Under the pieces are notes generated by a model, which saw only the letters and a list, made by a program, of their open reading frames with translations, searched no databases and was not told where the DNA came from. A DNA stretch of 64,000 nucleotides, taken from positions 1 through 64,000 of IMG/VR virus record IMGVR_UViG_3300020392_000009. The stretch is one strand, 5' to 3'. The stretch comes from a virus. Made by a program: the position numbers and the translations under genes. Shown here one piece after another: positions 1 through 64,000 of this stretch. Numbering within the stretch: position 1 is the stretch's first letter; every line of letters begins with the position of its first letter.

Positions 1-6
1 AGGGTT

Positions 7-330
7 ATGACTAATAAAACTATGAATGCTATAGGAACTATAGAAACTTTAGATAAGAAGGTTGCAGAACTTTCAACATCAATTGATGTATTACATAGCA
101 CGATTGCAGTTGAAGTCCAACACCAAATAACTAAAGGACTTGAGCCAATTATAGAGAAACTGATAGAGGAAAAGAATAAAGAATTAAAAGACATTATTAT
201 TTCTTCTATGACTAAAGCACAGAAAGCCCAAGAAGAAGTTAAAGAATTAACTAAACTAATGAAAGGTTATAAAAGTTCTAACACAAGAATGAAAAACAAA
301 ATAAAAGAATTTGAGGAGAAATTAAAATGA
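7..330 (+). CDS. Small coiled-coil protein
   Basis: This 107-residue protein is strongly charged and helical. After a short N-terminal part (MTNKTMNAIGTIETLDKKV) it runs as heptad-like segments with leucine and isoleucine spacing, ending in a lysine- and glutamate-rich tail, so a coiled coil or oligomerisation role is likely. No catalytic motif is visible. It is the first complete gene of the + strand replication operon and overlaps the next start by four bases (ATGA). I do not recognise a family. Its position suggests an early accessory protein, but that is only inferred from context. Confidence 0.7.
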   Translation: MTNKTMNAIGTIETLDKKVAELSTSIDVLHSTIAVEVQHQITKGLEPIIEKLIEEKNKELKDIIISSMTKAQKAQEEVKELTKLMKGYKSSNTRMKNKIKEFEEKLK

Positions 331-491
331 AATATACAAAATATGTAACAGCCAAAATAGAATATGATAATGATGAAACTTGGGAGGAAACTGAAAAAGA
401 CATCAATGATATAATAGAAATGCTAACTAACTTAAAGCGTAGAGCAACTATTATTGAAATAAAACAAGGAGCGAATAATTATGGTGAATGA
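327..491 (+). CDS. Small acidic hypothetical protein (54 aa)
   Basis: The reading frame opens at an ATG that overlaps the preceding stop as ATGA, and closes inside the start of the following gene, the tight coupling seen throughout this operon. It translates to 54 residues starting MKYTKYVTAKIEYDNDET, with an acidic middle and a mixed helix end (TNLKRRATIIEIKQG). The beta-then-helix look suggests a small folded domain. No motif is recognised. It is judged real mainly because it exactly fills the space between two genes. Confidence 0.6.
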   Translation: MKYTKYVTAKIEYDNDETWEETEKDINDIIEMLTNLKRRATIIEIKQGANNYGE

Positions 492-855
492 CGATATTTT
501 CAAATGTGATTCTCACACTACTAAGGGAGAGCCTTGTAGGAGTTTAACTCATATAATGATACCAAGCAAAAACGGAGAGCCACCTAGTAAAATTAGATGT
601 AATTTTTGCCATATGCATTGTCCCCACCATCAGCAATTCCAAGAAATGAAAGAAACTCTAATTTCATTAGTTTCTATTCTTTTTGGAATCAAGGGTAGTA
701 GAAGTGTATTCAATAGCATTTGGATGCTTTCTCCTGCCACAGAATACTCTCATGTAGACTACAGTAGTTTTATGGAATCATGTGATGATTTAATAGAACA
801 CTTAAAGGAAATAAAAGAAGAGGTAGATAGTCATGTCAATGATGGACAAAACTAA
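481..855 (+). CDS. Putative zinc-binding protein
   Basis: The 124-residue product has a cysteine/histidine-rich N-terminal half: FKCDSH, EPCRSL, then CNFCHMHCPHH, giving C9, C20, C41, C44 and C48 with several histidines. This looks like one or two structural zinc sites. The second half is helical and acidic (DDLIEHLKEIKEEVDS). The gene overlaps its neighbours on both sides within the replication operon, so a nucleic-acid or replication-accessory role is plausible. I cannot name a family. The start may be the ATG used here or the adjacent GTG. Confidence 0.7.
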   Translation: MVNDDIFKCDSHTTKGEPCRSLTHIMIPSKNGEPPSKIRCNFCHMHCPHHQQFQEMKETLISLVSILFGIKGSRSVFNSIWMLSPATEYSHVDYSSFMESCDDLIEHLKEIKEEVDSHVNDGQN

Positions 856-967
856 CGAACTCCTTGAAGAATTACTCGCTATGATTGCTAAGAGCAATAA
901 AATATTAATGATGGTAAATATTGTAAACATAGCGACCATCATAACGATAATAACGGTGATAATATGA
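833..967 (+). CDS. Small single-pass membrane protein (44 aa)
   Basis: A 44-residue frame begins MSMMDKTNELLEELLAMIAK and ends with a hydrophobic stretch (NIVNIATIITIITVII) that would make one transmembrane helix at the extreme C-terminus, a tail-anchored layout. It overlaps the end of the upstream gene and its stop overlaps the next ATG, which supports it as a real coupled gene. The function is unknown. Confidence 0.5.
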   Translation: MSMMDKTNELLEELLAMIAKSNKILMMVNIVNIATIITIITVII

Positions 968-1185
968 ATAATGAAGATAAGAAAGAAAAAGAAATAAAGC
1001 AATTGAAGTATAAAATAGAAGTATTAGAGGAAAGAATTGAAGGCTTAGAAAAAGACTTGGATTCTATCGTAGAGAACAGCCCCGACTTTGGAATGATAAA
1101 ATATTGCATTGAAGAATTACAAGAAGTAGTTGCCAATATACACAACCAACCCGTCGGAATCTTATTTACCCGCTTAAAGAAGTGA
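964..1185 (+). CDS. Small coiled-coil protein (73 aa)
   Basis: The product starts MNNEDKKEKEIKQLKYKIEVL and continues as a clear leucine/isoleucine heptad coiled coil over about residues 8-38. A short second helical part (IKYCIEELQEVVANIH) and a tail ending FTRLKK follow. GGTGA lies just upstream of the ATG. It sits immediately before the polymerase fragment, so it might bridge or accompany the polymerase halves, but nothing in the sequence proves this. Confidence 0.65.
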   Translation: MNNEDKKEKEIKQLKYKIEVLEERIEGLEKDLDSIVENSPDFGMIKYCIEELQEVVANIHNQPVGILFTRLKK

Positions 1186-1189
1186 TAGT

Positions 1190-2074
1190 ATGAAAGTAGT
1201 TTATGGCCATACAGATTCTATTTATGTTCAAGTAGATTCGGTAGCGAAAGCACAGATGATTTGTGTAGATATTCAGGACAGTGTAAGAAAGCATTTTCCT
1301 AATGTTATGGGATTAGAGCAACACCCAGTTGTATTAGAGTTTGAAAAATACTATTCGGCACTAGGTGTTGGCACAACTAAAAATAGAAACGCAGGAATGA
1401 TTACTTGGAAAGATGGTGAATGGTTAGATGAAGCCGAATTTGTTATGACCGGATTTACTGCTAAAAGAGTTAGTGAAACAAAGTTAGCCAAAGAGGTTCA
1501 AACAGAGGTTTTGAAGTGGTGGGTGTCTCAAGAAACATTAGAGCAGATTAATTCTAAACTAAGTAGCACTTTTAATGATGTTCTTAGTGGTAATTATCCA
1601 CTGGAGAATGTAATTAAAAGAAGTAGACTGAGAGAAGATAGGTTTACAGTGAGATGTCCTCAATGTAAAACTAAGTATGATTTAAGAGAAATGGAAGAAC
1701 TGAAATACTGTAAAAAATGTAGTGTTAGTCCTTCTAAGTTTAGAACATTAGAAGATAGAAATCCTAGTATTGGTTCAGGAATAGCGGGTGTAATTTATGC
1801 TTGCCAAAGCAATTCCAACACCTTTGATGACTCTTATCTTTATCTAAAGGTAATAAGTAAAGAAACATTTACTCATCCTCTGACTAAAGAGAACAAACAA
1901 GTTCAGTATTTAGCAGGTTCTAATTACAAAGACTTTGAGGGTTCTTTACCGGACTGGAAGCACTATGCGGAGCAAGTCGTTAAAAAAGCAGAACCTATTT
2001 ATCGAGCGATGGATTGGGATATATCTAACATAAGAACAGGAACAATACAGAAAACATTAGGAGACTGGTTTTAA
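1190..2074 (+). CDS. polB: DNA polymerase B, C-terminal fragment (split gene)
   Basis: This 294-residue protein begins almost at motif C of family B polymerases (VYGHTDSIYV, residues 4-13). The conserved palm-thumb segment follows (TGFTAKRVSETK, about 88-98), then a four-cysteine zinc ribbon (C156, C159, C174, C177). It ends in QKTLGDWF (287-294), an excellent match to the PCNA-interacting motif QxxLxxWF. The exonuclease domain and motifs A and B are absent, and nothing upstream in the window supplies them, so the rest must be encoded elsewhere. In motif C the first aspartate of the usual YxDTDS is histidine while the second is kept. Family B polymerases copy DNA from a primer. This part supplies a catalytic aspartate, the thumb and the clamp-binding tail. 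Split PolB genes are known in some methanogens. Confidence 0.88.
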   Translation: MKVVYGHTDSIYVQVDSVAKAQMICVDIQDSVRKHFPNVMGLEQHPVVLEFEKYYSALGVGTTKNRNAGMITWKDGEWLDEAEFVMTGFTAKRVSETKLAKEVQTEVLKWWVSQETLEQINSKLSSTFNDVLSGNYPLENVIKRSRLREDRFTVRCPQCKTKYDLREMEELKYCKKCSVSPSKFRTLEDRNPSIGSGIAGVIYACQSNSNTFDDSYLYLKVISKETFTHPLTKENKQVQYLAGSNYKDFEGSLPDWKHYAEQVVKKAEPIYRAMDWDISNIRTGTIQKTLGDWF

Positions 2075-2967
2075 TGAATTATGAAAACGAAATTAAGAAT
2101 ATGAAACAATATACCTATAAATGGAATCCCGAAAATTATGATAAACCAAATGAGCCAATATTGAAGGTTAGTAAATCTTCATTGGGTTCTTTTGATTGGT
2201 GTCCTAAAAAATATGAATTCAATTACATACAAAGATTACCTCAAGATACCACAGAAGCCATGCTAAAAGGAACTGTATTACATAATCATAGAGAAGATTT
2301 CTTCAATGTTTTTGATATCAAGAAAGCCAACACCATGAGCGAACATGAAATACTAGAGTATTGCACTAGTCTTATGCCAATAGATGACTACTACGACATA
2401 TCATTAACCGTAGCCGCATTTGAAGCGCAGAGATTTATTGATGCTAGAAAAGAGAACAAAGTTCATGAGTATTTACCTGCTGTAAATGAAGGGATGTTTG
2501 ATGCTGAAATAACAGTCGAAGCAAACTGGAATGAAAAGTTTCCTCTAAGTAGAGATTATATTATACATATTCAAGGCATTATTGATAGAATATTTGTAGA
2601 AGATAATAAGATTATACTCTTTGAATATAAGACAGGTGGATGGAAAGACTACAAAGCAACTAGCATGCGTAAAGAAATGGCCTTCTATCAATTACTATTA
2701 GAAAGTGCTAGTGATGTTGTATTAGAGAAATATGGATTAAGTAGAGATATGGAGGTTACTCATTGGGGCTGGTATTATCCGGTATCTAATCATGTTCAAG
2801 TTGAACCAATTAAAAAAAGAAGTATGACATCGGTAAAAAACAACCTTGCTAGGCTGATTCATGCCTATGAACAAGACCATTTTTCTACAAAGTATTTTTA
2901 CAAGACTTGCGCTCATTGCAGTTACTTTGGTATTTGTGATGGTAATATGGAGAGTTGGATAGCATGA
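2074..2967 (+). CDS. Cas4/RecB-like iron-sulphur PD-(D/E)XK nuclease
   Basis: The 297-residue protein has the Cas4/AddB-type layout. An N-terminal cysteine lies in SFDWCPKKYEF (C43), followed by GTVLHNHRE (H70) and the nuclease core with D171 (GIIDRIF) and E184-x-K186 (FEYKTGG). A C-terminal cysteine cluster, C279, C282 and C288 (CAHCSYFGIC), together with C43 would bind a 4Fe-4S cluster. Such enzymes are single-strand exonucleases. Here it sits between polymerase and primase genes, so replication or recombination is more likely than CRISPR adaptation; no cas genes or arrays are present. The start overlaps the polymerase stop (TAATG). Confidence 0.88.
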   Translation: MNYENEIKNMKQYTYKWNPENYDKPNEPILKVSKSSLGSFDWCPKKYEFNYIQRLPQDTTEAMLKGTVLHNHREDFFNVFDIKKANTMSEHEILEYCTSLMPIDDYYDISLTVAAFEAQRFIDARKENKVHEYLPAVNEGMFDAEITVEANWNEKFPLSRDYIIHIQGIIDRIFVEDNKIILFEYKTGGWKDYKATSMRKEMAFYQLLLESASDVVLEKYGLSRDMEVTHWGWYYPVSNHVQVEPIKKRSMTSVKNNLARLIHAYEQDHFSTKYFYKTCAHCSYFGICDGNMESWIA

Positions 2968-3206
2968 AGTTACAATTTGATAACGGTATCGCTAATATCG
3001 AATATGATATTTCTCCTAGCGGAGATAAATTTGCTAGAGTTAAACTAAGCACAGATAATAAAAAAATAGATAATTTATTTTCTGAGGTTAGTGATTGGGT
3101 AAAAACTCAAAAGATTGATGGCGAAGATTGTGAACATACTGTGCTACTTATGAAGCATAAAGAACCTTATATGGTTGTATTCAAGAAGGTGATGATTGAT
3201 GGATGA
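2964..3206 (+). CDS. Hypothetical protein (80 aa)
   Basis: The chosen ATG overlaps the nuclease stop (ATGA). A longer TTG start at 2955 exists but is less likely. The product starts MKLQFDNGIANIEYDI and reads as a small beta-rich domain with alternating hydrophobics, ending FKKVMIDG. No cysteine cluster or catalytic motif is seen. A single-strand DNA-binding or accessory role is possible given the neighbours, but the sequence alone does not support a name. Confidence 0.65.
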   Translation: MKLQFDNGIANIEYDISPSGDKFARVKLSTDNKKIDNLFSEVSDWVKTQKIDGEDCEHTVLLMKHKEPYMVVFKKVMIDG

Positions 3207-3564
3207 ATTAATTATAAACAAAGTCCTTTCTAAAGATTGGACTTTTCAAGAAATTGCACAACTTCACGGAACTATTGATTCCTTGTCAAATGAAGTGGTA
3301 AGTGAGATATCTCTACAAGAGAGATTTGACCTTATCAAAGAGTTACGGATAAAGGATAATCATGTAGGTATGCCTATAGAACAAGTAATATCAGAGTTAG
3401 TCCTAGTTAGTGTAAAAGTAGAAGTGGCGGAAAAAATAAGAATAATGCTTAATAAAGCAACAGTAAATTTTGGAGGTAATAAAAATGAAGTTTCCGAGAG
3501 AGATGTGGGCGGGAAGTCACATAAAAAACGCACCACAGATGAAAAGAATAATAGTGAGGAATAA
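3199..3564 (+). CDS. Hypothetical helical protein
   Basis: From the ATG at 3199 the protein begins MDELIINKVLSKDWTFQEIA, is helical and acidic, and ends in a very polar tail (GKSHKKRTTDEKNNSEE). Its last 80 bases overlap the start of the primase gene in another frame, an unusually long overlap for this operon. Either the tail is genuine or the real primase start lies further in. No family is recognised. Confidence 0.6.
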   Translation: MDELIINKVLSKDWTFQEIAQLHGTIDSLSNEVVSEISLQERFDLIKELRIKDNHVGMPIEQVISELVLVSVKVEVAEKIRIMLNKATVNFGGNKNEVSERDVGGKSHKKRTTDEKNNSEE

Positions 3565-4519
3565 GAATCAATTTCAAAGATTCGTTGCTTCACATAATGG
3601 CAAAGCCAATGTCTATACTACAGTCTATGACTTTGAGGAGTTTAGTGAAACTGCTAAGGTTGATTCGTCTGTAATATTAAATAGAATATTCTTTGATTTC
3701 GATGCACATGAAGATGAACTGGCTGAAGCGTGGGAAGATACTAAATGTATGATTACTTTTCTTGAAGATGCAAACTACAACTTATTCTTCTCCGGTAGAG
3801 GCTTTCATTTATTCGTGCATGGTGAACCTACTGATACTATAAGAAATATTCAGTTCTACTTTAGAAAGGCTAAGAACTATCTAGAAAGCATTAGAGGTAA
3901 AAATACCACGCTCGATGATAGAGTAGGGCAGACCACTAGACTAAGAAGAATGCCAAATACTGTTAATATGTCGGCAACTAACAACAAAGGAGAAATGTTA
4001 TTCTGTATTCCCTTATGTGAAGATGACTTAGACTTAACTATTGAAGAACTACTAGTCCTTGCTACTAAACCTAGAAGCCCTACTAAAAAGATAAATGGAA
4101 GCAGAAGAATAATATTTCCCATATCCCCTCCATTGAGGGAAATTGAAGGTGAGGTAAATGTTCCTAAAACAATAGGCTCAATGCCTATATTGCCTTGCTT
4201 GTATAATGCAATAATGACAGAAAACCCATCTCATCTATCTAGGGCATATCTAGTGTCTTGGTATCGAGACTTAATCTCAGGCTATCAAGATTTGAAAACT
4301 ATGCAAGACAAAGAAGATACCTTGAATTTAATAGTGGATGAACTGGAAAGAGTATTTGCTTCTTCCCAAGATGTATGGTTAGATTGGGATAAAATTACAA
4401 CTAAAAATCACGCCAAGTTCACCGTTTATGGAAACTATAACACCCCCCATTGTGATAAGTTAATTAACGAAGGATTGTGTATAGGAAAGTGTTGGAGGTA
4501 TTCTAGTGCTAGTAATTGA
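3485..4519 (+). CDS. Archaeo-eukaryotic primase (PriS-like catalytic subunit)
   Basis: The start is set by GGAGGT seven bases before the ATG, giving 344 residues. The three AEP-superfamily signatures are in order: DFD (D71, D73) in IFFDFDAHED, SGRGFH (103-108) and the third acidic site in LDDRVGQTTRLRRMPNTV (about 143-160). The last 25 residues contain HC, C and C (CDKLINEGLCIGKC), probably a metal site. PriS-type enzymes make the RNA or DNA primers that PolB extends. No large subunit (PriL) is seen nearby. The gene directly precedes the XPF-like nuclease with a short overlap. Confidence 0.87.
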   Translation: MKFPREMWAGSHIKNAPQMKRIIVRNKNQFQRFVASHNGKANVYTTVYDFEEFSETAKVDSSVILNRIFFDFDAHEDELAEAWEDTKCMITFLEDANYNLFFSGRGFHLFVHGEPTDTIRNIQFYFRKAKNYLESIRGKNTTLDDRVGQTTRLRRMPNTVNMSATNNKGEMLFCIPLCEDDLDLTIEELLVLATKPRSPTKKINGSRRIIFPISPPLREIEGEVNVPKTIGSMPILPCLYNAIMTENPSHLSRAYLVSWYRDLISGYQDLKTMQDKEDTLNLIVDELERVFASSQDVWLDWDKITTKNHAKFTVYGNYNTPHCDKLINEGLCIGKCWRYSSASN

Positions 4520-5195
4520 CTCTAGAGAAAAATCTCTACTTGCAGACTTAGTTAAGAAGAAGGCTAAGTCACTTAATATTAAAACAGATGTTAAGTGGAT
4601 AGAAGTAGGTGATTATGTTTACGATGATGTTTGTTTCGAGGCTAAATCAGCAGTAGATTTTCTAGGTTCAGTTCTTAGTAAAAGAATGTGGACTCAGTTA
4701 GATAATATGGATAGGTGTTATAAAAATAACATACTACTAATCTATGGTGACTTAGATAAGGCTATAATGAAAGTAATAGAAAATAGCAAAAGCAAATTAC
4801 CAATACAAGGAAGAATAAAACTATTTCACAATAAATTTCTAGGAGGCCTATCTAGAATTATATTAGATACAGATGTTAAACCTATTTGGGTAAAGTCCGA
4901 AGAAGAAGCCGCCCTCATTATTACTTCTGTTAGCAAGATAAAGCCTGTATCAAGAGATACGATACAACCACAAGTCCATAAAAGATTATCAACCGACGAC
5001 CTACGACTAGATTTACTAACTAGCATTAAAGGGGTGTCGATTAAAAAAGCAAAACTATTGATTAAAAACTTCGGTTCAATAATGGAAATAGGTGAATGTT
5101 CAGTAAGAGAACTATGCAAATTAGAAGGGTTTGGAGATACCCTTTCCAAAAGAATACTCTCCACTTTAAACTCCGAAGATAAGGTGAAAATATGA
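4506..5195 (+). CDS. XPF/ERCC4-type structure-specific endonuclease
   Basis: A GTG start follows GGAGGT by six bases. The 229-residue protein opens with DSRE (D5-E8), then VGDYVYDD (G35, D36) and EAKSAVD (E45, K47, D51). This corresponds to the GDXnERKX3D motif of ERCC4 nucleases, with the arginine replaced by alanine. The C-terminal 65 residues carry tandem helix-hairpin-helix motifs (LLTSIKGVSIKKAKLLIKNF and LEGFGDTLSKRI). Family members cut branched DNA near junctions. It may resolve replication or recombination intermediates before packaging. There is no helicase domain, unlike Hef. Confidence 0.87.
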   Translation: MLVIDSREKSLLADLVKKKAKSLNIKTDVKWIEVGDYVYDDVCFEAKSAVDFLGSVLSKRMWTQLDNMDRCYKNNILLIYGDLDKAIMKVIENSKSKLPIQGRIKLFHNKFLGGLSRIILDTDVKPIWVKSEEEAALIITSVSKIKPVSRDTIQPQVHKRLSTDDLRLDLLTSIKGVSIKKAKLLIKNFGSIMEIGECSVRELCKLEGFGDTLSKRILSTLNSEDKVKI

Positions 5196-6769
5196 ATGAA
5201 AATGAAGAATATGAAATACAAGGATATCAAGAATTATATGAGGACATAGACGACTTCAAAGAGTATGATAATGCGCTTGTAGAAAGCGAGAAAGCCTACA
5301 AAGAATCTCTGCCTAAAGTAGTGTTAGACTATGTTAAATCAGCAGAAGAAGTTTCTCACTACAATGCTATACCCGCAAGCATAAGTTATTTTACTATATT
5401 AGGAAATATATGCAAAGACTTTGTGCATATCCCAAACGGTAGAAACCATGAAGATGTTAGAGTTCACTTTTGTTGGGTTCAAACTTCGGGGACTGGTAAA
5501 ACTACATTATGGAATTTTGTAGAGGGAGTATCGGATTCTGTTTTTAATAAGATAAATCAAGAAGGAACACACCCTCCCTTTATAGACCCCGATACTAAAA
5601 TAGGAGGTAAAAGATTTAGTGAAGATAATCCTAATGGATTGCCTCTAATGGATAATGATGGCTTTCCTATTAAGTTTAATACCTTTAGCGTGATAGATTA
5701 TACTGATTCTTCTTTGATTGGTAAGTTCGACCAACACATGACAGAAGAAGGAGAGAAGCAGTTTAAGCGTAGAGCCGGAGTATTGGAAGGAATGGGATTA
5801 GCGCATTGGGATGAGTTTGAATATTCTGGTATCTTCAAACAAAGTCAGCACAAAGAAAATTCGATTGTGTATCTAAATACTCTCATGAATTCACTAGCAG
5901 GCAAGGGCTGGATAATCAGTAAAGCCTTAGATTCACAAGAAGGCAGAATAATGAACTGCTATGCTATGAGGTCAGTCTTTGCTACTACTTATCCTCCTAA
6001 TAATATAAATCAAGTCATGGCAGAAAAGGGGGTTCTTCAAAGAATGCTTCTGTATATTTGGGAAGTTCCTGCATACAAACAACATGAAATGCGACTTAAG
6101 CAGTATGCAAAGTCCGGAACAATTGAAGATGTAGATACTCCCGTAGAAACTTTTTCTGATGAAATGTTCGAGATTTACAAGGAACTTAGAAAGAAATACT
6201 ATCAGAACGGCGGCAATCCCCTTTTGACAATTGAATACACTGATGAATATCGTTCTAGTTTGATGGAAGCATATAGACAGTTGCTAGGCGAAATGCGTGG
6301 AGTTCCAGAGAAAGTGACTAAGTTAGCATCTACTTTCTTATCTAGAATAATGGTAACTTTGATGAAAGTGTCTACGCTATGTTGCATAGCAGAAACATTA
6401 GAGAGAAAAGAAGAAGATAGGTTCAAGGTTACTGGAGATAATGTTCGTTCAGCAGGTCTAATTGTGCGACAATGTTATAAGACATTGTTAGAGTGGTTGG
6501 AACGAAGCCTAAGAAGTAAGAAGCCGGTATCAGCAAAAGCAGGAGAGAACTACAAAACAATGTTTACAGAAGCATATGAGGGCATGAAGAAAGATGATAA
6601 AGGCTATGTAAACAAGAAAATGTATATGTTAGAGGCTAGAAATAAATTAAAATTATCAAGGTCACAAACATATGAAGTTTACAACAAATACGGCAAAGGT
6701 TATTTTGAAGAAATTAAAGAAGGAAGAAGTTTCTATATAAGAATAAAGAAAACAGGTGATGAAGAATGA
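5192..6769 (+). CDS. P-loop ATPase with winged-helix tail, probable replicative helicase-like protein
   Basis: The 525-residue protein has a Walker A motif TSGTGKTT (98-105) after an N-terminal helical region. A Walker B-like LAHWDEFEYSG follows, with a glutamine/histidine-rich sensor stretch after it (FKQSQHKENS). The last 80 residues (KGYVNKKMYMLEARNKLKLS and on) look like a winged helix. The layout recalls DUF3987-type and other primase-associated ATPases of viruses and plasmids. It follows the primase and XPF genes in the same operon, so a helicase or helicase-loader role is likely. No separate MCM gene is visible in the window. The exact family needs a profile search. Confidence 0.72.
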   Translation: MNENEEYEIQGYQELYEDIDDFKEYDNALVESEKAYKESLPKVVLDYVKSAEEVSHYNAIPASISYFTILGNICKDFVHIPNGRNHEDVRVHFCWVQTSGTGKTTLWNFVEGVSDSVFNKINQEGTHPPFIDPDTKIGGKRFSEDNPNGLPLMDNDGFPIKFNTFSVIDYTDSSLIGKFDQHMTEEGEKQFKRRAGVLEGMGLAHWDEFEYSGIFKQSQHKENSIVYLNTLMNSLAGKGWIISKALDSQEGRIMNCYAMRSVFATTYPPNNINQVMAEKGVLQRMLLYIWEVPAYKQHEMRLKQYAKSGTIEDVDTPVETFSDEMFEIYKELRKKYYQNGGNPLLTIEYTDEYRSSLMEAYRQLLGEMRGVPEKVTKLASTFLSRIMVTLMKVSTLCCIAETLERKEEDRFKVTGDNVRSAGLIVRQCYKTLLEWLERSLRSKKPVSAKAGENYKTMFTEAYEGMKKDDKGYVNKKMYMLEARNKLKLSRSQTYEVYNKYGKGYFEEIKEGRSFYIRIKKTGDEE

Positions 6770-6993
6770 TGTGGGAAAATACATTTTTAGTGTTTGAAGT
6801 TAGTAAAGGGCCGAAAGTTATAATTGAATCTCTGGATAATTATGGTAAAGAGGGTTGGGAATTGTGTTCAATGCTTCTTGTTGCAGGTAATCAGATAGTC
6901 GCTTTTCTAAAAAGAAAAGTCGGAGATGAAGAACCTAAAGAAAATAAGGAAGAACAAAAGATTGCTAAACTTTGGTCTGCTGATGGTAAGTGA
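6766..6993 (+). CDS. DUF4177-like small protein
   Basis: The 75-residue product begins MMWENTFLVFEV and contains LDNYGKEGWELCSMLLVAG followed by FLKRK. This GKEGWEL...F.KR pattern is typical of the small DUF4177-like family, whose function is unknown. The C-terminal part is charged (EEPKENKEEQKIAKL). The start codon overlaps the ATPase stop. The family call rests on the short GWEL signature only. Confidence 0.65.
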   Translation: MMWENTFLVFEVSKGPKVIIESLDNYGKEGWELCSMLLVAGNQIVAFLKRKVGDEEPKENKEEQKIAKLWSADGK

Positions 6994-6997
6994 TAGG

Positions 6998-7591
6998 ATG
7001 TCAGTCTTAGCACTTGACATAGAAACAAAAAATATGTCTTATGAAATAGGGGGATTCTCAAACACCCATATGTTTCAAGTATCTACTGTTGCCACTTGGG
7101 ATGGAAATACTGGAACTGTTTATGTTGATGAAAAAGTTGATTCTTTCGCTAAGTCAGGCCACATTATTAAATCTCTTAGAGAGTTAAAATATGATTTAGA
7201 TGACAGTTTTGAAAAGGGAGTCAAATTACTAGGACATAATATTGCGGCCTTTGATTTACCCATTCTTAGAGATTCTATGGATATTTACTGTATTAATAAA
7301 TTTATTAAGAATAATCAATACATAGATACTTCTAAGATTTTATTAAAGCAACATAAAGAAAGATTCCAACTAAAGAATTTAGTTAAATGCACAATGAACG
7401 ATTTTAAATTGATGGATAGTGCAGATGCGCCTAAGTTATGGAAAATGGGTCAATACGATGAAGTAGTAGAGTATTGTATGAAGGATACTCAATTAGTTTA
7501 CGACCTATGGCAGATAGGTAAGAGTCAAGGAAAAGTAAAAGCATTCTCAATAGATAAAGGAGAACACAAAGAACTGGAGGTGAATTGGTAA
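6998..7591 (+). CDS. DEDD-family 3'-5' exonuclease (DnaQ/PolB-exo fold)
   Basis: The ATG at 6998 is preferred over an upstream TTG because it places ALDIET right at the N-terminus. The motifs are Exo I D7-x-E9, Exo II HNIAAFD (N81, D86) and Exo III VEYCMKD (Y159, D163). The 197 residues make a single RNase H-like exonuclease domain. Because the polymerase fragment upstream lacks an exonuclease domain, this could act as a free-standing proofreading or repair subunit, though the missing polymerase half may carry its own. It ends exactly where the next gene starts. Confidence 0.85.
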   Translation: MSVLALDIETKNMSYEIGGFSNTHMFQVSTVATWDGNTGTVYVDEKVDSFAKSGHIIKSLRELKYDLDDSFEKGVKLLGHNIAAFDLPILRDSMDIYCINKFIKNNQYIDTSKILLKQHKERFQLKNLVKCTMNDFKLMDSADAPKLWKMGQYDEVVEYCMKDTQLVYDLWQIGKSQGKVKAFSIDKGEHKELEVNW

Positions 7592-7740
7592 TGGATGGTT
7601 GGGATTGGTTCGGCCTTATTGCCTTTCTAATCGTTCTTATGCTTCTGTTCTTCGCCGCTTTTGGTGGTTCTAATATCACTGACCAAAGCGTAGAAGATTA
7701 CATGAGGCGTTTGATGCGAGAAGATAAAGGCGTTAAGTGA
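7591..7740 (+). CDS. Small membrane protein (49 aa)
   Basis: GGAGGTGA lies eight bases upstream of the ATG. The product begins MDGWDWFGLIAFLIVLMLLF, one transmembrane helix of about 18 residues, followed by a soluble tail (GGSNITDQSVEDYMRRLMR). It is coupled to both neighbours by shared start/stop bases. Unknown function; an early membrane-associated protein or a holin-like role could be imagined, but neither is shown. Confidence 0.65.
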   Translation: MDGWDWFGLIAFLIVLMLLFFAAFGGSNITDQSVEDYMRRLMREDKGVK

Positions 7741-7886
7741 TGGCATTAAAAGAAGTTTGTAGATACTGTGACGAATTAACAATACCTAGAAGAATCAGAG
7801 GATTCTATTTAGGCTCGGATGAGCAAGTTAATTTATGGGAATGTAGGCATTGTTTTGTTGTTTGGTCTGATAAGACTAGGCGGTAG
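7740..7886 (+). CDS. Zinc-ribbon micro-protein (48 aa)
   Basis: The start overlaps the preceding stop (TGATG). The protein contains two CxxC pairs, VCRYCDEL near the N-terminus and WECRHCFVVW near the C-terminus, a classic zinc-ribbon spacing for a 48-residue protein. It is the last gene of the + strand operon, and its final codons lie inside the stem of the terminator hairpin. A regulator or adaptor binding nucleic acid or protein is likely, but no partner is evident. Confidence 0.7.
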   Translation: MALKEVCRYCDELTIPRRIRGFYLGSDEQVNLWECRHCFVVWSDKTRR

Positions 7887-7923
7887 AGAAGAAATAAAAA
7901 TCTTCTCTACCGCCTTTTTTTTT
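7879..7923 (+). terminator. Hairpin plus T-run terminator of the replication operon
   Basis: Bases 7879-7892 (GGCGGTAGAGAAGA) pair perfectly with 7901-7914 around an eight-base A-rich loop, and nine T follow at once. It has the form of a bacterial intrinsic terminator on the + strand. Archaeal termination mainly needs the T-run, so the strong stem may also protect the transcript 3' end or act as a barrier against the convergent - strand transcription. Confidence 0.8.
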
Positions 7924-7975
7924 GGTTTTTTAAAAATCACCAATTTTTAGATTAACAAAAAGTGAGCCTGCAAAA

Positions 7976-8110
7976 TTAATCTTTTTCATCTAGTATAATA
8001 AATCCTATATCTTCTTTTTTATCGTAAGTTAAGTAAATAATAACAAAGCCTAAAATAAAACCAACTAGAAAAAACACAAAAAGTTGGCACAAAATATAAT
8101 TTAAAATCAT
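7976..8110 (-). CDS. Small membrane protein, last gene of the late operon (44 aa)
   Basis: The ATG at 8110 overlaps the stop of the upstream gene as ATGA. The product begins MILNYILCQLFVFFLVGFIL, with one long hydrophobic helix (about residues 3-28), and ends with a charged tail (TYDKKEDIGFIILDEKD). Its place after the tail fibre genes is where many phages keep lysis genes, so a holin-like role is possible but unproven. The 90 bases after it hold only T-runs on the - strand, which may serve as an archaeal-type terminator. Confidence 0.6.
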   Translation of the reverse strand: MILNYILCQLFVFFLVGFILGFVIIYLTYDKKEDIGFIILDEKD

Positions 8111-8817
8111 GTGAGTGTAATTGTTAAATCATGTGTTGCTGTGCAAGCCACCCCATCAACTGTTGCGCTTGCATCTATTCTAATAGTAAAAGTATCTCCC
8201 GCTTGTGGAGTATTACCACTTTTACCTACTAGTTCTAATTTAGGAATATAATGATTAGCAGTTCCACCGATAGCCCTAAAATTAAACATTCCATGAACAG
8301 TTGCACTAAGTCCTGTATTAAATGTCGTCGAGTCTACTTGGTTAGCATTAGTAATCACATTTTGAACCATGATGACTATAGAATTGCTTACTGATGATGA
8401 AACTAAGCCTTTATTAACTGAACCACTAGAAGCATTAACTCTAACTTCAGGATTACTGATGCTAGAGCCATTATGTCTAATAACACATCCGATAGCAAAA
8501 CGAGCCTCAGTGCTTTGTAAAGAACTAGTCCCGTTAAAATAAGCATTAGCCTCTAAATCGGTAGCCGAAATATTTTGATTTTGAGTTGTTCTTGTTGGAG
8601 AAGATGCAGTTCCAAATGTCGAAGTTGAGCCATCGAAAATACCCGTTGAAGTTCCATCAAAGGCAAGAGTATTTTCATTATAGACTCCAAACTTAACAGC
8701 GTTATTGAAATTACCTGTAGCCGCAGTTGCTATTGTAATAGCAGGAGTTACACCTCCACCGGCATTAGCCTCTCTTTCAGCACAAGAACCTGCAATAGCG
8801 AGATAAATGATAATCAC
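8107..8817 (-). CDS. Probable tail fibre/spike accessory protein
   Basis: The GTG at 8817 overlaps the upstream stop (GTGA) and is preferred over a longer TTG start. After a short hydrophobic start (IIIYLAIAGSC) the protein is rich in Thr, Ser, Asn, Gly and Ala with beta-strand periodicity and few charges. It ends in an immunoglobulin-like pattern (FTIRIDASATVDGVACTATH). Position at the end of the tail module and composition point to a fibre-tip or receptor-binding protein. The AGSC resembles a lipobox but the hydrophobic stretch is short, so I do not claim a lipoprotein. Confidence 0.6.
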   Translation of the reverse strand: MIIIYLAIAGSCAEREANAGGGVTPAITIATAATGNFNNAVKFGVYNENTLAFDGTSTGIFDGSTSTFGTASSPTRTTQNQNISATDLEANAYFNGTSSLQSTEARFAIGCVIRHNGSSISNPEVRVNASSGSVNKGLVSSSVSNSIVIMVQNVITNANQVDSTTFNTGLSATVHGMFNFRAIGGTANHYIPKLELVGKSGNTPQAGDTFTIRIDASATVDGVACTATHDLTITLT

Positions 8818-10229
8818 ACTCCTAATGCAATCCAATCATTACCGCCAATAGCAATACAAGTTACACCATTAAAGGTAGCAACCGTAGCATCCGAACCTGC
8901 GCCATTAATATTATTACCATTTCTTCCAACAGTAATATTACCACCTGTTGTATTTAAAATAGTATAATGCTCTCCTTCTGTTGAAGTAGCAGGTAAAGTT
9001 ATATTTGCCGAACAAAGTAAATATCTCCCTGCGTGGGAGGCTTCTGTTAAAGTAGTGGCGGTGCTTATAGAAACAGTAAGCAATCTAGTGCTTCTAAATG
9101 TTCCTCCATCTTCTACATCTAATGTAGCATCGGGACTAGAATTACCAATTCCTATTTTATTTCCACCAGAATCTACAAAGAACATATGAGTTCTATTATC
9201 GCTTTCTATTCTTGTATCAATAAAATTAGCCCCTATCTCGTTTATTACAATGCCATCTATTCTGCTTATTTTCATCATTTCTATTTCAACACTGTTAGAA
9301 AGAGATTGGAAAATTAAATCAGCATCAGCACTTGCTGATTGTATATCTCTAATTACGGAAGTAATTCTATTGTAATCTTTATCTCCCGCAGCGTTATCTT
9401 TTCCTCTAAATCTAATCGAGCCTATTTCATCACTTACCGCAGGGCTGGCAGAGTTTCTATACAATACTAAATCGGGCGCATCAGTAGCCCCCGCATCAGT
9501 TGATTCTATTATAATAGAATCTCCCGAACCACTTGTTTCAACATGAAGAGGCGCATCGGGACTATTAGTTCCTATACCTACTCTTTTATCTGCTCCATCA
9601 ATTCTTATTATTTCTTGTCCTGCACCTCCACCATCACTATCATTTACTTTGAAAATAATATCTTTATCGGATTCCTTCGCTTCTATTTCTATATCTCCTG
9701 CATTAGATTGTATTGTTAATCCTTCTGTATAAGTTGTTCCATTCTTTCTAGCAATACTCAAACTGTTAGATTTTTTATTTGTAGTTAAATATTGAACCTG
9801 TGCGGCACTACTTCCTCCATTTTGAGAAGAAATCACTGCAATTATTGTATCTCCCGATGTCACATCTGCTACCTTATCAGCAGTAATGGTAGCCCCTGCT
9901 TGTTGATTTCTAAGTGCTAAAGCGCCACTATCAGTAATAACCAATAAGTGATATAAATTAACACCGCTAGAAGTAGTTAAAGTAAAACTATTACTTCCTC
10001 CTAAAGTTATAGCCTTTCTTTGTCCTTCAAACATAATTACCCCATCAGCAACCGTTCCCGCAGTATTGCTACCCATAGTAATATCAAATCCACTAATAAC
10101 ATAATTTCCTTGTATTCCTTGAGATAAAGATTTTATTAAACCTGTATGTGGAAAATCAGCACCATCTACGATTTGATTCAAAGTATTTCCTGTTCCTTGT
10201 TGGCTAAACGCATTAGGATTTGTTACCAT
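8814..10229 (-). CDS. Tail fibre protein
   Basis: The 471-residue protein has an N-terminal beta domain and then repeated fibre modules of the kind VGIGTNSPDAPLHVE and IGIGNSSPDATLDVE. These are typical of trimeric phage fibres, often placed before an intramolecular chaperone. The C-terminal third (about 385-471) is a beta-rich knob ending GGNDWIALGV, a form common in receptor-binding tips. No peptidase S74 catalytic part is obvious. It lies between a collar-like protein and another beta protein at the distal tail end of the module. Confidence 0.8.
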   Translation of the reverse strand: MVTNPNAFSQQGTGNTLNQIVDGADFPHTGLIKSLSQGIQGNYVISGFDITMGSNTAGTVADGVIMFEGQRKAITLGGSNSFTLTTSSGVNLYHLLVITDSGALALRNQQAGATITADKVADVTSGDTIIAVISSQNGGSSAAQVQYLTTNKKSNSLSIARKNGTTYTEGLTIQSNAGDIEIEAKESDKDIIFKVNDSDGGGAGQEIIRIDGADKRVGIGTNSPDAPLHVETSGSGDSIIIESTDAGATDAPDLVLYRNSASPAVSDEIGSIRFRGKDNAAGDKDYNRITSVIRDIQSASADADLIFQSLSNSVEIEMMKISRIDGIVINEIGANFIDTRIESDNRTHMFFVDSGGNKIGIGNSSPDATLDVEDGGTFRSTRLLTVSISTATTLTEASHAGRYLLCSANITLPATSTEGEHYTILNTTGGNITVGRNGNNINGAGSDATVATFNGVTCIAIGGNDWIALGV

Positions 10230-10230
10230 T

Positions 10231-10578
10231 CTACTCTACCTCCATAATAATAAAAATTTCTAATGTAGCATTATTAGCAATCGGGCCAACAGCATCAAAG
10301 TTAATTCTTTGAATCATGTTTTGATTTCCCGAAGCATGATTAAATAAACCAACTTCTCTTATTATATTGCCGTTCAAAGAAGTTCCAGCAATAGAAATTT
10401 TAGCCTCTATTACATTACTAGTAGAACCACTTGTAGTAGGCGTAATATTAAATCCTAGAGGAACATCCAATGTGTCGCTTATTGGGTTAGTGGAATTTCC
10501 TCCCTGCCCAACATCGGCTTTTAGCATTAAAGTTCTAATATGTGCGGCTACTTCTTCCTGTAATTTTTCTGTTATCAT
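10231..10578 (-). CDS. Tail-fibre connector/collar-like protein
   Basis: The 115-residue protein starts MITEKLQEEVAAHIRTLML and contains IIREVGLFNHASGNQNMIQR, then a beta end (ATLEIFIIMEVE). The REVGLFN...R....LEI pattern resembles the N-terminal attachment domain of many phage tail fibres that docks on the baseplate. Here the connector is a separate gene just before the fibre gene, and its start overlaps the hub gene stop. Confidence 0.6.
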   Translation of the reverse strand: MITEKLQEEVAAHIRTLMLKADVGQGGNSTNPISDTLDVPLGFNITPTTSGSTSNVIEAKISIAGTSLNGNIIREVGLFNHASGNQNMIQRINFDAVGPIANNATLEIFIIMEVE

Positions 10579-13500
10579 AACAAATCTTCCTCTAATAAAT
10601 TAGTGAGCGTGATAGTTCCACCTGCAAATCCAAATGTGTTGGCGTTTGTATTTAGTGTTGCCGCAAAGCCTAATTGGAAAGCCCCCGATGCTGTCCTAGT
10701 CCTAATTAGTAGAGAAATTTCCTTCAACTTAACTTTTTCTAAGAAGTCTATTGAGGAACTTTTCTCGTTATGAGTTAAAGTCCTTAGAGCATTAGAATTA
10801 GACTGTGACTGTAATAGTAATTCTGCTAATACATCTTCTAACTTTTTAGAATATTTACCCATCTCTATAGTTACAAATCCATTAATGGGATGAGTTACAT
10901 CTAAAACAATATAGTTATCTAGATTTACATTTTCTTGTCTAGATTCAAACTGTATTATATCTCCTGCTCTTAGTTGTTCATGACCAGTTGGTATAACTCT
11001 GACTTTTACTTTTTTATCAAGATTTTCGTGTATTCTTAGTAACTGGCTTGCTCTATCGTCTACATCTTGTTGTGTAATTAAAGTAGAATCAACTTCCTCA
11101 AGTGTCTTTCTACCAATTTTTTGAATACTAGATAGGTTTTTTCTATCTGCTTTATGAGAAGCACCATAGACGATAACTTGATTATAGAAATCAAAACCAC
11201 TATCAATAGTTTCATAGTCCACCATTTTATCATCATTTACTAAGATATTAGTTCTAAAGATAGTATCATCTCTAGGTTTAACACTAAATGAATTTTCATT
11301 AATTATTAAGGACAAGTCTTTTCTTTCTAATATATAATTGATTGCAGAAAACAAAGAAGTCCCTCTAAATTTAGGAGCGATAAACAACGGAAATGTTGGA
11401 GAAGTGTTATCAAAAGTCAAGCCTTCTTCTTCAAAAAGTTCATTTATTAGAGCCTCAGATTCATCTGCTATTGTTACAGTAGAACCAATACAAGCCCTAG
11501 TTGGCTCTATTTTTAGTTCTTCTAATGAATTAACTATGAATGTTTCTGAAAAAGAGGCTATCCCGTTAATAGTTTTCTTTTTATCAAGAACTATTGCATG
11601 TTTTCCATCTACTGTTACTAGAGACGATAGGGCTGTTTTAACAGAATTTTCTCCGTCGCTTATGTTCATTTCATAATTACCTACCGGCAACAATGTAGTA
11701 GTTGTTGCTTTAGTAGTAATAATGTTTCCTCCCCCGCTATTATTATCTAAATCAACAGCAACAAACATAGATAAAACTGCTTCACTGGAAGATAATGCGC
11801 CATCCCCTTCATGGTAGAAGTAGTTATTTTTTATTTTCCCATATACTTTATCTTCGTTTGCTATCTTTGTATATTCAGGTCTTAGTGTATTTAGATGTAT
11901 TTCATCGGGATGAAAATCATATAAACAAATAGAGTTAGGTTGCATCACTCTATAAGCCATATTATTTGTTAAAGTAGCACTTGTTATTATTTTCACATTA
12001 CTATAAATAGAATTGGCTTCATGAGAATAAATATAAATTGGGTCTGCTGTTCTTCCTAAGCCTAAGTTAGCATCTCCTATGGTAGTTGGAGAAAGAGTGC
12101 CACTGTCCTTTTCTGCTACTAAATAGCACCCAGTTAAATCTACTAATTCTAGCCAACTATTTAGACTTAAAACTCCAATTCCATCTAAACTAATAGTATA
12201 CTCATATAGAGTTCCATTAGAAGAACTTATATCCGTTTTACTCCAAGATGAAGAAAAAAGCCTTAGTTTAAAACCTATAAATGCTCCATCAGCAGGACTG
12301 GCTCTATCACTATCACTACTATAATCGTGTAAAGTGGTTGCTTCTCCTTTAACATAGGTTAAGAATTTTTTATAATGATTTACCGAAGTTAAGGATATTA
12401 TTTCTCTATCAGACAATGAACCTGTTGGGCTTAGATTTAATCCGCCTCTAAAAGTTCCACTACTACCCAAGATATCAGTATTATTTCCTGTTGATAATAG
12501 GTTTGAGCCTCCTTCTATTGGGTATGTGTCTAATATCACACCTATTGTTCCTCCGTGTGGATTCTGTCTAGCAGTTCCAACTACGGCTAATTTTTCTATT
12601 ACATGACTAGTTGCTCCATCCTGAGAACCATAACTAGCGTCCGTTAGCAATCGGTGTGCATTTGAAGAACCAAAAACGCTAGGTAAAATTACTTCACTAT
12701 TATTTAATAGGCTCAAAGCCGTCCCACCATTATCTACTCTAGCAGTATCGGAGGAGTCTTCGCCATAGTCATAATTACTACTTTTTGGCACTATTGCCCC
12801 CTTTAGTGGATGGTAATCTGTTGAAGCAGTCTCTCCGAATAAACTATCTCTATTCTTTCTACCGCCTATTGTAGTAACATAAATGTCAGTTATTCTAAAT
12901 GCGTTTCTATTGGTGGTGCTATCCATATCCGGTGTATTAGTAGTTCCAACTGTAGTATGAAACTGTAAATTGCCACCTCCAGATATTATACCTATATATT
13001 TATTGTCAAGTGTGAATATCTCATCTCCGGCAATCAAGTTCACACTAGAAGTAAATTTGATTACATTTGCCGGATTACCCAAACTATCTACACCAATACT
13101 ATCAATTACTAAAGAAACCCCCGATTCATCAGTTGTGGTTCTTCTAAAGACACTGCCACCAAATTCACTGGGACTATCAAAGTATATTTCATTAACATCT
13201 TTTTCGGGATTGATTAAGTTAAAGTATTCATCAAAAACACATTCCGTTAATCTCATCAATCCAAATCTTTTCAATTGAGTGATATCATCATCAGTAGTAA
13301 AAGATAAACTTTGAAAATTATCGTCTTTTAATATTAAATTATTATTTACATCAGTTACTCTTTTATCTTCTAACAATAGTAATTTATATTCGCTTAATGT
13401 CTTTGTCGCACTACCACTATTTACATGAAAGATGCTATCTGTTCTAAGAGAGGAATATGGAAGAAGGTCGGAAGTAACATAGAAAAATAATCTCGGAAAT

Positions 13501-16500
13501 GAATCGTCTACACTTTGAAATAGATGGTGTTGTGCGGCCATGATTGACGATATTCTCTGGTTTGCCCTATCCGACGAATTTATATTGTCCCTAAACATTC
13601 TTCTCTGTGAAGTCATTTTAGAACCATATATTCCATGATGCCCTCTTTTATCATAAGGAATTTCTTCACTTGAGCCTCTTTGTGAGAATTCAGTTATGGG
13701 AATAGTGCTATCTGCTCTAGGTTTAAATTTATAAGCAGTTTTATTAAAACTAGATACAGTTTTTCTCCCACTATACTTTCCTGCAAAGGAGAAATCAAGG
13801 CTAAGAAATGTATCTTCAAAAGTAGTCGGTTCTGTTCCTAATCTAAAAGAATCTGAATTTATTATTTTATAATAAGGATTACCAAACTCCGAAGTAAAAT
13901 CAGCAGTAGCACTTCTATGGGCATTGAAAGGAACAAGCCCAGTAGCAGTGTGCTTATGATGAGGTATTGAGATTATTTTTCCTCCCCATAAGTGGTTGTT
14001 ATTTATTAAATTAATATGATTTCTACTTCTTTGGCTAATAAATATTTCATCATTTATATCAAAGTCTACTACATTATTACCGGAGGTGGCTGTTCTATCT
14101 AATAATATAAGGTGAGTAGTAGTATTACTAGCAGGGTTGCCTGAACTGATATGGTCTTGCTTTTGTTCTATTGTTAGAATATCTAATACATATCCTATGA
14201 AACCAAAGGTCTCCGTAGAACCGCCTGCAAAATTATTTGCGAACAACGGTTCACCTATCTTCACTTTACTAAATCCCAATGCTGTGTTTGTAGTAGTTAT
14301 GAAGGGGTCTTTTGCTGTAGAATTACTTGTAACTGTAAAAGCCAAAATCATATCTTGATGTATTCTATTGGCATCTATACCTTGAAAATCAACAGCCCTA
14401 CCCAGTGTAATTGGAACATAAGGTGCTAATTCTATTTGAGTAATATTATCTTTTTTAGAAGTAGAAACGATTTCAAAGTCTATTAAAGTATTAACAGTAT
14501 CGAAGGTAGATTTAGTTCCTGCACCAATTTCATCCTTTAATACACATTCAAACGCACTATCCGCCTTAATATTTTTAGGTGAGTTTATCTCATAACCGAC
14601 TGCTTTTTCGTGAGAATTAGAACTTGTATTAGGTAATGCAGAAACCTCAGCCCCAGTAGAATCTATTGTGTTACCCGCAGTAAAAATTAGCCCTTTCCCT
14701 GCTGAACCCGTTAAAGAAGTAGGAGAAGAACTAGCAAAATTTGATGAGCCTAGCGATTTATTAAACATATAGTTCTTTTCATTTTCTTTGAATATATCAT
14801 CTCCTACAAATACCGAGGAAAGTAGGCCTGTAGAAATATTAATCCTTTGTAATGAACTACTGCCTCCTCCCGAATAATTAGTTATTGAAGTAACTGTTCC
14901 TAAAAAACCCCTCTCAGTAAATATTTTTTCTCCTGCAACCAAAGTAGTATTGAAACCTGCTGATATTATACCTGTATCAATGCTAGTTGTTCCAACTGCA
15001 CTTGCCGCAGGAACACTACTGCCACTATTTCCTGTAATGACTTTTGTTAAAGTATTAGTAGGGCTATTAGTAGAATAAATAATATCCTCACTAAATGTAG
15101 TGTCTTTGTTAATAATAGGGGATAGCAACTTATTTAGTTTGTTTCTTCCTTTTATATCTAAGAAGGTCTGAGATTCTTCTTTAACAGTATTTATTTGTTC
15201 TACTTCTCCCTCAAACTTAAGTGAATATACTATATATTCTCCTCTAATAAATTCTAAAGGATTAGCGTAGTAACTGTCCCCTGCATAAGAAATAGTTATC
15301 ATAGATTTATTCTTATCTACTGTTGAAACCGTAGCCAGCAATCTATTCTCATTTGTCGAATTAAATAATATTTCTAAATTATCTGTTCTATTAATTAAAT
15401 TCATGGTGGTTATAATTGTATTATCTGTTGGATTATATGCTCTCCTTGAAAGAACATCTCCATCAGTAGGAGTAAAACTTAATGAAGAAAATAAATTTCC
15501 TGTTTCTGTTCTCTTTTCTGCCCTAACTGTTAAAGTTTGTAGAGTTGCCGGATTAGTAAAAGAACCTATGCTAGACACTAACATTATCTTATCTTGTATT
15601 TTTACTTCATCTCCTACATTAAGAACTGTTCCTAAATCATATTCTGTTCTAATGTTAAAAGTATTTGCTGATGCTTCGGAAACAAAAGAGGCGTTTAGGT
15701 TTACAAAGGCATCTAAATTAGCCCTATGTAATAGATTTCTAACCTTGTATGGGTCAAAGACATTTATCTTTTTATTCATTATTCTTCCATTATCTACTAT
15801 TCTACTTTCTGAAAAACTTCCTTGATTTATTGAATCTCTAGTTTCATTATCTATAACAGCCGTTATAAGATTACATTTTTCCGGAGAGTGACTATAATGT
15901 AAATATCTAGTTTGTCCTAAAGTATCTCTTGTAGTAATAGAATTATCACTACTTCTTCTAGCGTTTATGTAGGCATCTTTATACACATTATAGTCAATAG
16001 TAACTGTGCCGCCTTCATTAGAAGTATTGCTACCACCACTACTTTCATCTAAATCTCTAAGTTTATCTGTCATTTTAACAACTAAAGAATATTTACTGTA
16101 ATCTACTATTCTTTTGCCAAAGTCCGAAACTGTTCTAAAAGTTATGCCATCCGAAGCATGTTGAGCAATAGTTACTGTGGTGGAACTCCCCATCTTACCT
16201 AAAGCATAATATTTGGTATTGTGGTCTAATTGATTCTTTTTATCTAACCTATCATTAAAGAAATAAAATAACGGTCTAGCGCAGACTAATCCGTTTTTTA
16301 AATCGGCACTAGCGGCATCTTGTTTTAACCCAACCGATAAAGCAACAATTTTATTGTTAGTATCATTTATTCCTGTAATGATTCTATATTTTGTTCCCTT
16401 TGGTATTTCATTTCCTAATTTTGGTTCAAATTCAAAAGCATCGCAGGTGCTAGTTCCATTACCGTCATCTTCTACAATTAGGTTAGTTATTTTAGCAAAG

Positions 16501-16796
16501 TGGTGTTTCTTATCATCATCGGAATGAATTAATACAAAATAATCTACTGTATCAAAATTATTAAATGTTAAAGTCAATCCACTTTTTATTCTAAAGCCCT
16601 TTGTTGTAGCCCCGCTAAGTAGTTCCGAACCTATTGTCATACTAGTGCTAAGACTATCATCAGCCATAACAATAACAGAAATAAAATGCCCATCTGTTAC
16701 ACTACTTGTATTTTTAAATTTAGTATTAGTAGGAGTATCTTCAGATTTTCCTGCACTTACTTGGTTAGGGGCTGAAGGTTCTATATTGAATGGCAC
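10575..16796 (-). CDS. Giant tail hub/baseplate protein (2073 aa)
   Basis: A GTG start overlaps the upstream stop. Most of the 2073 residues are Ser/Thr/Asn-rich beta segments with recurring phrases of the type ..VGDEIFI.. and ..AGDEIFTLDNKYIG. Near the C-terminus the text YNQVIVYGASHKADRKNLSS, followed by VDDRASQLL and LRAGDIIQFESR, matches the late part of the gp27/gpD-like hub (tail-associated lysin) family. I therefore read it as a tail-tip hub with a huge extension, perhaps forming a large tip structure or host-contact apparatus. No peptidase or glycosidase catalytic site is seen. It is by far the largest gene in the window. Confidence 0.7.
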   Translation of the reverse strand: MPFNIEPSAPNQVSAGKSEDTPTNTKFKNTSSVTDGHFISVIVMADDSLSTSMTIGSELLSGATTKGFRIKSGLTLTFNNFDTVDYFVLIHSDDDKKHHFAKITNLIVEDDGNGTSTCDAFEFEPKLGNEIPKGTKYRIITGINDTNNKIVALSVGLKQDAASADLKNGLVCARPLFYFFNDRLDKKNQLDHNTKYYALGKMGSSTTVTIAQHASDGITFRTVSDFGKRIVDYSKYSLVVKMTDKLRDLDESSGGSNTSNEGGTVTIDYNVYKDAYINARRSSDNSITTRDTLGQTRYLHYSHSPEKCNLITAVIDNETRDSINQGSFSESRIVDNGRIMNKKINVFDPYKVRNLLHRANLDAFVNLNASFVSEASANTFNIRTEYDLGTVLNVGDEVKIQDKIMLVSSIGSFTNPATLQTLTVRAEKRTETGNLFSSLSFTPTDGDVLSRRAYNPTDNTIITTMNLINRTDNLEILFNSTNENRLLATVSTVDKNKSMITISYAGDSYYANPLEFIRGEYIVYSLKFEGEVEQINTVKEESQTFLDIKGRNKLNKLLSPIINKDTTFSEDIIYSTNSPTNTLTKVITGNSGSSVPAASAVGTTSIDTGIISAGFNTTLVAGEKIFTERGFLGTVTSITNYSGGGSSSLQRINISTGLLSSVFVGDDIFKENEKNYMFNKSLGSSNFASSSPTSLTGSAGKGLIFTAGNTIDSTGAEVSALPNTSSNSHEKAVGYEINSPKNIKADSAFECVLKDEIGAGTKSTFDTVNTLIDFEIVSTSKKDNITQIELAPYVPITLGRAVDFQGIDANRIHQDMILAFTVTSNSTAKDPFITTTNTALGFSKVKIGEPLFANNFAGGSTETFGFIGYVLDILTIEQKQDHISSGNPASNTTTHLILLDRTATSGNNVVDFDINDEIFISQRSRNHINLINNNHLWGGKIISIPHHKHTATGLVPFNAHRSATADFTSEFGNPYYKIINSDSFRLGTEPTTFEDTFLSLDFSFAGKYSGRKTVSSFNKTAYKFKPRADSTIPITEFSQRGSSEEIPYDKRGHHGIYGSKMTSQRRMFRDNINSSDRANQRISSIMAAQHHLFQSVDDSFPRLFFYVTSDLLPYSSLRTDSIFHVNSGSATKTLSEYKLLLLEDKRVTDVNNNLILKDDNFQSLSFTTDDDITQLKRFGLMRLTECVFDEYFNLINPEKDVNEIYFDSPSEFGGSVFRRTTTDESGVSLVIDSIGVDSLGNPANVIKFTSSVNLIAGDEIFTLDNKYIGIISGGGNLQFHTTVGTTNTPDMDSTTNRNAFRITDIYVTTIGGRKNRDSLFGETASTDYHPLKGAIVPKSSNYDYGEDSSDTARVDNGGTALSLLNNSEVILPSVFGSSNAHRLLTDASYGSQDGATSHVIEKLAVVGTARQNPHGGTIGVILDTYPIEGGSNLLSTGNNTDILGSSGTFRGGLNLSPTGSLSDREIISLTSVNHYKKFLTYVKGEATTLHDYSSDSDRASPADGAFIGFKLRLFSSSWSKTDISSSNGTLYEYTISLDGIGVLSLNSWLELVDLTGCYLVAEKDSGTLSPTTIGDANLGLGRTADPIYIYSHEANSIYSNVKIITSATLTNNMAYRVMQPNSICLYDFHPDEIHLNTLRPEYTKIANEDKVYGKIKNNYFYHEGDGALSSSEAVLSMFVAVDLDNNSGGGNIITTKATTTTLLPVGNYEMNISDGENSVKTALSSLVTVDGKHAIVLDKKKTINGIASFSETFIVNSLEELKIEPTRACIGSTVTIADESEALINELFEEEGLTFDNTSPTFPLFIAPKFRGTSLFSAINYILERKDLSLIINENSFSVKPRDDTIFRTNILVNDDKMVDYETIDSGFDFYNQVIVYGASHKADRKNLSSIQKIGRKTLEEVDSTLITQQDVDDRASQLLRIHENLDKKVKVRVIPTGHEQLRAGDIIQFESRQENVNLDNYIVLDVTHPINGFVTIEMGKYSKKLEDVLAELLLQSQSNSNALRTLTHNEKSSSIDFLEKVKLKEISLLIRTRTASGAFQLGFAATLNTNANTFGFAGGTITLTNLLEEDLL

Positions 16797-18034
16797 TATT
16801 CATCAACCTCCTCAAATCTAAGATACACTAAAGCGTCACTATAAGTTGGAGTAAGATTAGTTAAAGTAGAAAACACATCTTTTCTTTTATTTACTATCGA
16901 CAACTCATGAAACTCTCCCATAAATTGTTTATTTGTGCTTGCTGAACCTGCTCCTGTATTTCCTTGACCATTAGCCCCTAAGAATAAATCCTCTCTAGCA
17001 AATATAAAATCTCCACTATCTTGATGAGTTTCTTTCAGTATTCTAGAACCGTTTAAGTAAATAGAAACTTCTCTACTAGTATTATCAAATGAACAGGCTA
17101 TATGAAATGAGTTATTTACATAAGCAGGGTCAGCCCTTCCTCGAACAAAGACTTCGCAACCCGCATTTATTATCGCTTCGTTCTCCGAAGAAATACTATT
17201 GTTAGGAAAGTTCAACCTAGTAGTGCCTTTAGCAACAACAAATCCTATGTTTATGTATTGTGAATTTTGCCTTATGAATATATCTGTCTTGCCGTCACTA
17301 GCAAGAGAAACTTCTGTATTATCTAATGAAGAAAAGTTTACCTGTTCTGTTCCACCAAAACCTAAAGCGGGGTCATTTATTCCACTAGCCGCAATAGAAG
17401 TAGCATCACCAATTTTAATAAATTCAGTTCTTCCATTTACTAACCCAGTTAAATCGTCATCACTAGAATATTTAACAAAAGAAGAACGATTTGGTTCTAT
17501 AACAACAGGGCTAGTAAATGTCCTAACTGCATTACTTCCTATTTTTATCTTAGCCATAATTTTGTATCTAGCAGGATTGTTTCTAGTTCTACCTGTCATG
17601 GTGTTAGGGTGTGTTCCGGTAACTTCTGAATTTAACGCTTCGTTTACTAGAAACAAAGAAAAATTAGTGCTGTGAAAAATAGCCATTTCATGTGTATCTC
17701 TTTCAGTTTTATCTAAATATGTTTCTCCTTGTAGAACCGCATCATTAGTTTCTGTAACTAAATGGGCTGGAAATATTTTCTTTGAGGTTAATCTATTAGG
17801 AACAGCCGCTTGACCACTAACACTAGTTCCTGCCCCCATTATATCATATGGTGTGACTACTGCTTCTATTGTAAACGAACCAATATGCGCCCATATGCCA
17901 TAAGTAATATCATCTGTAGTATCACTAGAAGTTCCAGCATCGGGTATATTCTCGGCATAGTCAATAGTAGCAAAACCATTACACATTACGGGAAATACTA
18001 GACTTCTTTGTTTTCCTACAAATATATTATACAT
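16796..18034 (-). CDS. Concanavalin/LamG-like lectin domain tail protein
   Basis: The 412-residue protein carries near its C-terminus the signature of laminin-G/concanavalin-A-like jelly-roll domains: FHIACSFDNTSREVSIYLNG, then ILKE, FLGANGQG and MGEFHELSIVNKRKD. An N-terminal part (GSFTIEAVVTPYDIMG) also looks like the start of such a fold. These domains often bind glycans, so it may recognise the host S-layer or surface sugars. It sits between the Dit-like protein and the giant hub. GAGGTGAA precedes the ATG. Confidence 0.75.
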   Translation of the reverse strand: MYNIFVGKQRSLVFPVMCNGFATIDYAENIPDAGTSSDTTDDITYGIWAHIGSFTIEAVVTPYDIMGAGTSVSGQAAVPNRLTSKKIFPAHLVTETNDAVLQGETYLDKTERDTHEMAIFHSTNFSLFLVNEALNSEVTGTHPNTMTGRTRNNPARYKIMAKIKIGSNAVRTFTSPVVIEPNRSSFVKYSSDDDLTGLVNGRTEFIKIGDATSIAASGINDPALGFGGTEQVNFSSLDNTEVSLASDGKTDIFIRQNSQYINIGFVVAKGTTRLNFPNNSISSENEAIINAGCEVFVRGRADPAYVNNSFHIACSFDNTSREVSIYLNGSRILKETHQDSGDFIFAREDLFLGANGQGNTGAGSASTNKQFMGEFHELSIVNKRKDVFSTLTNLTPTYSDALVYLRFEEVDE

Positions 18035-18043
18035 TTATTCACC

Positions 18044-18697
18044 TCAAGGCAATACATCTGCTATGGTAAATTCCATGTTAAATTCAATTTCTACTGTTTC
18101 AGCCGCAAGGGTAAAACCAAAACTAGAAACAAACCCCTTCAATCCTGTGCTTGTTACTGAACTAGGAAAGGTATTATTAGCCAAAAAAGCACCATCGTTG
18201 TCTAATTTTTCTTGTGCTGTGCTTCCTCCCCCATCTCCCCTAGCCTTGAAAGTGAAGGGTATTTGAACCGTATCTGTTCTTTGATTATAGTTCTTATCGA
18301 CCTTAGAATCCATTAAGATAGTTATCTCTTGAAAGGCTTGATACTCATTTATTCCTGTGGCATCTACACCCGAAGCGATTAACTGTGCTATTTCTTGGGC
18401 AGTGAAATTTAAACTTTTTATGGCAGAATCTTCGTTATTAGGGTCTACTCTAGTGTGGCTTCTTTTAAGAACAGAATCTACTATATAACCAGTCAATTGT
18501 AATCTTCTTTCTGCTTTACCAGTATCAAGAGCAACTGTTCTAGCCTGACCAAAACCGATTCCCGCAAAAGGAATGGTAAAGTTAGGTATATTTTTATCTA
18601 CACTAAAAGCGGCAGAGGTAACTTTTAGAGGAATAGTGTCTACTGTTAAATCACTACCACTAAATTTCCGTAATTTCAAATATACATAATCTGTCAT
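18044..18697 (-). CDS. Distal tail-like protein
   Basis: The 217-residue protein (MTDYVYLKLRKFSGSDLT...) is beta-rich, with a middle helix (FTAQEIAQLIASGVD), and ends VEIEFNMEFTIADVLP. It lies directly after the tape measure gene in transcription order and before the lectin and hub genes, which is where the distal tail (Dit) or ring protein is found in siphoviruses. No direct sequence signature is recognised, so the name rests on position and fold impression. GAGGTGA lies upstream of the ATG. Confidence 0.55.
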   Translation of the reverse strand: MTDYVYLKLRKFSGSDLTVDTIPLKVTSAAFSVDKNIPNFTIPFAGIGFGQARTVALDTGKAERRLQLTGYIVDSVLKRSHTRVDPNNEDSAIKSLNFTAQEIAQLIASGVDATGINEYQAFQEITILMDSKVDKNYNQRTDTVQIPFTFKARGDGGGSTAQEKLDNDGAFLANNTFPSSVTSTGLKGFVSSFGFTLAAETVEIEFNMEFTIADVLP

Positions 18698-18706
18698 CTA
18701 CTCACC

Positions 18707-21301
18707 TCATAATATCGAATTTCTAAAAGAAGAACGCCTATTTATTTTAAGACTAACCATTCTACCTATCTCATCAGCCATTCTTCTCATTTCTTCCTTA
18801 GAAGTATCTTTAGCATTGATGGTTATATTGAAATTATTTACAGTAGAACCCATCATCTGCCTAGATTGATTATTAGTATAAACCCTAGAACCCGCAGGTA
18901 ATTTAACTAATTCCGGCCCTCTTTCTCCAACAAGAGTTGTTTCTCCTAGTCCCACTATTCCTCCTCTTGCTTTTTCTTTTATACCTAAGAATTCCCCTAC
19001 TTTACTTAACCCACCACTAACCTTATCTTTTATTCCTTTTAGAATCTTAACCTGCAATACAGCGTCTTTAAGTTTCTCAACGGTTTCCTTAACACCATCC
19101 CTAACTATATCTTTAAGGAATTTATACACTACAAATCCTAATAAAGCCACTAACCAAACTTTTATTCCCAATATGAAAGCAACCACCATTACAATAGCCC
19201 CTGCCGCTACTGCTAGTTTTCCTTTTGTTGATAGGGCTTTGAATTTTTCCCCCAAAGTAACAACCAATCCGCCTATTATTCCTAAAGCAAAAGTAATTAT
19301 TGTTCCACCAAAAGTAATTAACAATCCAGCCGCTAATTGTAATAGTCCCCATGTTAGGGTAACTAAACTATTAACAAAATCAGTAATGCTACCATCTCCG
19401 AAAACCACATTCCAAAGTCCTTGTAGTCCTTCCCAAATAGTAAGAACAGCAGGTAATATCATACTAAGACCGAACAAGAACACCGTTTTAGCGGCTTCAA
19501 AGGCTTTCATTATAGTTGGGCCGATTAGTTTCAAGGTTATGAATAAAATCGCAATAAAGGCTAAGAAACCAAAGAACAACTTACTTACAAATCTAACACC
19601 AGTATAAATACTAAAACCAATAGACTTTATCATCTTTAATGGTTTATAGGTTTTAAATCTCAACTCCATTTTCTTTCTTTCTTTTGCTAGAAAACTTAAT
19701 GGTTCGCCCTGTTTATCTGTAGCCTCATTAATTAACTTTAACTGTGTCACAATTGCTTCATTTTGGCCTCTTGTTAATCCTTTTACCATAGCCGGAAATG
19801 ACCTTTTTATCGGGTCTGCCTTTGCTTTTATATTAAACATTTCATCGGCAGATATTCCTTTTCTAGTTCCTTCTCTTGTTATTTTTCCTATTTTATTTTC
19901 TGATAATGCAAGTTCTTTTTGTGCTTCTTTTATCTTTTTTTCTACTTTTAACATCTCTTTAAGTTTCTTTTTTCCGGCTGGCATCGAGTTTAGTTTTTTA
20001 TCTCTGTCTAGTTGTAATTGCGCTACCTTCTTTTCAGCATCCATTCTATCCTTCATGGCGGTTTTTAAGTTCTTAGTTTGCTCCTTTATGAGTTTCTTAT
20101 GGTCTTTTCTTTCTCCCATTTTATTTAGTCTTTCAGTAACTTGAACCTCGTAAAAAGATTTAATTCTGTTCTTTAGTTTTTTAGCCTCTATTTGTTCATT
20201 TAATTCTACTTCATATTCTGCTTGAGTTTTTCCTAGTTCTCTTAATTTATCGTAGTATAGTAACTTATTATTAAGAATCTCCGAATCCATATTTTCAGCA
20301 AGGCTAGATAGATAACTCATATTAGATTTTATTCCCATAAACATTTTTGGAATAAATTTCTTTATTGATTGAAGAGAAACAGTTCCTGTTTTTCCCTCTA
20401 GTTTTTCTTTGAAATCTTCCGGAGTAGTGTCACTTCCTATGTTCTGCCTTCCTAGCATAAATCCAGCACTTGTTATAAAACTGCTTTTCTTCTGTAATTC
20501 TCCTTCTTTTTTCAGGCTTTTCATAGTAGACTTATGAAGATTTTTTTGTAGTCTATGTTTTTTAGAAATTAACTTTATATTTTCAGTAAAAAATCCCAGT
20601 ATTCTTTTTTGACCCTTAAATTGGAATTTATACAATCCTAATGTTGCTTTTATTGCTTTTTGAGTTTTACTTTCAGTTTTTTCTGCTTGGTTTCCGGTTT
20701 GTTGAAGATTCTCTCTAATCATTCTAAGAGTGCTACCTACTAATTGTAGAGAGAACCCTATTTTACTTATAGCCCTAAAACCACCCGGAATAAATCCAAA
20801 AACAGCCCTTCTTATTTTAGCCGCTTCAAAGGTAGCGATTCTAATTTCTTCTCTACTAGAAGTTAAAAATTCTGCGAAGTATTCAAGAACGCTCCCGCCC
20901 TGTTTCTTATACTCTAGTAATGATTTACTACTAAATAATTCAAATTTTTTAGGTTTAGCCCTATTACTCAACGCCTTTAGAGTATTATTAAATATAGTAG
21001 TTCTTTTATTAGCCCTAGTAATCGCCACCCCAAGTTGAGTTACTTCATGGCCAAATTCATTTGTCTTTTTACTGCTTTCCTCAACAGTTTTATTGTTCTC
21101 TTTAAGGTTATTATCAAATTTTTCAATTCGCTTATCTAGTTTTTTAAATGTTTTATCGAATGCTTTTTCAGTATTTTTCAAGTGGTCTTGTAAAGTAGCC
21201 ATAGTTCCACTAATATTTTCTATTAGTTCGGGCAAACCCGCTAAACCTAATTTATTTAAATTAGCCTTTGCTTGTGCGGCCTTCATAGCCTTTACGCCCA
21301 T
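18707..21301 (-). CDS. Tail tape measure protein
   Basis: The 864 residues start with long coiled-coil stretches, followed by a lysine-rich helical part. A hydrophobic region with several predicted membrane helices follows (from about 575 to 740; for example FFGFLAFIAILFITLKLI and LLQLAAGLLITFGGTIITFA). The C-terminal segment GGIVGLGETTLVGERGPELV, followed by LPAGSRVY (about 780-808), is a hallmark of tape measure proteins. These set tail length and enter the host envelope. At about 1.5 Angstrom per residue the tail would be near 130 nm, a rough family rule. It follows two frameshift-linked chaperone frames. Confidence 0.93.
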   Translation of the reverse strand: MGVKAMKAAQAKANLNKLGLAGLPELIENISGTMATLQDHLKNTEKAFDKTFKKLDKRIEKFDNNLKENNKTVEESSKKTNEFGHEVTQLGVAITRANKRTTIFNNTLKALSNRAKPKKFELFSSKSLLEYKKQGGSVLEYFAEFLTSSREEIRIATFEAAKIRRAVFGFIPGGFRAISKIGFSLQLVGSTLRMIRENLQQTGNQAEKTESKTQKAIKATLGLYKFQFKGQKRILGFFTENIKLISKKHRLQKNLHKSTMKSLKKEGELQKKSSFITSAGFMLGRQNIGSDTTPEDFKEKLEGKTGTVSLQSIKKFIPKMFMGIKSNMSYLSSLAENMDSEILNNKLLYYDKLRELGKTQAEYEVELNEQIEAKKLKNRIKSFYEVQVTERLNKMGERKDHKKLIKEQTKNLKTAMKDRMDAEKKVAQLQLDRDKKLNSMPAGKKKLKEMLKVEKKIKEAQKELALSENKIGKITREGTRKGISADEMFNIKAKADPIKRSFPAMVKGLTRGQNEAIVTQLKLINEATDKQGEPLSFLAKERKKMELRFKTYKPLKMIKSIGFSIYTGVRFVSKLFFGFLAFIAILFITLKLIGPTIMKAFEAAKTVFLFGLSMILPAVLTIWEGLQGLWNVVFGDGSITDFVNSLVTLTWGLLQLAAGLLITFGGTIITFALGIIGGLVVTLGEKFKALSTKGKLAVAAGAIVMVVAFILGIKVWLVALLGFVVYKFLKDIVRDGVKETVEKLKDAVLQVKILKGIKDKVSGGLSKVGEFLGIKEKARGGIVGLGETTLVGERGPELVKLPAGSRVYTNNQSRQMMGSTVNNFNITINAKDTSKEEMRRMADEIGRMVSLKINRRSSFRNSIL

Positions 21302-21317
21302 AACTTAATCACACCAC

Positions 21318-21530
21318 CTATACCTTCATTTTCTTTTGAGCCTTCTCTATCTCTTCTGCTTCAAGTTCCTTAACCGTTTGATGTATAAATAACATTTCCT
21401 TAACTAGACTTACTGGCATTCTATACACTTCTAAAGGACTTATAGAAAAAGCCGTCGCTAAAGTATATACTACTAACTTCGGTGCAAAGTGAGGAGGGCA
21501 TTCTCCTGTTCTAACTGCCTTCCTCATCAT
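21318..21530 (-). CDS. Tail assembly chaperone, frameshift extension (T part)
   Basis: This 70-residue frame begins MMRKAVRTGECPPHFAPKLV and is helical, ending in a charged coil (KELEAEEIEKAQKKMKV). It lies directly upstream of the tape measure gene. Relative to the preceding gene it is in the -1 frame and overlaps its end, just past a canonical slippery heptamer. It is therefore likely translated mainly as an extension of that gene, as in the lambda gpG/gpGT pair, although an ATG also allows independent translation. Confidence 0.75.
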   Translation of the reverse strand: MMRKAVRTGECPPHFAPKLVVYTLATAFSISPLEVYRMPVSLVKEMLFIHQTVKELEAEEIEKAQKKMKV

Positions 21531-21889
21531 TCGTTTTTTTCTTCATCACCACTATCGGATAAAGGATTTGGCAAAATTTCTTTAATTTGGTCGCCAATAT
21601 AAGGAGTTAATTTTAGAATATCAATTGCCGAAAGTTTAGGTTCAGTCTTAACAATAAAGTTCTCAACCATATATTTGAACATACCATTAAGGTCAATATC
21701 CATATTTTGAGTTCGAGCATCAATCTTCATCAAAGTATTAACTGCTCTATCAACTTCTATCCAAGTAGGTTCTTTTACCCATACTTTCAGATATTCTTCT
21801 ATTTCGGGTGCTACTTTAATATAATGTAGCGTAGGCTCTTGTGCCGCAAACAGCACACTCTTATCACTTATTATTTTCTTTTCAGTCAT
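21527..21889 (-). CDS. Tail assembly chaperone (G part)
   Basis: The ATG at 21889, preceded by AAGGTGG, gives 120 residues starting MTEKKIISDKSVLFAAQEPT; a longer TTG start is less likely. The protein is helical and acidic, ending SDSGDEEKNE. Its position between the tail tube and tape measure genes, its size and the slippery site at its end identify it as the short form of the tail chaperone that coats the tape measure during assembly. Sequence similarity to a named family is not evident to me. Confidence 0.75.
   Translation of the reverse strand: MTEKKIISDKSVLFAAQEPTLHYIKVAPEIEEYLKVWVKEPTWIEVDRAVNTLMKIDARTQNMDIDLNGMFKYMVENFIVKTEPKLSAIDILKLTPYIGDQIKEILPNPLSDSGDEEKNE
21533..21539 (-). promoter_or_regulatory. 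Programmed -1 ribosomal frameshift site (A AAA AAC)
   Basis: Read on the - strand, the end of the chaperone gene is GAA GAA AAA AAC GAA TGA. It contains A AAA AAC in the correct register for a -1 slip (XXXYYYZ type). After slipping, reading continues CGA ATG ATG AGG into the next frame and yields a fused protein of about 190 residues. Its position, just before the stop of the gene preceding the tape measure, is that of the conserved tail chaperone frameshift. Confidence 0.75.
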
Positions 21890-21942
21890 ATTATCCACCT
21901 TCAAAACCAACAAACAAACAAACGGTGTTGGTGGAATGTAAC

Positions 21943-22053
21943 TTATTCAGACTTTGGTTCTTCTTTTTTCTCCTCAGTCTTTTTAGTTGTAGCCTTCTTA
22001 GGCTTAGATTTAGCCGCAGTCATTTCTGCTTTTTGATTCTTTATCATTATCAT
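21943..22053 (-). CDS. Very small lysine-rich protein (36 aa)
   Basis: Between the tail tube and chaperone genes a 36-residue frame reads MIMIKNQKAEMTAAKSKPKK and continues with a run of Lys, Thr and Glu, ending EEPKSE. It fills the gap well, but no clear ribosome-binding site precedes either ATG. Composition resembles the disordered tail of another head gene (32515-32859). It may be a real small basic protein or a decayed remnant. Confidence 0.4.
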   Translation of the reverse strand: MIMIKNQKAEMTAAKSKPKKATTKKTEEKKEEPKSE

Positions 22054-22078
22054 TTTTTCTTGTCTTGTAACCAAATAA

Positions 22079-23935
22079 TCACCCCTGCAAAACCCAATGT
22101 GTTTTAACTGTGCAAAGTGTTAGATTTCTAGGCATTACTGTTGCTTCTACTGCAATTGGCCCTTTATCATCTGCAATTGGGAAATTATTAGTATTTACAA
22201 AATAATCAGTAAAGTTTAGAGTAATTGCTTCTCCATTAGGTTTGGTGAAGACTAACTCAATAGTTTGTGTTGTGTTTTCTGTATCATCTCTAAGTGCTTT
22301 GTATAGAGCATTGTTGGTAACATGGCCAGTAAATGAAATCTCATATGTCCTTTGTGCGGGTAAAGATTCTTGAACTTCCTTACTTCCCACTCCTAAGAAT
22401 CTTCTTTCTGCGAGGTTATTATTCATGGTCAAAGTTAAGGTGTTAATCTTTAGGAAGTTTTCACCTAGAACTTTGAAAGTTCCATCAGAAAAGAAGAAAG
22501 GTTCTCTAAACTCTTGAGCCGCATTTGCCCCAGTAGATTCTCCTTCATAATTGAAGAAGTCTGCTTCGTTACTTACACCTCTTCTAGCATCATATTGTTC
22601 TGTTTCTTTTGGACTGTGAACATTTCTAGGATTTAGGCTCAAAGTCATCTTAACTTCTTCATTTTCATTTGCAGTCATTGTTAGAGTATTAACTCTATTT
22701 CCTCTAGCAATTTGAACAAAAGAGTTATCTTCATCTTCTGTTACAGTAAATGTTAGACTTGAACCAGTAGCGGTAGCGGCAGTAGTTAATTCTGCCTTAG
22801 TGCCACTAACAATTTGTGCAATTTTAGTATGAGCAGGAATGCCTGTTCCGCTAATCAACTGACCAACTTGTAATTTTGCAGAATCAGCATTATCTGTATA
22901 AGTAATTGTAGTGCTTCCCGAATTAGTAGTTCCTGCCGCAAGGCTAAAACTAGTAGTATCTGTTCTAAATGGTGTAGTTGCCGCTAATTTACTATCACTT
23001 CTTTCAATAGTAAAGGAAGGTAAATTGTCTGTATCTGCTTCTTGAAATGTATATGTAATAGCGTTTGTTATTTGCCCATCTGTATTAATTGTTGGCCTTA
23101 TCAAAGAATCCATATTAGCAATATTTCCAACTGCGTTATCTGCTAAAGGCGGGCAAATATCTTGACCTATTGTTCTGTAAAAGAATGGCCCAGTATCAAC
23201 AAATCCACCAATATCTTTACCCGTTCCAAAAGGAACATTAGCGCCTGCTGAATCTAATCCTTCAATCATAATAGCATTCGCATCGTTTGAATCTGCTGTA
23301 AATCTATCATCGGGTGAATTATCTGATGCGGCTAATTCGGCAGTAGAACAATTAATATTAGTGCATCTCCCTAAGAAATAATATAACCAAGCACCATGAT
23401 TTGCTACAAAATTTAAATCACCGTTTCCAAAGTTAGTAATTCCTTTGTATTGGTAAGTAAAGTTTCTAGTTCCACCTAGAGAAATGTTTGTCTGCTTAAA
23501 GTCCGGCTCTACTGTTGGGAAAGTAGCAGATTCTAAAATTCCTAACCATTGGTCTGATAGTAATCTCTTAGCAGTAGAAGTTGTTGCCGGAACAGGTGCG
23601 CCATATGCTCTAATTATAAAATAATCATCTTGATGGGGAGTAACAGTATCGGTAATAGTTACAGTATCAGCAGTATTAGATTTTATTCTATGAGTAGATA
23701 TTAGACCATCAACAGTATATCTTTCCAATAAACATCCCGCATACAAATCTTCTAACAAAGAAAAATTGCCAGTAAATCCGGATGATGCTTTTATTTGATT
23801 AGTCGTAACTGACCCGTTAGTTGGAAAGGCAGAACTTCCTCCTGCTTGCACCCCAACTCCCAAATATAAATCACATTCGGGTATAAATGTTAAACTTGTT
23901 CCTGCTCCTAAAAATATATCTTGATTCAATGCCAT
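22079..23935 (-). CDS. Major tail tube protein
   Basis: The 618-residue protein starts MALNQDIFLGAGTSLTFIPE and is almost all beta, with the typical tube-protein end: a long strand region (TYEISFTGHVTNNALYKAL) followed by IELVFTKPNGEAITLNFTDY. It is large for a tube protein because of insertions. One (about 338-398) contains KLQVGQLISGTGIPAHTKI and closely resembles a segment in the neck protein encoded at 24690-26069. The gene lies between neck genes and tail chaperones, as expected. Confidence 0.82.
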   Translation of the reverse strand: MALNQDIFLGAGTSLTFIPECDLYLGVGVQAGGSSAFPTNGSVTTNQIKASSGFTGNFSLLEDLYAGCLLERYTVDGLISTHRIKSNTADTVTITDTVTPHQDDYFIIRAYGAPVPATTSTAKRLLSDQWLGILESATFPTVEPDFKQTNISLGGTRNFTYQYKGITNFGNGDLNFVANHGAWLYYFLGRCTNINCSTAELAASDNSPDDRFTADSNDANAIMIEGLDSAGANVPFGTGKDIGGFVDTGPFFYRTIGQDICPPLADNAVGNIANMDSLIRPTINTDGQITNAITYTFQEADTDNLPSFTIERSDSKLAATTPFRTDTTSFSLAAGTTNSGSTTITYTDNADSAKLQVGQLISGTGIPAHTKIAQIVSGTKAELTTAATATGSSLTFTVTEDEDNSFVQIARGNRVNTLTMTANENEEVKMTLSLNPRNVHSPKETEQYDARRGVSNEADFFNYEGESTGANAAQEFREPFFFSDGTFKVLGENFLKINTLTLTMNNNLAERRFLGVGSKEVQESLPAQRTYEISFTGHVTNNALYKALRDDTENTTQTIELVFTKPNGEAITLNFTDYFVNTNNFPIADDKGPIAVEATVMPRNLTLCTVKTHWVLQG

Positions 23936-23962
23936 AATAACCTACTCTTTTAAACTTACATA

Positions 23963-24493
23963 CTAAGACGGGATGGTTAGTCCAAATCTCTTTACCTCAA
24001 GCGATACTTTATATCCATATAATCTTTTTCCTCTATCATTACTTTCGGTTCTAGAACCTAAGAACAATTGATGAATTTTCGAGCCATCACTTGCGGTAAA
24101 TCCTCTTCTATTATCTTCTATTACTTTTCTTAAGATAGCGTATAAATCTCTTAATCTATCTCTTCCATAATTTAAATTATTATTTGCTCTTTCGTCATGT
24201 ATAACTCTAAGGTGCAAAGTAAAAGAATAAGTTTCATTTCTAATATCATAATGAATTGTTGGGTAGGCTATGCTTTGAGAATCTTCAAAGACCAATATAG
24301 TTGCTCCGCCACCACTATTACTCATATCATATCTACTTCCTTTATTTGGTTGTAGTGTTCTAACATCAATAACAGTGGGAGTAACTATATTTCCATCTAA
24401 AGATAAAGCGTCTCTAGCCCTACTCCATCGAGAAGAACTTTGTCCTGCATCAGTTCCAGTTAGTAATTCTACGATAATACTGACTTCATCCAT
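23963..24493 (-). CDS. Tail terminator/completion-like protein
   Basis: The 176-residue product contains YDIRNETYSFTLHLRVIHDE followed by an RDLYAILRKVIEDNRRG helix and a final strand (YGYKVSLEVKRFGLTIPS). This order of strand, long helix and strand is common in tail terminator proteins that cap the tube. It sits between a neck protein and the tube gene, the usual place. The family is inferred from position and fold pattern. Confidence 0.6.
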   Translation of the reverse strand: MDEVSIIVELLTGTDAGQSSSRWSRARDALSLDGNIVTPTVIDVRTLQPNKGSRYDMSNSGGGATILVFEDSQSIAYPTIHYDIRNETYSFTLHLRVIHDERANNNLNYGRDRLRDLYAILRKVIEDNRRGFTASDGSKIHQLFLGSRTESNDRGKRLYGYKVSLEVKRFGLTIPS

Positions 24494-24684
24494 GCCTCTA
24501 CCTCCTGTTTAATTGAGTTATTCACTTTTTTAAGTATTTCTTCTTGTGCAAATTTAATAACTTCTTCATCACTAAAACTAATGTCTATCCCTAATTGCTC
24601 GGATAATTGTTGAGTTGCTAGTTGTCTTTCTTTCTGTATTCGCACTAGTTCATTTATTTCCTTCATGCTAATATAGAATGCCAT
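24469..24684 (-). CDS. Small helical neck protein
   Basis: The 71-residue protein (MAFYISMKEINELVRIQKER...) is helical and ends with EILKKVNNSIKQEVEAWMKS, similar in pattern to the start of HK97 gp10-type head-tail joining proteins, although much shorter. It overlaps the following terminator-like gene by 25 bases. A role in head-tail joining is a guess from position. Confidence 0.5.
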   Translation of the reverse strand: MAFYISMKEINELVRIQKERQLATQQLSEQLGIDISFSDEEVIKFAQEEILKKVNNSIKQEVEAWMKSVLS

Positions 24685-24689
24685 AATAA

Positions 24690-26069
24690 TCAGTCCAAGA
24701 AATAAACTAAGTCCTTTTTTCCATTAAGAGTTTCCATAGCCTCTTTTCTAAGAATATCATATTTTTCTTTTGTAGAAATATTAGCCCCTGTTTCCGCCAC
24801 TAATATGCTTTGGTCATCGTGCCTTAGTATTTCAGCCGCTACTAATTTAGTTGTGGCTTCGTGTATTTGAGCAGGAACTCTTCCCTCTCCTGCTTCATAT
24901 GTTACTACAATAGAGTTCTTACTGTGGAAAGGATATTCCTGCATAAAGAATATTCTTCCTTCATCTGCAATAGTCCAAAAATCTCCTAGCCTTCTAACAT
25001 CCTCTTTGTCAGTAAATCGAGATACCGAACACACACTAGGAACATCTTGATTTACTGAAACAAAATTAAGTGTATTTGTTCCAGCAGTTATTCCTGAACC
25101 GCTATTTAAAACAACAGTAGTTGCATCTGTAATAGAACTAATTGTTTTAGTTCCTGTTATTCCCGTTCCGCTAACAACCATACCAACAGCAAGTTTTGAA
25201 GAATCTTCAACTGTAAGATTTGCAGAAGATAAAGTAGTAGTGCAAGTTTGTTGAGTTGTTATTTCTACTACACAATCAGAGCCATCATCTCCTGCCAATA
25301 AAGAAGAAATTAGAATATTACTTCCGCTACTTTTATCTTTTGAAGCATAGAAAAAGTCTGAAATAGATAGTTGACTGGTTGTATCTAGTAGTGACTTATG
25401 ATTTCTAGCCTTCGTGAAAGATTGAGTTTTACTAGGCTTTTCTTCATTAATTAGAGAAATAAGTTCATTAGCAGTAGTCTTTATTCCAAACGCATTGTTA
25501 AATTCGCTGTCTAATAATCTTGGAGAAGAAGTTGTAACTATTTTATTTGATGATTCCAAATTAAAAGAATAAGTGCTATTTGGTGTTTTAAGGGTTATTA
25601 TTTTTATTTCTGTATGATTTTCTAATAGTCTTATTTGCGCTTGAGCCGAAGCGAGTTCCTCATATTGACTACCCTGCCAAACTTGTAATGATACAATCTT
25701 TCTAACCTTTAATTTTGGTAGTTGTATAAATCCAACATAACCACCATAATAGGTATTCATTGGTAAGTTTTTAAATTGAAAATCGTGAAACTCATCTCTA
25801 GTAATTATAGGGCGATACGAACGCTTGGTTGTTTCATCAACTGTTCCTTCTATTCTTTTTATTATCTTACCTACTTGCGCTCTAGTAGGATAAGTTGTGT
25901 CGGTAAAATGCGCTATTTGTAACATATCTGCAACAGAAGCAAAGTCCGTGTAAAATCCTACTCCTTTGTCATATGCCCCAGTAAAAAATCCCAATGCTAT
26001 TGTATAGGTGGCAACCCCGTTTACATTCTCATCAAAAGAATAGTCGCTTGGAAATCCAGTTGTTCCCAT
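24690..26069 (-). CDS. Head-tail adaptor-like protein with inserted beta domain
   Basis: The ATG at 26069 overlaps the upstream stop (TGATG). The 459 residues begin with a helical region (SVADMLQIAHFTDTTYPTRAQVG is part of it) resembling the helix bundle of gp6-like adaptors, and end with a helical part (ATTKLVAAEILRHDDQSILV). Between them lies a beta insertion of about 278-338, with SKLAVGMVVSGTGITGTKTI, which also occurs in the tail tube protein. The shape (helices, beta insert, helices) and location before the tail genes suggest a neck adaptor. Confidence 0.6.
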   Translation of the reverse strand: MGTTGFPSDYSFDENVNGVATYTIALGFFTGAYDKGVGFYTDFASVADMLQIAHFTDTTYPTRAQVGKIIKRIEGTVDETTKRSYRPIITRDEFHDFQFKNLPMNTYYGGYVGFIQLPKLKVRKIVSLQVWQGSQYEELASAQAQIRLLENHTEIKIITLKTPNSTYSFNLESSNKIVTTSSPRLLDSEFNNAFGIKTTANELISLINEEKPSKTQSFTKARNHKSLLDTTSQLSISDFFYASKDKSSGSNILISSLLAGDDGSDCVVEITTQQTCTTTLSSANLTVEDSSKLAVGMVVSGTGITGTKTISSITDATTVVLNSGSGITAGTNTLNFVSVNQDVPSVCSVSRFTDKEDVRRLGDFWTIADEGRIFFMQEYPFHSKNSIVVTYEAGEGRVPAQIHEATTKLVAAEILRHDDQSILVAETGANISTKEKYDILRKEAMETLNGKKDLVYFLD

Positions 26070-28420
26070 CAATATCCCTCTATTGTTTCTCTAATATCTA
26101 GTATTCTATTACTTAGGTCATCTAAGTGTTCTCTCATGGCTTTATTTTGCCCCCTTCCTCTTAGTGGGCTTAGATTAAAAGAGGCATATTTTTTAAGATA
26201 GACGCTATAAAATACTGAAACATCTTCTTCATTATCTACCATTTTTGGCTTACCTTTTTCATCTTTTTCACCGCTATCTACTTGCATTAAATCTTCAACA
26301 GTAAATGCCGACGCTTCGTATTTATCTTTACCGAACTCACTACCTTCTATTATCTTAGAACCCTCAACAATCGCAGTTTCGGAAACTAAAGGAAGAAGAA
26401 TATATATTTGAGCCGCTTGCTTATTAGTTTCATAGAGTTTAATCCATCTTTTAGTAGACATTTTTTTCTCTACGCTAATATCATCTAAGTCTTGTTTGTT
26501 TAGTTGCTGTGAACTCAACCTTCTTCTAGAATCCGTTCCACCTTCTGCCGGAGTTATCTTAGGAGTTGGAACAGTTGCCCCCGCAGGCCCAACTATATCT
26601 TTATCGCTATAAGAGATTCCTAGAGCGTCTAACAGTCTTTTAGAATAAGATTCAGTAGAACCAAAAGTGCTAGGCAATTTTACATTTTTTTCTCCTGTTA
26701 AAATATAATAGTAAAGGTCTGCCTTTTGTCCTTCATTAAGACCTAAATCAGCATATTTACCGATATCAGTTTGTTTAACCTTATCTTTTCTATAAAACAC
26801 ATAATCGGAAAATGCTTCTCCATACTTTTCTTGCACTACTTTAAAGTCGCCTTGTTCTATTTGTCTTGCTTCTGCTTCTGTAATAGGTTCGCTTCTTCTA
26901 TCTATATATGCATATTTTAGTCTCTCTTGGCCTTGAAAATCTGAATCAAACAGAGCCTTATCTTTAAATTTACCAATTCCTTCTCTTTTTATCATTTCAA
27001 ATTTTTCATCAAAGAAACTATGAACTATCATTCTTATCTTATTGTTACCAAACCCAAACTTATCGTATGCTTTTTCTGCTTTTTTATAAACAGGATTGTC
27101 ATTAAAAATCAATAAATATTTATTTCCATCTACTTCTATTTCAGTTGTAGCGGCTCTTAATTCATTATATTGAGCAATTATTTTCTGCCTCTCTTCTTTT
27201 AATTTATTGTAGATTTTTTGCCTAGCATTCTTATTTTCTTCACTATCTCCCTTTAGTCTATCGGGTATTCTGTATTCTTCCATAGGTATCAATGGATATT
27301 CTTCTTCCGCAGTAACATCAAAGTTTAGATTAATAGCAAACGCTTTTGGTATTCTATACTTTAAGGCAGTGAATTTACTATATTTATCTTTTATTTTACC
27401 ATCATCATCCGGTAGTGTTTCTTTTACTCTCTGTGTTAATGTTTTTACTTTCTTTTGTTCTCTAACAAATGAGACCTCCACCATTAATTGATAGAGCGTT
27501 CCGTCTTGAACCATAGTGTTAAAGTATTCATCACCAATTGTTTCATCAAACCACTGTTCTAATTTTAAATTAAGTTCGTCTATAAACTTATAATCAAACT
27601 GTAGGCCATCTTTAATTTCACCATCTTCTATATATTCATTCATTGACGAAAATTTAATTGCGTTTTCAATTCCTTTTTTATCTATTGCACTATCAATTAA
27701 GATTTTTCCTCTCTTTGGTAGGAAAGTAACTTCTGCGCCCGTATATCTAGCAATTATATTTTGTGCCTTTGTAATTAGTTGTTCCATATCGCTATTTGTT
27801 GGAAAGGTCATAACAGAGTGTGCATTCTTAAACCCCCTATTGTTGCTTTTTGAAAAACTTAATTTGTTTTCGCCTGTTATAGTTTTAGCAGTTTTAAATC
27901 TTATTTCTGACTCTATTTCTAACGATAAAGAATCACTTTCAAATTCTTCATCTGACATATCTGCTTGCGATATTACAGCAACAATATCCTTTCTAATTTG
28001 TTCTCCTACATTAGCAATATCGCTGACTACTGTTCCACTTAACTGAGCAACTAATTTTTCATCAAACTCAGGATTATCTTCTTCTATATTTTTAAGACTC
28101 GCCTCTGCCAGCATTTTTTCATCTTCTTCTTTTCTTTTTTCAGTCCTTCTCTTGACAAAACTACTGTATGCCTGTCTGTTAGATTTTAAGTATAAAGTAA
28201 GAGGATTCTCTAATAATTCTTCAAAAACACTTTTTAGTTGTTCTATTAATTGTTTAGGGTCATTATCTCTTGCCTCTATTAAATTTATTGACTGCTCAAT
28301 GAGTTCAACGAAACCCTCGTCTTTACTAGTTCCTAAAATGTATTTTTCCATCTGTTCATTAATAAAATCTGATGCGGCAGGAAATCTTCTAGTTACTCCA
28401 TCGTAATCAAAAGCAACCAT
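26069..28420 (-). CDS. Large virion-module protein, unknown function
   Basis: The 783-residue protein starts MVAFDYDGVTRRFPAASDFI and is mostly helical with many charged residues. One mixed region (VEVSFVREQKKVKTLTQRVK) is followed by a folded part around residues 350-560. Phrases such as FKVVQEKYGEAFSDYVFYRK suggest compact domains, but I recognise no family. Its place between head-associated and neck genes suggests a minor head, neck or internal protein. It carries no W-x-x-I-L-K peptide at either end. Confidence 0.6.
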   Translation of the reverse strand: MVAFDYDGVTRRFPAASDFINEQMEKYILGTSKDEGFVELIEQSINLIEARDNDPKQLIEQLKSVFEELLENPLTLYLKSNRQAYSSFVKRRTEKRKEEDEKMLAEASLKNIEEDNPEFDEKLVAQLSGTVVSDIANVGEQIRKDIVAVISQADMSDEEFESDSLSLEIESEIRFKTAKTITGENKLSFSKSNNRGFKNAHSVMTFPTNSDMEQLITKAQNIIARYTGAEVTFLPKRGKILIDSAIDKKGIENAIKFSSMNEYIEDGEIKDGLQFDYKFIDELNLKLEQWFDETIGDEYFNTMVQDGTLYQLMVEVSFVREQKKVKTLTQRVKETLPDDDGKIKDKYSKFTALKYRIPKAFAINLNFDVTAEEEYPLIPMEEYRIPDRLKGDSEENKNARQKIYNKLKEERQKIIAQYNELRAATTEIEVDGNKYLLIFNDNPVYKKAEKAYDKFGFGNNKIRMIVHSFFDEKFEMIKREGIGKFKDKALFDSDFQGQERLKYAYIDRRSEPITEAEARQIEQGDFKVVQEKYGEAFSDYVFYRKDKVKQTDIGKYADLGLNEGQKADLYYYILTGEKNVKLPSTFGSTESYSKRLLDALGISYSDKDIVGPAGATVPTPKITPAEGGTDSRRRLSSQQLNKQDLDDISVEKKMSTKRWIKLYETNKQAAQIYILLPLVSETAIVEGSKIIEGSEFGKDKYEASAFTVEDLMQVDSGEKDEKGKPKMVDNEEDVSVFYSVYLKKYASFNLSPLRGRGQNKAMREHLDDLSNRILDIRETIEGY

Positions 28421-28429
28421 TTAACCAAC

Positions 28430-29086
28430 TCACATTAACCATTTAGCCCAAGCCGCACCTTTCTGTATTGCACTACCTAAACCTAAACCGCTTTGTGGTG
28501 GTTCATAACTCATTTGTCCTTGAGCATCTATCCAATATGGTCTACCATATCCATCTGTTCCGCTAGGTGGAATAGGATATCCACTACCATTATTCATAGC
28601 GCCCTGCACTTGTTGGTATTGTTGAGTTTGTCCTGTTATTCCTGCTATTGCCATACCTGCCGTTGGTTGTGTTGGCATTTGACCTCCTCCACTAAATCCT
28701 TGCGATTCTAAGTATTGTTGTTTTGCTAGTTTTCTTTGATTAACTACTTCTGTGTTAATAGCGGAGTTTAGGAGTTTTTGAATGTCTAAATCTATATTTT
28801 CCTGAGTAATCTTTTCGTATTCTCTAAGTGAATCAGCATTCACAATAATATTACTACCATTAGAAGTAAGTTTTAATTTTGCTAACATTTGACTAACCAC
28901 TCTTTCTATAACATCTTCCATCATCTGTTCTAAAGCCGTCAAAAACATTTCTCCGTGATATTGGAAAAATTCTTCTACATGATTATCTTGTAGAGAAAGT
29001 AGGTTGTTCATTGACTTGAAGTTATTTTGCTGACCTTGTTGAACAGCCCCTAAAACCGTTCCATTACTTGTTCCTAATATTCCCAC
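28430..29086 (-). CDS. Probable minor virion protein, Gln/Gly-rich
   Basis: A GTG start follows GGAGG. The first 130 residues are helical (FFQYHGEMFLTALEQMMEDV and on). The rest is rich in Gln, Gly, Pro and Tyr (GGGQMPTQPTAGMAIAGITG, PPSGTDGYGRPYWIDAQGQM) and ends with a hydrophobic helix, GLGLGSAIQKGAAWAKWLM. The low-complexity linker plus terminal helix could interact with membrane or with capsid. The family is unknown. Confidence 0.55.
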   Translation of the reverse strand: MGILGTSNGTVLGAVQQGQQNNFKSMNNLLSLQDNHVEEFFQYHGEMFLTALEQMMEDVIERVVSQMLAKLKLTSNGSNIIVNADSLREYEKITQENIDLDIQKLLNSAINTEVVNQRKLAKQQYLESQGFSGGGQMPTQPTAGMAIAGITGQTQQYQQVQGAMNNGSGYPIPPSGTDGYGRPYWIDAQGQMSYEPPQSGLGLGSAIQKGAAWAKWLM

Positions 29087-29088
29087 AT

Positions 29089-29766
29089 TTATTCCTCCAC
29101 GACTTCTTGACTAATTTCTTCCTTTACTTTTTTAATATCATCAACTTTAACTTCTTTATTTATCATTAAATAATTCAATCTATCTGTTAGTATATTTATT
29201 TCTCCAATTATCTCTACGGCTTCATTGGTCGCTGACCTGTTATCTCCTAAAGTTGGTGGCTTTATTAAATAACCGTTTGCTGTTAGTGCTACAATATCAT
29301 CCTTTGTTAGATTAGATACTGGGCCGCCTTTTAAAATCTTAGGCATTTTAGGCTTAAATGCCTTAAAATCTAAGCCATGCTTATCTGCTAATATTTGCTG
29401 TTGTAGCATTTCTAGTTGCATATACATTGAAGCATGTTTAGGGCAGTAAGTTCCCATTAATGGACGACCCTTTGTTACCTTATCTAGAGGAATAGGTGGC
29501 CTAAGATAATCTCCCGCTTCCCAAATATGGTGCATTCCACATACAACACATCTATCCTTGAGATTAAATTTTTTTCCATATCTTAGAAATAGTAACTTCT
29601 TAGGTTCTGCCTTTAAAACAGCAGTCAATTCTGCTAATTGTTTCTTAGGCTTGATAGCCATAAAGTGGTATTCCGTCACTGCTCCACTTGCTCTAGCCTG
29701 TTTGATAGGCGATAAACCTAAATTCATATTATTCGTCTGTGCTAACATCTGCTGATTTTGATACAT
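29089..29766 (-). CDS. Zinc-binding virion-module protein
   Basis: The 225 residues contain CVVCGMHH (C73, C76, H79/H80) and TYCPKH (C108, H111), a plausible single zinc site of CxxC...CxxH type. The following region is helical (MYMQLEMLQQQILADKHG) and the C-terminus is a charged coil (KEVKVDDIKKVKEEISQE). It is transcribed after the tagged protein gene at 29770 with almost no gap. Unknown role. Confidence 0.6.
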   Translation of the reverse strand: MYQNQQMLAQTNNMNLGLSPIKQARASGAVTEYHFMAIKPKKQLAELTAVLKAEPKKLLFLRYGKKFNLKDRCVVCGMHHIWEAGDYLRPPIPLDKVTKGRPLMGTYCPKHASMYMQLEMLQQQILADKHGLDFKAFKPKMPKILKGGPVSNLTKDDIVALTANGYLIKPPTLGDNRSATNEAVEIIGEINILTDRLNYLMINKEVKVDDIKKVKEEISQEVVEE

Positions 29767-29769
29767 CTT

Positions 29770-30336
29770 TTATTCCTCCAATTCTTTTCTCCAATTTTGA
29801 GACTCTCTCATTTCTTCTACTTGTTCGGGTGTAAGATACATAGCAGGGTGAATATTTGCTCCCATCATACCGAATCTTTCGATTATTTCTTTTTGCTTTT
29901 TATTAACAAATTGTTTTACTTGTGGATTTTCTTCAAAGGTCTTTATTTCAAAATGAGGGGGGTCGCCATATTGACCCAAAGTATAACCGTAAATAACATT
30001 CGTAGGAATATTAAATAAATAATCTTCTCCTAATCTTTCTTTATCTTGTTCATCAATACCAAAATATGTAATTGCATCTATGTTAATATCTACGGGGTTT
30101 CCGTCAAAATCTTCTCCGCCAAAATCGCCATCTACTAAATCTCTTAATGCCACATCGCCATCAATAGTCAGTGAATATTCTTTTGACATATATGTAATAT
30201 ATCCTCCAGAATCAAAAAATACCTTACTGTCTTTCCCGTATATTCTTTTGAGTTCGTCTAATATCTCTTTAGTTAAATCATCAATATATTTTTGAGCCGA
30301 AGCCCTATCCATTCTTTTTAATATATCAAACCACAT
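29770..30336 (-). CDS. Tagged protein (MWFDILK), unknown function
   Basis: The ATG at 30336 places the shared peptide MWFDILKRMD at the exact N-terminus; an upstream TTG start is less likely. Then come a helix (ASAQKYIDDLTKEILDELKR), a beta region with many aspartates (VDGDFGGEDFDGNPVDINID) that could bind metal, and a helical end. The middle part (LTIDGDVALRDLVDGDF) is not assigned to any family. If the N-terminal peptide is an encapsidation address, this is a cargo protein. Confidence 0.6.
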   Translation of the reverse strand: MWFDILKRMDRASAQKYIDDLTKEILDELKRIYGKDSKVFFDSGGYITYMSKEYSLTIDGDVALRDLVDGDFGGEDFDGNPVDINIDAITYFGIDEQDKERLGEDYLFNIPTNVIYGYTLGQYGDPPHFEIKTFEENPQVKQFVNKKQKEIIERFGMMGANIHPAMYLTPEQVEEMRESQNWRKELEE

Positions 30337-30341
30337 AACAA

Positions 30342-31004
30342 TCAATAATCCTTTATCATAGTAGTTATTCCTTTATACACCATTTCGGGGTCTGATTTTG
30401 CTGATACAATATATTTAAAACAAGGTATTCCCTTATCATTAAGTTGCCTCATACCATAAGAGAACGGCTCGAATATCTCATGTTTATCTATGGGCTTTTC
30501 ACTTTTATATTTATCTCCCCAAATGTCATATTTATTAGCCCAAATACCAACTGCCATAGGATAATCCGAATCTTTTTTCTTTCTACCAGTAGGCCAACGG
30601 CTAGCAACAATAGTATCTACTAAAAATTTCCATGCTACTTGGTGGTCTAAGTTTGATGGGTTATCTAAGTGTCTATGGTCTATCATAAATATAACATACT
30701 TTACTCTACGGGTTTGCATGTCTTTTACCCATTCTTTCCAATAAATCGCCTCTCCTCCAATATCAGCACTTTTTATTGTATGAGAGTCCCCATCTAATTT
30801 TATAGTTTTTCTAGAAGCCCTATGCAATCCCACCGTTCTTTTATTTATCTGAGGAACTTCTCCTCTAGTTCTTAATTGATAACTTAAGGTTGTTTTACCA
30901 ACCATAGTAGCACCATAAACACCAAAATTAATTGCGTGAATTTTTTTGTAAAAACCTATTATGGCTTCACCAACTAGTATGGCAAAGCCTGTCATTATTG
31001 ACAT
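30342..31004 (-). CDS. Arf/SR-beta-like small GTPase with N-terminal membrane helix
   Basis: The ATG at 31004 follows GGGTGA. All five G motifs are present: GATMVGKT (31-38), a G2 threonine in KRTVGL (T57), DIGGE (81-85), NKYD (157-160) and SAK (201-203). The DxGG form of G3 is typical of the Arf/Sar/SR-beta branch. Residues 4-18 (MTGFAILVGEAIIGF) form a short membrane helix, as in SR-beta, which is also membrane-anchored. Family members switch between GDP and GTP to recruit partners to membranes. Small GTPases of this type are very unusual in tailed viruses. It lies between two tagged-protein genes and near two membrane protein genes. Confidence 0.85.
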   Translation of the reverse strand: MSIMTGFAILVGEAIIGFYKKIHAINFGVYGATMVGKTTLSYQLRTRGEVPQINKRTVGLHRASRKTIKLDGDSHTIKSADIGGEAIYWKEWVKDMQTRRVKYVIFMIDHRHLDNPSNLDHQVAWKFLVDTIVASRWPTGRKKKDSDYPMAVGIWANKYDIWGDKYKSEKPIDKHEIFEPFSYGMRQLNDKGIPCFKYIVSAKSDPEMVYKGITTMIKDY

Positions 31005-31009
31005 TAAAA

Positions 31010-31546
31010 TCACCCGAAGTATTTTTCTAATATTTTATCTATATGAAAAATCATTTCATTTTCAGTATCTATGTTGATAGGTAAACCAATAGCAGAAGCA
31101 ATATATGTTGCATTGAGATGAGTTAATCCATCATCAATTTCATCTTTCAAATTAACTATCAATTCCTTAACTCTAGAATCAGGTAAATATTTGTAATCTA
31201 TATTATCAAGAGAAATGCCTCTGGGCATTCCCATTTCTTTTTTGTTTCTTATATTTCTATTATCGGTGTATTCTCTATCGCCTTCTAGCCATTTCTCTTT
31301 ATTTGTTTTCAAGGCTTGCTTTATCATGGGTTTATCTTTTAATTTAATTCTATCACGGGAAGAACCAAAAATAGCATAAATTAATGCTTCATCTAAAGAA
31401 GGAGTCCAATATTCGGTATCTTCTTTTCCTTGTGTTCCTTGAAATAACTTATTGTAAGTATTAATGTAAGTTTCTGTTGGGTAATCATTTGAATCAAAAA
31501 TAGTAGATTGTATTTTGTAAGGTGATTTGAGAATGTCTTTCCACAT
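31010..31546 (-). CDS. Tagged protein with possible ADP-ribosyltransferase-like fold
   Basis: The protein begins with the shared peptide MWKDILKSPY. Soon after it reads NKLFQGTQGKEDTEYWTPSLDEALIYA (residues 32-58, quoted in part: KLFQGT ... YWTPSLDEALIYA). This L-(Y/F)-x-G-T ... W-(S/T)-x-S...A..YA layout is reminiscent of ADP-ribosyltransferase and RES-like folds, where an aromatic/serine strand follows the substrate-binding G-T. The predicted third catalytic residue is not certain. T4 packages an ADP-ribosyltransferase (Alt) in its head, which makes the combination suggestive. Low confidence on the fold; high on the tag. Confidence 0.5.
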   Translation of the reverse strand: MWKDILKSPYKIQSTIFDSNDYPTETYINTYNKLFQGTQGKEDTEYWTPSLDEALIYAIFGSSRDRIKLKDKPMIKQALKTNKEKWLEGDREYTDNRNIRNKKEMGMPRGISLDNIDYKYLPDSRVKELIVNLKDEIDDGLTHLNATYIASAIGLPINIDTENEMIFHIDKILEKYFG

Positions 31547-31547
31547 A

Positions 31548-31766
31548 TTAATGACTCCAAATATCTTTAGCCCTCTCTATAATCCAACCCATTATATTAA
31601 TGTCAAAGACTCCCATAATATTACCAACTAAGAACATAGACAAAGTAGAAAAACCTCCCCAAAACCATGCTCTCATTTTCAAAAAGAAAATGTCTGCTGA
31701 GTGCGCTCTAGATTGATTATAGGCGTAGTCAGAATCAGAAAAGCCCATTATATCTCCAAGAACCAT
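31548..31766 (-). CDS. Small membrane protein (72 aa)
   Basis: A single hydrophobic helix spans about residues 33-53 (AWFWGGFSTLSMFLVGNIMG), flanked by a Ser/Tyr-rich N-terminus (SDSDYAYNQSRAHSADIF) and an amphipathic end (WIIERAKDIWSH). Two ATG starts are possible (31766 or the internal MGF at 31748). It is next to another membrane protein and the membrane-anchored GTPase, which suggests a small membrane-related set. Confidence 0.6.
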   Translation of the reverse strand: MVLGDIMGFSDSDYAYNQSRAHSADIFFLKMRAWFWGGFSTLSMFLVGNIMGVFDINIMGWIIERAKDIWSH

Positions 31767-31777
31767 TTAGCCACCCC

Positions 31778-32167
31778 TCATTGAAGGACTGCTAAAAACT
31801 CATTACTAACGGTATTTTCATCGTTTTCATTCTGATTTGCTGAATAGGTAAAACTAGTATTATATTGCTTTGCGCTTTCAGCCATCTTTCTTCTCTGTTG
31901 GTCATCCCTAGCCTTTCTTTCCCAAAACGCAGAAATCTTTCTATCTAGTAGCCAAATTTCTATCTTGTCATTTAGGGCTAAATCAAACAAAGCCTTCATT
32001 ACCATAATTGCTCCTATTGTTCCTAGTCCAAATAATACAGAATGTGCTAAAGCACCATAAGGAAAACCAGTTCCTATTTTAGCATAAGCAAATACATTAG
32101 CCCCACTTACTGCTCCAACAAAAAGTATAGTCATTACTAATCTAGTATCTTGATTTAAAACCGCCAT
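31778..32167 (-). CDS. Two-helix membrane protein
   Basis: The 129-residue protein has hydrophobic helices at about 10-29 (LVMTILFVGAVSGANVFAYA) and 40-65 (LAHSVLFGLGTIGAIMVMKA and on). A charged cytosolic-type tail follows (LLDRKISAFWERKARDDQQR). It could sit in the host membrane or, if this virus has an internal membrane component, in the virion. Nothing identifies it further; a holin is conceivable. Confidence 0.65.
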   Translation of the reverse strand: MAVLNQDTRLVMTILFVGAVSGANVFAYAKIGTGFPYGALAHSVLFGLGTIGAIMVMKALFDLALNDKIEIWLLDRKISAFWERKARDDQQRRKMAESAKQYNTSFTYSANQNENDENTVSNEFLAVLQ

Positions 32168-32176
32168 TGTAAAACC

Positions 32177-32458
32177 TCATGAGAACTCAATAGAACAAGC
32201 CACTGCACCACTTACTTCCTCGAAAAATAATCCATTTTCACAAAGAACAGAATGCATATCAAACTCTATCGTTTGTCCCGAAGATAGTTTTAATCTCGCT
32301 ATTTCTTTTCCGGAGTTACTAGTTCCATCAAATACTTTTACTTCTGCTGTGCTACCACCTACTTCGCAAGCATGAATAGAAACTAATCTACAACTACCAT
32401 CAAAGACAATAGCATCTGCTGTCAATACTCCGCTTGTTCTACAACCACCGCTAGGCAT
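32177..32458 (-). CDS. Small beta protein, possible head decoration
   Basis: The 93 residues (MPSGGCRTSGVLTADAIVFD...) form a compact beta pattern with four cysteines spread through the chain and an end SGAVACSIEFS. Size, composition and position just after the capsid genes suit a decoration or head-fibre protein. A TATA-like element lies 34 bases before its ATG, so it may start its own transcript. The family is unknown. Confidence 0.55.
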   Translation of the reverse strand: MPSGGCRTSGVLTADAIVFDGSCRLVSIHACEVGGSTAEVKVFDGTSNSGKEIARLKLSSGQTIEFDMHSVLCENGLFFEEVSGAVACSIEFS

Positions 32459-32491
32459 ATTATCTCCTCAAACAGCGTTAGTTACAATACC

Positions 32492-32499
32492 TATTATAA
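32492..32499 (-). promoter_or_regulatory. Possible archaeal promoter (TATA box)
   Basis: On the - strand the 56-base gap holds TTATAATA with a purine-rich GGAAAG just upstream, which fits a BRE plus TATA box. The distance to the ATG at 32458 is about 34 bases, close to that of the capsid-gene TATA box. The match to TTTAWATA is imperfect, so this is tentative. Confidence 0.4.
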
Positions 32500-32514
32500 C
32501 TTTCCTAAGTCAAT

Positions 32515-32859
32515 CTACTCCTTTTTTGGAGTTTTTGCCTTAGTAGTTTTAGGTTTTGTTGTCTTTGGTTTGGTATTTCTAGTCTTTTTTACAGCCTTTG
32601 GTATTAGCAAATCCACTAAATCTTGATGAGTCTTTATCGCTTGTTTTGTTTCAAAAGCGGCTACTTTTAGTTTGGCCTCTTCTAAGCCAAGTATGGCTTC
32701 TTCATCTTCTTTAGTAAATGTAAACATAAAGTCTGGGTGTCCCAACATAGATATTGCAGACCTCAAAGGAAACTCAACGGGTGTATCTTTTGTTACCAAT
32801 ACACCCGCTAAGTTCTTTTTTTGTATTTCTGCTTTTTCTGTTAGTATAACAGTAGGCAA
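32515..32859 (-). CDS. Head-module protein with Lys/Thr-rich tail
   Basis: GAGGTGA precedes a TTG start. The 114 residues begin MPTVILTEKAEIQKKNLAGV, include a helical middle (FTKEDEEAILGLEEAKLKVA) and end in a strongly basic repeat (TKPKTTKPKTTKAKTPKKE). The basic tail would bind DNA or acidic surfaces. Its position between decoration-like and capsid-associated genes suggests a head accessory or neck protein. Confidence 0.6.
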   Translation of the reverse strand: MPTVILTEKAEIQKKNLAGVLVTKDTPVEFPLRSAISMLGHPDFMFTFTKEDEEAILGLEEAKLKVAAFETKQAIKTHQDLVDLLIPKAVKKTRNTKPKTTKPKTTKAKTPKKE

Positions 32860-32868
32860 TAAATCACC

Positions 32869-33447
32869 TCAAAGGTTTCCAAAGACCTTTAGTTTTACAG
32901 TTCCCAAATCACCGGATTGTAGAGAAGCCGACAATAAAGCGGCTGAACCTGTGGTGTATGCATAAAGGTAAAAGAAAGTCTTATCCGCAGAGATATCACC
33001 GATAATATAGTGGCAATCATGGTCTGATTGACCTACTAATTCAATAGAAGTTATAGTGTCTAGTCCAAAACTAGATGCTAAAATCTTTTCACCTGCATGA
33101 GTAACTTGTTCATCACCGTCACCGGATTCTGCCGCTACTACTTGAAGTGTGTTAAATACTGTTGCTGATAAAGCACTAATTTTTATCACATCATCATTGT
33201 TATTTGCGGCTGAACCTTCTATAACAACATGGTCGCCAACTACAAATCCGTCATCAATGTAACTACCTGCGGCTCTTGTATATTTCTTAGCCGCAGCAGA
33301 AGTAATGGTTTGACTTGCCGCAGTAGCAGTTGTTCCTGTTCTGTAAGAGGAAATGGCTACGCTACCCAATGCTATGTATTCATCACCAACGGCTCTAGGT
33401 TTAGTAAATCCCTTATGGTCGGGTAAAAGTGTTACAGTATTAGTCAC
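32869..33447 (-). CDS. Beta-rich head protein, possible decoration/minor capsid
   Basis: A GTG start follows GAGGTGG. The 192-residue protein is rich in Ala, Thr, Ser, Gly and Val with repeated strand patterns (GDHVVIEGSAANNNDDVIKI, SIELVGQSDHDCHYIIGD) and ends GTVKLKVFGNL. It lies immediately downstream of the major capsid gene, the usual location of decoration proteins. The call is from position and composition. Confidence 0.6.
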   Translation of the reverse strand: MTNTVTLLPDHKGFTKPRAVGDEYIALGSVAISSYRTGTTATAASQTITSAAAKKYTRAAGSYIDDGFVVGDHVVIEGSAANNNDDVIKISALSATVFNTLQVVAAESGDGDEQVTHAGEKILASSFGLDTITSIELVGQSDHDCHYIIGDISADKTFFYLYAYTTGSAALLSASLQSGDLGTVKLKVFGNL

Positions 33448-33457
33448 TTAAACCACC

Positions 33458-34843
33458 TCAAAGTAGATTTGTAATCTTACCCTGTCCTCTAAAGTATGAA
33501 CAACCAGTTTCACCAATAGTTCGGTAAAGTGCTTGGTTTCCTAGAGTTCCAACACCGAATGGGTTTCCGTTACTAATACCATCTTCAAAGTATTGAGTTG
33601 GTTTCATAACTGATAACCACAAATGGTCAGTATCTAGAATCAACATATCAGAAAGTCCAGTAGATAGAGAGTGGTGCTTTGTTGATGGCATAGCCGCAAC
33701 AGGAATTAGTGGGATATCGTAATAAGTAGAAACTCTAAATCCAACTTCTTGACCCTTTACACCACGAACACCGTTTACGGTTGGCACAATTTCTTTACCG
33801 TCCATGAATCTTTCTTGTGCTTGTAGCAAATCACTCAATGTTTGTAGAGTATCATATCCAGTTAGTATAACTTTTGGAGAACCACCGTTTTGTCGAATCT
33901 CTCTTAGAGTTTGGTTAATCAAACTTAGAGTCAAAGACCTTTGGCCACTTGCTGAGTAAGTTCCGTCATTTACAACTGCATTCATGAAAGAAGAGTTTGT
34001 TCCTGCTCTATCGCTGTTACCGAATAGAGTAGAAGTTTCTGCCTTTCCATTTGTCAAATCAGTATCGTCAAATGTTCCATTCTTAATCAAGTCGTTTGCT
34101 TTCATGTTTTGTAGTTCTGCGTTGCTTGAAACAATCTTTAGTAGAGAAGTATAGTTTCTTTCAATTGTAGTAACGCCCGAAGTAATTCCTCCATCAAAGT
34201 CATAGGCTTCTAGAGGCATAACTAGCATTTGGTTCTGAACTTCTGCATGGTGCTTACCCATATCTTCACGCATTTGCGCTCTAATGTCGCCAATACCATC
34301 ATCAATTTGTGCAAGTTCCATAGCAAGTTCGCTGAACTCAAATTGATGTGCAATAATCTTTGGGCTTGTAAATAGGGTAGAATACTTTGGTGCAATAGAA
34401 AACAATCCATCAGCATTAGTTCCTAGTTTAGCATTTTCAGGAACACCACCAATTAAATCTGCTTTAAGTGAACTTGCTCCAACAAGTGCATCAGAGTTTG
34501 ATGCTGTAGAATCAAGGTCAATAGATAGTGAATTTCCGCTACCACCAGCAGGTCTTTCTACCAATACTCTCCAACCACTTGAAACATAAGGTCTCTTTGA
34601 AATAACTGAAAGTGCATTACATTCTCTGTTTAGCATTGACCAAACTTTTTGACCAAATACTCGGTTATACAAAGCAGACCTATCTCCTATTGATGAAGTT
34701 CCGCTTCCTACTCCTAATGTGGTATCATGGCCACTGTGTAGTGCTTGAACTGCACCACTTTGTTTTAGCAATTGACCGCTAATGCCCGATAATCCGTATG
34801 TCTGTCTTTCTAAATCTGCTATTGTGTTAATATATCCTGTCAT
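33458..34843 (-). CDS. Major capsid protein (HK97 fold)
   Basis: The 461-residue protein follows the protease/scaffold gene with a GGAGGT site. It starts with a helical segment (MTGYINTIADLERQTYGLSG), has an N-terminal stretch suited to processing, and then the mixed E-loop/P-domain pattern typical of HK97 capsids (for example SALYNRVFGQKVWSMLNREC and PKVILTGYDTLQTLSDLLQA). The end holds FGVGTLGNQALYRTIGETGC. Gene order (protease, capsid, decoration) supports the call strongly. It forms the icosahedral shell and would be the natural receptor for scaffold and cargo peptides. Confidence 0.87.
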   Translation of the reverse strand: MTGYINTIADLERQTYGLSGISGQLLKQSGAVQALHSGHDTTLGVGSGTSSIGDRSALYNRVFGQKVWSMLNRECNALSVISKRPYVSSGWRVLVERPAGGSGNSLSIDLDSTASNSDALVGASSLKADLIGGVPENAKLGTNADGLFSIAPKYSTLFTSPKIIAHQFEFSELAMELAQIDDGIGDIRAQMREDMGKHHAEVQNQMLVMPLEAYDFDGGITSGVTTIERNYTSLLKIVSSNAELQNMKANDLIKNGTFDDTDLTNGKAETSTLFGNSDRAGTNSSFMNAVVNDGTYSASGQRSLTLSLINQTLREIRQNGGSPKVILTGYDTLQTLSDLLQAQERFMDGKEIVPTVNGVRGVKGQEVGFRVSTYYDIPLIPVAAMPSTKHHSLSTGLSDMLILDTDHLWLSVMKPTQYFEDGISNGNPFGVGTLGNQALYRTIGETGCSYFRGQGKITNLL

Positions 34844-34844
34844 C

Positions 34845-36140
34845 TTAATAACCTCCTACCATTTTGTGAATCTCTGACCAATCCATTTCAGCCAAATCTT
34901 CCATACTTGGGAGTTCTTCTTCTGCCGCCTTTTGTGCCTTTAGAATTGTTTCTTTTTCAGCAGTCAAAGACTTTCTTAGTTGAGTAAACTCATCTTTTAG
35001 AGATGCTATTTCGGCTTGAGCATCATATTGTGACTTTGCCAAAACATTTTCTCGGTTTGCTTTTTCTGCGTTAAATCTTGCACTAAATTGCTTTTCTAGG
35101 TTATCTAGAGCAATCTTTTCTAGTTGCTCTTGTCGGAAAGACTCGTATGCTTTCTCGATATTTAGGTTAGAAAGGTTTAGTGTATCTAATTCATTATTGT
35201 TAAATGCTTTAACAACAGGAAGTCCACTTGGCTTAGGATTGCCATTATCAATAACAATTCTATCAGCAGGTTCTCCAATTTCGACACCTGCTCCGTCTAA
35301 TGTAGCAACATAGGCTTTATCTGCCATTTTGTCACCATATGCACCTCTTTCCATGTCATCGGTAGGGACATCTTGCATTCTTTCCATGTCTTTCATTCTT
35401 TCCATGTCTTTCATCCTTTCCATGTCTTTCATAGATTCTTTTTCATCATCCATGTTTTCCATCATATTCTCATCTTCCATAGACTCTTTCATGGATTCTT
35501 TATCCTCCATCATTTCAGTGTCCATCATTTCGGCTTCTTCTTTTCGTAGCGTATTGACTTGCTCCATTAGAGTGTCAAGTTCCGCCAATGCTTTTTCTAA
35601 CTTGCTCATATTTTTCACCTGTTTATCTTGCTTTAAAATATCAAATCTTGCTTCGGGATTTATTCCTTTTTCACAAATTGTTACCTCATGCAATTCCAGT
35701 TTGCTTATTTCATTGTAATCTCCTAACTCCGGATGACTTTTCTTTACTTTTTGTAATGCCTGTCCTCCTATGCTAAATGACCTCAATGAACCTTTTCTTA
35801 CGCCTCTTCCTATTTCTTTGGCTTTTTCTATATCATCTCTTAACTTAATTACTACGAAGAAACCAACATCATCTACTTCTGTTTTCCACAATCTCCCCGT
35901 TTTATCTCGATATGATTTTACTACTTCTCCAACTTGAACATTTGAGTGATTTGTCATTACATTTCTAAATTTTGGATTCTGCATATATTTTACTACTGCT
36001 TCTTCTAGAGCCTTTAGTGTAATTAAATCGTTTTGTTTGTCTACGATTTCTATGCTTGCATATCCTCCAATCATTAAATCTTGATTACTTTTTAAGATGC
36101 TAAAGTCGTTGGCTCTATTACTTATCACCGCAGAACTCAT
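34845..36140 (-). CDS. Prohead protease fused to scaffold domain, C-terminal WSEIHKM peptide
   Basis: The first 170 residues are a caudoviral prohead protease of the S78/U9 kind: GGYASIEIVDKQND, the catalytic histidine in MTNHSN (H65), the catalytic serine in LRSFSIGG (121-123), and LHEVTICEKGINPEARFDIL. The remaining 260 residues are an acidic Met/Glu-rich and coiled-coil scaffold, including three copies of MERMKD. The chain ends DWSEIHKMVGGY. In HK97-like systems the scaffold end contacts the capsid protein, and this end resembles the N-terminal peptide shared by many proteins here. The enzyme matures the prohead. It is preceded by a perfect TATA box. Confidence 0.9.
   Translation of the reverse strand: MSSAVISNRANDFSILKSNQDLMIGGYASIEIVDKQNDLITLKALEEAVVKYMQNPKFRNVMTNHSNVQVGEVVKSYRDKTGRLWKTEVDDVGFFVVIKLRDDIEKAKEIGRGVRKGSLRSFSIGGQALQKVKKSHPELGDYNEISKLELHEVTICEKGINPEARFDILKQDKQVKNMSKLEKALAELDTLMEQVNTLRKEEAEMMDTEMMEDKESMKESMEDENMMENMDDEKESMKDMERMKDMERMKDMERMQDVPTDDMERGAYGDKMADKAYVATLDGAGVEIGEPADRIVIDNGNPKPSGLPVVKAFNNNELDTLNLSNLNIEKAYESFRQEQLEKIALDNLEKQFSARFNAEKANRENVLAKSQYDAQAEIASLKDEFTQLRKSLTAEKETILKAQKAAEEELPSMEDLAEMDWSEIHKMVGGY
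35376..35429 (-). repeat. 18-bp tandem repeat, three copies, inside the scaffold domain
   Basis: Three 18-base units (+ strand CATTCTTTCCATGTCTTT, third copy with one change) lie head to tail. They encode the repeated hexapeptide MERMKD/MKDMER in the acidic scaffold part. Copy number could vary between relatives. Confidence 0.85.
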
Positions 36141-36171
36141 ACCTCTCGTTTTAATGATTTTAAACTTTCAC

Positions 36172-36179
36172 TATTTAAA
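36172..36179 (-). promoter_or_regulatory. Archaeal TATA box of the capsid operon
   Basis: In the 57-base gap between ligase and protease genes the - strand reads TTTAAATA, a perfect match to the archaeal TATA consensus TTTAWATA. The protease ATG is 32 bases downstream, so transcription would start about ten bases before it. The sequence upstream (CCGTGTTC) is a poor BRE. This is one of only three gaps long enough for a promoter in the late block. Confidence 0.6.
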
Positions 36180-36197
36180 GAACACGGTATTTTCCAT

Positions 36198-38687
36198 TTA
36201 TTTTGGTATTTTAACAGAATTAAATTTATCTTCGTAAATATCCCAAATACCTTCATCTCCGGCTTTATCGGCAGGTTTTTGTTTATATCCAGTCCATGCT
36301 AGCCACATCTTTTTATCCTCAACAGGTAAATATCTAATATGTAACTTAGTTTCAAATTTGTTACCTTCTAAGAAATATTCGTGATATCCATTTCGTTGTA
36401 TTCCTAATTTTATCTTACCGTAATCAATGGTTTTTTTGTTTTGAACATTTTCTGAAACTTCGGCAGGGTATTTGCCTGCCGCACCAAATAAATCAAATAG
36501 TTCTTTTTCATCATCAACCTCAATAGTCCAGTGTAAATTTTTATCTTTTAATCTAATTGAAAATTGTATATTGTTATCTTTTCTAAGCGATATTTTGAAT
36601 TCGCCCTCTCTATATTTTTCAGGAGTTTCATATTTTTTAATTTCGTCTGCACCAAATTTAAATTCGGGGTCTGCCTTTATTTTATTGCTCTGTCCTTCTA
36701 ATATCGGTTCTCGTTGAACAGCCCAATCTCTTAGTTTACTTTGTTTAGCATCTAGTATATCTTGATACAAACTTCTATGATTAGTTATTAAGAATTCATG
36801 TAGTTGTCGAGTTGTTTGCTCTCCCTTCTTAGTTAGGAATTGATGAATAGCCGCAGTAAGTTCTCCCTGTTTTGTTTTCATTATCTCTATCGCTTTGCTT
36901 TTCCACATATCTAAATCTGCTAAAGCATTCTTTGACATTAAATTGTTTTCTTCAAAGCCATAAAGGGTAAAACCATTCATATCATATTTGAGAATAGCAG
37001 TAGTTTCTCCATGAACATAATCTGTTACCTTGATTCCTTTTTCCAATGCTGAAACATCATAGTTCAAAGACTTCTTTGTGTCTTTAGCAAGCATGGCTAA
37101 AGTAACTAATTTATCCGGATATTCTACTTCCGGAACTTCAATTACCTTAGCAGAAAATAAAGAGTAGCCGTTAGCCGTTTTCTTAACTTCATCTACCTTT
37201 ACTCTAATTATATCCCCGACATCAACTGCTATCTTAGTGTTTAGTGCTTTGCCTACATCTAGATATCTTATATCGTCTATTTCAACAGTATTAGGTATAT
37301 CGTCTAATATTGGGCCAACTCCTACACTATAAGAATGCAAGCCACTTTTTGTCTTAGTTTTACTAAGAACTACTACATCTAAGTCTACAAACTTTTTCCA
37401 TTTGACCCATTTAGGGTTCTTTTTAGTTCCCACATAATATATTGAAGTAATGTCTTTTATCATGACTCCTTCCGCAGTAGGAATATCCATTATGTCTTTA
37501 GAGTATTCCGCTACCTCCTTAATTGAATCAGCAAAGCGAGTATCTTTCTTTGAGGGGAAAAGTAGAACATCAGAAGAGTGCTGTGAATAATTATTAAACA
37601 GAGTCCTAATTCTACTATCTAATTCTTCTTCTAATAACATTTGAGAATCATGCCTCATAATATCAAAGACATGGGCTTTTAGAGTGGCTTCAGGATATTT
37701 ATTTTTAAATACATGAGCAATTGTATCAGCCCGATGCAGTGCTTCTTTACCATCAAATAGAATTAGTTCTGCATCCAAAATACACTCTCCGAAGTGTTTT
37801 GCTTTTAATTCTCTAACTATATCTTTACACTTTTCAGTAATGTCTTTTTGATTATATGAGTATATCTTTATATTACCGTCTATTTTATGCAGTTGTATTC
37901 TCATACCGTCATACTTTTCTTGAACAATATATTCTCCACTAAATCCTTTTAGTTCGTTCATATCATTTATCTCAAATATTCTATACATTGGTTTGTTGGG
38001 AATAATAAAGTCGCTTTGGGCTTTTTCTGCTTTCTTCATATCAATATCTAAAAGTTCATCCCAATCTTCTTCACTGTGTTGTGAAAAGTAAATTAACTCT
38101 AACATATCCATAGCGGCTTTAACTTTGGATTTGACCTTTTTAGAATCTTTATCATCACCATAGTTTTCTATTATGTATAGTGCCACATCATCCGGTTCTA
38201 AATCTAGTCCTGCTAGTCCATCGGTCAAAGTATCTTCTTCCATATCTTTTATTTGTAGGGTTTCTTTTCCTAGTGCATGAGTGTTATCTCTGATAGCATA
38301 ATGAACAAACTTAACCATAGATTCAGGATTATCTAGTAACTCTTCTAAGACACCTTCTCCAAATCTTTTAGCAAATGGGTCTATAACGACATCCGATTTA
38401 TATCTAATAAGTTTAATATCTTCATAAAGTTCTCTTGCTTGAGGAGATGTGGGGTCACTAACATCTTGATGTTCTAATAGATTCCTTTCTATAAAGTTCT
38501 TTAATTCTCTGCCTGCTACATTTAATTTATCATAAGATTCTCTAACTTGCTCTACAGCCTTTCTCCATTTGTGACCGTATTCTTTAGGGTCACTATTAGC
38601 AGATAAAAAGGCCACTCTAGTTATCTCAAATAATTTTACTAACTCTACCGATGAACGCTTGTCTTTTTCAAAAGAGCCGAGTTTCAA
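36198..38687 (-). CDS. ATP-dependent DNA ligase with large C-terminal extension
   Basis: The TTG start gives 829 residues. The N-terminal 230 residues are the helical DNA-binding domain of archaeal/eukaryotic ligases. The nucleotidyltransferase core follows, with motif I EKYDG (K258), GECILDAELILFDG, the AEGVMIKD motif and KWVKWKKF, and then an OB domain. About 230 residues beyond the usual 600 form an additional beta-rich region (IKLGIQRNGYHEYFLEGNKF; YLPVEDKKMWLAWTG), possibly a distant 3'-phosphoesterase-like or other end-processing domain. It joins nicks in DNA. It is odd that it lies inside the structural block, between coiled-coil and capsid genes, rather than with the replication operon. 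Confidence 0.9.
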   Translation of the reverse strand: MKLGSFEKDKRSSVELVKLFEITRVAFLSANSDPKEYGHKWRKAVEQVRESYDKLNVAGRELKNFIERNLLEHQDVSDPTSPQARELYEDIKLIRYKSDVVIDPFAKRFGEGVLEELLDNPESMVKFVHYAIRDNTHALGKETLQIKDMEEDTLTDGLAGLDLEPDDVALYIIENYGDDKDSKKVKSKVKAAMDMLELIYFSQHSEEDWDELLDIDMKKAEKAQSDFIIPNKPMYRIFEINDMNELKGFSGEYIVQEKYDGMRIQLHKIDGNIKIYSYNQKDITEKCKDIVRELKAKHFGECILDAELILFDGKEALHRADTIAHVFKNKYPEATLKAHVFDIMRHDSQMLLEEELDSRIRTLFNNYSQHSSDVLLFPSKKDTRFADSIKEVAEYSKDIMDIPTAEGVMIKDITSIYYVGTKKNPKWVKWKKFVDLDVVVLSKTKTKSGLHSYSVGVGPILDDIPNTVEIDDIRYLDVGKALNTKIAVDVGDIIRVKVDEVKKTANGYSLFSAKVIEVPEVEYPDKLVTLAMLAKDTKKSLNYDVSALEKGIKVTDYVHGETTAILKYDMNGFTLYGFEENNLMSKNALADLDMWKSKAIEIMKTKQGELTAAIHQFLTKKGEQTTRQLHEFLITNHRSLYQDILDAKQSKLRDWAVQREPILEGQSNKIKADPEFKFGADEIKKYETPEKYREGEFKISLRKDNNIQFSIRLKDKNLHWTIEVDDEKELFDLFGAAGKYPAEVSENVQNKKTIDYGKIKLGIQRNGYHEYFLEGNKFETKLHIRYLPVEDKKMWLAWTGYKQKPADKAGDEGIWDIYEDKFNSVKIPK

Positions 38688-38701
38688 AACAACCCCGCCC
38701 T

Positions 38702-38950
38702 TTAGAACTCATATGTATCTCCGGCTTGGCCGTAACCTACATTTGTTCCTTCTTTTTGACTTTCCGGAACATTTTCCTCTTCTTTTGCTTTAGGTCTTTT
38801 TAGTTTCACTGCTTCATTTTTATCTTCAGAGGGAAGCCTATTATTATCTGTAAGAGATTGATGTAGTATTTCTTTAACTTCTTTGGCCTTCTCTATGGTC
38901 ATAGAAATGACTCTTTCTTTCTTTGTTACTCTTTCCGGCATATACATCAT
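38702..38950 (-). CDS. Small charged protein (82 aa)
   Basis: The ATG overlaps the previous stop. The protein starts MMYMPERVTKKERVISMTIE, has one helix (EKAKEVKEILHQSL) and then a disordered charged part (KLKRPKAKEEENVPESQKEG) with the end GQAGDTYEF. It lies between the ligase and a small scaffold-like protein. The function is unknown. Confidence 0.6.
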   Translation of the reverse strand: MMYMPERVTKKERVISMTIEKAKEVKEILHQSLTDNNRLPSEDKNEAVKLKRPKAKEEENVPESQKEGTNVGYGQAGDTYEF

Positions 38951-39177
38951 CCCATACTGTCTACCATTTTATGAATTTCGCTCCATTCCATGCCACTTAC
39001 TTCTTCCTTAGTATCTATTACTTTCATCGTAGGAGATGGGCTATTTACAACAACAAGACCGGATTTCATTAATAGATTATCGTCATTGTAAACCGTTCTT
39101 TCTAAGTTTTCTATCTTAGCAGTAAGGGCTTTTATTATCTCAAGTAGTTCTTTATTAATTGATTCTTCTTCACTCAT
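38947..39177 (-). CDS. Small coiled-coil protein ending in WSEIHKM (scaffold-like)
   Basis: The ATG at 39177 follows AGGTGA. The 76 residues begin MSEEESINKELLEIIKALTA, form a coiled coil (KIENLERTVYNDDNLLM) and end VSGMEWSEIHKMVDSMG. This end is nearly identical to the end of the protease/scaffold protein (DWSEIHKMVGGY). I read it as an auxiliary scaffold that uses the same contact peptide, perhaps on the capsid or portal. Confidence 0.65.
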   Translation of the reverse strand: MSEEESINKELLEIIKALTAKIENLERTVYNDDNLLMKSGLVVVNSPSPTMKVIDTKEEVSGMEWSEIHKMVDSMG

Positions 39178-39535
39178 TTTTCTCACCTTTTCTTTTTGGA
39201 TAAACTAAATCTCTAATCTGTCTATAAAGCAGTTCATACTCTTTACGAAGTTTCGTAGCAGTGGCGACTATATCAATATTCCTTTCATCCATAGATTTTA
39301 CTTTTTTATTTAATTTCTTATCAGATTTAGTAAAATCTAATGCGTCAATCATCTCTAGTAAATCACCTAATTTAGTAAAGTCTTGACCAAAAAATTCAGT
39401 TGGTTCAGCCGCTTGTAATGTTTTCTTTAATTTCTTTTTCTGTTTAGGGTTTAAAGAATCTAATATATTTTCAGACTTCTTTTCCTCTTTAGATATATCG
39501 AATGTTTTTCCCTCTTCATAATAATCCCATGTCAT
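39170..39535 (-). CDS. Helical charged protein in the head module
   Basis: The 121-residue product begins MTWDYYEEGKTFDISKEEKK and is lysine-rich and helical, with the end IRDLVYPKRKGEKNE. The start MTW recalls the shared tag, but the next residues do not match it. It overlaps the downstream scaffold-like gene slightly. The function is unknown; its place between portal and scaffold suggests a role in head assembly. Confidence 0.6.
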   Translation of the reverse strand: MTWDYYEEGKTFDISKEEKKSENILDSLNPKQKKKLKKTLQAAEPTEFFGQDFTKLGDLLEMIDALDFTKSDKKLNKKVKSMDERNIDIVATATKLRKEYELLYRQIRDLVYPKRKGEKNE

Positions 39536-39539
39536 TTTA

Positions 39540-41243
39540 TCAATCCCTTTTTTCTAACATATTTCTAACTATATTTATCTGTTCCTGTAAAGAATCAAAT
39601 CTAGTATTTACTCTGTCTACTAAATCTCCAATAAGTCTAACTTCTTTAGGGGTAGTATCTCCTATTCCTGCTCCTACTTTTCCATATATATTCAGGTCTA
39701 GACTTACACTCTTTTCGGCGTTTCCTATCCACTCTTCTAGAGATTGTTCGTTTTCTTTGTTTAGTTGTCTTAATATTCTGTCTATTTCCTTTACTCCCTG
39801 TGCGGCAAGTTTTACTTTATTACCTAATGTCACTTGGGCTTGGAAGATTTCTTGGTCACCTGTATATTCTCCAATTAGACCCCTAGCGTCACGAAATAGT
39901 GGCCTATATTTTTCTACGGTTTTTAATTTAGTTTCTATTTCTGCAAGTCTTTGTTTTTCTATTTCTAACTGACCTTCTATTTCTTTTTGAATGTCTTTTC
40001 TTGCTTCCTGTAATATTTCCGGCTGTGCAGACTGAAGTTCTTCCAACATATCTTCTATTTGTTTTTTGGTTAATCTTCTAGAAATATTTCCCAATTTTAC
40101 TCTAACTGCTCCCTCGGCCTCTTCGACTAACTGTCGTCTTGGGTCTGATTTTCTCAACTCCCTTCTTTTCTTGGCATCTCTTTTGTATCTCTCTAATCTA
40201 GCAGTTTCTTTTTTTCTTTCTCGTTCAATGCTTTCTGCTATTCTTCGTTGCTGTTCTTCTTCTTCAGGAGTTTTATCCCTCTTAGGTTTTTTATCAAGGG
40301 CTTCTCTAAACTTACTATCATCTACTAATGCCCTATCTGTATCATCGGAAGCAATATCCGGTAGTCTTTGTGCTACATATTCAGCAATTTTTCTTTGAAC
40401 AGTAGAATAGGCTAAGGTCAGAGCCTTCATTCTTCTTTCAATTAGTATTTCTAAGTCAGCATCCTTTAGAGTATCTAAATCATCAATCTGTTTAGTTAGT
40501 AATTCTTTAGCACTCATAAGTTCACTAAAAGCAAACATGCTTCTATTTAACGACTTAAGCATGTCCTGTTGTATTTCCTTCTGTCTTACTATTCCACCGG
40601 TAGGGTCGCCAATAACTATGGAACTAATCAGTCTATTCAGTTGTTGCCTACTTCTAGGTTTATCAATTAAAGAAGGAGGTATTTCACCGCTAAATCTTCT
40701 AGTATATAGCCCCTGTAAAAAAGTTAGAAAATCTTCGTCTGCACCTAGTTCGATATATTCCCGTTGTAGTTTTTTAACATCTACTAATTCAGAACTATCT
40801 CCTTCCCCTAATCTAAACTTTCCATTGATGATAAATTCTTCATAAGGTTGCTCCATCAAAAGATTTCTTCTACTCTGTAAAAACACCAATTTGTCGATAA
40901 TGATATTTATATTGGCCTTACTTATTTTCTTGAAAGTATTTCTAGACATTATATCATAAACGCCATCTTCTACTGTTCCTCTTTCTTTTATATCTTTCAT
41001 GTCTTGTAGATATTGATTAAGAACTCTAATATCTCTAGCAGGTTTTCTTCTCCGCTTTTTAGCCATATCGGTTTTTAGCCTTTCAGCCGCTTCCTCTACC
41101 TCAGTCTGTCTAGTTCTATCTTCTAGAGGGTCGAGTCCCTCACTAAAATTTTCTTCTAATTTTTTATCTTCTTCTAAGTCTCTTGCTATTTCGTCAGGTA
41201 TGGAGTCATCATCCTCATCTTCCTGTTTGAAAAACAAAGTCAT
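39540..41243 (-). CDS. Long coiled-coil protein, possible internal scaffold/core protein
   Basis: The 567 residues are dominated by charged coiled coil, especially about 340-480 (RRIAESIERERKKETARLER is one stretch). A more globular part near residues 130-250 (IINGKFRLGEGDSSELVDVK) precedes it. The C-terminus is again a helical oligomerisation pattern (NTRFDSLQEQINIVRNMLEK). It lies between portal and scaffold genes, where head core and scaffold proteins are found. No catalytic motif is visible. Confidence 0.6.
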   Translation of the reverse strand: MTLFFKQEDEDDDSIPDEIARDLEEDKKLEENFSEGLDPLEDRTRQTEVEEAAERLKTDMAKKRRRKPARDIRVLNQYLQDMKDIKERGTVEDGVYDIMSRNTFKKISKANINIIIDKLVFLQSRRNLLMEQPYEEFIINGKFRLGEGDSSELVDVKKLQREYIELGADEDFLTFLQGLYTRRFSGEIPPSLIDKPRSRQQLNRLISSIVIGDPTGGIVRQKEIQQDMLKSLNRSMFAFSELMSAKELLTKQIDDLDTLKDADLEILIERRMKALTLAYSTVQRKIAEYVAQRLPDIASDDTDRALVDDSKFREALDKKPKRDKTPEEEEQQRRIAESIERERKKETARLERYKRDAKKRRELRKSDPRRQLVEEAEGAVRVKLGNISRRLTKKQIEDMLEELQSAQPEILQEARKDIQKEIEGQLEIEKQRLAEIETKLKTVEKYRPLFRDARGLIGEYTGDQEIFQAQVTLGNKVKLAAQGVKEIDRILRQLNKENEQSLEEWIGNAEKSVSLDLNIYGKVGAGIGDTTPKEVRLIGDLVDRVNTRFDSLQEQINIVRNMLEKRD

Positions 41244-41252
41244 CTAATCACC

Positions 41253-41477
41253 CTAGAATGGAATATTTTCTTTTTTTCCTCTCTGTTTAGGTGGAAGAGT
41301 TATCACATCGGGGATATCCGCACTACTAGGCCTTGATTTTGGTGTAGTGTCTTTTGGCAGTCCTACACTAAAATCTCTATTTTTAGTAGTCTTTCTACTT
41401 TCGTTATTATTAGCGGCTCTTACCTGTGCCAACTCTTTTCTTAGTCTTATTTCTTTTTGTCTATTATCTTCGGTCAT
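41253..41477 (-). CDS. Small polar protein (74 aa)
   Basis: The product (MTEDNRQKEIRLRKELAQVR...) has a short helix followed by a disordered, proline- and lysine-rich part (PPKQRGKKENIPF). The start overlaps the portal stop (ATGA). The low complexity suggests a flexible linker-type assembly factor. It has no recognised family. Confidence 0.55.
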   Translation of the reverse strand: MTEDNRQKEIRLRKELAQVRAANNNESRKTTKNRDFSVGLPKDTTPKSRPSSADIPDVITLPPKQRGKKENIPF

Positions 41478-43108
41478 GGTATTCTCCTCTCACTTCTTCT
41501 ATCTACATTTTGATTGCCAGCATCTTCGGGTAATCCTGTTAGTCGCTTATCCGGCCCTACACTCATAGAAGGTTTATTTCTTGTGGTTGCTGGATTTTCT
41601 TGTTTCTTTGAACCTTGTAATTGTTGTTCTTGCATTTGCCCCAATTGGCTTGCATCAATATTAGTTCCCGCATAAGGGTCTAATTCGACTTCATCTTCAC
41701 TAGAACCTTCTTGTGGAGGTTCTTCAACAGGTTCAGGCTTTTTGAAAGTAAAGTTTCCATCTTCATCCATTTCAACTTCAAAACCTAGATTCTTAGTAGA
41801 GGCCGCAATATTAACTTCGATTTCTCTTTTTCTTAATACTGCTATTTCATCTTCTTCTTCGCTCGGTGGTAGTTTTAGATTCCAGTCAGTAATGCCAAAT
41901 TGCTTAACTAAAAATGGAAATACATAATTGTTGTAAACATTCTGTGCCATTTGAACGGCTCTATTAGTTACTAATATCTGCATACCCTCATTATTCAATC
42001 CGCCACTAGTAGTATTATCTGCCATAAACACTTTACTAACCCCAAAGAAAGCAGAAATTCTATCTCTTAAATCATCCTTAACAGAAACATACTCCATTTC
42101 TTTTAGACTATCCATAAATTTAATCCATTCTACTGAACCTTTACCTTCTGCTTCTATACCCATAATAGGAATAAAGTGAGGGTCTTGTTCCATCTTTTCT
42201 TTTACGGCTTTCCAAAAAGATTGCATGGAGTCCATGTTTCTAGTTTGAACTGCTAATAATCCTCTAGGCATACGGCTCTTAGTGTAAGATGAATTAACAT
42301 AGTTCTCCATAGCAATAAGAGTCATTATATTATTAAATAAAGTAACAATAGGAGACTGACCATATAATCTAGAAGGACTATATTTACTAAAATGTAATAC
42401 TTCTCCTTTCAAGAAATACTGTTCTTCTCCAGTTGCCCTATTAACATAATGAACAGGGAATGTCTTAGCACCACACTGTTCACAAGGAACATGAGCGTCT
42501 TTTGAGAAAAATTCTCTATGATTAACACAAGTAAAAGCACTATTTCCTCTTTCTCCATATTCATCAGTGTAGATATACATTGTTGCAGGGTCGCCACGAT
42601 ATACTTCTTTGATTCGATGCATTCTAATATCACCATTACCATCTAAAAAGTATTCTTTTACCAATACGATGTAAGCGTCATCCATAACATTTAGGTCATC
42701 CTCTAATTGTTTTAGCACATCAATAAACAACTGCTCTGATTTATTGACATATCCCTCAATAAACTCCTCTGCATATTTTAGTTGGTCTACATCCGGAACT
42801 TTTAGTTTTTCACTACCACATCTAGAACATTCAGAGACAGGCCTTTGGTGTTTCTTTTTACAGTTTAAACACATAGCCTCGTATGCCTTTTCCCAAACAT
42901 ACCCTCTACGAAATATCTCTTGCTTTAATTGAGTAATACAGGTTCTAACAATTACCGACTGATTTACTATGTGGTAAATTAAAGGGGCAGTCATATGATA
43001 GGTATTTGGCCTCTCTTGTATTCCTATATTGTAGATTTGCCTATCAGCAGGTTTAGGAGTAGTTCTTCTAAATAAATTCCTAATTGAGAATCGTCTTTGC
43101 TCAACCAT
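41474..43108 (-). CDS. Portal protein with two zinc-binding motifs
   Basis: The 544-residue protein shows the portal pattern: an N-terminal wing, YHIVNQSVIVRTCITQLKQE, then GEVLHFSKYSPSRLYGQSPI and the long helix FNNIMTLIAMENYVNSSYTK, and the late helical ISAFFGVSKVFMADNTT. Unusually it carries CLNC...CSRC (C80, C83, C94, C97) and CVNH...CEQC (C194, H197, C209, C212), two zinc sites rarely seen in portals. The last 130 residues are a disordered Pro/Gln/Glu-rich tail. It forms the DNA entry ring at one capsid vertex. Confidence 0.88.
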   Translation of the reverse strand: MVEQRRFSIRNLFRRTTPKPADRQIYNIGIQERPNTYHMTAPLIYHIVNQSVIVRTCITQLKQEIFRRGYVWEKAYEAMCLNCKKKHQRPVSECSRCGSEKLKVPDVDQLKYAEEFIEGYVNKSEQLFIDVLKQLEDDLNVMDDAYIVLVKEYFLDGNGDIRMHRIKEVYRGDPATMYIYTDEYGERGNSAFTCVNHREFFSKDAHVPCEQCGAKTFPVHYVNRATGEEQYFLKGEVLHFSKYSPSRLYGQSPIVTLFNNIMTLIAMENYVNSSYTKSRMPRGLLAVQTRNMDSMQSFWKAVKEKMEQDPHFIPIMGIEAEGKGSVEWIKFMDSLKEMEYVSVKDDLRDRISAFFGVSKVFMADNTTSGGLNNEGMQILVTNRAVQMAQNVYNNYVFPFLVKQFGITDWNLKLPPSEEEDEIAVLRKREIEVNIAASTKNLGFEVEMDEDGNFTFKKPEPVEEPPQEGSSEDEVELDPYAGTNIDASQLGQMQEQQLQGSKKQENPATTRNKPSMSVGPDKRLTGLPEDAGNQNVDRRSERRIP

Positions 43109-43143
43109 ATAACCTACCCCTAATCATTCTCAATCTACTACAC

Positions 43144-43151
43144 ATTATAGT
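43144..43151 (-). promoter_or_regulatory. Possible promoter upstream of the portal gene
   Basis: The 52-base gap before the portal gene has ACTATAAT on the - strand, preceded by CCAAAG-like purines, 36 bases before the ATG. The spacing agrees with the other two candidate TATA boxes. The match to consensus is weak, so this is tentative. Confidence 0.35.
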
Positions 43152-43160
43152 ATCTTTGGC

Positions 43161-43499
43161 TCAACTTCCCTTTCGCCACTTTTTATTTTTCTTTTCTTTT
43201 GTTTTTCTAGGACTCCATTTTACTTTATCAGCCCAATAAGCCGCAGACATTTTACCCCTCTTAATATTCTTTTTATGTCTACTTTTGAAAGCCCTTCGCT
43301 GTCCTGCGGTTTGATTTGTTTTTACTCCTTGTTGCCCAAACCTAATTGTTTTTACTTTATCACCATCTTTTACAACAACAATGTGAGATTTACTTGGGTG
43401 TTTTGGAGTTCTTTTTGGCTTGCTGAATCCACTTACTCCGGCTCTAGCAAGAGCAGGATGTTTCTTCTTCTTCTTGAGAATATCCATCCAATTACTCAT
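43161..43499 (-). CDS. Tagged small basic protein (marine-phage type)
   Basis: From the ATG that overlaps the upstream stop (43499) the protein begins MSNWMDILKKKKK. The rest contains GVSGFSKPKRTPKHPSKSHI, then VKTIRFGQQGVKTNQ and a conserved end, MSAAYWADKVKW. I recall this family (VxxVKDGxKVKxIRFGQQGV ... AYWAxKVKW) as a small basic protein common in marine phages and some algal viruses, where it usually lacks this N-terminal tag. It is rich in Lys and Arg, consistent with DNA-associated head cargo. Function not known. Confidence 0.68.
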   Translation of the reverse strand: MSNWMDILKKKKKHPALARAGVSGFSKPKRTPKHPSKSHIVVVKDGDKVKTIRFGQQGVKTNQTAGQRRAFKSRHKKNIKRGKMSAAYWADKVKWSPRKTKEKKNKKWRKGS

Positions 43500-44064
43500 A
43501 AGCATCACCTAACATATATCCTATTTTTTTTCCCGCCTCTATATCGCTTGGATAGTGGCTTCCCATCTGTATTCTAGATAATGATATTCTATCAGCCATT
43601 TGTTTTAATTGTTTCTTCTTTTCTGGAAACTTTCTACCTAATACTCTTTCTAGCCCATGTGCTAGCATAGAGTGACCACTAGGAAAAGCAGGAGTATCAT
43701 CAGTTGTTGTTTTTGTTGAGGATATTTTATCACTTACTTGATATGGTCTAGGCCTCATATACTTCATTTTTTCAGTAATAGCGTAGTGATTCACATCTAA
43801 CATAAAATCTTTATAATCTTCTTTGTTTGCTTTAACAATTTTAAACATCTCTACATCGGGTTTTAAATCAGCATCCTTCATTTCTTTTGGTTCAAGTTTC
43901 TTTTCTTTCATAACCTTTAGAACTTCGGGTATTTCTTTTTCTTCTTTAGGGTAACTCATTTCGGGTATCTTTATTTTTATTGATGGATTTCTCTGTAGTG
44001 ATTCTTTTCTATTAGCGGCAAGTTTTCCTTGCCACTTTCTTTTGAGAATATCCATCCAACTCAT
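43492..44064 (-). CDS. Tagged PAP2-type acid phosphatase
   Basis: The 190-residue protein opens with MSWMDILKRK, the shared peptide. It then has the three PAP2/vanadium-haloperoxidase phosphatase motifs in order: KYMRPRP (101-105 region), PSGHS (128-132) and SRIQMGSHYPSD (163-174). These residues form the phosphate-binding and catalytic histidine sites. Unlike membrane PAP2 enzymes it has no transmembrane helices, so it would be soluble. The substrate could be a phosphomonoester, lipid or nucleotide. The tag suggests that this phosphatase travels inside the virion. Confidence 0.82.
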   Translation of the reverse strand: MSWMDILKRKWQGKLAANRKESLQRNPSIKIKIPEMSYPKEEKEIPEVLKVMKEKKLEPKEMKDADLKPDVEMFKIVKANKEDYKDFMLDVNHYAITEKMKYMRPRPYQVSDKISSTKTTTDDTPAFPSGHSMLAHGLERVLGRKFPEKKKQLKQMADRISLSRIQMGSHYPSDIEAGKKIGYMLGDAYE

Positions 44065-44402
44065 GCTTTCATCCTCTTTGTTTTTTCTTTGCTTGATTTT
44101 TTTCTTGCTAGTGCTACTTTATGTGCCGCATTTAATCTCTTTTTTGCTTCGGGGTCTTTAGCCCTTCTAGCCGCAACCCTCGCTCGTTGCTCTACTAAAT
44201 TAATTATTTGTGATTGCCTCTTGTGAGGTTTATCCTTAAACGCAGAACTTGAGAAAGTTTCTCTTACATCTTGTGCTGTTCTAAATTTAACAGGAACAGT
44301 ATCTTTTGGATTCTCATCTGTATATAATCTTCTAGCAGAACCTTTTGGTTTTTTACCCGTTCCTTTCTTTGGGTCTTTCTTTATAATATCTTGCCAACTC
44401 AT
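44061..44402 (-). CDS. Tagged basic protein
   Basis: It begins MSWQDIIKKDPKKGTGKKPK and continues with SARRLYTDENPKDTVPVKFR, then RQSQIINLVEQRARVAARRA and a Lys-rich end. The SARRLYxDENPKDTVP...R phrase resembles small phage proteins I have seen as stand-alone families, so the first dozen residues look like an added peptide. The whole is strongly basic. It likely binds nucleic acid inside the head. Start and upstream stop overlap as TAATG. Confidence 0.62.
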   Translation of the reverse strand: MSWQDIIKKDPKKGTGKKPKGSARRLYTDENPKDTVPVKFRTAQDVRETFSSSAFKDKPHKRQSQIINLVEQRARVAARRAKDPEAKKRLNAAHKVALARKKSSKEKTKRMKA

Positions 44403-44944
44403 TACAATTTTTCCCTCTTTTCTTTTTCTCTTTTCTCTTTAATTTTTTGGTATCTTTTCCTATCATATTCTATTTTTCTTTCTCTAACTTCCGGCCTTTG
44501 GGTATATTCCTTGTCATATGCAACTTTTTTTGCTCTAACTTCTGGTTTTTGAACATATTCTCTTCTTCTTTGTTTAACTGATTTTTTCCATAGTTCTTCT
44601 AAATTGTTAATTAATTCTTGATACCTTTTCCCTTCGGCAATACTCATTAGTCTATAAAATTCTTGTTCAGTAATGTTATTTATAAATTTTCCAATACTTA
44701 TTGCTTGCATAAGACCTTTTGACGCTTTAATGTTTTTACTATCTTCTCTTGGAATATTAAATACATCTGATAAAAATAATTGAAAGTTGTTAATTTGTCG
44801 ATTAGACTTAAGAATATCTTTCCAACTCTTTTTTACATAGCCACTAGCATAAGCCGCTTGAGCGACTTGAACTGCCTTTTTTCTTGTTTTAAATGGCCCT
44901 CTTGAACCCCAATAATAGCCATCTTTCTTTTTAGTAATAGGCAT
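44402..44944 (-). CDS. Basic protein with internal KKSWKDILK peptide
   Basis: The ATG at 44944 gives 180 residues. The first 32 (MPITKKKDGYYWGSRGPFKT and on to AYASGY) match a small phage protein pattern I recall as usually being a complete small protein. It is followed directly by KKSWKDILKSNRQINN, the shared peptide, and then a separate helical region with basic repeats near the C-terminus (YTQRPEVRERKIEYDRKRY, and an earlier similar YVQKPEVRAKKVAYDKEY). It looks like a fusion in which the small domain was placed in front of a tagged protein. The internal position shows the peptide can stay functional away from the terminus. Confidence 0.6.
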   Translation of the reverse strand: MPITKKKDGYYWGSRGPFKTRKKAVQVAQAAYASGYVKKSWKDILKSNRQINNFQLFLSDVFNIPREDSKNIKASKGLMQAISIGKFINNITEQEFYRLMSIAEGKRYQELINNLEELWKKSVKQRRREYVQKPEVRAKKVAYDKEYTQRPEVRERKIEYDRKRYQKIKEKREKEKREKL

Positions 44945-44945
44945 A

Positions 44946-45434
44946 TTATCTACCCCTATCAAAAGATTGTTCTAAATCTTTAGCATATCTAAGCATATTT
45001 CTACCTTCTCTAATTCTTTTTCTACTACCAGTCATTAATAACTCTCCAGTTAATTTCATCATCTTTATTGTTTTTTGAAACATGGCTTCTATTCCTTCAT
45101 CTAATTTATCGGAATATTTTCTACGCCGTGTATATTTTCCCCTTTCAAAATCTTTTAAGACATTTTCAACTATTTTATTTGTAATTCCTTGTTGTAGGCT
45201 ACCCTGTGATAATTCAAACCATCTACCGTCAGCGTAAAATTCAGCAAGAAAATTATAATACTCTTCAAATTTTTCCTGTGGAACTTGTATCGGTATTGAA
45301 GAAAGATTCTGTGGTTTAGATGTAAAGACATTACCTATATTTTGTTTAGTCCCTTTTCTTTGTAACCAAAGATTAGCATTAGTGGCCATTCTGCCAACTA
45401 TTGCTGTTTGTTTGATTACATTTAGCCAAGACAT
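44946..45434 (-). CDS. Tagged helical protein (MSWLNVIK)
   Basis: The ATG at 45434 follows a TGAT-rich site and the protein begins MSWLNVIKQTAIVGRMATNA. Residues 70-165 are helical and basic (VENVLKDFERGKYTRRRKYS; RIREGRNMLRYAKDLEQSF). Unknown function. The first eight residues fit the shared pattern (W at position 3, I and K at 7 and 8). It lies in the run of tagged small genes transcribed before the portal. Confidence 0.6.
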   Translation of the reverse strand: MSWLNVIKQTAIVGRMATNANLWLQRKGTKQNIGNVFTSKPQNLSSIPIQVPQEKFEEYYNFLAEFYADGRWFELSQGSLQQGITNKIVENVLKDFERGKYTRRRKYSDKLDEGIEAMFQKTIKMMKLTGELLMTGSRKRIREGRNMLRYAKDLEQSFDRGR

Positions 45435-45439
45435 TTTAA

Positions 45440-45721
45440 TCACTTTTGACTAAACTTCTTTCCTGTTGGAACATGCTGTTTTCCCTTCTTTCGGCCTTTT
45501 CTTTTCTTAGCATCTTGATACCTTAGAGTTTTTTTATCTGTTCTTTTGTAGGTCGCTCTCGGCATGTATCTTCCTTTGGTCTTTGATTTAGGTTTTTTAC
45601 CCTTATCTTTGGCTCTATGTTGTTCAGCACTTCCCCAATCCTCATCAGTCCATGTGGATAAATCCCGTTGCCTTTTCGATTTTGCTTTTAGGATATTACG
45701 CCAATTAATTCTTATAGCCAC
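45440..45721 (-). CDS. Tagged basic protein (INWRNILK), start uncertain
   Basis: The open frame begins well upstream, but the overlap with the previous gene suggests a start at GTG (45721) or at ATT (45709), which would give exactly MNWRNILKAKSKRQRD with GGTGG eight bases upstream. The rest (LSTWTDEDWGSAEQHRAKDK, then RYMPRATYKR and KKGKQHVPTGKK) recalls small basic proteins common in marine viruses (W.EDW ... RYLP ... KKGKQ.VP). The protein is very basic. The exact start needs mass spectrometry; the presence of the peptide near the N-terminus is clear. Confidence 0.6.
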   Translation of the reverse strand: MAIRINWRNILKAKSKRQRDLSTWTDEDWGSAEQHRAKDKGKKPKSKTKGRYMPRATYKRTDKKTLRYQDAKKRKGRKKGKQHVPTGKKFSQK

Positions 45722-45917
45722 CACCAGCCCTTTTATATGCTTGAGCCAACATTTGTGCTTTTCTTGCAGACCATTGACCTGCTGCACCACCCTTAGTTCC
45801 TCTTTTTATTCTATTGAATATTCTTTTACGCATAGCGGGTTTAGTATAATTACCCGACTGATTAACAGTTGATTTTCGCTTTTTCTTTTTCTTTTTCAAT
45901 ATATCTTGCCAACTCAT
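45705..45917 (-). CDS. Tagged small basic protein (MSWQDILKKKK)
   Basis: The 70 residues begin MSWQDILKKKKKKRKSTVNQ and continue GNYTKPAMRKRIFNRIKRGT, then AAGQWSARKAQMLAQAYKRA and GGGYKN. The second part (GNYTKP...G..GQWSARKAQ.LA..Y...GGGY) closely resembles a small basic family I recall from marine phage and algal virus genomes. In this virus it is placed behind the shared peptide plus a lysine run. It is a clear example of the peptide as a removable module. Confidence 0.68.
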   Translation of the reverse strand: MSWQDILKKKKKKRKSTVNQSGNYTKPAMRKRIFNRIKRGTKGGAAGQWSARKAQMLAQAYKRAGGGYKN

Positions 45918-46060
45918 TTCTTCATCCCCTTTGGCTTATCTGCCTGTTCCCAACATCTTCTACAAAAACCAAATGGGTGAACATCTCTTGTCATATAACA
46001 TCTACCGCAGTATTTGAAATTAAGTTTCTGCTTCTTAATTACCCACTCTTTAGTATTCAA
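45914..46060 (-). CDS. Zinc-finger micro-protein (48 aa)
   Basis: A TTG start overlaps the preceding stop (TTGA), and its own stop overlaps the next ATG (ATGA). The product, starting MNTKEWVIKKQKLNFKYCGR, has CGRC and FCRRC (two CxxC pairs) and a Lys-rich end. It is a probable zinc-ribbon adaptor. It joins the LAGLIDADG-type gene to the run of tagged basic proteins. Confidence 0.6.
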   Translation of the reverse strand: MNTKEWVIKKQKLNFKYCGRCYMTRDVHPFGFCRRCWEQADKPKGMKK

Positions 46061-47415
46061 GCCAGTATTCCTCCTACATTTTCTAGTTCATCCATCACTG
46101 ACATTTTACAATTGTCTTTGTATTTCTGTATATCATCCAAGTATATTCCTTCTTTTAGCCAATCAAAACCAACATGGTCTTTATGATTCTCCCACTTCAT
46201 TAATTTAAAGATTTCATCACAACGGCTCTTATACCAATCAGCCTTCTTGTAAGATTTCTTCATTCTAATTAATTCTAACAAAAGTTCTGCATTACCCTTC
46301 TTTAATCTAAAGTGAGGCAGACATTTTGTTAGAAGTTCACTAACATCTGCTTGAGAATAAAAGTTTAAGCGATTAATTAATCTAGTGTCTTGAGGAGATT
46401 TTTGGTCTAGGTGCATACGACCAAATCCTATTGACTTGTGCATTTCTTTCATGAATACCTTTCCTCTTTCTCCAGTAGCAACTAGCCCAACTCTAGGATT
46501 CATATTTCTATCTAAAGTAATATAGCCATCCGAATCAATAAATGCGGCAGTATAAGCCCAAATATTCTTTTTGATAAGAGATGGAACTTTGTAGTAAGAA
46601 CCATTATGTGAAGCAACCTCTAACTTTCTTATTGTCTTAGAAATCATATTTGGGTTTGTTATGTTAAACATATCAACAGGCATCTTTTCATGTATGCCTT
46701 TAGCGGTAATGCCTTGATGTTTTGTTATAGTATTTTCAATAAACTCTAGTTGTCTTTCTTTTTTGCTTTTGTTTAGGGTCTGAGTCTTGACTGCTTTAAG
46801 ACACTCCCTAAATTCTTTTTTTGCTTGCGACATTTCCTTAGATAATTTACTATATTCTTTTGAATAAGCCATTCCTTCTCTATCTAATTCAGCCTCCCAG
46901 TATTTACAAAGCGAATCTACTATGCCTCTTCTAGACTTAATATCTTTCATTTTATTTAGTCTCGATAAATCTTTTTCAGTGAATCTCATTTTCCTAAAAG
47001 GTTGTTTGTAAGGTGCTAACCAAAAGATACTATCAATTGATTTCTCTAAATGCTCACTATAAGCATCTATTACTACATCAATGGCCTTAGACATATTTTC
47101 TCTAAGACTCCCCTTTAATTCTCTACGATTATTTCTCATTTTTTTAACAAGTTCTGGGACAGTTTGTTCATGAATAATATATTGTTTTGGAAAGACATCT
47201 AGCATCTTTCTTGCTTCACTGGCATTAATAGAATATGTTTTAGAAACCAGTGCCAATTCATCCACTTCTGACATTACATAATCCTTTGATACTAAACTCT
47301 TAATTGTTATACTTTCAGGTAAATTACTTACAATTTTACCCTCTTCTTCATTCAGTTCTTTTAGTCTACCAAACTGTTCTTCGGCTTCTTCTAGTTCTTC
47401 GACTGTTAGATTCAT
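46057..47415 (-). CDS. LAGLIDADG-type protein with winged-helix linker
   Basis: The 452-residue protein has an unfamiliar N-terminal half (1-215), a winged-helix-like part (222-280, with HQGITAKGIHEKMPVDMFNI), and then IWAYTAAFIDSDGYITLDRN (285-304), a clear LAGLIDADG motif. A homing-endonuclease-like domain follows, with GFGRMHLDQ and a Leu/Lys-rich end. One motif copy is visible, so it may dimerise or contain a second degenerate copy. It lies immediately after the large terminase gene. It could be a freestanding homing endonuclease or have been domesticated for genome processing. Confidence 0.72.
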   Translation of the reverse strand: MNLTVEELEEAEEQFGRLKELNEEEGKIVSNLPESITIKSLVSKDYVMSEVDELALVSKTYSINASEARKMLDVFPKQYIIHEQTVPELVKKMRNNRRELKGSLRENMSKAIDVVIDAYSEHLEKSIDSIFWLAPYKQPFRKMRFTEKDLSRLNKMKDIKSRRGIVDSLCKYWEAELDREGMAYSKEYSKLSKEMSQAKKEFRECLKAVKTQTLNKSKKERQLEFIENTITKHQGITAKGIHEKMPVDMFNITNPNMISKTIRKLEVASHNGSYYKVPSLIKKNIWAYTAAFIDSDGYITLDRNMNPRVGLVATGERGKVFMKEMHKSIGFGRMHLDQKSPQDTRLINRLNFYSQADVSELLTKCLPHFRLKKGNAELLLELIRMKKSYKKADWYKSRCDEIFKLMKWENHKDHVGFDWLKEGIYLDDIQKYKDNCKMSVMDELENVGGILA

Positions 47416-47424
47416 ATTTATTCC

Positions 47425-48846
47425 TCAAAAGTTTAATCCAAGTAGTCCGTTGTTTCTTGTTGGTTTAGGGTCATCAAATAGCCCCATATTATCTAATAGT
47501 ATGAATTTATCTGATATTTGGTAAGTGGCCGCATTCGCTAAGGCTAGGCTCATAACCATATCGTCATGCGCCCCTACGCCCTCAAACTTACCTCTTTCAG
47601 TAATAGCAAACATAGACAACTCTTCTATCAATGTGGAAGTAACTCTACGGCTTTCTTCATTACCATAGGGAAAGTTCATTTTTTTATTTTCTAAACTCAT
47701 TTGTAGGTTGAGAATTATCTCTTGTTTCTTTTTTCTAGTAGTATTAAAATCATATAAGTTTAAATCAGCAACCTGTCGTAACTCTTGGGTAAATGATTTA
47801 GCAAAAGTGTTCGTCTCAAATAATATTACCTCCGGTCTAAATACTTGATTGATTAGTTTTACCTTCTGTATGTTTTCTCTAAACTCTACATTTTTTGCCC
47901 TGTCTACATAGATGATTGATTTATTTTCTTCTTCATCCATTTCAATCACTGTAATTACATTGTAGTCCCCATCAGTAGAAATAGCAGGGTCAATTCCAAC
48001 ATAGTATTTGTAGCCCTCTCTTTTCATAGGCTTCAAAACTAAACTACTATTTTTTGCCGACTCTAAATATTCCGGATTAAATAGAGAAGTTCCTGTAGAA
48101 ATAGGAACACACATATATTCTCTTGTAAACATTAGTGAACCCACTTCTGCCTTTCTAGCCATAAGAGAATCATAATCCCATCTATTAGGCCATAGTGGTT
48201 CATTAAGAGCATTAAGGCATGGATATGTTCTAAGAGTGTATGCAGGATTTTCTGATAGTTGAGCATAGATATCAGTATAACTAAACGGAGTTCCAATAAC
48301 TCTTAGCGATGCTGAGTGATGAAGTGTCGGTATCATATCACCATAAAACCAATCAGTTACCTTTTGAATACCACTTATACTAAATTCTTTCAAAGGGTCG
48401 TCAATGATAATCTCTTGAGGGTGAAGTCCACGAATCTGTGAACCAACAGAACGCTCTAAAATTTGATTACCATTAGTTAATGTAATATTTCCTATCGCCC
48501 AACCTCTAGGCGGCTTGAATTTTTTAAGCAGAGGATTATTGAATAGTTTATCTATATCCCTCATATGAACCATAGTCTGTTTTTGGTTAGAAGAAATGTA
48601 TAGCATTTGATAGGGAGGCTCTTGAAATACTAAATTCCATACTACCCAAGCATGCATAAATACAGATTTACCGTGACCTCTCGAACAAATTATAACTGTT
48701 CTTTGAGTATCTTTCATAAGTTCTAACCATTCTTCTTGGTGCTTAGCAAACTCCCAACCCAATACATTTTGAAAGAAGTATGGAAATGAGTTTTTAGATA
48801 ACTCCATATCCATTTGATGTTCAAAGTTTAACGCCTCTATATCCAA
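47425..48846 (-). CDS. terL: Terminase large subunit
   Basis: The TTG start follows GAGGT. The 473-residue protein has the ATPase Walker A CSRGHGKS (54-61), Walker B EIIIDD (145-150), and a nuclease domain with GIDPAIS (D286), ILFETN (E344) and GAHDD (D428, D429), as in the RNase H-like nuclease of large terminases. It packages DNA through the portal and cuts it. No intein or intron is seen. The possible small subunit gene lies about 6 kb upstream at 54674. Confidence 0.93.
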   Translation of the reverse strand: MDIEALNFEHQMDMELSKNSFPYFFQNVLGWEFAKHQEEWLELMKDTQRTVIICSRGHGKSVFMHAWVVWNLVFQEPPYQMLYISSNQKQTMVHMRDIDKLFNNPLLKKFKPPRGWAIGNITLTNGNQILERSVGSQIRGLHPQEIIIDDPLKEFSISGIQKVTDWFYGDMIPTLHHSASLRVIGTPFSYTDIYAQLSENPAYTLRTYPCLNALNEPLWPNRWDYDSLMARKAEVGSLMFTREYMCVPISTGTSLFNPEYLESAKNSSLVLKPMKREGYKYYVGIDPAISTDGDYNVITVIEMDEEENKSIIYVDRAKNVEFRENIQKVKLINQVFRPEVILFETNTFAKSFTQELRQVADLNLYDFNTTRKKKQEIILNLQMSLENKKMNFPYGNEESRRVTSTLIEELSMFAITERGKFEGVGAHDDMVMSLALANAATYQISDKFILLDNMGLFDDPKPTRNNGLLGLNF

Positions 48847-48847
48847 A

Positions 48848-49351
48848 TTAATACCTCTTTAAAATTAAATGCCAAGATTTTTCTATCTTATTAGCAGGTT
48901 TAATTCCCCAAACCCGCCCTTTTTCCTTAGCATAATCCGTTATTTTTTTAATTATATTTTTAGGAATAGAATTTAACAGACTTGGTTCTATATTTGTTAT
49001 CTGCCAACCAGTTTTTTCGTTAGCCGCTATCCAACTTGGTGCATTGATGAATACAGCAAGTAGGGGCTTATTTGGAATAACGCTAGCACGATAAGGAACT
49101 AAATCAGTCATGTGGCCTCTAGGAGAACCTTCAATAGATTGAGTTCCTCCAACTATTACATAATCGGGATGCTCCGTCCAACCAGTAGTGGAAATAGTCT
49201 TGTCATTATCATCAACTCTAATAATCCATTTGTTTAAATCGTAAAAAGGAGGTGGTGAACCTGCTCTAACATAAGGCTCATTCGGATTATCAGTATTCCA
49301 CCTTTCTTTCATCTCCTCGAAAGAAAAAATCTCATCCAAAACTTTCGGCAT
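48848..49351 (-). CDS. Protein with C-terminal SWHLILKRY peptide
   Basis: From the ATG at 49351 the 167 residues begin MPKVLDEIFSFEEMKERWNT. The middle (YVIVGGTQSIEGSPRGHMTD, then LLAVFINAPSWIAANEKTGW) suggests a compact mixed alpha/beta domain; an acetyltransferase-like fold is conceivable, but its motifs are not convincing. The chain ends NKIEKSWHLILKRY, resembling the shared peptide, here at the C-terminus. It directly precedes the terminase gene in the direction of transcription. Confidence 0.55.
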   Translation of the reverse strand: MPKVLDEIFSFEEMKERWNTDNPNEPYVRAGSPPPFYDLNKWIIRVDDNDKTISTTGWTEHPDYVIVGGTQSIEGSPRGHMTDLVPYRASVIPNKPLLAVFINAPSWIAANEKTGWQITNIEPSLLNSIPKNIIKKITDYAKEKGRVWGIKPANKIEKSWHLILKRY

Positions 49352-49359
49352 AATTATCC

Positions 49360-51963
49360 CTACCAAACTCTTTGTCTAAATCTAGCCTTGATTAAATATA
49401 CATGGTCAGTAGTTATACCATAATCTCTACCTATAGATTCATGAGAATCAATTGACTTAACAATGTTCTCTACCTCCATATGACTCAAATCCAAGTTTTC
49501 CTCTTTGTGCATTTTTTCTATTACCAAATCTATGTTATCAAAAGTCAATGGTAAGAACCCATACACGGTTTCTTTTCCTAAAGATTTTCTTATAACATCG
49601 TGCGCTTTTAATAATTTTTTATTAACCATTTTACCGATAGTCAAAGGAGAATCTTGCTTAACACTATCTCTTAATAGTTGTATTAGTTCAAAGTAGGCTT
49701 CTCTTTTATCTCTTTCATCTTGACCGCCTCCAGCAAATAGGCTTTGTTTTTCCTCTAAGGTATTAATAAAATCTAACTTAAATGAGGAACTACCCGTCCT
49801 TGTTTCGTTAGCCCTATCTTCTATTGTTTCTCCTTTTATCTTTCTATCCTTTTTAGAAAAGTCTTGTGTTTCATCCATTATGTTAAACAATAAAAGTGAA
49901 ATAAAACCAAAGGCATCTTTATCTTCTACTCCAAATTTTTTCAAAGAGGTTGCGGCTCTTTTTCCTGCCGCAATAAGTTGGTCATTTACATTAGTGTCAA
50001 TGTCTTGGTAATCTCTTAGATAATCTATAATGTTTCTAAAATCTACTGAACTTATATTTCTAAATCTTCTACTTCCCCTAAAAAACGGACTAGTAATCCC
50101 AGTCTTATTACCTAGTAACTTATTTATTTCCTTAACTACTTTTCCACCAACAGCATTGTAAAAAGAAGGAACAGAAACAGGTAGCATACCTCTATTCATA
50201 GGCTCGTAGTAATATTCCTCAGCAGATTTGAAGAACTTTTTAAGAACTTTTTTTGCCTCGGCTTCGTCAAAGGTTTCATTAAATTTAGGTGGTTTAGGTT
50301 TGAAGGCAGTATCTTTTGCATAAGACTGTATTGCTGAACCTGCCGTTGTATCTTTAAAATCAACCATAGTTTTGTCTTGTCCTCTAGTCGCCCTTGTTCC
50401 AACTGCTTCTCTTGCGCCCATAGGGAATTGGTCTGGGTCACTAACCAATACTAGCGACGACAAATCATTAAAGAAATCTTTAATAAAATTAATATTATCA
50501 TAGTCTATTTTCTTAGAGTAATCTATATTATTTCTGTCTCCGCCATCGCTTCTTCTTAGAGGATAGAACCCGCTTTTTTCAACAAAGTCCCTTGTGCCAT
50601 ATGTAGAATAAAAGGTCTTATCTGCCAAAACAGAAAGGGGTAATGCAAAAGGAAATGTTGAATTAGTTCCATCGGGGTTATCTTCTATTCCTTCTACCGT
50701 TAGTGTATCTTCCAATTCATCTATTAATCTTTCAAAGTCTTGCCTTACATTTATGGTTAAGTCATCTTGTGCCAAAGCATTTTCCAAATAAGACTTTAAG
50801 ATAGTATAGTGTTTTTCTATAATGGCTACAAGTTTTATGTTTCTACTATTTTCCCAAACTAAAAGAGGGTCTGCTTTAGAAGGAATTGATTTTGCCTGCT
50901 CCATAAATTTAGCATAGACTCCTTCTCCCGCTAATTCTTCAAATTCTTCTATTGATTGTTGTAATTCATCTTCCGAAATAGTAGCGCCAGTATATTGACT
51001 ATCTCCCCCAACCGTATTTAGAAAGGCTTGCTCCATAGCCTCTTGCTTTCCACCCGAAATATCTTCTTCTATTGCTCTTTCTTCTGGAGTATCTTTTATT
51101 TCAGTTATTCTATCATAGAGACCTTGAGTTTGCATTAGTCTAATTATCAATAGAACTAACCTCGCTCCTGCATCTGCTACTAGTATATCAGTAAATGGGA
51201 AGTCTGCTATGTAAACAAATTTAGTTAGGTCGTTTTCTAAATTATATCTAATAATAAATTTGTTAGCCTCTTCATTGTTTAACTGCTTCAAAAGAATACC
51301 TAAATCTTTCAAATCATCAAGAAACTTACCTTCTTTTTCTCTAACAACATTAGTCCAAAACTTATACACAGCCTTTCTAGTTTCACCTTTAGAAACATCA
51401 ACTGCTCCCATGAGTTCGCCCAAAGGATATTTTAATTGTCTCTGTTTTGGTTCTACATCTTGTTCTTCTATTCGTTCTATTATGAACATAAGATTATCTT
51501 CTGAAATTGGATTAGACTCGAAAAGACCTGCCCCCAATCTGTTTTCTATGAGTTTCTTTGTTCTATTTTGAACTTCTTTACTAGCATTTATTTTGAAATC
51601 TTCAGGCAGTCTAGTGGTAACTAAAAACCTAGCATCCAGCACTCTACCTCTATTATCCTCTAACATTAGTTTTTGGGAATAGTTCTGTATTTGATTTTCT
51701 AAACTCACTGTATCTAAAACATCCTCAGTTGTTTCTAACTCATCTAGTGTTTTTATTAGCGCATCTCTAAATAATTTTCTTTGTTTTATGTATTCCTTAT
51801 CTGTTCTATCAACATTATTTTGTTCGAGATATTTTTCAGCCCATTCGTTTATAATCTCTTCCTGCTTCCTTCTTTTTTTTCCTCTTGCAGAAATACCGGC
51901 TATGGTTTTTAAATCCTCTTCGCTCCTTTCAACGGCTATGCCGCCACTCTCTATCTTCACCAT
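49360..51963 (-). CDS. Large unknown protein, 867 aa
   Basis: The protein (MVKIESGGIAVERSEEDLKT...) is mainly helical and highly charged, with segments such as NKFIIRYNLENDLTKFVYIA and SRRFRNISSVDFRNIIDYLR. The last 60 residues (DLSHMEVENIVKSIDSHESI, then HVYLIKARFRQRVW) look like a helix-turn-helix end. No catalytic site or named family is recognised. It lies between two large genes of similar style and may be an internal virion or packaging-related protein. It has no shared peptide at the N-terminus. Confidence 0.55.
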   Translation of the reverse strand: MVKIESGGIAVERSEEDLKTIAGISARGKKRRKQEEIINEWAEKYLEQNNVDRTDKEYIKQRKLFRDALIKTLDELETTEDVLDTVSLENQIQNYSQKLMLEDNRGRVLDARFLVTTRLPEDFKINASKEVQNRTKKLIENRLGAGLFESNPISEDNLMFIIERIEEQDVEPKQRQLKYPLGELMGAVDVSKGETRKAVYKFWTNVVREKEGKFLDDLKDLGILLKQLNNEEANKFIIRYNLENDLTKFVYIADFPFTDILVADAGARLVLLIIRLMQTQGLYDRITEIKDTPEERAIEEDISGGKQEAMEQAFLNTVGGDSQYTGATISEDELQQSIEEFEELAGEGVYAKFMEQAKSIPSKADPLLVWENSRNIKLVAIIEKHYTILKSYLENALAQDDLTINVRQDFERLIDELEDTLTVEGIEDNPDGTNSTFPFALPLSVLADKTFYSTYGTRDFVEKSGFYPLRRSDGGDRNNIDYSKKIDYDNINFIKDFFNDLSSLVLVSDPDQFPMGAREAVGTRATRGQDKTMVDFKDTTAGSAIQSYAKDTAFKPKPPKFNETFDEAEAKKVLKKFFKSAEEYYYEPMNRGMLPVSVPSFYNAVGGKVVKEINKLLGNKTGITSPFFRGSRRFRNISSVDFRNIIDYLRDYQDIDTNVNDQLIAAGKRAATSLKKFGVEDKDAFGFISLLLFNIMDETQDFSKKDRKIKGETIEDRANETRTGSSSFKLDFINTLEEKQSLFAGGGQDERDKREAYFELIQLLRDSVKQDSPLTIGKMVNKKLLKAHDVIRKSLGKETVYGFLPLTFDNIDLVIEKMHKEENLDLSHMEVENIVKSIDSHESIGRDYGITTDHVYLIKARFRQRVW

Positions 51964-51964
51964 A

Positions 51965-54088
51965 TTAACTCTCCCTTAATATCCCAACGCTTTCATCTGA
52001 TAGAGCCTCAAGAGCCTTCTTTGCTTTAGTCGAGCCTCCCCTTCCTAATTTAAATTTCCCTCCAGTAAAGTTCTCTGCAAATAGTTTGACATGGTTCTCA
52101 AATGCAGAAATAATTTCTTTTTTAAGGTTGTTTAAGATTATAGGTATATCTTCTTTTATTTGGTCTGCTATTTTTACATCTCCCGTTTCATCTAATTCTG
52201 CATAAGCATCCAAAAGACCATCAGCCCCCACTACTTCTGCATTAAGACCAATAAAACCAATAAACTCGTCTAATGATAAATTAGGTATAGTAGCGGAAAT
52301 ATCAAATGTATTAACTAACTCTACTAGTCCCTTAGTTTCAGAAATAGAGATTAAATGCTTGGAGAATACATCATCGGTTAAGCCACTTAGTTCCCTCAAT
52401 CTAATAAGAGTGGGATTGTTAAATTGAGTATCTACTGTTCTTACTCTTTTAGCAGGACTTACTTCTCCTAATTTACTTCTAGATGGGGCAAACTCAGAGG
52501 CTCTGTCTTTATATCTGCCCTCTTCTGTTCTTTGTTCTCCAATATCTGCTAATTCTTCGTAGATATCTTTGAATTGAATTACTTCTGTGGGGTCGTCTTT
52601 ATCATATATCTGAGCGTGAGTAGCACCAACGGCTGTATTAGCCATAATTATCTGTCCTGCATCATCTCTTTCATCAGTTGGTTTGTTATTTTCTTCTTTA
52701 CCATTAAAATATACCACATCATATATGTCAGAATACTCATTTTCAATGATTTTTGCCTCAGAAACACTAGGATTATCCCTTAAATAAGCAGGTAAATTAG
52801 CCTTTAATTGGCCTGTTAATCTACCAAAACCTTGCGATAACCTACTAGGGTTTTTCCTATTTTTTACTAAATCAGTAACTTTTCTCTTTTTTTGCTCTCT
52901 TGTTCCAGTTATTTCATACTCTGAAAGGTCTAATCCTTTGTAATTAGTGCCTCCGGACTGTAAAACTTCTACTATTTCTTCAATTAATTTTCTTTCTATG
53001 GCATAATCACTCAATAAGTTCTCTCTTCTAATTACACCTGTTAAAGTAGTTACCCATTTGTCATCAAAATTAGGCCTTAGTATTGTTTTTGCTATTGAGG
53101 ACATAACTAAATCATCTCCTATACCCGAAATCATAACATAATTTTTAATAAATGGCTCATTAGGAATGAATATCTTCTTACTACCTTCAACAGACTCGTT
53201 AATTACTTCTATATACTCTTTTACTGTATTTTCTGTAAATGTTTTAACAGTATATTCTAATCCTAGTATTCTATCTCTTGTCATTCTCAAAGCGTCTTTA
53301 TCAAGAGAAGTCGATGACTCATCCTTAACAAATTTAACGCTCAAATTTCTAATATTTTCATTATAGTAAGTTAAAATGTCCGGATTTGAGTTCACTAGTT
53401 GAATAAATTCGTTAAATCCAGTAAAATCACCACTTTTCTTGTATAATTTACCATCTTTATTGTTCGCACCTATCATTTCTGCAAATTTATTGATTTTATC
53501 TTCGTTTCCTTTGTATGGAGTTATAGTAAAGTAAGGGTTTTGCCTTCTAGTTATAACATATTGCCACATAGTCTGTGCATCGGGGTATCTATTCCACTTT
53601 CCTCCCTTTCCACTAAGCGGAAATTGCCCCGTCTTTGTCAAAAATGCCTCAGTTTCTTTTCTTAATCTACTTTGTTCCGCTAAAAGTTCATCACTAGCAC
53701 CATCCGGCTTCTTTTTAGCAACTTCAACCTTTCTAGTTACATTGTGAAGGTCGGTAATTAGTTTCATTAGGGAATCTTTTGTTTTAGTGGGGCGTTTTAC
53801 TCTCAATTCCATTAATTTTTCCAGTCTTTTTCTTGCTTCTTCCGGATTCAAGCCCTTCTTTTCAGAAAATTTAGCAATTTCTTCAAACAAACTTCTTCTA
53901 TTTGGTGTATCTCCGGAAAGATTATCTAAAAATCTAGAAAATTGCTTGGATTCTGCACTATTTTTGTCTGCATTCTTGAAACTTTCATAAAAATCATTGA
54001 ACATTTGCTCTCTAACTAGAGTTCTAGCCAAAACTTTTACTCTAGTTATGGGTAAGAAGTCCTCTTTTAAAATTTCTAGCCAATTCAA
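51965..54088 (-). CDS. Large tagged protein, 707 aa
   Basis: A TTG start after GGAG gives MNWLEILKEDFLPITRVKVL, a clear example of the shared peptide on a big protein. The rest is helical and charged (for example LARTLVREQMFNDFYESFKN and SRFLDNLSGDTPNRRSLFEE), with mixed segments around 300-520. It contains IFIPNEPFIKNYVMISGIGD. No family is recognised. Its size shows that cargo, if cargo it is, is not limited to small proteins. It might work with the neighbouring 867-residue protein. Confidence 0.62.
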   Translation of the reverse strand: MNWLEILKEDFLPITRVKVLARTLVREQMFNDFYESFKNADKNSAESKQFSRFLDNLSGDTPNRRSLFEEIAKFSEKKGLNPEEARKRLEKLMELRVKRPTKTKDSLMKLITDLHNVTRKVEVAKKKPDGASDELLAEQSRLRKETEAFLTKTGQFPLSGKGGKWNRYPDAQTMWQYVITRRQNPYFTITPYKGNEDKINKFAEMIGANNKDGKLYKKSGDFTGFNEFIQLVNSNPDILTYYNENIRNLSVKFVKDESSTSLDKDALRMTRDRILGLEYTVKTFTENTVKEYIEVINESVEGSKKIFIPNEPFIKNYVMISGIGDDLVMSSIAKTILRPNFDDKWVTTLTGVIRRENLLSDYAIERKLIEEIVEVLQSGGTNYKGLDLSEYEITGTREQKKRKVTDLVKNRKNPSRLSQGFGRLTGQLKANLPAYLRDNPSVSEAKIIENEYSDIYDVVYFNGKEENNKPTDERDDAGQIIMANTAVGATHAQIYDKDDPTEVIQFKDIYEELADIGEQRTEEGRYKDRASEFAPSRSKLGEVSPAKRVRTVDTQFNNPTLIRLRELSGLTDDVFSKHLISISETKGLVELVNTFDISATIPNLSLDEFIGFIGLNAEVVGADGLLDAYAELDETGDVKIADQIKEDIPIILNNLKKEIISAFENHVKLFAENFTGGKFKLGRGGSTKAKKALEALSDESVGILRES

Positions 54089-54099
54089 ACGCTCAACTC

Positions 54100-54378
54100 C
54101 TACAAATTGAGTGCTTCTTCAACAGGTTCTAGTAGTTTTTCTAAATTAAAATTAGTAAATCGCTCAACTACCATGTTATTTTCTCTAATAAAAATAGTAA
54201 AGCCCCCTCTTCCTTTTTGTAATAGTTCTAATCTTTTATCTTCAAAGTCAATAAACATTTTAATTCCTGCTTTTCCGTGACCGCCCTTTACTGCATCGGC
54301 TTCAAGTCCTAGTTTAAATGCAAAATGCTCCATAAATTGTCTAGGTAAAAGCATCTTTAGTATATTTTTCCAACTCAT
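54100..54378 (-). CDS. Tagged small protein (MSWKNILK), 92 aa
   Basis: Starts MSWKNILKMLLPRQFMEHFA, followed by KLGLEADAVKGGHGKAGIKM, a beta stretch (GFTIFIRENNMVVERFTNFN) and the end LEEALNL-like helix. The start overlaps the preceding gene (ATGA). Unknown function. It is an alpha/beta domain rather than the very basic type of the 43-46 kb cluster. Confidence 0.6.
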   Translation of the reverse strand: MSWKNILKMLLPRQFMEHFAFKLGLEADAVKGGHGKAGIKMFIDFEDKRLELLQKGRGGFTIFIRENNMVVERFTNFNLEKLLEPVEEALNL

Positions 54379-54677
54379 TGTAACTTCTCCTGCATTTGGT
54401 ATAAATCGTATAGGTGGCGTTCAAAGGCATTTTTCTTACGCAGTAAATTACTTCTTTTTGGTTCTTCACTACTATTTACTCCTGCTATTATAGATTCTAA
54501 ATCTTTAATTAATTTTTGATAAGACTTTATGTATTTTCTAAGATATGTTCTTAATCCAATGTCCTCCGCCAGTTCTAAACTCCAATCCACATATTCATCT
54601 CCTGTTCTATCTTCTAAACGCTCAAGAGATTCCTTTAATTGTGATAAATCTTCTTTTAATATATCTTTCCAACTCAT
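54375..54677 (-). CDS. Tagged small protein (MSWKDILK), 100 aa
   Basis: Starts MSWKDILKEDLSQLKESLER and continues as a helical bundle (ELAEDIGLRTYLRKYIKSYQ), ending YDLYQMQEKLQ. The last bases overlap the start of the next tagged gene. Interestingly the upstream gene (54674) also ends QRMQEKLQ, so the two ends share a motif (MQEKLQ) that may mark gene duplication or shared contact. Unknown function. Confidence 0.6.
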   Translation of the reverse strand: MSWKDILKEDLSQLKESLERLEDRTGDEYVDWSLELAEDIGLRTYLRKYIKSYQKLIKDLESIIAGVNSSEEPKRSNLLRKKNAFERHLYDLYQMQEKLQ

Positions 54678-55336
54678 TGTAATTTCTCCTGCATTCTTTG
54701 TTTAATCTCTAACCATATTTGCGGATTATTTTGTGCTAATACTTCTTGGACTATTTGCATTTGATGAACAATTACGGTATCTTGTCGCCTATGTATCAAT
54801 TTACCCTTAAACTCCATCAAGTATTTTAATGATTCTCTAATCTCTCTAGCAAGTTTAGTTAGAGCATCAATCATCTTAGGGTCTAGGTCATTTCCTAATT
54901 CATCAAAGACCTGTTCTAATCTCATATCCAACTTAGATACATTCCTAGAAAGTAAATCTACTTCATTTACTTCTTTCTTTGCTATCATCATAGCCGCACT
55001 CTCTTGAACAATAGGAGTTAAGTGGTGTTTAAGATGTCTTTGTATTTGTTGTTGTGTAGTATCTAATTCAACCGCTACTTCTTTAGTAGTAATTTCTCCA
55101 TTAGACAAGGCCATTTCTATTTCTTTTCTATTTGGTTCTACGCATAATTTACATTTAGGATTAGAACTCATTTCAAAATCTCCCATATGGTTTCTTTGGT
55201 GTTGTGCCGCAGTTCCGCTTCTCCAACCATATTTTTCATCTAAGTCATCACAAGTAGTAGTGCCACTCTCTAACAAATTTTCTAGTTCTGTTCTATCTTC
55301 ATGTTGGCACATGCCACAACGCTTTCTTGTTACCAT
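54674..55336 (-). CDS. Tandem zinc/HTH protein, possible small terminase subunit
   Basis: The 220 residues contain two similar modules. The first has C7, C10 and H46/H50 (CGMCQHEDRTELENLLESG ... HQRNHM). The second has C62, C65 and H101/H104/H105 (CKLCVEPNRKEIEMALSNG ... HLKHHL). Each module looks like a zinc-stabilised helix-turn-helix. A helical region follows (SKLDMRLEQVFDELGNDLDP). DNA-binding modules plus helical oligomerisation suit a small terminase, which recognises packaging DNA; the gene is upstream of the large terminase. The call is tentative. Confidence 0.55.
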   Translation of the reverse strand: MVTRKRCGMCQHEDRTELENLLESGTTTCDDLDEKYGWRSGTAAQHQRNHMGDFEMSSNPKCKLCVEPNRKEIEMALSNGEITTKEVAVELDTTQQQIQRHLKHHLTPIVQESAAMMIAKKEVNEVDLLSRNVSKLDMRLEQVFDELGNDLDPKMIDALTKLAREIRESLKYLMEFKGKLIHRRQDTVIVHQMQIVQEVLAQNNPQIWLEIKQRMQEKLQ

Positions 55337-55337
55337 A

Positions 55338-56792
55338 TTAATTCCTCAAAATATCCATCCATGATTTCAATACTATTCTTTCATCTGTGTTAGGTGCATT
55401 CATACTTTGTAAATCTCTAGTTCGAGTAATCACCGATTGGTTTAGCAAAGCCTTCATAGCATTCTTTGTAAGTTTGAAATTTATTTTTCTAACATCTGAT
55501 AGATTAAACATATCCATTATTTTATTTCTAGAAGTGGGGGAGAAATCAAAATTCTTTTCTCTTAACATTCTAAGAGACTGGGAAGTTTGAAAGTCATTAT
55601 CGTTATATAGTGAAGTATTCCTAAGTAAAGCCTGTGCATACCTCTTTATCTCCGGTATCTTTGCTAATGCTACTGCCTGTGTCTTTTTACTAACAGGAAC
55701 TACTATGTCTTGTAGTCCCTCACTTCTAAAATCAAAGCCCTTCTTTTTATCCTTGATAAGATTCTGCCATGCGGGTTTTCCATCCGGTGCTTTAGATGTT
55801 CCTCTTATCTTTAGTGCTTGCTTAACAAACATAACAATAACTTCGGGTGTAGCCTTACAAGTCACCATTCCAACTTCTCCCGCAGGAGCATCCTTTGTAT
55901 TTAGTTTAGTCAATCTTTCAATTGCCTGCTTTTCTTTGTTACCTATTTTAAATTCAGTTGATTCAAACTCTCTTCTTAATTTATTTACTAATAGTTTACC
56001 ATCTTTCCAAAACGCAGTATTTCTAGTGGACTTAACAAAAAAAGTTTCAAAGGCGTTTAACTTTATCCAATCTATAAAATCATCTTCTCCTATCGGTGCG
56101 CTCCCTACCTCTATTGGTTCTGATACTGCTTGTATTGCATCTTCTAAAATATATTTAAGCCCTCTAGAATCAAACTCGGAACTGGATTTTTCATTGTATA
56201 ATGCTTGATGGGGAATATTTCCGCCATCCATTGTTCCTGTAAACCAAGCGTCGGGGGCTTTAGTTGTGTTATATTTTTTAGCATATTTAGCAGTAGCATA
56301 GTGACCTGTTATTGTTTTAGGTTTCATTGGATTTCCTCTAGAATCTTTTCTAGGCTCACTAAAAACGATAAATGCGGGGTCTAGGGCTATTCCTTCTTTA
56401 CCTACATCCTTTCCTGTTTCAAATAAATCATCCAATACCTTTGCCAAATCAGTAATATCTTCTAAGTCATCATCGCTAAGATAGTTTTTTTGTAAAACTT
56501 TATCCATTGTTTTGATAGCCTCTACTGCCCCTTGACCTATTGCGCCAGCCCTTCTGTTTCTACTCTTTTCTCTAACATAAGTTCCAGTAAGATGATTCTT
56601 TAGAAAGTCAAAAAGAGTTGGAACATTCTTCACTTGCATTTTGCTACCGGAAGTATTCAAACAGGTTTGTTTCCACTTAGCATACTCATTAACAAAATCA
56701 TACTTATCGAGGTTTTGATTGATTTCCATTCCTTTGTAATCAATCGTTTTCTTCTTTATCCTTTTTCTTTTTACCACGCTTTTTTCCCCCAT
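55338..56792 (-). CDS. Unknown protein with C-terminal KSWMDILRN peptide
   Basis: The protein of up to 484 residues begins MGEKSVVKRKRIKKKTIDYK (or at the internal MEINQ, 63 bases further in). It is mixed alpha/beta and ends IVLKSWMDILRN. The last eight residues match the shared peptide at a C-terminus. The middle contains IVFSEPRKDSRGNPMKPKTI, then GHYATAKYAKKYNT, and WKDGKLLVNKLRREFESTEF. The N-terminal basic part overlaps another gene, so the start is uncertain. No family is recognised. Confidence 0.6.
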   Translation of the reverse strand: MGEKSVVKRKRIKKKTIDYKGMEINQNLDKYDFVNEYAKWKQTCLNTSGSKMQVKNVPTLFDFLKNHLTGTYVREKSRNRRAGAIGQGAVEAIKTMDKVLQKNYLSDDDLEDITDLAKVLDDLFETGKDVGKEGIALDPAFIVFSEPRKDSRGNPMKPKTITGHYATAKYAKKYNTTKAPDAWFTGTMDGGNIPHQALYNEKSSSEFDSRGLKYILEDAIQAVSEPIEVGSAPIGEDDFIDWIKLNAFETFFVKSTRNTAFWKDGKLLVNKLRREFESTEFKIGNKEKQAIERLTKLNTKDAPAGEVGMVTCKATPEVIVMFVKQALKIRGTSKAPDGKPAWQNLIKDKKKGFDFRSEGLQDIVVPVSKKTQAVALAKIPEIKRYAQALLRNTSLYNDNDFQTSQSLRMLREKNFDFSPTSRNKIMDMFNLSDVRKINFKLTKNAMKALLNQSVITRTRDLQSMNAPNTDERIVLKSWMDILRN

Positions 56793-56910
56793 AAGTTATG
56801 TTAAATAATTTTCCTGAAACTGCCGAAGGAGAAGTAGTAGTGACTGCTCCCGCTTCTTTCTCTATACTTTCCTTATTAGTCTTTTCTTTAAGAATGTCTT
56901 TCCACTTCAT
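56740..56910 (-). CDS. Tagged small protein (MKWKDILK), 56 aa
   Basis: The ATG at 56910 starts MKWKDILKEKTNKESIEKEA. After a Thr/Ser-rich linker the chain ends GGKKRGKKKKDKEEND. It overlaps the start of the downstream gene by 53 bases in another frame, which is unusual. The clear tag, directly downstream of the paralogue array, argues that it is real. Function unknown; basic end. Confidence 0.55.
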   Translation of the reverse strand: MKWKDILKEKTNKESIEKEAGAVTTTSPSAVSGKLFNITYGGKKRGKKKKDKEEND

Positions 56911-56914
56911 AATA

Positions 56915-57574
56915 TCACTTATGCCACCTAAGCGAGAATTCCGTGTCTGCGTTAATTCCCGACTTTTTTGCTATTTCTTTAAAAAGAATATTTTGTTCTC
57001 TAACAAATAGTGCTTCAATAGAATAATAAGAAGGATATTTTAATGCTATTTCTGAAATTGTCTCAAGTATTAAAACAGTTTTTCCATTTTTATAAACTTG
57101 TAGGCCATTTATGCTAAATATTTCGTTGGTGTCCTTTGTCTTATTAAAGGTTCTTTCAATTCTATAATAAGTCCCATTTATCTCAATATTTTCATTGTCA
57201 CTTTTTTCTTCTTTAAGCATTTCTAACGCCTTGCAAGCGACACTTTCCGGAATATTATCGGGTTCGTAAAAATGATATATTAAGAATTCTACTATAGGAA
57301 AACTATAGTCTCTATTATTTCTTATAACAAAACTTTTGCCGTCGCCATCAGCAATAGGCTCAACCTCTATTATCAGTTCACCATATTTACTGTAGTTCTC
57401 ATGCCAACCCTCTTTCCATGTTTTTTCAACAACGGGCTTGTAATTTTTTAATTTGTTCGCTAATCTTTGTAGTTCTCTTTTACAATCATCATCTTCGATA
57501 TCTATATCAATATCTTCTATCTCTTTTACACGGCCTTGCGTGATTACATTTTTAAGAATATCTTTCCATTTCAT
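56915..57574 (-). CDS. Tagged paralogue family member 1
   Basis: Starts MKWKDILKNVITQGRVKEIE, then DIDIDIEDDDCKRE, the family signature. The rest resembles member 6 (60215): ANKLKNY, then VACKALEMLKEE and the end FSLRWHK. 219 residues. The N-terminal 40 residues are almost identical across six adjacent genes, while C-terminal parts diverge. Possible functions include sets of variant virion or anti-host proteins; no family is recognised. Confidence 0.65.
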   Translation of the reverse strand: MKWKDILKNVITQGRVKEIEDIDIDIEDDDCKRELQRLANKLKNYKPVVEKTWKEGWHENYSKYGELIIEVEPIADGDGKSFVIRNNRDYSFPIVEFLIYHFYEPDNIPESVACKALEMLKEEKSDNENIEINGTYYRIERTFNKTKDTNEIFSINGLQVYKNGKTVLILETISEIALKYPSYYSIEALFVREQNILFKEIAKKSGINADTEFSLRWHK

Positions 57575-58170
57575 TAGAAAGCCCCATATCTCTCTAGTGT
57601 GTCAATAGCCCAAGTCTGTTCTAAATGCCGAAGTAACTCTTTAATAGTGTTTTTATTTTCTTTTATTCTCTCATCGGTAAGAACACCCGTCACACTAACT
57701 TTTGAGTCTGGACCGCTACCCCTTCTTTCCCAACTTATGAAAACCTCTAACGCAACATCTCCATATTCAGTATCTCTTTTTTCTCCTAACCTTTCAAATA
57801 AAGTATAAATTTTAACAGCATATATGAATTCTTGAACACCAAAATCGGCAACAATAAAACCATGTTTCCGATAGGTTTCCTTAGCCCTATTTTGCCTGTT
57901 TATGCTTTCAGTGTTTATGGTGTATTGTTCAGTTAAATCTTTTTTAAGAAGGCAAGCGGTTTCTTCATCTAAGTCTGGGACAGGTTCATAAAGCCATCCC
58001 TCGATTAGTAAGTTGGATGCTGGTTTTTTAATAGAAACACTACTAAGAATCTTAATAAGCCTGTCATACCATCTACGACAATCATCTTCATCTATATCAA
58101 TATCTATATCTTCTATCTCTTTCACTCTCCCTTGAGTAATAGCATTTTTTAAGATATCTTTCCAATCCAT
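57574..58170 (-). CDS. Tagged paralogue family member 2
   Basis: Starts MDWKDILKNAITQGRVKEIE, then DIDIDIDEDDCRRW and a divergent body. It contains LLIEGWLYEPVPDLDEETAC, EEAC-type middle and a beta stretch (GSGPDSKVSVTGVLTDERIK), ending IDTLERYGAF. 198 residues. The N-terminus is shared with the five neighbours; the rest is most different from members 3 and 4. The ATG and preceding stop share bases. Confidence 0.65.
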   Translation of the reverse strand: MDWKDILKNAITQGRVKEIEDIDIDIDEDDCRRWYDRLIKILSSVSIKKPASNLLIEGWLYEPVPDLDEETACLLKKDLTEQYTINTESINRQNRAKETYRKHGFIVADFGVQEFIYAVKIYTLFERLGEKRDTEYGDVALEVFISWERRGSGPDSKVSVTGVLTDERIKENKNTIKELLRHLEQTWAIDTLERYGAF

Positions 58171-58838
58171 TAATATCCCCCAAACCGTTTAGATATCACA
58201 TACAAAAAAGAACCCTCTCCATAATTAACATCTGTTCTAGTAGTATGTTCTGAAATTACATTACTTATTGCTCTATCTACATACTTAACATAATCATCAA
58301 AGAATACTCTATTATCACAATGTTTAGAAAATTGTTTTATCATTTTTGCATATGGCTCATAGAAAGAAATTAACTTATTATAAACTTCTTTATCTGTATC
58401 ATTAGGATTAGTAAATTCTTTTATTAAATTATCCGTTGATGCTTCCATACTATCTTCAAAAAGCCCAAAAAATACCGCCCATTCTTGATATTTGGGTAGT
58501 TTTACCGAAATACTAAAAACATAGTCCCTTCCCTTATTGACATAAAAAATAAATATTGGAAAACGACCATCTTCCTTCCTAAGTTTAAAACTAATACCAT
58601 CATAATTTTCTAATTTGTCTTTTAGTTCACAAGCCAGTTCTTCTGAAACTAAATTTATATCTCCGTATGTTGCAAATTTTCTGTGCAATCTGTGTGTAGG
58701 TTTGTATGATTTTATTATTTGGTGTAATCGTATTAGCCACCTTCTGCAATCATCATCTTCTATATCAATATCTATATCCTCAATTTCTTTCACTCTACTT
58801 TGAGTAATAACATTTTTTAAGATATCTTTCCAAACCAT
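58170..58838 (-). CDS. Tagged paralogue family member 3
   Basis: Starts MVWKDILKNVITQSRVKEIE, followed by DIDIDIEDDDCRRWLIRLHQ. With member 4 it shares IIKSYKPTH, a GDI..VSEE.AC.LK.KLEN.D pattern and KMIKQFSKHC, ending RFGGY. This is the most recent-looking duplication in the array. 222 residues. The function is unknown. Confidence 0.65.
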   Translation of the reverse strand: MVWKDILKNVITQSRVKEIEDIDIDIEDDDCRRWLIRLHQIIKSYKPTHRLHRKFATYGDINLVSEELACELKDKLENYDGISFKLRKEDGRFPIFIFYVNKGRDYVFSISVKLPKYQEWAVFFGLFEDSMEASTDNLIKEFTNPNDTDKEVYNKLISFYEPYAKMIKQFSKHCDNRVFFDDYVKYVDRAISNVISEHTTRTDVNYGEGSFLYVISKRFGGY

Positions 58839-59527
58839 TAATATCCCCCGAAACTGCTCTTTATAGCCCTTTCAAAAACATCATCGTCAAGGTTAATATT
58901 ATCGTCAAATCTTCCGCCTAATTGCTCAGAACGCATTAACAGCACTTTTTTCACCCTTCTTGCTACATGACTTATATAATTATCAAAGAATATTCTATTC
59001 TTACAATGTTTAGAAAATTGTTTTATCATTTTTCCATATGGCTTATAGAAAGATACTAAGTCATCAAAAAGTTGTAGAAATGGTTCATCCGGTTTAATAA
59101 ATTCCTCTAGCAATATTCGAGGAAAACTACCACCAGCATGTGTTGTTATCGACCATGCCCTATTTTTAGGCTGTCCTGCCAAAATTATAAGAGTATGGCC
59201 TAAAGTTCTAGGGTTATAAAAAAATCCAGCCCCATCTTCTACCTCATCATCAAGACTGGGAGCAAAGCCGAGATATACCGCAGAACCATCATGGTTTTCT
59301 AATTTGCTTTTTATTAGACAAGCCTGTTCTTCTGTAACTCCAGTTATATCTCCATTTGTTACAACCTTACCATGCATTTTGTGTGTAGGCTTGTATGATT
59401 TTATTATTCGTTCTAATTGTATTAGCCATCTGCTACAATCATCGTCGTCAATATCTATATCAATATCCTCTATCTCTTTTACCCTACTTTGAGTAATAAC
59501 ATTCTTGAGAATATCTATCCAATTCAT
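58838..59527 (-). CDS. Tagged paralogue family member 4
   Basis: From the ATG at 59527 it starts MNWIDILKNVITQSRVKEIE, then DIDIDIDDDDCSRWLIQLER, and is closest to member 3 (KMIKQFSKHC, RIFFDNY, end SFGGY). A GGGGGGGG run lies just upstream of the ATG as an extended ribosome-binding site. 229 residues. An upstream GTG start in the same frame exists, but the tag supports the ATG. Confidence 0.65.
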   Translation of the reverse strand: MNWIDILKNVITQSRVKEIEDIDIDIDDDDCSRWLIQLERIIKSYKPTHKMHGKVVTNGDITGVTEEQACLIKSKLENHDGSAVYLGFAPSLDDEVEDGAGFFYNPRTLGHTLIILAGQPKNRAWSITTHAGGSFPRILLEEFIKPDEPFLQLFDDLVSFYKPYGKMIKQFSKHCKNRIFFDNYISHVARRVKKVLLMRSEQLGGRFDDNINLDDDVFERAIKSSFGGY

Positions 59528-59528
59528 A

Positions 59529-60209
59529 TTACTCCCCCCCCTTATACTTACCATTAAATTTCTTTCTTGCTTCTTTCGATGAATCCGGTATTTTTCTAAC
59601 CCTTTCCATGTAATCCTGCATCAATCTTCTAGTGCCTGTAAAATCCCAAGAACAATGCCTATATAACCTCTCAAGAAATCTAAATAAATTTTTATCGGAA
59701 TCAGCAAAATCGTCAAAATCTACCCTTTCAATATGAATTTCAATAAACGATTCGTCTAATTCTTCAAAAGTATTTCTTGGCCAAGATTCCATAAATCTAA
59801 GACTAAGGCTAAGATAAGGTTTTATAGTCCGTTCATACCTATAAGGGTCGCCTTCTTCTTCAACAACAGATAGTCCCATTCTTACTATACTTTCTCCTCT
59901 TTTATTGCTTCCCTCAATCCTAGTATGAGAATTGAAAGGAATAGGCAAGTCTCCCTTTTTATTTACTACCAAAGTTTTTTCTATCGCTTCTTTAAATTCA
60001 CAGGCTTCTGCTTCTGTTATACCTTTACCAACCTTATTGTCTGTTAAGTTATCCATTCCCGCGTCTTTCTTAGCAAAGCCTACAATAATATCTTGAAGTT
60101 GTTTAAGCCATCTAAGACAATCATCATCTTCTATATCAATGTCTATATCCTCAATTTCTTTTACCCTACTTTGGGTAACAGTTTCCTTTAAGATATCCTG
60201 CCACCTCAT
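59529..60209 (-). CDS. Tagged paralogue family member 5
   Basis: From the ATG at 60209 it starts MRWQDILKETVTQSRVKEIE, then DIDIDIEDDDCLRWLKQLQD. The body (AEACEFKEAIEKTLVVNKKG) retains the AC..K pattern of the family, but the rest is unlike the other members. It ends KKFNGKYKGGE, with an eight-G run next to the stop. 226 residues. The homopolymer could be a slippage-prone site. Confidence 0.65.
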   Translation of the reverse strand: MRWQDILKETVTQSRVKEIEDIDIDIEDDDCLRWLKQLQDIIVGFAKKDAGMDNLTDNKVGKGITEAEACEFKEAIEKTLVVNKKGDLPIPFNSHTRIEGSNKRGESIVRMGLSVVEEEGDPYRYERTIKPYLSLSLRFMESWPRNTFEELDESFIEIHIERVDFDDFADSDKNLFRFLERLYRHCSWDFTGTRRLMQDYMERVRKIPDSSKEARKKFNGKYKGGE

Positions 60210-60214
60210 ATTAA

Positions 60215-60859
60215 TCACTCATGCCAACTAAATCCAAATTCTCTTGCGTCATAATATCCTGAGTATTTATATATTCCCATAGTATCAATTTTATTATCGT
60301 TTTCATCATAAATACCAGTAAAGAACTCACCATTTGACCACGATAAAATTATAGAAAAGGGTTTACCTTTCTCAGCAATAATGAGTTCATTGATATTATA
60401 TTGATAGTCAAAATTAAAACTTCTCATTATTTCCCAATCTACTCCATCGTGTTCAAAATCATATATTTTATATGTATCACCTACAGCCGATTCATTTCTT
60501 TGATGGCTTTTTAAAATTTCCAATGCTTTACAGGCTACGGGTTCGGGAACAGGATTATAGAGGAATTTAGCACTTTCAAAAAACTCTGAAAATTGTTTAT
60601 TTAATTTTTTTTGAGATAATGAAAAATTTTTTTTATTGACCGCAGGATTGTTATCCTCTATTATTTCAAAATATTCTGCATTTCTTGGCCAACCTGCCTT
60701 CCACCGTTCTTCTAAAAGAAGATTGTAATTTTTCAATTTATTTGCCATTTGCTGTAGTTTTCTATTACAGTCATCATCCTCAATATCAATATCTATATCT
60801 TCGATTTCCTTAACCCTATTTTGGGCTATCGTTTCTTTAAGGATATCTTGCCATGACAA
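60215..60859 (-). CDS. Tagged paralogue family member 6
   Basis: A TTG start yields MSWQDILKETIAQNRVKEIE, then DIDIDIEDDDCNRKLQQMAN. The body resembles member 1 (KLKNYNLLLEERWKAGW; VACKALEILKSHQ; end FGFSWHE). 214 residues. As the first gene of the array in the direction of transcription it could be the progenitor copy. The close pairing of members 1 and 6 at both ends of the array suggests duplication followed by internal divergence. Confidence 0.65.
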   Translation of the reverse strand: MSWQDILKETIAQNRVKEIEDIDIDIEDDDCNRKLQQMANKLKNYNLLLEERWKAGWPRNAEYFEIIEDNNPAVNKKNFSLSQKKLNKQFSEFFESAKFLYNPVPEPVACKALEILKSHQRNESAVGDTYKIYDFEHDGVDWEIMRSFNFDYQYNINELIIAEKGKPFSIILSWSNGEFFTGIYDENDNKIDTMGIYKYSGYYDAREFGFSWHE

Positions 60860-60860
60860 T

Positions 60861-61622
60861 TCAATCCCTCAAATGATTAGACCAACTCTTACTAACCCAA
60901 TCAAAATCTTTAGGGAACGGGGAAATAAATTCTCCTAATATTTGAGCAAGGGCATTCATTTCTATCGGGTATATCTTGTCGCCTTCGGGCAGACTTCTAT
61001 CAATAATCATTCTTTCAATGACTCCTAATTTGACCATATCTTGGGTTACATTAAAGGTGTAATTTATCTTAAATTGCTTATCTTTTACTAGTTCTTTGAG
61101 AGTATTTTTGACCTTTTTTTCTGTTTCGTTTATTTTAACTCTATCTATTTCACTATCCATAGAATCTTGTAAATCTTCTCTTAATTCATCTAAGGCAGAA
61201 TATAAGACTTTTCTAACTTCAGACATCGCTTCATCAGTAACCAACTTTGCTATGTTTTTTATTACTTCTATTTGTTTAGGAGTAAATTTAAATTGTTCTT
61301 TTTCGGGGTCGGGTTCTTCTTCCAATACTGCTATTTCTCCTAAATCTGCTATCTCCTGCAAATCTTCTTGAAACTGCTCATCTTGTAATTTATTTTGAAA
61401 TACATTAAGAGGCGCTGATAAAGCCTCTAACATAACTTCCTCTATCTTAGGAACAGATAAAAATTCAGTTCCTTCTAATTCTCTAATGTATTTGCTTACT
61501 AAATTTTTAGAGGTTTCTATGTAAATACCCCTACTTTTCGCTTGACTAGCCAAATTCTGCAAAACTTTTAACAATCTATTCATAAAAGGATTTCTTTCTT
61601 TTAATATATATTTCCAACTCAT
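60861..61622 (-). CDS. Tagged helical protein (MSWKYILK)
   Basis: The 253 residues start MSWKYILKERNPFMNRLLKV. Most of the chain is helical and acidic (EEVMLEALSAPLNVFQNKLQ; KEQFKFTPKQIEVIKNIAKL) with a later coil (DELREDLQDSMDSEIDRVKI). It ends SKSWSNHLRD, which again shows a W-containing basic end. The function is unknown. It begins the block just upstream of the paralogue array. Confidence 0.62.
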   Translation of the reverse strand: MSWKYILKERNPFMNRLLKVLQNLASQAKSRGIYIETSKNLVSKYIRELEGTEFLSVPKIEEVMLEALSAPLNVFQNKLQDEQFQEDLQEIADLGEIAVLEEEPDPEKEQFKFTPKQIEVIKNIAKLVTDEAMSEVRKVLYSALDELREDLQDSMDSEIDRVKINETEKKVKNTLKELVKDKQFKINYTFNVTQDMVKLGVIERMIIDRSLPEGDKIYPIEMNALAQILGEFISPFPKDFDWVSKSWSNHLRD

Positions 61623-62197
61623 TTTTTATCACCTAAATACTTGTGATGATACTTCTTCTTACCAACCTGCCTACCCTCTCCTGAAAACGGATTATATGGG
61701 CGATTTCTTGCTTTCATTCTAGCCCTTGTTGGCATTGGGTTAGTTTTGATACCTCCCATTCCAAGCCCTCTCTTTTTTCCTTTTCTTTGTTGATTTGCCT
61801 TTGGTTGAGGTTGTCCGTAACTAGGTGAATCTGTTACATTACCAAACTCTTCTTCTAGTTCTTGCATTTCTATATCTCTAACTTTTTTAGAATCTCTTGG
61901 ATTTCTATTTTGTCTTTTGAGCCTAAGTTCTTCTCTTTCACGCTTTTTTCTACCTCTATTTATTAGTCGCATTTCTTTTTCGTTAAAAAAACTACCTTTC
62001 CCTTTTGCTTTCTTTTGACCTAAGCGTTCTTCTGTTTGTCGTTGTTTAGTTTCTCTATTAATTTGAGTTTGCTCAAATTTACTAGGTCGCCTAAAACCAC
62101 CAAAAAGGCTGTCTTTGCCTTTAAAATAAGATTCAGCATCTTTAGTATAGGGATATTTTTCATCCTTACTTCTCTTCAAGATATTTTTCCAACTCAT
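61619..62197 (-). CDS. Tagged very basic protein (MSWKNILK)
   Basis: The 192 residues start MSWKNILKRSKDEKYPYTKD and are extremely rich in Lys, Arg and Gln (for example LINRGRKKREREELRLKRQN and the Gly/Arg-rich GKKRGLGMGGIKTNPMPTRA). It ends KKKYHHKYLGDKK. The composition is that of a DNA-condensing or core protein. With the tag it is a good candidate for an internal head protein. No enzymatic motif. Confidence 0.65.
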   Translation of the reverse strand: MSWKNILKRSKDEKYPYTKDAESYFKGKDSLFGGFRRPSKFEQTQINRETKQRQTEERLGQKKAKGKGSFFNEKEMRLINRGRKKREREELRLKRQNRNPRDSKKVRDIEMQELEEEFGNVTDSPSYGQPQPKANQQRKGKKRGLGMGGIKTNPMPTRARMKARNRPYNPFSGEGRQVGKKKYHHKYLGDKK

Positions 62198-62301
62198 TTC
62201 TTATCACCTGTAACAAAACACTTCTTTGACTTTGCCTCTTTCTCATCAACTTCTTTTGACTTTGCATCAAACCACTTATCGAGATAATTGCACCTTGTCA
62301 T
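62194..62301 (-). CDS. Very small protein (35 aa)
   Basis: A 35-residue frame, MTRCNYLDKWFDAKSKEVDE and then KEAKSKKCFVTGDKK, fits exactly between two tagged genes and overlaps the next ATG (ATGA). Two cysteines and many lysines; no tag. The translation coupling supports it, but its size makes it uncertain. Confidence 0.45.
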   Translation of the reverse strand: MTRCNYLDKWFDAKSKEVDEKEAKSKKCFVTGDKK

Positions 62302-62302
62302 A

Positions 62303-62683
62303 TTATTCATCTCTTGTATATTCTAAATCATATTTTAAATCGCCTAAAACAGAAGCAAATATTTTATTTTTCATCAAATCTTGCATGATATCATACTTCT
62401 TCGTTCCATCAAGTATGCTTCTTATTTTTCTTTCTAATATACGCTCTGTTTGCTTCCTATCATAAAACCCTTTCTTAACCAGTTGTTGTGCAGGGGTAGT
62501 CAATATTTGTAATACACTTTCCGGTATTTTATCTACTTCTTCCATGAGGTTTTTTACTATTTCTTTAGTAGCCATATAACTTTCTTTTCCTCCATCGGGA
62601 TTTCTCCTACCGCTACCGTCGGATAATCTATAAGGTGTATCTTTGATACTTATTTTTTTCTTTATCTCATCTTTCCATGTCAT
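62303..62683 (-). CDS. Tagged small protein (MTWKDEIK)
   Basis: Starts MTWKDEIKKKISIKDTPYRL, then a Ser/Gly-rich part and a helical end (TERILERKIRSILDGTKKYD; MKNKIFASVLGDLKYDLEYT). 126 residues. This variant of the peptide has E at position 6 and I at position 7, like the last genes at 63.0-63.7 kb. The overlapping start suggests coupling to the next gene. Function unknown. Confidence 0.62.
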   Translation of the reverse strand: MTWKDEIKKKISIKDTPYRLSDGSGRRNPDGGKESYMATKEIVKNLMEEVDKIPESVLQILTTPAQQLVKKGFYDRKQTERILERKIRSILDGTKKYDIMQDLMKNKIFASVLGDLKYDLEYTRDE

Positions 62684-63042
62684 GATACATCACCTGTAAA
62701 GCCCCTACCCCTGCTCCTTAGTCTTTTCAAATCCTTTGCGTCAATATCACCGTCATTATCAGTATCTAATTTCTTTTGGCCACCAACAAGTTTCTTTTTC
62801 TTTTTACCCATCTTTTCTTCTTCTTTCATTAATCTTGTAGGTAAATCGTCATACGCTCCTTCTATTACTTGAACTGCTTCTTCTACATCGTCGAGAGATA
62901 TATTCAAAGCCCTAGCAATACTTAGATTACTAGGTGGGGAATCGGGATATTTCGCCATCCTTTTATCTACATACGCTTTTACTTTCTTAGCATTTAGCAA
63001 CTTAGTAGTTCTCTTAACTTTCAGTATATCTTGCCATGCCAT
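62680..63042 (-). CDS. Tagged protein with EF-hand (calcium) loop
   Basis: The ATG at 63042 gives MAWQDILKVKRTTKLLNAKK. The chain includes a small helical domain (IARALNISLDDVEEAVQVIE), then KKKKKLVGGQKKLDTDNDGDIDAKDLKRLR. Here D93, D95, D97, D99 and D104 form a canonical 12-residue EF-hand loop (DTDNDGDIDAKD). A single Ca2+-binding loop after a lysine run is a format I recall from marine phage proteins. 120 residues. Confidence 0.65.
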   Translation of the reverse strand: MAWQDILKVKRTTKLLNAKKVKAYVDKRMAKYPDSPPSNLSIARALNISLDDVEEAVQVIEGAYDDLPTRLMKEEEKMGKKKKKLVGGQKKLDTDNDGDIDAKDLKRLRSRGRGFTGDVS

Positions 63043-63043
63043 G

Positions 63044-63184
63044 TTAATCCCCTTTAATTTTATCAAGATATTCTTTTATTCTTTTGGCTTGGCTTTCATG
63101 CATCTCAACTGCTTTGCCTAGTTCTTCGATTATTTTTTCTAGTTCTGCTACACTACTTTTCTTTATTTCTTCTTTCCATGTCAT
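63044..63184 (-). CDS. Tagged micro-protein (MTWKEEIK), 46 aa
   Basis: This very short frame starts MTWKEEIKKSSVAELEKIIE, forms one coiled-coil helix (EELGKAVEMHESQAKRIK) and ends YLDKIKGD. It fills the space between two tagged genes and shows the tag clearly. It is essentially the tag plus one helix, so it may act as a competitor or adaptor of the docking site. Confidence 0.6.
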   Translation of the reverse strand: MTWKEEIKKSSVAELEKIIEELGKAVEMHESQAKRIKEYLDKIKGD

Positions 63185-63189
63185 ATTAA

Positions 63190-63405
63190 TCAATCCCTCT
63201 TTCTAAGTCGTTTAATTTCTGTTATATCTGCTTGACATAATTTTATTATTTTTTGAAGTGGTTTTATTAAAAATTTACTACCTTCTTTTTTTACTTTCTC
63301 ATCTAAATCAGGTGTTGCCACAAGTTCGTCATATTCATCTAATAATTCTCTTATGGTGTTTTTTCTCCAACCTATGTTCTTTTTAATAATATCTTTCCAT
63401 GCCAT
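63190..63405 (-). CDS. Tagged small protein (MAWKDIIK), 71 aa
   Basis: The ATG at 63405 follows GGTGA and starts MAWKDIIKKNIGWRKNTIRE. The rest is helical and basic (LLDEYDELVATPDLDEKVKK; KLCQADITEIKRLRKRD). Unknown function. The second W at position 13 (IGWRK) is notable but not conserved. Confidence 0.62.
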   Translation of the reverse strand: MAWKDIIKKNIGWRKNTIRELLDEYDELVATPDLDEKVKKEGSKFLIKPLQKIIKLCQADITEIKRLRKRD

Positions 63406-63418
63406 ATTATTCACCTAA

Positions 63419-63718
63419 TCAAACCGGATATATTATTACACATTTATCGTTGTCGTCAAGATTTCTTGGAATTTGACCTGTGTTTTGAAGAATACTAATA
63501 GCACTAGGATTATTGGGAGCATATTCTATTCTTAAATCGCCATCTGTTTCTTCAATGATAATTCCTTCGGCAATCCTATCAATTTGTATTGCCTTTGTCA
63601 TCATATGTTCATCAATATAAACTGTGCTAGATTTATCAAATGTGTTTAATTTTGCTATCAATTCACCTACTGTCATTCCAACTTTTCTTTGCTTTCTTAT
63701 CTCTTCTTTCCATGTCAT
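63419..63718 (-). CDS. Tagged protein (MTWKEEIR), 99 aa
   Basis: AGGAGA precedes the ATG. It starts MTWKEEIRKQRKVGMTVGEL, then a compact alpha/beta domain (IAKLNTFDKSSTVYIDEHMM; EGIIIEETDGDLRIEYAPNN) and the end CVIIYPV. The body is a small beta-sheet fold of the kind seen in regulators or adaptor proteins. Unknown function. Confidence 0.62.
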   Translation of the reverse strand: MTWKEEIRKQRKVGMTVGELIAKLNTFDKSSTVYIDEHMMTKAIQIDRIAEGIIIEETDGDLRIEYAPNNPSAISILQNTGQIPRNLDDNDKCVIIYPV

Positions 63719-63753
63719 ATTAATTTCTCCTAAAATTTTGTGGCGGATTTTTT

Positions 63754-64000
63754 TTACCTCTTTCTAACTTTGCCACCATCTAAAATAACCCTCGCATAAA
63801 AACGATTAAATTCTTGCAGATGTTTGTTAAATCCTCCTGCATCATCTTTCAATGCCATATCACTCATTTGAGAAATTATCTTATCTGCTTCTTTTCTTTC
63901 CTTCTCACTTAAATCATATGTCTTCATATCATCAACAACTCTTTCAACGGTTGAAAGAAGCCTTGTTGATTTCTTTCGTTGGTTATCATTTTTTAATATC
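63754..64000 (-). CDS. Partial gene at window edge, probably tagged
   Basis: The open frame enters at the window end. The visible 81 residues start ILKNDNQRKKSTRLLSTVER and run as a helical protein (SEKEREADKI-type; MSDMALKDDAGGFNKHLQEF), ending GGKVRKR. The first visible residues, ILK followed by charged residues, are what would be expected if this is the end of the shared peptide (..x-ILKN), so this is probably another tagged protein whose start lies just outside. Confidence 0.5.
   Translation of the reverse strand, partial: ILKNDNQRKKSTRLLSTVERVVDDMKTYDLSEKERKEADKIISQMSDMALKDDAGGFNKHLQEFNRFYARVILDGGKVRKR

What the first reader, a model, noticed from the sequence alone, without database searches (positions are those of the whole stretch)
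1190..2074. Split DNA polymerase B: C-terminal piece with PIP box and altered motif C
The gene starts at motif C (YGHTDS with histidine for the first aspartate) and ends in QKTLGDWF, a clamp-binding motif. The other part of the polymerase is not in the window. The break lies just before the catalytic motif, close to where PolB inteins often insert, so the split may descend from an intein-bearing or a broken gene. The free DEDD exonuclease at 6998 may belong to the same machine.
Basis: partly seen in the sequence, partly recalled or inferred. Interest (0 to 1): 0.66.

Follow-up and report, generated by a model that had tools for sequence, protein, structure and literature searches.

The report
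Magrovirus DNA polymerase in two genes
The replicative DNA polymerase of a large group of viruses of marine archaea is made as two separate proteins, broken exactly at the catalytic core and carrying two unusual active-site residues; the split itself has already been drawn for one such virus, but its sharpness, breadth and altered active site are notable.

Summary
Window 1190-2074 (+) encodes the last 294 residues of a family B DNA polymerase, from motif C (YGHTDS) to a PCNA-binding-like tail (QKTLGDWF). The window is the first 64 kb of a 91.7-kb virus record with magrovirus-like gene content. The other half is in the same virus: the record's last ORF is the polymerase N-terminus, cut off at the record end. 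In relatives the intact N gene (~550 aa: exonuclease, motifs A and B) lies 180-2392 bp upstream of the C gene. In 116 distinct gene pairs the break falls at the same point, every motif C has His for the first Asp, and motif B has Ala/Ser for Asn in all 112 readable pairs. Fourteen unsplit polymerases keep Asp and Asn. No intein, intron or second polymerase was found. The C gene has its own ribosome-binding site; both halves are under purifying selection. Best explanation: two independently translated chains assemble into one polymerase whose catalytic palm forms only on pairing. The intein idea is not supported; a homing-nuclease origin is possible (HNH gene in the gap of two lineages) but unproven. 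ICTV already labels PolB-NTD/CTD in one Aoguangviridae genome, and active split PolBs are known elsewhere.

The parts
1190..2074 (+). polB-C: C-terminal polymerase chain (second palm part, thumb, PIP-like tail), 294 aa
   Evidence: Foldseek to solved PolBs E 1.7e-5
1202..1219 (+). motif C YGHTDS; His replaces the first catalytic Asp
   Evidence: His in 116/116 distinct relatives; Asp in 14/14 unsplit relatives
1334..1348 (+). LEFEK, invariant palm carboxylates
   Evidence: 114/116 LEFEK, 2/116 IEFEK
1655..1720 (+). C-x2-C ... C-x2-C zinc-ribbon-like insert in the thumb (not in all relatives)
   Evidence: 73 of 116 relatives have the four-Cys pattern
2048..2071 (+). C-terminal PIP-like peptide QKTLGDWF
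   Evidence: pattern in 113/116 relatives
964..1185 (+). gap ORF: 73-aa coiled-coil-like protein, ends 4 nt before polB-C start
833..967 (+). gap ORF: 44-aa predicted membrane peptide, conserved in many relatives
   Evidence: present in 74 of 116 gaps
481..855 (+). gap ORF: 124-aa Cys-rich protein, no family match
327..491 (+). gap ORF: 54-aa protein of the MKYTKYV..DETW family
7..330 (+). gap ORF: C-terminal part of a ~150-aa coiled-coil protein that follows polB-N in relatives
   Evidence: aligns to L007:8998-9335 at 88%
2074..2967 (+). PD-(D/E)XK (Cas4/Exo5-like) nuclease, the next gene also in the relatives read; a neighbour, not part of the polymerase
   Evidence: PF12705 E 1.9e-16

Best explanation
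This virus makes its sole recognisable DNA polymerase as two chains from two genes of one operon. Chain N (~550 aa) carries the N-terminal domain, an intact 3'-5' exonuclease, palm motif A and the fingers with motif B. Chain C (294 aa) carries the motif C hairpin, the rest of the palm, the thumb and a C-terminal clamp-binding-like peptide. Each is translated from its own start, and they then associate non-covalently, so that the palm beta-sheet and the metal site form only in the complex; the C tail docks it on the virus-encoded clamp. Shown: the sequence anatomy, its breadth, independent ribosome-binding sites, selection on both halves and shared history. Inferred: physical assembly, activity and clamp binding. 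The split probably arose once, on the stem of the sampled magroviruses, by an insertion or breakage in an unsplit halovirus-like gene; the gap has since served as a slot for small genes.
For: N gene upstream of C in relatives. 116 distinct pairs, all split at the same point, gap 180-2392 bp. The N end (..REAIRLAAFKAKELEV) and C start (MKVVYGHTDS) join colinearly with unsplit HVTV-1/HF2 without gap or extra residues. SD-like motif before the C start in 94/107 pairs versus 14% at internal in-frame ATGs; C abuts or overlaps an upstream ORF in 115/116. Median dN/dS 0.16 (N) and 0.11 (C); distance correlation 0.84 against at most 0.25 in 1000 permutations. AlphaFold models of each half alone are confident except at the palm: N residues 392-415 (just before and into the motif A strand) below 50 pLDDT, C residues 1-20 at 53-65 and 52-71 below 50; both match solved PolBs. 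One N plus one C per virus record; no PolA, PolD-DP2 or intein match. Precedent: gp43A/43B of Aeromonas phages co-purify and polymerise (PMC2988022).
Against: No biochemistry. Two residues normally important in catalysis are replaced (motif C Asp by His, motif B Asn by Ala/Ser), so activity cannot be assumed. The clamp gene next to polB-N is only weakly recognisable by sequence here (best clamp hit E 0.12). The N gene of this very virus is incomplete in the record. The distance correlation largely reflects shared descent and does not prove contact.
Confidence: 0.9

Rival explanations
1. The two halves are joined after all, by a split intein, an intron in the gap, or ribosomal bypassing, into one polypeptide.
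For: Breaks at motif C are a known intein site (own knowledge), and Nanoarchaeum equitans trans-splices a split PolB (PMC4104785).
Against: No intein residues on either half in any of 116 pairs; no intein model match in nine near-complete records though the control rings; no Rfam match in six loci; the gap is filled with different real ORFs and shrinks to 180 bp; C has its own SD and start.
Confidence: 0.03
2. On origin (compatible with the best explanation): the split was caused by a free-standing homing endonuclease (HNH type) that inserted into an unsplit polB at its most conserved spot; later loss left a gap open to other genes.
For: In two lineages the gap holds an HNH endonuclease (phrog_1035 endonuclease VII, E 5.2e-11) directly or closely after the N gene; Aeromonas phage 25 has a seg-type endonuclease in its split gene 43, and mobE splits nrdA in Aeh1 (PMC2988022).
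Against: HNH in only 2 of 116 distinct gaps, both in shallow lineages, so it may be a later arrival; deepest lineages have none.
Confidence: 0.35
3. The altered motifs mark a polymerase that is inactive or specialised (translesion-type), the bulk of replication being done by the host polymerase.
For: A His in motif C is also conserved in archaeal B2/G2 PolBs, linked to translesion synthesis (PMC7544198).
Against: It is the only replicative polymerase found in the virus beside a near-full replisome; exonuclease intact, unlike B2; strong purifying selection; [quoted passage not shown]
Confidence: 0.12
4. Decaying duplicate or assembly artefact.
For: The piece looks truncated when read alone.
Against: Recurs in 116 distinct pairs from independent assemblies, including a contig binned in a bacterial MAG; low dN/dS; no complete copy.
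Confidence: 0.01

Closest known systems
PolB-NTD/PolB-CTD of Aoguangviridae (Poseidoniales virus YSH_150918; ICTV profile, PMC10768690)
   Same: Same kind of virus by gene content and size (about 92 kb, two opposed gene clusters, GroEL, RFC-S, TFB); the genome map labels two PolB genes.
   Different: The profile's text does not describe the break point, altered motifs B and C, gap genes or how widespread the split is. The genome itself was not available here for comparison.
gp43A/gp43B of Aeromonas phages 44RR2.8t and 25
   Same: Two-gene PolB of a tailed virus; the halves of phage 25 co-purify and are active (PMC2988022).
   Different: Break lies before motif B (43B contains KILINSLYG and YIDTDS), motif C Asp retained; different lineage.
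Split PolB3 of Methanobacteriales (Methanothermobacter; Kelman et al. 1999)
   Same: Archaeal PolB from two genes; both chains needed for activity (own knowledge of the abstract); break near motif C (recollection from subunit sizes, not tested).
   Different: PolB3 family, proposed erratic intein excision (PMC4104785); not compared by sequence here.
Nanoarchaeum equitans split PolB
   Same: PolB in two non-adjacent gene pieces.
   Different: Pieces carry split-intein parts and are trans-spliced (PMC4104785); none here.
Unsplit PolBs of haloarchaeal tailed viruses (HVTV-1, HF2, VOLN27B)
   Same: Closest named homologues found, about 23-28% identity, colinear across the break.
   Different: One gene, motif C DTDS, motif B with Asn.
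Archaeal PolB2/bacterial G2
   Same: Conserved His in motif C and only one motif C Asp (PMC7544198).
   Different: Exo motifs degraded there, intact here; one gene there.

Membership tests
Family B DNA polymerase | DNA_pol_B domain and PolB fold | tested here: met
   N half PF00136 39-193 E 2.1e-19; C half 222-366 E 5.9e-9; folds match solved PolBs
Family B DNA polymerase | fully canonical motif C (DTD) and motif B (KxxxNSxYG); common but not strictly required, since recognised groups (B2, primer-independent PolB) lack the first Asp (PMC7544198) | tested here: not met
   HTD in 116/116; Ala/Ser for Asn in 112/112 readable; motif A, second Asp, LEFEK and exo residues kept
Family B DNA polymerase | 3'-5' exonuclease residues (DxE, D, D) | tested here: met
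   D120, E122, D207, D328 invariant
Split-intein PolB (N. equitans type) | intein halves at the junction | tested here: not met
gp43A/43B type split | break between motif A and motif B | tested here: not met
   break here lies between motif B and motif C
Methanobacteriales split PolB3 | PolB3 descent and same break point | not testable with these tools
Homing-endonuclease-split gene | endonuclease gene within the interrupted gene | tested here: inconclusive
   HNH in 2 of 116 gaps, none in the window
Magrovirales / Aoguangviridae | 90-100 kb, own replisome, PolB in two parts, GroEL, TFB, RFC-S, two opposed gene clusters | tested here: met
   gene content by reading and family matches; placement within a family or genus not tested
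PIP-box protein | Q-x-x-h-x-x-aromatic-aromatic at a free end | tested here: met
   113/116; binding to the clamp not tested

The most novel reading that the evidence does not exclude
A replicative polymerase whose catalytic centre is assembled in trans from two chains, with a re-engineered active site (His for the first motif C Asp, Ala/Ser for the dNTP-phosphate-contacting motif B Asn) that evolved together with the break, so that metal or nucleotide binding and chain assembly are coupled, and the gap between the halves is kept as an expandable gene slot co-expressed with the polymerase.
Probability: 0.25. Interest if true: 0.72.

Novelty: new variant of a known kind. Interest (0 to 1): 0.48.

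Why it matters
Magroviruses occur ubiquitously in the surface ocean (PMC10160649). A polymerase fixed in two pieces at its most conserved hairpin, and lacking a residue usually counted in the catalytic aspartate triad, is a natural experiment on what family B catalysis really needs. It gives a ready-made two-part polymerase for reconstitution, and a further case (beside PolB2 and primer-independent PolB) for the dispensability of the first motif C Asp, here in what looks like the sole replicase of a virus. It also warns annotators: tools that look for one PolB gene or for DTDS may call these genes fragments.

Tried and rejected
Intein or intron in the gap: rejected. Second complete PolB: none. 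Unsplit or DTDS magrovirus: sought with six scans of viral contigs from several starting points; none among the loci kept, but each scan keeps only the best 80 of up to 549 matches. An apparent 986-aa open frame spanning N and C in four records proved to be a same-frame span with a stop and gap between. Exonuclease domain family PF03104 does not ring in the own record because only about 156 residues of the N chain are there. Clamp identity by sequence was only suggestive. Kelman 1999, Philosof 2017, Zhou 2023 and Prabhu 2025 are not held; ON649702 is not in the collections.

Full report
What is there. ORF 1190-2074 (+) encodes 294 residues that begin MKVVYGHTDS and end QKTLGDWF. Pfam DNA_pol_B matches residues 1-145 at model positions 222-366 (E 5.9e-9). 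The frame upstream is closed by a stop a few codons before the ATG. The window is the first 64 kb of a 91,671-b virus record.

Where the other half is. The record's last ORF, beyond the window (L003:14152-14670, running off base 91671), is the N-terminus of a PolB, ending just past the exo I motif WYWDMEW. In relative L007 (contig of 92.8 kb) the same gene is intact: 553 aa ending ..SAREAIRLAAFKAKELEV-stop, followed by about 1.1 kb of small ORFs, then polB-C and the PD-(D/E)XK nuclease. The record's two ends fall inside the N gene and just after it, about 1.3 kb apart in L007 coordinates; this fits a circularly permuted or circular genome, as ICTV reports for the type virus (PMC10768690).

How general it is. 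Scans of viral contigs gave 116 distinct N/C pairs. All are split. The gap runs from 180 to 2392 bp (median 840). The N chain ends at the same helix and the C chain starts at the same strand; aligned to the unsplit polymerases of HVTV-1 and HF2, the junction is colinear with no residues lost or added. Motif C is YGHTDS (111) or YAHTDS (5); motif B is KRL[MS][AS]SFYG in all 112 pairs where it was recognised; in 14 unsplit relatives both motifs are canonical. On a tree of concatenated halves the split/His sequences form one side of a fully supported branch against 13 unsplit ones (long branches and a quick search, so deep placement is unsure). One or two events cannot be separated, because no intermediate was found. 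The fetched loci are a sample: each scan keeps 80 of up to 549 matches, so unsplit magroviruses are not excluded.

Why it is not decay. Median dN/dS is 0.16 for N and 0.11 for C; pairwise distances of the halves correlate at 0.84 (1000 permutations reach at most 0.25). Each of 20 virus records holds one N and one C piece and no complete copy; in a 21st, G017, the tool reports one merged match, which one search shows to be the same two genes. Neither PolA nor the PolD large subunit was found in nine near-complete records.

Why it is not spliced. Neither half carries intein residues. The intein splicing model matches nothing in nine records although it rings in control genomes. Rfam finds nothing in six loci. 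The gap holds different ORFs in different lineages (zinc ribbons, a winged-helix-like protein, coiled coils, a membrane peptide by reading). A Shine-Dalgarno-like motif (GTGAT, GGAG and the like) precedes the C start in 94 of 107 pairs, against 14% of internal in-frame ATGs, and C abuts or overlaps the ORF before it in 115 of 116. So the C chain is a gene in its own right.

Mechanism. In PolBs, motif A (N chain) and motif C (C chain) together form the three-stranded palm sheet that holds the two metals (PMC3564110). Predicted alone, the N chain is confident (mean pLDDT 84) except around its motif A strand, and the C chain is confident in the thumb (above 90) but poor in the palm strands. This is what one expects if the palm is completed only on pairing, though AlphaFold confidence is indirect evidence. 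Both models match solved PolBs. The second motif C Asp (the metal ligand D623 of RB69) is invariant; the first (D621, a member of the aspartate triad; PMC3792054) is His, and the Asn that contacts the dNTP phosphates (N564 of RB69; PMC3564110) is Ala or Ser. [quoted passage not shown] I therefore expect an active enzyme with altered metal or nucleotide handling; this is inference.

Origin. Two lineages have an HNH endonuclease (phrog_1035, E 5.2e-11) in the gap. Phage precedents show homing endonucleases splitting genes whose products still assemble, and an endonuclease sitting in a split PolB gene (PMC2988022). But HNH is in 2 of 116 gaps, so cause and later arrival cannot be told apart.

What is known. 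The ICTV profile of Aoguangviridae labels PolB-NTD/CTD in its genome map, so the split in this virus group is known to specialists; no text that I could read describes the break, the altered motifs, the gap genes or the breadth, and several key papers were not held. Split PolBs are known in Methanobacteriales, N. equitans and Aeromonas phages. The 44RR break lies before motif B, so the two viral cases are different breaks. I rate it a new variant of a known kind.

Noticed in passing
window 30333-63399, - strand, 22 ORFs: At least 22 minus-strand proteins of the structural region begin with a shared W-x-[DEN]-[IV]-[LI]-K tag (MSWKDILK and variants); 22 of 23 occurrences in ORFs of 60 aa or more are near the N-terminus. 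It looks like a common targeting or virion-packaging signal.
   Followed up: partly
window 56915-60859, - strand: Six tandem paralogues with the N-terminal stretch Q.RVKEIEDIDIDI.DDDC, no Pfam match for the one tested.
   Followed up: partly
window 46057-47415, - strand: 452-aa protein next to the terminase large subunit with a C-terminal part that reads like a LAGLIDADG homing endonuclease (AAFIDSDGYITL); Pfam gave no match.
   Followed up: partly
window 6926-7591, + strand: Free DEDD exonuclease (phrog_403, E 3.8e-8), also present in L353:13021-13614 in the same order; its role beside a polymerase with its own exonuclease motifs is unclear.
   Followed up: partly
L003:8177-9019 (record ~85176-86018): P-loop protein near the clamp loader whose C-terminus QKTLGDYL is nearly the same PIP-like peptide as the polymerase tail.
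   Followed up: no
L123/L205, contig IMGVR_UViG_3300021958_000021 (184.7 kb): A contig about twice genome length holding two different magrovirus polymerase loci (62% and 49% C-chain identity to the window); probably two viruses joined in assembly.
   Followed up: no
L290, NZMJ01000151.1: A 24-kb magrovirus contig sits in a GTDB MAG labelled Maricaulis (a bacterium); probable binning contamination.
   Followed up: partly
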